Shown here one piece after another: positions 1 through 23,172 of a stretch of DNA of 23,172 nucleotides. The translations under genes and the position numbers were made by a program. Source of the DNA: a virus; IMG/VR virus record IMGVR_UViG_3300021960_000540, positions 1 to 23,172 of that record; one strand, given 5' to 3'. The notes under the pieces were generated by a model. It saw only the letters and a program-made list of their open reading frames with translations. It searched no databases and was not told the DNA's origin. Numbering within the stretch: the stretch's first letter is position 1; every line of letters begins with the position of its first letter.

Positions 1-3000
1 CCTCCAGTAAGGGTAATACCGTTTACTGAGCCTGTAGTTGCTACTGAAGTAACTGTACCTGTAGTTGTAGAATAACCATAAGCCAGTATTTTGTCTTCAA
101 TAGCCGCTGAAGTCATTAGTGACGTATCATTAGCTACGAAAGCTTCTGCACTAGTCTGATAAGCGGCATCCGCTAATTGAGATACGGTAATCCCGCTTAA
201 AGCGCCTCCAAGAGTAAGAGTACCCGAAGAGGTAACTGTACCTGTAAGGGTAATACCGTTTACTGAGCCTGTAGTTGCTACTGAAGTAACTGTACCTGTA
301 GTTGTAGAATAACCATAAGCCAGTATTTTGTCTTCAATAGCCGCTGAAGTCATTAGTGACGTATTATTAGCTTCGAAAGCTTCTGTATTAGTCTGATAAG
401 CGGCATCCGCTAATTGAGATACGGTAATCCCGCTTAAAGCGCCTCCAAGAGTAAGAGTACCTGAGCCAGTAATTGTACCTCCAGTAAGGGTAATACCGTT
501 TACTGAGCCTGTAGTTGCTACTGAAGTAACTGTACCTGTAGTTGTAGAATAACCATAAGCCAGTATTTTGTCTTCAATAGCCGCTGAAGTCATTAGTGAC
601 GTATCATTAGCTACGAAAGCTTCTGCACTAGTCTGATAAGCGGCATCCGCTAATTGAGATACGGTAATCCCGCTTAAAGCGCCTCCAAGAGTAATAGTTC
701 CTGAGCTAGTAATTGTACCTCCAGTAAGGGTAATACCGTTTACTGAGCCTGTAGTTGCTACTGAAGTAACTGTACCTGTAGTGCTGCTAAAATTAGCATC
801 ATTATTAAATACGCTTAATTTAATCTCGCTTGCGGGTTTCCTACTCTCTGTAGTACCGTTTTGTAGTATAAATTCTGTGGTGGCAGCCACATCTGCTACC
901 ATGTCGGCTAACTCAGAAAAATCTAAACTAAAAGAGCCTGTAGATAATGTTATTCCAGTGCCTCCAGAGAATAAACCTCTTATCTCAGAATCTGATAAAC
1001 CATTAATAGTAGCTATAACAGGATCGGTTCCTGAAATAGCTACACTCAAATTAGTTCCAAAGTTTAAATCATCGACCTCTGTCGCAGTACCTCCACTATC
1101 TTGAACCTGCATAGAAGCAGATGCATTGACAATAGAGTTTGCATCAATAGTTACTCCAGAAAGAATTAGGTCAGTTCCGTCAAACCACACATACTTTGAG
1201 TCATTACCAAAGATCATTTTCCCAGCGGTTAAGTCTAAGAATGCTCCCGCCTCTCCGGAGGTAGGAGCAGAATCAGCTTCTGGAATGTTTCCGCCCTTTA
1301 GGGTACCTGCCGTAATGTCTCCGATGTTTGCTGATACGGCTGCAAGACTATTAACAGATACATCATCTGCAAAAACTTTCTGGGCGTTTAATAAAGTAGC
1401 AACAATAGAGTTTGCACTAACACTATCCGCAGTGATAGAATTAGCTGCTATAGTGTTGGCAGTAACAGAATTAGCCGCTAGATTATTAGCGGTTATAGAA
1501 TTAGCTGCTAATAACTCTGTTGTTATCGAATTTGATACGATTTTACTAGCATTGACCGAATTTGCAGCGATTTCATTAGTCCTAACCGAATTTGCAGCAA
1601 TAATATCAGCAGTGACTCCGTTTGCTGCAATATCATTGGTGTTAATCTTATTAGCATTTAATAAAGTAGCAACAATAGAGTTTGCACTAACACTATCCGC
1701 AGTGATAGAATTAGCTGCTATAGTGTTGGCAGTAACAGAATTAGCGGATAACTTCTCTACAGTAATTGCATTTGCCGCAATTTTATTACTAGTAATCGCG
1801 TTGGCAGCAATAGTATCAGCAGTGACTGCCCCAACAGTTAACTCTAGAGTTGTTATAGAGTTAGATGCAATAGTATCCGCATTAACTGAGTTAGTCGCCA
1901 AAGAGTCAGAAGTAATAGAGTTAGCTGCAATTGAGTTTGTAGTGATTTGATTAGCAGCAATCAAATTAGTAGTAATAGAGTTAGCAGCAATCTTATCAGA
2001 GTTAATTTGATTAGCAGCAATTCTGTTGGTTGTAATAGAATTTGCGGCAAGAAGCTCGGTGGTAATAGTATTAGCTACAATGTTTTCAGCAAAAACAGCA
2101 TTTGCTATAAGCTCATTTGTAGTAATAGAGTTAGCAGCAATCTTATCGGCGTTAACAGAATTAACAGCAAGTTTTTCTGCGGTAATTAAAAAAGCGTCAA
2201 GTGTTTCTGTAGTAATAGACCCAGAAGAAATATGCCTAGAGGTGATTGCGTTGGAAGCAATAATGTTTGCTTCAACAGAATTGGATTGCAAAATATTAGA
2301 ATTAATAGCATTCGATACAAGAGAATTAGTAGTAACTGACTCTGCAGCAATAGTTTTTGATGTGACAGAATTAGCAGAAATAGTATCTGTAATAACAGAA
2401 TTAGCCTGTAAAATATCTGTAGTGACAGAATTAGCAGAAATAGTATCTGTAATAACAGAATTAGCCTGTAAAATGGCTGTAGTGACAGAATTAGCCGAAA
2501 TAGTATCTGTAATAACAGAATTAGCCTGTAAAATATCTGTAGTGACAGAATTAGCCGAAATAGTATCTGTAATAACAGAATTAGCCTGTAAAATGTCTGT
2601 AGTGACAGAATTAGCAGAAATAGTATCTGTAATAACAGAATTAGCCTGTAAAATGTCTGTAGTGACAGAATTAGCAGCAATAGTATCCGCAATAACAGAG
2701 TTAGACACAATACTATTTGTAATAATGGAGTTAGATGCAATAATATTCGTAACAACAGAATTAGATGCGATAGTATCCGTAACAACAGAATTAGCAGCTA
2801 ACTTGCCTGTAGTAATTGAACCAGCAGCTAAACTTCCAGTTCCAACGGAACCACTTATTAATAAAGAGCCATCTACTGCTTCTGTTTGTTCTACCCAGGA
2901 TGAAATTGGATCATAAATCCAAACACTCTGTGCTGTGGGAGCACTTTCAGAGCCCACAAAAAACCAAGCTTGGTCTTTGGCTATAGGATCCCCCGGTCTA

Positions 3001-6000
3001 TTAGTCCAAGAAGTATCCCAAGCTGTGTCAGCTTGAGAAGAAGTTGTAGGAAGAGAAGTAACTGGAACATGCCATCTTCCTGCGCCTCTAGAACCTACGG
3101 AAGAAACACTAAAATCTTGTTCTGGATAAAATAGTGATGTATTTCCAAAAGAATCAGTAACCTGTACAGTATATTTAATAGTTGCACTTAGGGCGGTAAT
3201 ACTACTAGGAACATCATATAGTATAAAATCAGAACCTTCCGTATCTACGGCACCTGCAGTAATATTTGTAGGTGTAACAGCGTTCACTTTAAAAGAAGGT
3301 TCTGCGGCTCCAGTGCTGTCATAAGGTATATCTGTAATACCTGATTTTACTCGTATAGCTGTACCCGTACCAGTATATACATAACTGCCTAGGGAGAGAG
3401 GATTCTCTGACAAAGATACAACAGGTCTGGAAAGATTTACGGATACGGCTTCTACTCCCGAAGCAGTTACTGCTGTTAGTACACTTGTATAAGGGGAAAA
3501 GAAAGTTTTTGGAATATTTTCGGTGCTTCGAGTAGTAGTGCTAGTAGTTCTATAACGAATCCAATAGTATAAAGTAGTCGGAGCAATACTAATAACTGGG
3601 TCTAAATAAGTGGTTGCTGAAGAGGTACCAATGAGTTCCGCAGTATTTACGTCATTAGTAGTATTTCTTCTTACTTCAATAGTGTAGTTGTTGGGATTAA
3701 ACTTCGGCGCATTTACCCAGGAAAGTTGAATACCAACTCTCTGGGTAATATGAGAAAAGCTTGTGGGAGTAACTACATCTGCTTGATTAGCTACACTAGC
3801 GGAAGTTTGTCCAGAAAATTCACTGACAGGACTAGGCTGCACTAAGTAAGCATCATCATTGTGTTCTTCTGCAGTAACTTGAACCAAACAATCATTGGTA
3901 AATGTTAAATTAGTAATTCTAAAATACTTGGTTACCCACCCGAATCTATCATAATTAATAGCGATAATATTACCAGCTACTAGCAGAATACCTCGCGGAG
4001 TAGTTTTAAAACTAATTTTTAACCCATAACGAGATTGTTCTAGATATTGGCTGGCATTGATTCTAGCATTATAGTAATTTGTTACATAGGGCGTTTTAAA
4101 ATCTCCCTTTTTAGACACATTTCTATCTTCTTTTAGGTAAGTAGAATTAAAGAAAGAAATATTTCTAGTTTCAAAAGAATTTTGAGGATCCGAGATACCT
4201 ACAGAAACTAAGTTAAAAGTTCCTTTTTGTCCTGCATCTTCTACGTTTATAGTACCAATGATGTCGTCTTCATATAAAATTTCAGCGGAGTCAAGAGTAC
4301 CTACTTTAGACTCTACAGCAATATCATACTTACCGTTAGAATAACGAAGCATGCCATTAAAGTGGTTTAACATGCTATTAATATTATCGAATACAGAAGC
4401 AGAAGTATCTAATACAACATTAGTTTGGTGGCGAGTTACTTCTCTCTGATTTTGATCGGCCCACCCAAGATATTTCCAGAATTTTACTTCATCAGAGTCG
4501 TATAAAGAATAGCCAGAAGCAAAGGTAGTTGTAGAACCTTGTAATTTTCTAATAACTGGATTACTGTATTCTCCTGGAGCATTTCCAGCACCTATGGTCA
4601 TAGTCGCAGTGCCACCCCCATTTACTTTATCTAAAGTAAGCGAGGTTATTTCAGTAAGAAGTATCAGAGCTGCTTTAGTTATTTTACCAGTAGAAGTGAC
4701 TCTATAAAGTTTACCGGAAGTCCAAACTAAATCACCGGCAGTGTATGTTTTCCAATCATGCCACTTATATCCCAACTTACCAATTACATCTGTCCAGACA
4801 GTCTCTAGTAGCCCGGACTCAGATTTACTAGATAGCTTCGTACCTTGCCATACCGTTTTGCCGTTGTAAGAATATTTATATATATCGCCTACTAGGGGGC
4901 TATAACTAGTTGATATTGTTGAAACATCAGAACGAGTATCACAAACTCGTGCAGCGGCTAAAAAGCTTGGTAATCCAATATCTTTCTCAAGACTCAGACC
5001 TTTACCAAACCTAACATTGGTCATGTAGTCTAAAGTCTGCATAACAGGATTAATAGAAACTCTTAAATCGGGCTTAGTATATAGTTTATAGCTATCTCCA
5101 GTGGTACCATTACCTGTGGGTAGATAACCTATATCAAAAGCTGAATCAACTGCAGCTATTCTATAGTCAGTGCCTGCTTCGGTAAATGCATAATATTTTA
5201 CTACTTTTCTTTTCTGTAGATAGGTAGAGCCATCAGCTACTGTACGAGTAACTTCTATCTCAAAACCATTATAAGCGTCTTCTACAGAGCTGGCTGTGGC
5301 AGGGTCAAGAGCTATAGCATTATTTATAGTAATATAGTTTAATACAGTATCAAATTCAGTAGCCGAGTCGGAAGTATCATAATCTTTTATAGTATGCGTT
5401 CCATCTCCATTATCTTCGGTATCACCTTTATCTTCAGACCCAGGGCCTCCCTGCCCATCTTCAGGTTGCGTATCTTGTGTTTGTTTTTGGGCAATAGTAG
5501 TTACTGTTCCTCGCCCTTTTATAGAATTATCTGGTTGCGCTTGCTCAGCAGCAGCGGATTCTATTATTACCCTAGGAACAGCACCACTCGATACAGTTAC
5601 ATCTACCCCTGTTGTAGTTGCTGTAGCTACAGATTGAATTGGAGCTTCAAGAGTCTCATCCACAATTCCGGTAATTTCTGTAGCGCCAGAGACTATAAAA
5701 TTTAATTGATTTGCAGGCGTCGTTACACTCTGAATATAAAAAGCGGAAGTAGTGGTAAAAGCAGGGTCATTTTTTAATCTAATCCTAGGCGAAGAATTTT
5801 CTGGGAGAGTAAATATATCCTGTATATAATTGGAAGAACCTATTTGAGTTCCTCCAAGTTCGTGTAAAGTTACTTCTTCACCTAAAATAAAATTATCGGA
5901 ATCTTGTCCTGCGGCAGGCACAGAAATATAGGACCAGTCATAGTTATAGCAGTCTATCAGTCTACCCCGAACTACAAAATCTAGTTCTGGTATAGAGGTC

Positions 6001-7742
6001 TCATCTTCGGCTATAGTATATTTTCCGACAACATAAGCAGTGTCTAATACTCTATGCTGTCCTCCCCAGTATGAAAAACGTTTATCAGAGTAGTAGTCCT
6101 GTTGTAATTTAAATCTTTGTGCACTAGCTAAGGATACTAAAAGAGAATCTGCTTTTTGATTAGAAGCTCCTGCATGGAAAGTATATCTGGCATCTATGGG
6201 GCTAGTATATGATGCAAACTCTCCCTCCTGTATTCCGTTTCCGTTTGTTACAGTTCCTGTAGCGCTTAGCGCTTCAACGTTGTCTAAGTTTACGGCATAA
6301 ACACCGTCGTCGTATTCTACAAGTTCCCCAAATTCTGTAGTATGAACTGTAACTACAGATCTGGACTCACCATCCTTGCCGACTTTCGCATTGATTTTAG
6401 TGCCGTCGTATACGCTAGTCGTAGTACCTAGTACGTCTCCTTGGTCCATTCTGCCGATACATGCGACATCTACATTTTCTGTCGCAGTCGGCCCTCTAGT
6501 AACGGAGTCTTGTCCATCCACACAAATACTTGAAAGATTATTCAAGTATATATCATATATCCCTGAAATTTCTCCTTCGCATATGGCATAAGCTACGTAT
6601 ACAATTCTAGAGTTATCTACCTCTGTATCTACGAAAAACGGTACACTGTCTATTTTCTGTACACCATAAACTACAGGCAAGTATTTTGCTTCTAAATTGA
6701 ACCTGAGATCGGCTTCTCTATCTACATTTACTTGGTATTCTACTTGCTTATATTTTTTACTACCATACCATTTTCTCTTCATTTTGAGTTTGGTTCTGGT
6801 TTCTTTAACTTGATAGATTGCTATAAGATTTATAGCTAACTCTGAGTGGGCAAACCCTAGATCTGTAGCGTATTCTTGTCTTTTAAGGGCGGAAGGAATA
6901 ACTTTGCCAGAAGCATCTAATCCTCTATGGAAAGAGTCTGCAGTGAGTCGTCCGCTAACTCTTACGAAGTCTCCCCAATGGCTAGAAACATTCCAGGAAA
7001 TTCTTGAATTACCTTCTGGATTTTCAGTAAGTTTTGCAGTGTTAATAATACCTTTAAATAGAAGATAAGGCGAGCCAATGATAAGACCATTAGTATTATC
7101 AATATGCGCTTTATAGATAAATACTTCTCTATTAATGTAGCCTGCATAGCTCGTAGCTGTTCTTTTATTAAGTAGCCCAATTACTTCTTCGGAAGCAAAT
7201 TCTAAAGTATAGAAGTTTGTTTTAGTAACAAAAGCTTCATCAACAGTAACAATAGCTCTCGTATTGTTTTGAGTAAAGCTATCTATTCGAGCAGTTTTTC
7301 CATCATTATTATCGCCAAGATCTATAAGCTTAACTTTATCGCCTTCTGCGAAACCGGCGAGCACTAAATCGAAATTTGACTGAATAAAATCAGCGCCGAT
7401 AGTAAAAGTATCTCCTAGAGAGGTGGATAATGCTGTGGCATCTAGTTGTAAACTAATAGAAGAGGCGCGGGCTTGAGTAGTTTCTGTAACGCTACCTACA
7501 GAAATTAACCTATTTGATAAATACCGTTGTGCGCCATTACCGCTTTGGTCATCGAAACTAATATCTCGTGAACCATCCGTAATGTATGCATACCCGAGTG
7601 CGTCGGTTCTCGGCGTTCCCGTGGTAGTTTTTATTGCTTTTTCGAACTTAACAATATGTGCATAGGAAAAATTATCCCTATAATCGGCATTATCAGTTAG
7701 TAAAGAGTTGGTAAGATCTGTGCTTAAACTTCTGATTGTCAC
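1..7742 (-). CDS. Giant tip attachment / central fibre protein, J-like (partial)
   Basis: One frame stays open from GTG 7742 (GGAGG seven bases upstream, overlapping the previous TGA) to the left edge: about 2580 codons with no stop. Residues 1-290 look like a beta-rich hub domain (GRLTADSFHRGL near 260), perhaps lambda L-like. J-family motifs follow: YLPVVYGVQKI near 352, with VAYAICEGEISGIYDIYLN after it, YMTNVRFGKGL near 905, and FDNINSMLNHFNGMLRYSNG near 1120-1145. Around 775-800 is an acidic Gly/Pro/Asp linker. A fibronectin III-like region spans about 1325-1395, and EAVDGSLLISGSVGTGSL lies near 1610. Then come about 48 decapeptide repeats (1634-2120), SANIGDITAGTLKGG, and 80-residue repeats from about 2320 on. 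It binds the host receptor and forms the tail tip. The C-terminus is outside the window. Confidence 0.92.
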   Translation of the reverse strand, partial: MTIRSLSTDLTNSLLTDNADYRDNFSYAHIVKFEKAIKTTTGTPRTDALGYAYITDGSRDISFDDQSGNGAQRYLSNRLISVGSVTETTQARASSISLQLDATALSTSLGDTFTIGADFIQSNFDLVLAGFAEGDKVKLIDLGDNNDGKTARIDSFTQNNTRAIVTVDEAFVTKTNFYTLEFASEEVIGLLNKRTATSYAGYINREVFIYKAHIDNTNGLIIGSPYLLFKGIINTAKLTENPEGNSRISWNVSSHWGDFVRVSGRLTADSFHRGLDASGKVIPSALKRQEYATDLGFAHSELAINLIAIYQVKETRTKLKMKRKWYGSKKYKQVEYQVNVDREADLRFNLEAKYLPVVYGVQKIDSVPFFVDTEVDNSRIVYVAYAICEGEISGIYDIYLNNLSSICVDGQDSVTRGPTATENVDVACIGRMDQGDVLGTTTSVYDGTKINAKVGKDGESRSVVTVHTTEFGELVEYDDGVYAVNLDNVEALSATGTVTNGNGIQEGEFASYTSPIDARYTFHAGASNQKADSLLVSLASAQRFKLQQDYYSDKRFSYWGGQHRVLDTAYVVGKYTIAEDETSIPELDFVVRGRLIDCYNYDWSYISVPAAGQDSDNFILGEEVTLHELGGTQIGSSNYIQDIFTLPENSSPRIRLKNDPAFTTTSAFYIQSVTTPANQLNFIVSGATEITGIVDETLEAPIQSVATATTTGVDVTVSSGAVPRVIIESAAAEQAQPDNSIKGRGTVTTIAQKQTQDTQPEDGQGGPGSEDKGDTEDNGDGTHTIKDYDTSDSATEFDTVLNYITINNAIALDPATASSVEDAYNGFEIEVTRTVADGSTYLQKRKVVKYYAFTEAGTDYRIAAVDSAFDIGYLPTGNGTTGDSYKLYTKPDLRVSINPVMQTLDYMTNVRFGKGLSLEKDIGLPSFLAAARVCDTRSDVSTISTSYSPLVGDIYKYSYNGKTVWQGTKLSSKSESGLLETVWTDVIGKLGYKWHDWKTYTAGDLVWTSGKLYRVTSTGKITKAALILLTEITSLTLDKVNGGGTATMTIGAGNAPGEYSNPVIRKLQGSTTTFASGYSLYDSDEVKFWKYLGWADQNQREVTRHQTNVVLDTSASVFDNINSMLNHFNGMLRYSNGKYDIAVESKVGTLDSAEILYEDDIIGTINVEDAGQKGTFNLVSVGISDPQNSFETRNISFFNSTYLKEDRNVSKKGDFKTPYVTNYYNARINASQYLEQSRYGLKISFKTTPRGILLVAGNIIAINYDRFGWVTKYFRITNLTFTNDCLVQVTAEEHNDDAYLVQPSPVSEFSGQTSASVANQADVVTPTSFSHITQRVGIQLSWVNAPKFNPNNYTIEVRRNTTNDVNTAELIGTSSATTYLDPVISIAPTTLYYWIRYRTTSTTTRSTENIPKTFFSPYTSVLTAVTASGVEAVSVNLSRPVVSLSENPLSLGSYVYTGTGTAIRVKSGITDIPYDSTGAAEPSFKVNAVTPTNITAGAVDTEGSDFILYDVPSSITALSATIKYTVQVTDSFGNTSLFYPEQDFSVSSVGSRGAGRWHVPVTSLPTTSSQADTAWDTSWTNRPGDPIAKDQAWFFVGSESAPTAQSVWIYDPISSWVEQTEAVDGSLLISGSVGTGSLAAGSITTGKLAANSVVTDTIASNSVVTNIIASNSIITNSIVSNSVIADTIAANSVTTDILQANSVITDTISANSVTTDILQANSVITDTISANSVTTDILQANSVITDTISANSVTTAILQANSVITDTISANSVTTDILQANSVITDTISANSVTSKTIAAESVTTNSLVSNAINSNILQSNSVEANIIASNAITSRHISSGSITTETLDAFLITAEKLAVNSVNADKIAANSITTNELIANAVFAENIVANTITTELLAANSITTNRIAANQINSDKIAANSITTNLIAANQITTNSIAANSITSDSLATNSVNADTIASNSITTLELTVGAVTADTIAANAITSNKIAANAITVEKLSANSVTANTIAANSITADSVSANSIVATLLNANKINTNDIAANGVTADIIAANSVRTNEIAANSVNASKIVSNSITTELLAANSITANNLAANSVTANTIAANSITADSVSANSIVATLLNAQKVFADDVSVNSLAAVSANIGDITAGTLKGGNIPEADSAPTSGEAGAFLDLTAGKMIFGNDSKYVWFDGTDLILSGVTIDANSIVNASASMQVQDSGGTATEVDDLNFGTNLSVAISGTDPVIATINGLSDSEIRGLFSGGTGITLSTGSFSLDFSELADMVADVAATTEFILQNGTTESRKPASEIKLSVFNNDANFSSTTGTVTSVATTGSVNGITLTGGTITSSGTITLGGALSGITVSQLADAAYQTSAEAFVANDTSLMTSAAIEDKILAYGYSTTTGTVTSVATTGSVNGITLTGGTITGSGTLTLGGALSGITVSQLADAAYQTNTEAFEANNTSLMTSAAIEDKILAYGYSTTTGTVTSVATTGSVNGITLTGTVTSSGTLTLGGALSGITVSQLADAAYQTSAEAFVANDTSLMTSAAIEDKILAYGYSTTTGTVTSVATTGSVNGITLTG
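7..780 (-). repeat. 240-bp tandem repeats in fibre gene, 3.2 copies or more
   Basis: Copies span 7-243 (237 bp, one codon shorter), 244-483 and 484-723, with a partial copy 724-780. The array continues off the left edge. Each encodes an 80-residue unit containing GSVNGITLTGG, TLGGALSGITVSQLADAAYQ and AAIEDKILAYGY. Bases 1-217 and 478-694 are identical, while the middle copy differs at four bases in that stretch (seven over the whole copy). It is a repeated beta-rich fibre shaft or receptor-region unit in the protein. Confidence 0.95.
1387..1745 (-). repeat. 89-bp perfect direct duplication, offset 270 bp
   Basis: Bases 1387-1475 and 1657-1745 are identical over 89 bp, 270 bp apart, while the intervening repeats are diverged. 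A block of nine decapeptides (90 codons) was therefore duplicated in frame in the shaft array, probably by slippage or recombination. Confidence 0.9.
2371..2670 (-). repeat. Five 60-bp tandem repeats inside the decapeptide array
   Basis: Five consecutive 60-bp units, nearly identical, each encoding two decapeptides (ANSVTTDILQ and ANSVITDTIS). They differ at only a few bases (cag/ccg and ata/atg/gct changes), so they are younger than the surrounding diverged 30-bp repeats and mark recent amplification. Confidence 0.93.
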
Positions 7743-8473
7743 TGTACTTCCTCCAAAGAAAGAGAGAACTGATATAGATTATTAGTTCCTAAAGAGTATT
7801 CTTGAGTATCCTTGTCGGATACTACTTTAAAAAGGACGTCCTTAAATTGAGTTGTAGAGGCAGCAGTTACGTCTTTCTGCAGCCCCGGAGTAAAATGAAT
7901 TTTTATCTGATCTGCATCTAAAGTAGTAGTATTTTGCAAAAGATCGGCGGTCTCCACTCCTGTTATCATATAAACTTTTTTATGATTAGTATTCGAAGCG
8001 TCGGTAATTGTAAATACATCTCCTGCAGTCGGAGTTCCATGAGTAGCAAAGGCATACGAAACACCTTCTAATTTCATAGAAGTTTCTCCTGCAAAAGCAG
8101 CATTAGGTAGAAATAAACTGTTTACATATGTAGCGTTTGCAGAGAAAGTAGAGTTTTGGGGAACTTCGTACTGTGGAAGAGAAACGAAAAAGGGGACTAA
8201 ACCACCTCTTCTAGAAAACATAAAAGTTTGTACGGGATTGAACTCGGCCCTCGTCATAGGATTATAACTTATATTCATTTTCCAGTATTGATTTGAAGAA
8301 GCTCTTGAAATATAACGCCCACTATTTGTTCTAGTCTTCATTATTTTTTCATTAGAAGAAAGAGTGACGGAAGAATACCCGGGCCCCTCTAACGAACCGT
8401 TAGCATCTCCTGCTGGACCAATCGTATAAGTAGGGTTTGGCAGTGTGTCTGCAAAAGTAGTAAAAGTAGCCAT
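7739..8473 (-). CDS. Putative distal tail / tail-tip protein
   Basis: A 244-residue, Ser/Thr/Asn-rich, beta-strand protein between tape measure and tip attachment genes, the place of distal tail (Dit-like) or lambda M-like proteins. Visible features include MATFTTFADTLPNPTYTIGP, a repeated aromatic pattern (RYISRASSNQYWKMNISY), and FMFSRRGGLVPFFVSLPQYE. The C-terminus ends in alternating hydrophobic strands (EYSLGTNNLYQFSLSLEEVQ), as in tube-like tip proteins. I do not recognise a precise family. It starts at ATG 8473 overlapping the tape measure stop by one base, with AGGGA upstream. Its TGA overlaps the GTG of the next gene (GTGA). Confidence 0.65.
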   Translation of the reverse strand: MATFTTFADTLPNPTYTIGPAGDANGSLEGPGYSSVTLSSNEKIMKTRTNSGRYISRASSNQYWKMNISYNPMTRAEFNPVQTFMFSRRGGLVPFFVSLPQYEVPQNSTFSANATYVNSLFLPNAAFAGETSMKLEGVSYAFATHGTPTAGDVFTITDASNTNHKKVYMITGVETADLLQNTTTLDADQIKIHFTPGLQKDVTAASTTQFKDVLFKVVSDKDTQEYSLGTNNLYQFSLSLEEVQ

Positions 8474-11400
8474 TAATATTTCCCTGCGCCTGCTGATGAT
8501 GGAGTGTAAACTGCGGTATCAATATCTTCATAAAAATCTTCGCCATAGGAGTTCACAGCTTCTCTCAGCATTCCAATAATATTTCCTCTTTGTGCAACAA
8601 GTATTTCTTCAACCCCAGAAGCATCCAGTGCGCTAATACTAATATTGGCATTAACGGGGGCTGACTGCTTCATTTGGTCATTAGGCAGTATACTTCCTGG
8701 AGTTTCTGGAACAAATAGTTCTGGGCCTTGTTCACCCACTACATACCCCGCGGTAGGTCCTCCAGTAGCTCTATACTTGGCACCCATAAAAGCACCCTTA
8801 GGTTGAAAGTTTTCTGGACCGCCAGAACCTGACTCCCCTCGGAAATATGCCAGCTCTGCTGCTGCTCCACTAGAAGTAGCTAAATCTGTTTTTTCGGTTT
8901 TCTTACCTACTGTTATGGTAGGGGTAGAGGCCGCGGCATCGGAATTACTAGAGCCTCCCTGAAAAGAAGTACCTGCTATAATAGCTAACTGGGCTGCGCC
9001 CAACACTCCTGCAAGTATAGCTCCGGGAAGCCCATACTCTGTAAAAGCTCTCATAACAGAAGCTGCAGTATTAACTACTGTTTGAGCCATTTGAATTTTC
9101 TTATTTGTATTAAAGTTCTTTCTAGCGGCGGCTTCTTTCTTTTTCTCTAACTGTTTAATTTTTTCTATACTTTCTTTTGACTTGCCGTCGCGTTTCTTTT
9201 CTGCTGCTATTTCCGCATCTATAGCCGCTATTTTTTGTTGGCCTGCTGCTGCTGCTATAGCACCGATAGAGCCAATAATAGCTGAAGCTGCTTCAAATTT
9301 TGCGGCAGAATCTTGGGTTTTATCCCCTAAAATAGCTAAACTATCCCCTATAGTAAATATACCACTAGCGATACTTCCTACTAATTCTCCTTCAGGGCCT
9401 AAAGCCATAAGACCATCTATCATATGCTGAGTAGCAAGCCTAGTTTCTAGTAATTGACCCCTAAAAGCTACTAACCCTTCTGATTTGGCAAAAGCTTGAT
9501 TTACTTTGTCTACTTCAGCTTGATAATTTTCCGCACTAAGAACCTGAGGGATAGCGTCTATTTGAGCTTGTTTTCGATCTTCTGTATTTTTACCTAACTG
9601 CTTCTTTGCTTCATTCGTAATAGCACCAGTATCTGAACCCATAAATCTAGACATATCAGGAATACCACCAGAAGAGCTAGAAACTGAGGGCGCGGTAACT
9701 TGCATAGACTTAGCTAGCAAGTCTAAACCTAGAGCATCTTTCGCTTGTTTAGCAGAATCTATAGCGATTTGACCTGACTTTTTAGTAATCTCTCCAACTT
9801 TATCAAAATCCGATAAAATATTATTCTTTTCCTCGGCTGATATCTTCTCCTCTCTCTCTAATATTTTTAATCTTAGATCTAACAAACTTCTTTCTAAAGC
9901 TACTTTTTGTACAGTTAAGTCAAACTCTAATTGTACCATCTTTATTTTTATATCGGCTTCTCTCATAGCAAGCTTTAGTTCTTCATTAGGAGAAATTTCT
10001 CCAGTATTTTTAGCGCTAAACAAGGCCGCTCTTTTAGCTGCTGTTTTAAATCTAGCTATTTCCAAATTAGCTTCTGCTTTTGTATTCTGAAGAGCTTTTC
10101 CCGCTATCTCTAACTCAATTTTTCGTATTTCTAAACCTTCTCTTTCTGAACCTACAGTTTTGTCTTGCAAATCCAACTCTTCTTTCTTTAGCTCTATTAG
10201 ACTTTGTAGTTTTGCTCGTCTGTCTGTACCGGCTTCTGTTAGGTCCATTTCATTCATTAGTAGTTGAATAGACTTATTGATGGTCTCTTCTCCAAGACCT
10301 AGCTCTTCTTGTTGTTGTTTGTTTCTATTTTTTTGAATACTTAGTAAGTTATTATTATTGCTTACTTCAGCCTTATACGCCGCAGTATTTAAAGATCCCG
10401 CAGTTTTTAAATGCGATATTACTCTACCATTTAAAGCTACTCTAGTTTTTTCAAGTCTAATAAGATTTTCTAATACTACTAATTCTTTGTATCTTTTCCT
10501 AACTTGCTTAATAACTAGATCCGCTTGATTTTCCATTGCTTCAGTAATGCCAAGTAATGCTTTAGTGCTATTACTCATGCTCTTGACTTGTTCTAGAAAG
10601 GCTTCTTTTGTCACATCATTGAGACCTTGGGTGTCAAAATATATCTGATCTAATGATCTTATCATTTCCGTCATAGGAGTATTAGCTTTGCCTAAGGCAG
10701 TGAGATACTCATTTACAGGTTTTTCTAGATCTTTAAAAGCGGAAACCAAACCTTCAACTTTCTTTGCATTATCTACAGTTTCTTTAGTTGATCGGTTTAA
10801 TAAAGCATTTAATATTTTTTGCTGTTCGTTAATATCAATTTGTCCGTCGTTAAAAAGTTCTGCGGCGGCTTCGAGGCCTAACAGATCATTTAGAGTGCCC
10901 TGCAGTACCGAGTTTAACTCCGAAGCCTCCTTGGTAGCAAAAAGGTCTGCAAATTTATCTGCAACTTCTGAAGCGTTTACACTCGTTGCGCCTACTGCAT
11001 CAGCTATTATTTGTGCTGGAGCTCCTCCTGCTTCAAATATATCTTTAAGCATATTGACTTCATTACCCGCTGTTCTTAGATCCATACTAAACTGTTTTAA
11101 ATCCCTGCTTGAAAACATTCGCATATTAGCATTAGTTAAATTGTCAAGAGTTTTAGTTAATCTTACTACATCTTCTTCTGCATTTCCAAACATAAATGTC
11201 AGCATGTCACTGTCAGCAACCAATTTAGCCCACCCAAGAGCCATTTTTGTTGTGATAAGACCAATCTTAGAGCCTAGTTTAGCAAAATCTGCGCTCATAC
11301 TGCCCCCAATAGCACTAAAACTTCTAGACATCGCTAGAAAAGCCCTACTAAACATATTTAGATCTTCAGTATTTTTAATACTAGCATTACTTACGGCTGC

Positions 11401-13314
11401 GGAACGCATCATATAATCTTTAAGAGCATTTCCAGCTGCTTTTGTTCTTTGAGTAACACTAACTCTTTGTTCCGCGGCTTTCTTTTCCTCTTCAGTTCCA
11501 GTCGCCTGTACAACAGCTAGACTAACCAGCTGTTCTTCTTGGGCAGCGAGTACTTTACTGTAATGCTCTGCTGATTCCGCAACCTTATCTTGAGCTTTAG
11601 ATAATTGACTTTGTGCGGGTAAAATACTTACTATTGCTGAAAACGCTTTTTTAGCAACCCCTGCTATTAAAGTTATCGCTAAAATAACCTGCCCAATTAT
11701 AGGCAGAGCATATGTAATACCAAGTAAAGCCACTCTTCCGGCTGCACCAAAACTTAGCATAGCTACACCAGCTTTTCCTAATAAAGGGCCTATAATAGGT
11801 AATTTAGCAGCGAAACCTACAACAGAAGCTTCATTACCTGCCATTTCCTTTCTAAAGTCTTTTCCAACTTTACGACCCTCTTTGAATTTAGCAAAAAAGT
11901 TTCCTAATGAAGGATTGCTTTCGAGATCTTCTAAAATTCCCGCCGTGCCATCCGCGTATCTTTTAAGAGATTCTGTTTTTAAAAGGTCTCCCGCCCCACC
12001 TCCAGGAGCTCGACTACGTCTATTCTCTACATCTGCTCTTTGCTGAAGCAGCGGTATTAGTTTTTGTAAAGAAGCTATCTCACTGTTATAACCTTGTATA
12101 GTGGCTTTAGTCTTTGCTGTACCTTCTTGTATAGCTTTATTTCTAGATTTAAGTCTAGCCTCTAACTTTTTTATAAAAAGTTCTTGGTCTTTTACAGCTA
12201 CTTTTCCTTTTCTAATAGAAGCAATAAACTCTTTTTCGGCTTTTGATACCCCAGTAACACTTTTAATAGCCTTATTAGCAGAGGTTTTCATTTCTTTGAA
12301 CCGCTTATCATTAGCCTGTACAGCAAGTAAAGCGTCTCCTGCGGCTTCTTTAGCTTTTGAAGCTAAATTAGTAAGAGCGGGTAGAGCTTGCCTTAAGATT
12401 CCCTGTGTTAGTACAACAATAAAAGCACCTAAAGCAATTTTATTTTCTGCTAAAAAGGATACAAGGGGGCCTAATACAGTATTTACTATATTTAAAAAGT
12501 TTTTAGCTAAATCTTGTAAGCTGGCGGATAATTTGTCGTATGGATTTGAGCTTAGACTATCATCGACAGAAGCGTATTTCTCTATACCTTGTTGGATTGT
12601 TGCATTAGCAAAAGCTTGACTTCTTTCAAAGGCAGTAAGTTGATTAGCTGTTTTTCCTACTGAACTAGCATAAGCTTTAGTAGCATCTTCTAATCTTACT
12701 ACTATGCCTAATTCGTCTAAAATTTCCGGTTCTAGTTTAGCTACACCACGTACTAAACGATCAACAGAGTCTCCTACGTCTCTTCCAAGAGCAATAGCAG
12801 CTTTTTTAGCTATAGTAGTTAGCTGTTCTAGTGTTGAAGGATCGAATCCTGCAGAAGTACCAAAAGAGGCGGTCCTTAAAGCTTGGTCTAAGGAGATTGC
12901 ATTGCCTGTTGCCTCTCTCAACCCTTCTGCTAAAATAGCGATATTTGTACCAGAGGATATTCCTAACTGTTCTACACCTTTTAAAAGAGTTTCTACTTGT
13001 GCAGCTTTTTGTAAAGCGCCAAAAAGAGCAGTAGCAGCAAAAATATTAGCTGCTAGAGTTGCATAGGCGCCAACAAGTCCAGAGGATCCTCCGCCTATTT
13101 CGTTCCGCATCTTAGAGAAAGCTTTAGTTCCATTAGCTGTAGCTCCTGCTACGCCTTTGGCACCTTTATTAAATTTATCCTGCTTTCCCGAAGCATTTTC
13201 ATGCGCTTGACCGGTTTTATTAACAGACTTAGCAAGCTTATCAACATCCTTTTGGACGACTTTAATATTCTTACCTTCGACTATTACTTCTAGTAGTACT
13301 GAACTATCAGCCAC
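8473..13314 (-). CDS. Tape measure protein
   Basis: A 1613-residue protein, the longest complete frame, in the place after the chaperones. Tape measure proteins fill the tail tube, set its length and enter the host envelope during DNA delivery. An N-terminal helical part (residues 1-280) is followed by hydrophobic segments near 288-310 and 525-555 (ALPIIGQVILAITLIAGVA). A long charged coiled coil spans about 940-1170. Near 1390-1455 is a helix plus Gly/Ala hydrophobic stretch, with VNTAASVMRAFTEYG and then GLPGAILAGVLGAAQLAIIA. GEQGPELFVPE near 1525-1535 is a typical C-terminal tape measure motif. The start is GTG 13314, overlapping the chaperone stop by eight bases. I see no peptidase motif. 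The last base of its stop overlaps the next ATG (TAATG). Confidence 0.93.
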   Translation of the reverse strand: MADSSVLLEVIVEGKNIKVVQKDVDKLAKSVNKTGQAHENASGKQDKFNKGAKGVAGATANGTKAFSKMRNEIGGGSSGLVGAYATLAANIFAATALFGALQKAAQVETLLKGVEQLGISSGTNIAILAEGLREATGNAISLDQALRTASFGTSAGFDPSTLEQLTTIAKKAAIALGRDVGDSVDRLVRGVAKLEPEILDELGIVVRLEDATKAYASSVGKTANQLTAFERSQAFANATIQQGIEKYASVDDSLSSNPYDKLSASLQDLAKNFLNIVNTVLGPLVSFLAENKIALGAFIVVLTQGILRQALPALTNLASKAKEAAGDALLAVQANDKRFKEMKTSANKAIKSVTGVSKAEKEFIASIRKGKVAVKDQELFIKKLEARLKSRNKAIQEGTAKTKATIQGYNSEIASLQKLIPLLQQRADVENRRSRAPGGGAGDLLKTESLKRYADGTAGILEDLESNPSLGNFFAKFKEGRKVGKDFRKEMAGNEASVVGFAAKLPIIGPLLGKAGVAMLSFGAAGRVALLGITYALPIIGQVILAITLIAGVAKKAFSAIVSILPAQSQLSKAQDKVAESAEHYSKVLAAQEEQLVSLAVVQATGTEEEKKAAEQRVSVTQRTKAAGNALKDYMMRSAAVSNASIKNTEDLNMFSRAFLAMSRSFSAIGGSMSADFAKLGSKIGLITTKMALGWAKLVADSDMLTFMFGNAEEDVVRLTKTLDNLTNANMRMFSSRDLKQFSMDLRTAGNEVNMLKDIFEAGGAPAQIIADAVGATSVNASEVADKFADLFATKEASELNSVLQGTLNDLLGLEAAAELFNDGQIDINEQQKILNALLNRSTKETVDNAKKVEGLVSAFKDLEKPVNEYLTALGKANTPMTEMIRSLDQIYFDTQGLNDVTKEAFLEQVKSMSNSTKALLGITEAMENQADLVIKQVRKRYKELVVLENLIRLEKTRVALNGRVISHLKTAGSLNTAAYKAEVSNNNNLLSIQKNRNKQQQEELGLGEETINKSIQLLMNEMDLTEAGTDRRAKLQSLIELKKEELDLQDKTVGSEREGLEIRKIELEIAGKALQNTKAEANLEIARFKTAAKRAALFSAKNTGEISPNEELKLAMREADIKIKMVQLEFDLTVQKVALERSLLDLRLKILEREEKISAEEKNNILSDFDKVGEITKKSGQIAIDSAKQAKDALGLDLLAKSMQVTAPSVSSSSGGIPDMSRFMGSDTGAITNEAKKQLGKNTEDRKQAQIDAIPQVLSAENYQAEVDKVNQAFAKSEGLVAFRGQLLETRLATQHMIDGLMALGPEGELVGSIASGIFTIGDSLAILGDKTQDSAAKFEAASAIIGSIGAIAAAAGQQKIAAIDAEIAAEKKRDGKSKESIEKIKQLEKKKEAAARKNFNTNKKIQMAQTVVNTAASVMRAFTEYGLPGAILAGVLGAAQLAIIAGTSFQGGSSNSDAAASTPTITVGKKTEKTDLATSSGAAAELAYFRGESGSGGPENFQPKGAFMGAKYRATGGPTAGYVVGEQGPELFVPETPGSILPNDQMKQSAPVNANISISALDASGVEEILVAQRGNIIGMLREAVNSYGEDFYEDIDTAVYTPSSAGAGKY

Positions 13315-13717
13315 GTGATTTGCTCTTCATCTTGTCGTATTGGCGTTTTAGTCTCTCTTGAGAAACTTTTATCGCTTCCGCGTCAAGCCTAGATAAAACT
13401 TCTATTAAAAGTTCTTTATCTTCAATATTATATAGATCTATTAAAATGGGTAGATTAGTATAATCTTTTCCTATGTAGCCTATTTCTGGATATACACGGT
13501 CTCCTAAAAGATTAAATACTTCTATTCCCTCTATAACACTAAGGGGCAAGTCCTCTACTCCTGGAGGACACTTGCTAGGATCTGGTTTTCTTCCTAATTG
13601 TTCTTCCATTTCCAGATACCTATCTTTTGTCATTCCGACAGTATTATTTTTCTGCCAAGTTTCGAACCTCTCCCAAAGCCTCTCTTTTTCCGTTTCCACG
13701 AAAGTTGGCAAGGTCAA
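13307..13717 (-). CDS. Tail assembly chaperone extension (T-like), frameshift product
   Basis: This frame is open after a TAG near 13720 and encodes up to 136 residues. The first possible start is a TTG without a ribosome site. The protein sequence FETWQKNNTVGMTKDRYLEM, then EEQLGRKPDP and PPGVEDLPLSVIEG, resembles the downstream T domain of lambda-type G-T chaperones, so it is probably made only as the tail of the upstream protein. If the shift happens at GGA AAA AGA (13691-13683) the fusion has about 261 residues. The C-terminus overlaps the GTG start of the tape measure gene by eight bases. It belongs to the same operon from P2. Confidence 0.72.
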   Translation of the reverse strand: MTLPTFVETEKERLWERFETWQKNNTVGMTKDRYLEMEEQLGRKPDPSKCPPGVEDLPLSVIEGIEVFNLLGDRVYPEIGYIGKDYTNLPILIDLYNIEDKELLIEVLSRLDAEAIKVSQERLKRQYDKMKSKSRG

Positions 13718-14093
13718 AGACTACCTCATTTATCCAGTTATCAAACTCTGTCGAGTTTTGGACCATTACTTCAGCTTGTTCCTGATCATATTCTAGTTCT
13801 GTGTCTGGATCTTGATTATTTAAATCTACTAATAACAAGTCTTCTAGGTACTTCAATTTTAAGCCCTTCCAACCTTTAATAGTAGCAGCGGAAAATTCTT
13901 TTACAAATTTATCCTCATCTAAATCTTCTACCATTTGCCTAGTTTTACGATCAAACTTTTGTGCGATACATTTTTTTCTTAACGTTAGCAACTCTTTTCT
14001 TGCTAAGTTAGCTACTTCTACCTGGAAGCCTGGGCAGCCGGGAAAATCAATCCAAGCTGACTTTGTGTCTACCATTAAATCTTTTAATTTCAT
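13644..14093 (-). CDS. Tail assembly chaperone (G-like)
   Basis: A 149-residue acidic, mostly helical protein placed between tail tube and tape measure genes, the fixed place of the lambda G / GT tail chaperones, which wrap the tape measure protein before tube assembly. It begins MKLKDLMVDTKSAWIDFPG with a beta region, then RKELLTLRKKCIAQKF, and has an acidic C-terminal helix. ATG 14093 has AGGA five bases upstream. Its last 74 bases overlap the next frame (13307-13717), which lacks a convincing start of its own. The two are best read as frames of one G-GT pair joined by ribosomal frameshifting. Confidence 0.8.
   Translation of the reverse strand: MKLKDLMVDTKSAWIDFPGCPGFQVEVANLARKELLTLRKKCIAQKFDRKTRQMVEDLDEDKFVKEFSAATIKGWKGLKLKYLEDLLLVDLNNQDPDTELEYDQEQAEVMVQNSTEFDNWINEVVFDLANFRGNGKREALGEVRNLAEK
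13683..13691 (-). other. Candidate ribosomal frameshift site
   Basis: The downstream frame is +1 (or -2) relative to the upstream one, not -1. At GGA AAA AGA (13691-13683) a tRNA-Lys on AAA can slip one base forward onto another AAA, giving next codon GAG in the second frame. The alternative is GAA AAA TAA at the end of the first frame (13652-13644), where a -2 slip re-pairs AAA with AAA. The convincing T-like sequence already upstream of 13650 favours the first site. Confidence 0.45.
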
Positions 14094-14100
14094 ATAATTC

Positions 14101-15024
14101 CTAATAAGTAAAATAAGTGTTTAAGTTTGCTGGGTTGCTCATTAGACGAAAATCATAGTTTTGAGAAAAAACTTCACCAAAGACTGGTCTATTCGTAAAA
14201 GAACAAGCATTTGGCATATTTATATCTAACTGCAAATCAGCTGCTGAAAATCCAGCACGAATACGTACAGAAGCATTTTCACTCCAAGTTAGTAAGTTAT
14301 TAATAGACTCAGTATTAGTATTATCAATATATTGAGTAATACTTCCACCCAAAGTTCTTCCTTCTAAAGTGAAGGAGTTTGGGTAGATTGTATTGGAGGC
14401 ACCTGTTACAGCTTGAGTATCTTGAATAGTTCTATTCTCCGTCCAAGATATATCGTTTTGTAGCTCTAGGGATGCTCCCTGAATATTATCTAAATCACTT
14501 CCTTGAACGGATACAATGAACTCTTTTGATACTGCGAAACTTGGTGTAGTATCATAACCTACAATGGAAGGATTAAAGGTTCCTTCTGTTCTTGTAAGTT
14601 TAGTTCCTTGTCCGGAAAGAGGCACTGTCATTATTCCAGCTCTTGGAATATTGAAAGTTCCACTAGTAAAAACTGCATTTTCTATCTTATAGTAAACGTC
14701 AGGACTTTTGTTCTGGTATACAAAATAAAGATTAAAAGTGTTTAAACTATTTCCGTTGTAATCTAATAATAAATCCAGAGGCTTATGCTGATATAGCGAG
14801 GCTTCATCTAATACATAGAGTGTAAAAGAAAAGTCTGCTGGATTTGCTCTATTGATGACGGAACCTTCGAACAAATTATTCGGGCTATGCAAAGTTCTTT
14901 TTGCAACGCCTTCTTGTTGAAAGGTTTGGGAGAAAGTGACATCTTTCATTGTATGAAGAAGGTAAAAAGTATTAGTTGGATATTCCAGCCATACTCGGCC
15001 TTCTCTTATAAACTCAAAACTCAC
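14101..15024 (-). CDS. Second tail tube-like protein
   Basis: A 307-residue beta-rich protein. Its N-terminus (RVWLEYPTNTFYLLHTMKDV, then FSQTFQQEGV, and later ADFSFTLYV) can be aligned by eye with the start of the neighbouring 377-residue tail tube protein (TVYVELVDG, LSVLDGFSFTQSI, VEWSMSTYA). The C-terminal halves also correspond (RTLGGSITQYIDNTNTE against RSISGSMTCYLDNDQA). I infer a paralogue, perhaps a tube initiator, a minor tube protein near the tip or neck, or a second major subunit. Start is GTG 15024 with AGGAG seven bases upstream. It has its own promoter and a hairpin leader. The gap to the next gene is seven bases. Confidence 0.75.
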   Translation of the reverse strand: MSFEFIREGRVWLEYPTNTFYLLHTMKDVTFSQTFQQEGVAKRTLHSPNNLFEGSVINRANPADFSFTLYVLDEASLYQHKPLDLLLDYNGNSLNTFNLYFVYQNKSPDVYYKIENAVFTSGTFNIPRAGIMTVPLSGQGTKLTRTEGTFNPSIVGYDTTPSFAVSKEFIVSVQGSDLDNIQGASLELQNDISWTENRTIQDTQAVTGASNTIYPNSFTLEGRTLGGSITQYIDNTNTESINNLLTWSENASVRIRAGFSAADLQLDINMPNACSFTNRPVFGEVFSQNYDFRLMSNPANLNTYFTY

Positions 15025-15054
15025 TTAGGATCTCCTTGACAATCTCCTTATAGA

Positions 15055-15083
15055 GAAAAACGGGGGGGATTATTTTCCCCCCC
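15055..15083 (-). terminator. G7/C7 hairpin with T-tract, just downstream of P2
   Basis: On the minus strand seven G (15083-15077), an eight-base AT-rich loop and seven C (15068-15062) form a perfect stem, followed by GTTTTT (15061-15056). It looks like an intrinsic terminator for transcripts arriving from the first tail tube gene. Because P2 starts about five bases upstream, the same hairpin forms the 5' end of P2 transcripts. Two AGGAG boxes (15047-15043 and 15035-15031) follow, the second serving the GTG at 15024. Confidence 0.8.
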
Positions 15084-15093
15084 AATTCTCATA

Positions 15094-15122
15094 ATTATAT
15101 CTAACAAATAGTATTTTGTCAA
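15094..15122 (-). promoter_or_regulatory. Perfect consensus sigma-70 promoter P2
   Basis: On the minus strand TTGACA (15122-15117), a 17-base spacer and TATAAT (15099-15094) form a full sigma-70 consensus. The box AAAAAATAATTCTTGAC (15134-15118) is identical to that at promoter P1. Transcription should start near 15088-15087 and serve the second tail tube gene, chaperones, tape measure and tail tip. The start is only about five bases before a terminator-like hairpin. Confidence 0.85.
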
Positions 15123-15141
15123 GAATTATTTTTTACTATGC

Positions 15142-16275
15142 TTATGCTTTATAGATGATAGTAGCTTCGTCGGTATTATCAACGTTACCAGAAGCAACTT
15201 GACCGTGGAAGTTAATTTCAAGAGTAAGCAAATCTTCTACGTTAATAGTAGGAACTTCTAAATGCGCTGTTGGTAAATCAAACGCAATTCTAGGAGTATT
15301 TGGTGTTTCACCACCAATATTAATACTCATATCAAATACGTTTCTAACAGTAGTAGTATCCGAGACTAAATCTGCGAATAGTTCTCCTGATTTACTATTG
15401 GCTTGATCATTATCAAGGTAACAAGTCATAGAACCTGAAATTGAGCGAGCACCAGTAATATTTGCTAAAGGAGCGTTCACAATACCTAATTCTTCTGGGG
15501 TTAGGTAAGATACATTATTTTCAATAGAAAAAGACCCACCGGTAAGAACGAGATTATATACATCGTCTGGACTTACGTCAGTACGTGACAAACTCATTGT
15601 AGAGATACGGTTACGAATAAAGTTAGTAGTTTCTGTAATACCAATAGCTTGAGCACCGACTAAATCTGCGGGTACAGAAGTACCAGAGTCCGTCAAAGTT
15701 TTTGCAAAACCACTCCACTGAATAGTAGCGATACCATCAATATCAAAGTCAACACTGCAAGAGTTTACTACAGAACTATCAAGTTTGTAAACTTGAATAT
15801 TAGTGCCGTCCTCAAAACTAAAATAAATATTCCAACGATCCCCAAAAGTAGACACGTTAGAAGCGCTAAAATCAAAAGTATTACTATTTGCTGCGGGAGT
15901 ATTAACGTTTGCGTTAGCAGCATCTTCAATACCTATTACTGAGTTATAGAAAACACCCGTAACTGGATTATAAGAATCCGAACCCATTAACATACCCCAT
16001 AAAGGCTCTTCAGGCATATGAACTACGCCACTACTTACGATAGGTCGAGCATAAGTACTCATGGACCATTCCACAGGTGCTAAACTATCGTTAAAAAGCA
16101 ATCTTGCTCTACGAGAAGTGGTTCCTGCTTCACTGATCGTAATTTCAGATGAGTTAATTGATTGAGTAAAAGAAAATCCATCTAATACAGATAATTTCCA
16201 AGCTTCTACGTGTGTGCCGGATCCGTCTACTAATTCTACGTATACCGTTGCATTTCTTGTAAATTGTAATGCCAT
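15142..16275 (-). CDS. Major tail tube protein
   Basis: A 377-residue, beta-rich protein placed between the tail terminator and tail assembly genes, where siphoviruses encode the tube subunit. It starts MALQFTRNATVYVELVDG, then has KLSVLDGFSFTQSINSSEIT and SRRARLLFNDSLAPVEWSMS. Near the C-terminus is RSISGSMTCYLDNDQANSK, with a strand run ending in LLTLEINFHGQ. Repeated beta strands, hardly any Cys and a conserved paralogue next door (14101-15024) support a structural tube role. The strong ribosome site AGGAG is seven bases before ATG and is preceded by a hairpin. The length exceeds the usual 150-250 residues, leaving room for an Ig-like or decoration insertion, but I cannot place one by eye. 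Confidence 0.8.
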   Translation of the reverse strand: MALQFTRNATVYVELVDGSGTHVEAWKLSVLDGFSFTQSINSSEITISEAGTTSRRARLLFNDSLAPVEWSMSTYARPIVSSGVVHMPEEPLWGMLMGSDSYNPVTGVFYNSVIGIEDAANANVNTPAANSNTFDFSASNVSTFGDRWNIYFSFEDGTNIQVYKLDSSVVNSCSVDFDIDGIATIQWSGFAKTLTDSGTSVPADLVGAQAIGITETTNFIRNRISTMSLSRTDVSPDDVYNLVLTGGSFSIENNVSYLTPEELGIVNAPLANITGARSISGSMTCYLDNDQANSKSGELFADLVSDTTTVRNVFDMSINIGGETPNTPRIAFDLPTAHLEVPTINVEDLLTLEINFHGQVASGNVDNTDEATIIYKA

Positions 16276-16287
16276 TTTATTTCTCCT

Positions 16288-16310
16288 GAGAAAACTGTAT
16301 TAGTTTTCTC
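16288..16310 (-). promoter_or_regulatory. Hairpin directly before the tail tube ribosome site
   Basis: On the minus strand GAGAAAAC (16310-16303), a seven-base loop and GTTTTCTC (16295-16288) form an eight-base-pair stem that ends immediately before AGGAG (16287-16283), the ribosome site of the ATG at 16275. No T-tract follows, so it is not a terminator. It may be an RNA processing or stability element that raises expression of the abundant tail tube protein. This role is inferred. Confidence 0.45.
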
Positions 16311-16324
16311 CTTAACCTAAAAGG

Positions 16325-16777
16325 TTAGTACCTGACTTCGCAAATAATCTCTCCTACTGCTAGGGGTTCTAGTGCTCCTTCGTCAGTATCCAAGCTTAAG
16401 ATTGTTATCTGCTGAACACTTTGTGTAGCACCGTTTTGGTCTACATATGAGAGACTTGCGTTGTCTTCCAAAACCGTTTCTATATCTTCAAATAATTTTT
16501 CTAGGGCGAAAACAGCGTTTTCTTCAGAAACATATATTCGAATAGTAACAGTTAAATATCTATCTTTATATCCGCCGCCTTGATATTGGCGTGTTTCCGA
16601 CCCCGCGCTAAGATGTACTGCGGGGAAGTCTTCTACTTCATCCCAAAACTTGAGTCTAGGTAGAACATTACCATATAAATTTGTTCTATAAGGAAAATTA
16701 CCATTAATTCCTTTAATTTTATCTTCGAGAGCCTTAATAATAGCCATTCTTCTAGTACTATAATCTCTGGTAGCCAT
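16325..16777 (-). CDS. Tail terminator / tail completion protein
   Basis: A 150-residue protein resembling tail terminator proteins (lambda gpU-like), which cap the finished tail tube and join it to the head. Visible features are an N-terminal helix (MAIIKALEDKIKGING), an LPRLKFWDEVEDFPAVHL strand region, the beta strand YLTVTIRIYV, an amphipathic helix ALEKLFEDIETVLED, and the C-terminal ALEPLAVGEIICEVRY, a common ending in this family. Position directly before the tail tube gene agrees. ATG 16777 overlaps the previous stop by one base and has AGGAG a few bases upstream. Confidence 0.75.
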   Translation of the reverse strand: MATRDYSTRRMAIIKALEDKIKGINGNFPYRTNLYGNVLPRLKFWDEVEDFPAVHLSAGSETRQYQGGGYKDRYLTVTIRIYVSEENAVFALEKLFEDIETVLEDNASLSYVDQNGATQSVQQITILSLDTDEGALEPLAVGEIICEVRY

Positions 16778-18192
16778 TATACTCTCCTAGTGTAAAAACG
16801 TCCCGTTAATAATTCTGCTGCTATTTCTCTTATAGATCTATCTATTATTTTTCTAGGGTCTCGGTCTGGAGTAGCCCAAGGTGATTTTCCTGCTCCAGGT
16901 TCAAAAATTTGGTACGGGTTCTTATCATATGTATACCCTATACTAGGGAATCCTTGGGAAGTAGTGCTAACATCAGTGATCCGAACACTATTAGCAAATC
17001 TTCCTGTTCTGTTCTGTAGTCCGGGAACTCCCATATTGCCTCGTACTGTTTTAGGTAACTTCTGATTAATTAAAGCTGCTAGAGCGATATTACTACCTGC
17101 CGAAGATTTTTTGGGTCCTGCAACTCCTCTCAAAGACCCAAGCTGTAAATTTTTGGGTTTTACTTTTTTTAGTTTTTTATTAACTTTTTTAGTTTCTTTT
17201 GCCGTTTTAGTTAAATCTATTTTAAAATTATCGCTTTTAACTTTTACGTTTTTTCTTCGAACTATTTTAGTATCGAACCTTTCTATTACTTTTTTTCTTT
17301 CTACATCTATTCTAGTGTCTGAACCAGGTCTTTTGGACAGGCTTTTAGACTTATCTATTTTTAATAAAGCGTTTCGTAGTCTTTGTAACGCATTTTTTTT
17401 AAAAGCGGCTTCAGTTGTAAGACCATATATTCTATTGTAGTATTCTGACTCAAAACCAACTTCTAAAACTTCTCTTTCTTTAGTGGCTCGCTTTTTTATA
17501 AAAAAGCCTAAGCCTAAGTTTCTAATATCTTTTTCAGTTATTTTATTATCTTGTCTGGCTCTTTGGTTGTATTTACTAATCCGACTACTTAGTGCTGTGC
17601 TAGCCCTACCAACTTGCTGCTCTACAACAGAAGAACCGCCTCTGTGTCCTAAGTCTAAGAATCTCCCCTTCTGTATTTCTAAATGGTCCGAGTTTTTGAA
17701 AACATCAGAATTTATACTTTTTAAAGTTATATTTAAGTTATTTACTAGAGTATCTTTTCTAGTAGAGAATAAGTTTTTTATCGCATTAAAAACACTTTCA
17801 GGAGTATCTTTCCAGTAAATTTTTTCATTTTTTTCAGGCTCTAAAACTTTTATTGCCCATGCCGATTTATTACCTACTACACGGGTATTGACCTTAGACC
17901 CGTATTTTTTTTGTGCCTTGGCATAAGTACCATTTACCAGATTTCCGACATATTTTTCTAAAGTATCCTCAAATCTCTGATCGGTTAATATTCTAAGATC
18001 TATATTGTATGTCGGGGATGTCAGCTCTTTAATAACTTGAGCCTTTACTCCATTTACGGAAGATTTAAAAGTATGCTCTTTTAAATCAGAATCAGTTTCT
18101 CTAAAACCAGCTGGCCCCTTCTTAGTATTAGCGGGTTTTTGTAATTCTACTATAGTTTCGTTTAGTAGTTTCTTTAGAAATCGCCTGCTCAT
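16777..18192 (-). CDS. Putative neck / head-tail joining protein, Lys-rich
   Basis: A 471-residue, very basic protein. It lies between the connector and the tail terminator, where head-closure and gp10-like neck proteins are encoded, so a neck role is likely. The first two thirds are long, Lys/Arg-rich and contain no domain I recognise. Around residues 310-350 is an extreme basic stretch (KETKKVNKKLKKVKPKN). The last 110 residues look like a separate folded domain: LAALINQKLPKTVRGNM, GRFANSVRI, PSIGYTYDKNPYQIFEPG, and DRDPRKIIDRSIREIAAELL. It is much longer than usual neck proteins of 100-200 residues, so it may be a fusion. Start ATG 18192 overlaps the connector stop. The end overlaps the next gene by one base (TAATG). 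Confidence 0.6.
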   Translation of the reverse strand: MSRRFLKKLLNETIVELQKPANTKKGPAGFRETDSDLKEHTFKSSVNGVKAQVIKELTSPTYNIDLRILTDQRFEDTLEKYVGNLVNGTYAKAQKKYGSKVNTRVVGNKSAWAIKVLEPEKNEKIYWKDTPESVFNAIKNLFSTRKDTLVNNLNITLKSINSDVFKNSDHLEIQKGRFLDLGHRGGSSVVEQQVGRASTALSSRISKYNQRARQDNKITEKDIRNLGLGFFIKKRATKEREVLEVGFESEYYNRIYGLTTEAAFKKNALQRLRNALLKIDKSKSLSKRPGSDTRIDVERKKVIERFDTKIVRRKNVKVKSDNFKIDLTKTAKETKKVNKKLKKVKPKNLQLGSLRGVAGPKKSSAGSNIALAALINQKLPKTVRGNMGVPGLQNRTGRFANSVRITDVSTTSQGFPSIGYTYDKNPYQIFEPGAGKSPWATPDRDPRKIIDRSIREIAAELLTGRFYTRRV

Positions 18193-18800
18193 GCTACTCT
18201 ATACATATCTAAGACTCTGCGAATATGGTCGGGGAAACCCGGATCATTTCGTATGGCAGAAGACCCAGCACCCTCACGAGTTGCTGAACCAATGCTTTGT
18301 CTTTCCTTCCACTCATCTTTGTGGTAATATGTAATAATATCTGCTACAGCTAGTTGTAAGTCTGTAGGGATAGTTGTATATCCGGCTAAATAGGTTACTT
18401 TGACTGACCCTACACCACGAGGCCAGTTTTTATACGCACCACTTTCTTGCGTTCTAAACACAGAGTCAGAAACTTGATCTAAATACCAAGAGTACTCAGG
18501 CGGAGTTCCTCCACCGTTAGTAAATAATTCTGTGTAGGCAGTAGATTGTCCTACTCTTTCATAAACATTTGTAATACTAATAACAGGGCTGTACTTTAAT
18601 TGAACAGTATACGTATCCCACTGAATGTCAAAAAATTCAGTATATCCTGGGCTACTAGCATAGGTATCAAACTCACTATTACAATAGGTTCGGACAAGCT
18701 TACTTACACTCGTAATTAGCGTCTCGAACTTTTCATCGTACTGAGTAGAATTTACTCCCTCTAGTAGTTTATAATCGTCTAATGTAATTAAATCAGCCAT
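18189..18800 (-). CDS. Head-tail connector (gp6-like adaptor)
   Basis: A 203-residue protein resembling the HK97 gp6 / phage gp6-like connector family, the ring that docks under the portal and starts the neck. Supporting features are the N-terminal LITLDDYKLLEG helix, the LVRTYCNSEF helix-turn, the beta segments VQLKYSPVISITNVYE, and especially VKVTYLAGYTTIPTDLQLAV followed by an ADIITYYHKDEW helix, the family's most recognisable stretch. ATG at 18800 has AGGAAAG seven bases upstream, just past the hairpin after the capsid gene. The 3' end overlaps the next gene by four bases (ATGA), so the two are probably coupled. Confidence 0.85.
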   Translation of the reverse strand: MADLITLDDYKLLEGVNSTQYDEKFETLITSVSKLVRTYCNSEFDTYASSPGYTEFFDIQWDTYTVQLKYSPVISITNVYERVGQSTAYTELFTNGGGTPPEYSWYLDQVSDSVFRTQESGAYKNWPRGVGSVKVTYLAGYTTIPTDLQLAVADIITYYHKDEWKERQSIGSATREGAGSSAIRNDPGFPDHIRRVLDMYRVA

Positions 18801-18809
18801 TTCTTTCCT

Positions 18810-18840
18810 AAAAAGGCTTGGGAAGCCCGAAGGCTTCCCA
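18810..18840 (-). terminator. Hairpin terminator after capsid gene
   Basis: On the minus strand, TGGGAAGCC (18840-18832), loop TTCG, and GGCTTCCCA (18827-18819) form a perfect nine-base-pair stem with an extra-stable UUCG loop. A run of five T (18814-18810) follows after AAGCC. It lies 11 bases past the capsid stop. The four bases between stem and T-run make it less than ideal, so partial termination or protection of the capsid mRNA 3' end is likely. The next gene's ribosome site (AGGAAAG) begins directly after it. Confidence 0.75.
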
Positions 18841-18851
18841 TCCTAAACATC

Positions 18852-20888
18852 TTACCAAGCGTGAGCAACAACTTGGCCTGCATCAGCAAACATGACATCA
18901 AAGCCACGACGCTGAGTAGCAACCAGTACTCGACGCTGATTTTCAACATCGTAGTCTGATTCAACAGTTACACCACGTAATACTGGTACAAGGAAGTTAC
19001 GAGTATTGACAGCAACACCCCAAACCTTGTTAGCAGTTTTACCGGCAGTAAACTCGTCACAAACGATAATGGGTGAGCCATAAGCCTGACCAATTTCGCC
19101 TGAAATCTTAGTAGCGCGATCGCCACCAACCAAGTTTACATCTTGGAATTCAACATCATCAAGCAAATCGTAGTATGCAGCTAAAGATACAACATAAACT
19201 ACGTCTGAAGGACGACGACCATACTTGCCCATTGCTTGACGCATGTTCAACAAAGCAGCAGCAGTAGCAGTAACACTAGCTGCACCAGCAGAAGCACCTG
19301 AATCAAGCAATTTGCCAGCAGTAATAGCCTGTTGGATAAGACCAGTCTGGCCTCCAGCGTTTACTAATTCAGCACTATGGCCAGCTTGAAGAATTGAATG
19401 CTCAATAGCGCGTGCATGAGCACGTACCATAGCTTCACGAATCAAAGGAAGAATAGGCATAATTGCATCTTCTTCAGTTTCATTAGCCATGAAAGACTTA
19501 GAAACCAACTTCTCTACGGTCAGGACTTTGCTACCTAAACCAATACCAGCGTTAGCGCCGGGAGAAGCTTCATCACGATCGCCTAAGTTACCGTTGAAGG
19601 GAGTATTAGTCGCGCCAGTACCTGCAGCGTTAATCCACTCTGCATAACCTGCATCAGGCATAGTTGGGATAACCATAGAAGCAGCATTCATCTGAATCTT
19701 ACGGAAAAGAGGATCAAGAACGAGTTCAAGCTCAATATCGCGCTGAATAGCGGTAGATACTGTTGACTCAAAATCCGCAGTAGTAGAAGTAGGAACAGTT
19801 ACACCGGAATTGGCATTAACTTTTTCCATGATAGAACGACCAAAACGAGTTCCTTCCAGGCCTTTGTTAGTAACTACACCCAAAACGTGTGCATTTACCA
19901 TATCTTCTTCTGACAGCTCAGACTTTTGGCTAGAGCGGTCTGAGAAGACTCGCTTGCTCTGCTGAATTTTTTCAATTTCAGCGGCTTTTTCTTTCAGCTC
20001 ATTTTGCAATGAACTAATGATTTCTGCATGGTCAGCGTCTTTAGCACTCATTTTTGCTTCGACGTCAGCCATTAAACGTTCTGCACCGCTTTGTACGGCG
20101 GTTACAATTTGAGCTTCTTGCGCAGCTTTCTGAGCTTCGGCTTCGGCAGCAGCTTTTTGTTCTGCTTCCAATCGCGTTTTCTCTTCTGACTTGCGTTCAG
20201 CTTCTTTCATTGCCATTGCAGTTGCGGTCTTTTCGACAGCAGCAGCCACAATCGCATCAATATCGATATCACTCATAGTTTTCTCCTGTGCTTCGACTTT
20301 ATCAGAGTCGGTAGGCATTGATTCGTTAACGGAATCTAGATGTTTTTCAGTTTCCTGAAGGTTATTAGATTCTGTTAAGGAATCTACTGTTTTGAAAGAT
20401 TTCTTGAAGTCTTGATAATCTGATTCAGAGTCAAAAGACTTAGCAAGAGAAAAGGTAGCAGCTTGGTTAGCAGGAACCGTAACTACGGAAACCTCCAATA
20501 ACTCTGCGTCCTTAATCTTATATCCATCGGTTTCGGTCATGTACTCCGCATCCTTGACTCGAAACCCGACTGAAAAAGCTCCAAGGACGCCTTCTTTAAT
20601 TAACTCTCCTACATGTCCAGCAGATTTAGCAATTTTTGCTTTTAGCTGCAGACCATTGTCGTTAGTACCAAGCGAAATTGCTCGGCCAATCGGCTGGTTG
20701 TAGTCGTGATTAAAAAGAATAACTGGATTGTTTAAATAGTTTTGAAGTCCGCCCTTTGTCCAGGCTTCAGATTCAATAATATCTCCAACTCGGTCAGTAC
20801 CATTAGTACTGGCCATACCTGTGATATGGAGATCATCCCCATCTTCAAAGGCTTTAAAAGTGGAGCCAATATGAAAAATTTTATTCAA
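18852..20888 (-). CDS. Prohead protease / scaffold / major capsid fusion protein
   Basis: One frame of 678 residues combines three parts normally encoded separately. Residues 1-155 are an HK97 gp4-like (U35) prohead protease, with H61 in VILFNHDY, S106 in GAFSVGF and E132 in ELLEVSVVTVPAN as the expected catalytic triad. Residues about 205-318 are a charged Ala/Glu/Lys-rich coiled coil, like the HK97 capsid delta/scaffold domain. Residues about 335-678 look like an HK97-fold capsid protein, with a QRDIELELVLDPLFRKI segment, VIPTMPDAGYAEW, GQTGLIQQA, and a C-terminal VESDYDVENQRRVLVATQR. The start is TTG at 20888, chosen because AGGAG lies six bases upstream and protease residues begin at once. 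The fusion presumably cleaves itself. A strong internal start at codon 205 could make scaffold-capsid alone. A terminator-like hairpin follows the stop. Confidence 0.9.
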   Translation of the reverse strand: MNKIFHIGSTFKAFEDGDDLHITGMASTNGTDRVGDIIESEAWTKGGLQNYLNNPVILFNHDYNQPIGRAISLGTNDNGLQLKAKIAKSAGHVGELIKEGVLGAFSVGFRVKDAEYMTETDGYKIKDAELLEVSVVTVPANQAATFSLAKSFDSESDYQDFKKSFKTVDSLTESNNLQETEKHLDSVNESMPTDSDKVEAQEKTMSDIDIDAIVAAAVEKTATAMAMKEAERKSEEKTRLEAEQKAAAEAEAQKAAQEAQIVTAVQSGAERLMADVEAKMSAKDADHAEIISSLQNELKEKAAEIEKIQQSKRVFSDRSSQKSELSEEDMVNAHVLGVVTNKGLEGTRFGRSIMEKVNANSGVTVPTSTTADFESTVSTAIQRDIELELVLDPLFRKIQMNAASMVIPTMPDAGYAEWINAAGTGATNTPFNGNLGDRDEASPGANAGIGLGSKVLTVEKLVSKSFMANETEEDAIMPILPLIREAMVRAHARAIEHSILQAGHSAELVNAGGQTGLIQQAITAGKLLDSGASAGAASVTATAAALLNMRQAMGKYGRRPSDVVYVVSLAAYYDLLDDVEFQDVNLVGGDRATKISGEIGQAYGSPIIVCDEFTAGKTANKVWGVAVNTRNFLVPVLRGVTVESDYDVENQRRVLVATQRRGFDVMFADAGQVVAHAW
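20274..20287 (-). promoter_or_regulatory. Internal ribosome-binding site and ATG for scaffold-capsid
   Basis: Inside the fusion gene, AGGAGAAAACT (20287-20277) stands directly before ATG (20276-20274), in frame, at codon 205. The product would be 474 residues beginning MSDIDIDAIV, exactly the junction between the protease-linker and the predicted scaffold coiled coil. This ribosome site is at least as good as that of any gene in the window. Nested starts that give excess scaffold or capsid over protease are established in other phages (lambda C/Nu3). Use here is inferred. Confidence 0.65.
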
Positions 20889-21204
20889 TTGATTCTCCTT
20901 TTATAGATTTTAATTTCTCCAGAGGAGAAAGGTCATCTTCTGAAGCCGGCTCAAGAACGGGCTTTTTCATTGGTTTAGGTTCTTCAACAGGTTTAGTACC
21001 AATTGAGTTCCAATCTGCAGGATACATCTGTGCAGCAGTTTTAAGGATAGAGTTATAACCCCTACCTTTAAAATGTCTTGTTAAAAGTCTTGGATTGATA
21101 GGATATACGTCTGGTCCTAGATTATAATATTCACTTCTAGAGAGAACACGTCCCTGTTCATGAAAGAAATCAATCATACCCTTTAATACTTCGGATTTTG
21201 TCAT
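20881..21204 (-). CDS. Small protein resembling homing-endonuclease-associated repeat
   Basis: A 107-residue basic protein. Residues about 17-57 (GRVLSRSEYYNLGP, then INPRLLTRHFKGRGYNSILK) resemble one copy of the short helix-turn-helix DNA-binding repeat found beside HNH and LAGLIDADG homing nucleases. The rest is a Pro/Lys/Glu-rich tail. There are no nuclease residues in it. It sits between the portal and the capsid fusion, starts directly at the portal stop with an AGGA about eight bases upstream, and overlaps the next gene by eight bases. It may be a remnant of an invading nuclease gene or a recruited DNA-binding or capsid-assembly accessory. The gene is certain from its packing and ribosome site. 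The repeat assignment is by eye and tentative. Confidence 0.7.
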   Translation of the reverse strand: MTKSEVLKGMIDFFHEQGRVLSRSEYYNLGPDVYPINPRLLTRHFKGRGYNSILKTAAQMYPADWNSIGTKPVEEPKPMKKPVLEPASEDDLSPLEKLKSIKGESIE

Positions 21205-22398
21205 TTAAGTTTCCTCTTGCTCTTGTGGCCTTCCGCCTTCTGCGGGATTTGAAGCTGAACCTGCAATGTTGGCAGGTACTCTTATCTCACTGGCGCCGAA
21301 AACCTCGTCGTAGTTTAAAGCTTCTCTTGCTTCGTTGGGTGTAATAATTCCTGCGTTTACTAGTGTAGAATAATAGGCTGCAGAATCTCTCAGCTCTGGC
21401 TGAAGTGCGGGAATATTACTAATGTCTGGACTAATCTGGTAACCAAAAAACCTTTCTAAAGCTTTATCTAGTTTTTCTACAATAGGTAAAATAGTCTCTA
21501 AATAATACATTCTATGATTAGGACGAATATTGGCATTGTTTCCAGAATCTAACATGATAGGAGGTACGCCGAGTACTTTTAATACTTCTTTGTTTGCGGA
21601 ATCAATGGAAGATTCGAAGTCTAGCTCACGAAAATTAACATTTGAAATTGAGTCTAACTCCATTCCTCCGTCCAGCACCAATGGGCGTCTACCGCCACCA
21701 TCCGGTCTATACCGCGTGACCCAAGATTGAATCATTCTCTCTTTATTTTTTTCACTAATTACAGAAGGAGATTTAATTACCAAACCTGGTACGGCGCCAT
21801 TCTTAAAGAAATTGTCTTGAAACTCACGCATACGTGTAAGCTGTGACATGCTTCGTTGGGCTGCCCTTAAACGGCTAGTACCACGATAGATGCTATGAAA
21901 ACTATTTTCTTTAACATGGATGATTTCATTAGGGGTATAGTCTATACTTGTCTGAAAAGTATATCCTTGTACATAGGTTCTTTTGTCTGGCTCAATGTCC
22001 ATATAATTGGCGGGGAGATGATACAGAGAAACTCCATCAAAGTATATAAAGATATTTCCATCTAAAATATAGTCGATTATGAGGTTTCGCTTAAAAGTAG
22101 AAACATCTTGAAAAGGGTTGGGTTCTTTGTTTAACAATAAGTCAACACGAGAACGCCTTACACCTTTAACAACCGAGTTCAATCCTTGAACTGGCTCACC
22201 TACTCTTAACGGAATTTCAGCTGCATCATCTACAATCATGTTTACGGCGCGGTTCACAACTTCGAGGTACTCGTAGTACGCTTTATAGTTATGTACAATT
22301 TCTCTGGAAGCAATAGGACCCGAGCCTTCGAGACTTACTACAATCTCTTCTTGCGCGGGATTTAACTTTTCCTGTTTCCAGAAATCATACCAAGCCAT
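21205..22398 (-). CDS. Portal protein, HK97-like
   Basis: A 397-residue protein of the HK97-type portal family, the dodecameric ring at the capsid vertex through which DNA passes and to which terminase and connector bind. Family features are visible: an N-terminal segment with AVNMIVDDAAEIPLRV, the DGNIFIYF strand, LPANYMDIEP, the clip/stem region NEIIHVKENS, GTSRLRAAQRSMSQ, and VLGVPPIMLD followed by ETILPIVEKLDKALERFF. These are the usual signatures of this family, and the length is normal. The C-terminus is a polar Gly/Glu/Gln tail. The ATG at 22398 overlaps the HNH gene by 14 bases and has only a weak GAG upstream, so translation is probably coupled. The stop is immediately followed by the next ATG (TAAATG). 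Confidence 0.93.
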   Translation of the reverse strand: MAWYDFWKQEKLNPAQEEIVVSLEGSGPIASREIVHNYKAYYEYLEVVNRAVNMIVDDAAEIPLRVGEPVQGLNSVVKGVRRSRVDLLLNKEPNPFQDVSTFKRNLIIDYILDGNIFIYFDGVSLYHLPANYMDIEPDKRTYVQGYTFQTSIDYTPNEIIHVKENSFHSIYRGTSRLRAAQRSMSQLTRMREFQDNFFKNGAVPGLVIKSPSVISEKNKERMIQSWVTRYRPDGGGRRPLVLDGGMELDSISNVNFRELDFESSIDSANKEVLKVLGVPPIMLDSGNNANIRPNHRMYYLETILPIVEKLDKALERFFGYQISPDISNIPALQPELRDSAAYYSTLVNAGIITPNEAREALNYDEVFGASEIRVPANIAGSASNPAEGGRPQEQEET

Positions 22399-22768
22399 AT
22401 TTTTCTCGTTGTATTTCTACCCAGCGCTTCTGCTTTTCTGCAGTGTGAAGCGGAGGATTTCTTCCGTAAATGGAATGTAGTTTCAGATGATGGTCGTGAC
22501 ATAGGGTGACTGTTTCAGTGTAAAGTTCAGCCCAATTATCATCTATAAATTCGTCTCTCCAGATTATTAAATACTCATCTGTGTAATGGTCTGGACGAAG
22601 CTTTTGCTTCTCACTTAACCATTTACGCAGTAAAGGAGCTAGAGTATGGAAATGGTGAAAGTCTAACTTTATCTTAACGCCGCATATCCGACATTCAGAA
22701 CCTTTCTCGTACTTCGATTTTGCCCTATCTCGGATGTATTTTACTGGGTCTCTTTTTAATTCTACCAT
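22385..22768 (-). CDS. HNH endonuclease-like protein
   Basis: A 127-residue protein with a metal-binding HNH arrangement: CRIC (C26, C29), an HH pair at 38-39, then LCHDHH (C90, H93, H94) followed by LKLHSIYG, the usual last part of the HNH fold. Small HNH proteins next to the terminase genes are common in HK97-like phages, where some are needed for terminase cutting during packaging. A free-standing homing-type nuclease is the alternative. The ATG at 22768 has no good Shine-Dalgarno sequence and lies about six bases from the predicted P1 transcript start, so efficient translation may depend on read-through mRNA from the terminase gene or on leaderless-like initiation. The 3' end overlaps the portal gene by 14 bases, suggesting translational coupling. 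Confidence 0.8.
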   Translation of the reverse strand: MVELKRDPVKYIRDRAKSKYEKGSECRICGVKIKLDFHHFHTLAPLLRKWLSEKQKLRPDHYTDEYLIIWRDEFIDDNWAELYTETVTLCHDHHLKLHSIYGRNPPLHTAEKQKRWVEIQREKYGLV

Positions 22769-22780
22769 CTAATTTTAATC

Positions 22781-22809
22781 ATTATAGCTATAGGTCAGTT
22801 GAAAGTCAA
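22781..22809 (-). promoter_or_regulatory. Sigma-70 promoter P1 before the head operon
   Basis: Read on the minus strand, TTGACT (22809-22804) and TATAAT (22786-22781) are separated by exactly 17 bases, a near-perfect sigma-70 promoter. An A-rich block precedes the -35. The box AAAAAATAATTCTTGAC (22821-22805), including part of the -35, is repeated identically at the second promoter near 15120. Transcription would start near 22774, only about six bases before the HNH ATG, and would read through HNH, portal and capsid genes. Position and sequence are seen directly. Activity is inferred. Confidence 0.8.
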
Positions 22810-22829
22810 GAATTATTTTTTTCTCGGCT

Positions 22830-23172
22830 TTAGAATGTTGGAGCGTTCTCTTCAAAACTATAGAGTGCGTATCTCAATGCGTCTGCCATGTGAGAAGCTG
22901 AATCATGAACGGGCTTCTCTCGAATCAAGTTGGGATTTGGGTCCCAGCGATATTGGTCTAATGCACGTAAGACCTCCGTACAGTTTGAGTCTACTATAAG
23001 ACGATCGTTATCAATAAGACTTGCCACATGACCAATCCCGTCAACCACCGATTTCTTGGCGTTGATAGTAGAAATGTCATACTGCTGTGCAAGATCGAAT
23101 CTTGTCTGGGCTGCGGCTGCGTCGATAAAACAATAGTCGACCTCTCTTCTTTCAATAATTTCACCAAGGAAG
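22830..23172 (-). CDS. Terminase large subunit, C-terminal nuclease part (partial)
   Basis: The frame is open from the right window edge to a TAA at 22830-22832, giving 113 residues of a protein whose start lies outside the window. It is the motor-nuclease that pumps DNA into the prohead and cuts it. The visible part looks like the RNase H-like nuclease domain: a hydrophobic strand with an acidic residue (CFIDAAAAQTRFDLAQQY), and near the end HDSASHMADALRYALYSF, where the Asp of the ADALRY motif is the usual last metal ligand of large terminases. The segment EVLRALDQYRWDPN between them is also typical. The ATPase half is missing only because the window ends. The portal and HNH genes downstream support the call. 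A 61-base gap with a promoter separates it from the HNH gene. Confidence 0.9.
   Translation of the reverse strand, partial: FLGEIIERREVDYCFIDAAAAQTRFDLAQQYDISTINAKKSVVDGIGHVASLIDNDRLIVDSNCTEVLRALDQYRWDPNPNLIREKPVHDSASHMADALRYALYSFEENAPTF

What the first reader, a model, noticed from the sequence alone, without database searches (positions are those of the whole stretch)
15055..15122. Consensus promoter firing directly into a terminator-like hairpin
P2 has perfect -35 and -10 boxes at 17-base spacing, yet about five bases after its predicted start lies a seven-GC-pair hairpin with a T-tract. Transcripts from upstream would be stopped here, while P2 transcripts would carry the hairpin as a 5' cap. 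This could insulate two transcription units, stabilise the late tail mRNA, or act as an early attenuator. The G7 and C7 runs are also prone to length change, which would tune it.
Basis: partly seen in the sequence, partly recalled or inferred. Interest (0 to 1): 0.6.

Follow-up and report, generated by a model that had tools for sequence, protein, structure and literature searches.

The report
Promoter nested inside a terminator hairpin
Between its main tail gene and the next tail gene, a family of uncultivated T5-like phages places a strong transcription start signal at the foot of the hairpin that probably ends the previous message; the purpose looks ordinary, but the overlapping layout is unusual and is kept by evolution.

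Summary
On the minus strand, TTGACA-N17-TATAAT (15122-15094) is followed by a hairpin with seven G-C pairs (15084-15061) and GTTTTTCTC. It lies in the 117-nt gap between the major tail protein gene and the base-plate tail-tube gene of a T5-like phage fragment. Relatives in IMG/VR give 48 distinct versions of this boundary, and every one has a GC-rich hairpin. In 32 it follows the promoter directly; in 12 a terminator-like hairpin precedes the promoter and the strong leader hairpin is gone; in 4 there is no promoter. None has both. The hairpin also has an outer stem whose left arm lies between the -10 box and the predicted start. That arm pairs with its own partner better than with partners from other phages, and is complete only in RNA arriving from upstream. 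So the hairpin looks selected mainly as the 3'-end terminator of the major-tail message, with P2 restarting transcription inside it. A '5' cap' on P2 RNA follows from geometry but is not conserved where the terminator sits upstream. Whether P2 transcripts are attenuated is unknown. The cultured T5-like phages inspected lack the cassette. New variant of a known kind; nothing was measured experimentally.

The parts
15123..15134 (-). AAAAAATAATTC, UP-element-like block directly upstream of the -35 box, shared with P1
   Evidence: AAAAATA nearly invariant in 44 promoter-bearing relatives
15117..15122 (-). P2 -35 box TTGACA
   Evidence: conserved
15094..15099 (-). P2 -10 box TATAAT, 17-nt spacer
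   Evidence: conserved
15087..15088 (-). Predicted P2 start (6-7 nt after the -10 box); not mapped
   Evidence: Inference from the usual sigma70 spacing
15086..15090 (-). Left arm of the outer stem (GAGAA), overlapping the discriminator and predicted start
15061..15084 (-). Inner hairpin: G7, loop AAAATAAT, C7, plus a flanking T-G pair
15056..15060 (-). T5 tract, predicted release region for upstream transcripts
   Evidence: T-score 2.56
15053..15057 (-). Right arm of the outer stem (TTCTC; RNAfold also offers TTTTC 15059-15055)
15142..16275 (-). Major tail protein gene, upstream of the cassette
   Evidence: phrog_3575, E 2.4e-51; T5 pb6-like by synteny
14101..15024 (-). Base-plate tail tube protein gene, downstream of the cassette
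   Evidence: phrog_3889, E 2.1e-16

Best explanation
The hairpin is a (probably incomplete) intrinsic terminator that forms the 3' end of the major tail protein transcript, and promoter P2 is nested at its foot to restart transcription for the downstream tail-tip genes. Polymerases from upstream transcribe the promoter's discriminator and so make the full two-stage hairpin (outer stem plus GC core) and release RNA at about 15056. P2 starts inside the left arm, so its RNA carries only the GC core, about four nt from its 5' end, and some P2 RNA may also stop at about +33. The effect is to uncouple the abundant tail-tube message from the downstream genes. Shown by sequence comparison: conservation, one strong hairpin per boundary, covariation that reaches upstream of the predicted start. 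Inferred: termination itself, P2 activity, the start position and the purpose.
For: All 48 distinct boundaries have one GC-rich hairpin; 32 after the promoter, 12 before it, 4 without promoter, none both. The switch of place happened repeatedly: at least 4 changes on supported branches, 6 on the best tree. Outer-stem left arm upstream of +1 pairs with its own right arm (-1.40 kcal/mol) better than with swapped ones (-0.57; 0 of 5000), clade-level p 0.007, within-clade p 0.0012. Read-through RNA folds a median 3.5 kcal/mol better than P2 RNA. The hairpin stays when the downstream gene differs. Most members have a T-tract.
Against: T-tracts in this class are weaker than in the upstream-terminator class (3.07 against 4.64) and nearly absent in about five of 26 members. 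A terminator directly behind a promoter should also cut P2 transcripts. Independent contrasts are few (4; sign test cannot reach 0.05). No RNA data.
Confidence: 0.62

Rival explanations
1. 5'-end stabiliser: the hairpin exists to protect P2 mRNA, keeping the 5' end structured so that pyrophosphohydrolase and RNase E act slowly, as with the ompA and papA leaders.
For: The GC core starts only 3-7 nt from the predicted 5' end in class A; 5' stem-loops are known to lengthen mRNA life (references listed in PMC3997798). A few members with an upstream terminator keep a weak leader hairpin (L161, L162, L191, L228, L231).
Against: Members with an upstream terminator mostly lack a stable leader hairpin (mean -3.8 kcal/mol, z about 0). 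Selection on pairing lies upstream of the predicted start, outside P2 RNA. Three or more unpaired 5' nt are enough for the Bacillus pyrophosphohydrolase (PMC3997798). P1 lacks a hairpin.
Confidence: 0.13
2. Attenuator: P2 fires into the hairpin by default, making a short RNA of about 33 nt, and a phage factor loaded at the promoter lets polymerase pass, as in Q or AlpA control.
For: Geometry; AlpA works on promoters followed by intrinsic terminators and binds between -35 and -10 (PMC7969949). The spacer shows some conserved letters, e.g. GGTC in class D.
Against: Consensus promoter with UP-like block; spacer not conserved enough in class A to define a site; lineages with an upstream terminator dispense with the leader hairpin; the contig is a fragment and no antiterminator gene was sought beyond it.
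Confidence: 0.1
3. RNA-processing or 3'-protection element: the two-stage stem is cut by RNase III or blocks 3' exonucleases, and does not release polymerase.
For: The two-stage stem is kept even where the T-tract is lost (L009, L021). Members with weaker T-tracts tend to have better own-partner outer pairing (Spearman 0.42, p 0.03). Promoterless members also have poor T-tracts.
Against: Most members carry a T-tract right after the stem; lineages with the hairpin in front of the promoter use textbook TTCGG terminators with T5-T8. The duplex is short for RNase III (general knowledge).
Confidence: 0.12

Closest known systems
Terminator followed by a promoter between phage transcription units (staphylococcal Kayvirus t97/p98, PMC7698491; class B relatives here)
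   Same: A hairpin ends one unit and a promoter at once starts the next
   Different: Here the promoter comes first and the hairpin's outer arm overlaps its discriminator and start
Terminator directly behind a major structural gene (capsid gene of T7 and LUZ100, PMC10134795; the putative terminator after the T5 major head gene)
   Same: Limits read-through from an abundant structural message
   Different: Those have no promoter nested in the hairpin; here the gene is the major tail protein
AlpA or lambda Q systems: promoter with an intrinsic terminator downstream (PMC7969949)
   Same: A promoter fires toward a terminator
   Different: No antiterminator or binding element was identified here, and the hairpin appears built for RNA from upstream
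5'-terminal stem-loops that stabilise mRNA (ompA, papA)
   Same: A hairpin within a few nt of the mRNA 5' end
   Different: The hairpin carries a T-tract and pairing upstream of the start, and is not kept when a terminator sits upstream
Recycling of polymerase after intrinsic termination (PMC6978380, PMC6978322)
   Same: Terminated polymerase can stay on DNA and restart nearby (37-55% in vitro in PMC6978380)
   Different: Here the promoter lies a few tens of bp behind the release point; recycling was not tested

Membership tests
Sigma70-type promoter | -35 and -10 hexamers at 16-18 nt, beyond chance | tested here: met
   12/12, spacer 17; 0.02 per shuffled window; conserved in 44 relatives
Sigma70-type promoter | RNA start at the predicted place | not testable with these tools
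   No transcript data
Intrinsic terminator | Stable GC-rich hairpin kept by compensatory change | tested here: met
   Own arms 100% paired, swapped 76%
Intrinsic terminator | T-tract directly after the stem | tested here: inconclusive
   T5 after one G in the window (score 2.56); good in most relatives, poor in about five of 26
Intrinsic terminator | RNA release at the T-tract | not testable with these tools
   Needs in vitro transcription or 3'-end mapping
5'-stabilising leader hairpin | Hairpin at the 5' end kept with the promoter | tested here: not met
   Promoter kept but strong leader hairpin absent in 12 of 44 promoter-bearing boundaries
Q/AlpA-type antitermination control | Defined antiterminator-binding site between -35 and -10 | tested here: inconclusive
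   Spacer only partly conserved
Q/AlpA-type antitermination control | Antiterminator protein acting on the promoter | not tested
   Contig is a fragment; no candidate was sought
Known Rfam RNA | Score above a family's gathering threshold | tested here: not met
   Best 20.2 bits against 58.6
T5-like (Demerecviridae) structural module | Homologous head and tail genes in the T5 order | tested here: met
   but the gap with promoter and hairpin is absent in the T5, Klebsiella and Vibrio relatives inspected

The most novel reading that the evidence does not exclude
An origin-sensing terminator: because P2 starts inside the hairpin's left arm, only RNA from upstream can make the full two-stage hairpin. 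One DNA element would then stop polymerases coming from the major tail gene while letting P2 polymerases pass, and might hand terminated polymerases back to P2 for immediate restart.
Probability: 0.2. Interest if true: 0.65.

Novelty: new variant of a known kind. Interest (0 to 1): 0.42.

Why it matters
If right, it shows how phages compress a terminator and a restart promoter into about 70 bp by overlapping them. It also offers a natural, repeatedly rearranged set of promoter-first and terminator-first versions for testing how a terminator treats polymerases that started upstream of it against those that start within it, and whether terminated polymerase is recycled to a nested promoter.

Tried and rejected
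Similar DNA in cultured phages: none. Copies in bacterial or archaeal genome contigs: no relative found. Rfam: no real match. Idea that the hairpin belongs to this promoter type in general: rejected, since most of 136 matches elsewhere in IMG/VR lack it (12 passed a loose hairpin rule, two of them this same boundary) and P1 in the window lacks it. Idea that it belongs to the downstream gene: rejected, since it persists where the next gene differs (L011, L012, L171-L189). Opposite-strand terminator: the plus-strand hairpin is followed by AATTCTC, not a T-run. G-quadruplex: only one G-run per strand. Conserved small RNA with a target: stem letters change while pairing stays, so unlikely (inference). 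Papers searched gave no described equivalent of this nested layout, but the library is partial. Searches crashed and were rerun in corrected form as 35 and 48; one search crashed and was rerun.

Full report
What is there. The cassette lies on the minus strand of a 23-kb virus contig that is a T5-like structural module: portal, major capsid with fused protease, connectors, tail terminator, major tail protein, base-plate tail tube, tail chaperones, tape measure, distal tail. In the 117-nt gap after the major tail protein gene stands TTGACA-N17-TATAAT (15122-15094), predicted start 15088-15087, then TTGGGGGGGAAAATAATCCCCCCCGTTTTTCTC and, 63 nt from the start, the GTG of the next gene with AAGGAG 7 nt before it. 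Chance is excluded by shuffles and, more firmly, by conservation.

Relatives. Two protein scans and two profile scans of IMG/VR gave 129 copies of this boundary, reduced to 49 that are less than 93% alike. One (L255) is too distant and is left out. The promoter block AAAAATA-N2-TCTTGAC...TATAMT is nearly invariant in all promoter-bearing members, although the major tail proteins fall to about 40% identity. Four layouts occur: A, promoter then hairpin starting 9-13 nt after the -10 box (26, the window among them); D, promoter then hairpin 14-20 nt after it (6); B, a terminator-like hairpin, mostly with a TTCGG loop and T5-T8, 4-21 nt after the stop codon, then the promoter with no GC-strong leader hairpin (12); C, hairpin without promoter (4). 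No member has strong hairpins on both sides. On the major-tail-protein tree the B state needs six changes, at least four on well-supported branches, and each independent contrast goes the same way; with four contrasts the sign test alone cannot be significant. My reading is that the boundary needs one hairpin and its place relative to the promoter is free. That fits termination of the major tail transcript and does not fit a purpose tied only to P2 RNA.

Covariation. Inner stem arms pair perfectly with their own partners and only 76% when swapped between phages; G-C to A-U and C-G changes occur at pairs 5-8. (Arms were chosen as the best local stem, so the 100% is partly by construction.) Around the inner stem is an outer stem, for example UUGUGAAA/UUUCACAA in L021 and GAGAA/UUCUC here. 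Own left and right flanks pair at -3.53 kcal/mol against -2.31 when swapped (0 of 5000), and the signal comes from the first six nt after the -10 box (-1.40 against -0.57, 0 of 5000), not from nt 7 onward. With clades as units the six-nt signal holds (p 0.007; whole flank p 0.06), and it holds within clades too (p 0.0012). These six nt lie upstream of the predicted start, so only RNA entering from the major tail gene contains them. Folding read-through against P2 RNA gives -23.7 against -18.6 kcal/mol here and a median gain of 3.5 across class A. Start positions are predicted from the -10 box, not mapped; a start three or four nt earlier would weaken this argument.

How good a terminator. The hairpin core is strong, but class A T-tracts are weaker than those of class B (mean score 3.07 against 4.64), and about five members have almost none. 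Members with weaker T-tracts tend to have better own-partner outer pairing (Spearman 0.42, p 0.03), an exploratory result. I therefore expect partial termination in some members. The hairpin starts a median 57 nt after the stop codon in A and D, 17 in B and 9.5 in C. In E. coli a terminator reaches full strength beyond about 30 nt from the stop codon, because a closer ribosome blocks folding (PMC4824070). Putting the promoter in that spacer costs no extra DNA (inference).

P2 transcripts. Their RNA would begin 3-7 nt before the GC core. Whether polymerase that has just left P2 stops at about +33 cannot be known from sequence. Options are partial early termination, escape because the outer arm is missing, or a loaded antiterminator as for AlpA (PMC7969949). 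Polymerases that release RNA at an intrinsic terminator often stay on the DNA and restart nearby (PMC6978380; PMC6978322), which would suit a nested promoter; this is only suggested.

Controls. The same promoter motif was found 136 times in a capped scan of IMG/VR contigs, mostly without a hairpin near the start. P1 in the window has none. The major capsid gene in the window ends in a TTCGG hairpin without a promoter, and T5 has an annotated putative terminator there. T5, a Klebsiella Sugarlandvirus and three Vibrio phages have gaps of 0-15 nt at the equivalent tail boundary, so the cassette belongs to this uncultivated branch.

Verdict. Its insulator reading is the best supported, its 5'-cap reading is secondary, and its attenuator reading is open. 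The layout (promoter in the foot of the terminator) is a new variant of a known arrangement.

Limits. Metagenome contigs only, host and timing unknown, no RNA data, a sampled set (best 80 of 453 relatives), and hairpin classes assigned by a simple rule (at least four G-C pairs).

Noticed in passing
22781-22820, minus strand: P1, an 11/12 promoter ahead of the HNH-like gene that opens the structural operon, shares AAAAAATAATTCTTGAC with P2. The same promoter block occurs in many unrelated-looking IMG/VR contigs, so it may be a widespread phage promoter type.
   Followed up: partly
15100-15116, minus strand, and the same spacer in L203-L232: The -35/-10 spacer is partly conserved at this boundary (e.g. 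GGTC...TTTGGAC in class D), which could be a regulator site or shared ancestry.
   Followed up: no
18819-18840, minus strand: TTCGG-loop hairpin right behind the major capsid gene, at the place where T5 has an annotated putative terminator; no promoter there.
   Followed up: partly
13644-13717, minus strand: The two tail assembly chaperone frames overlap, as expected for a programmed frameshift, but a simple X XXY YYZ scan found no slippery site.
   Followed up: partly
3-7742, minus strand: A single open frame of at least 2580 aa, open at the contig end, with many copies of an ANSVTTDIL/ANSVITDTI-like repeat, probably a tail-tip or fibre protein.
   Followed up: no
L004 and L005, boundary after the major tail gene: Nearly identical major tail proteins but quite different hairpin and right flank, each still self-complementary, suggesting rapid turnover or exchange of the cassette.
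   Followed up: no
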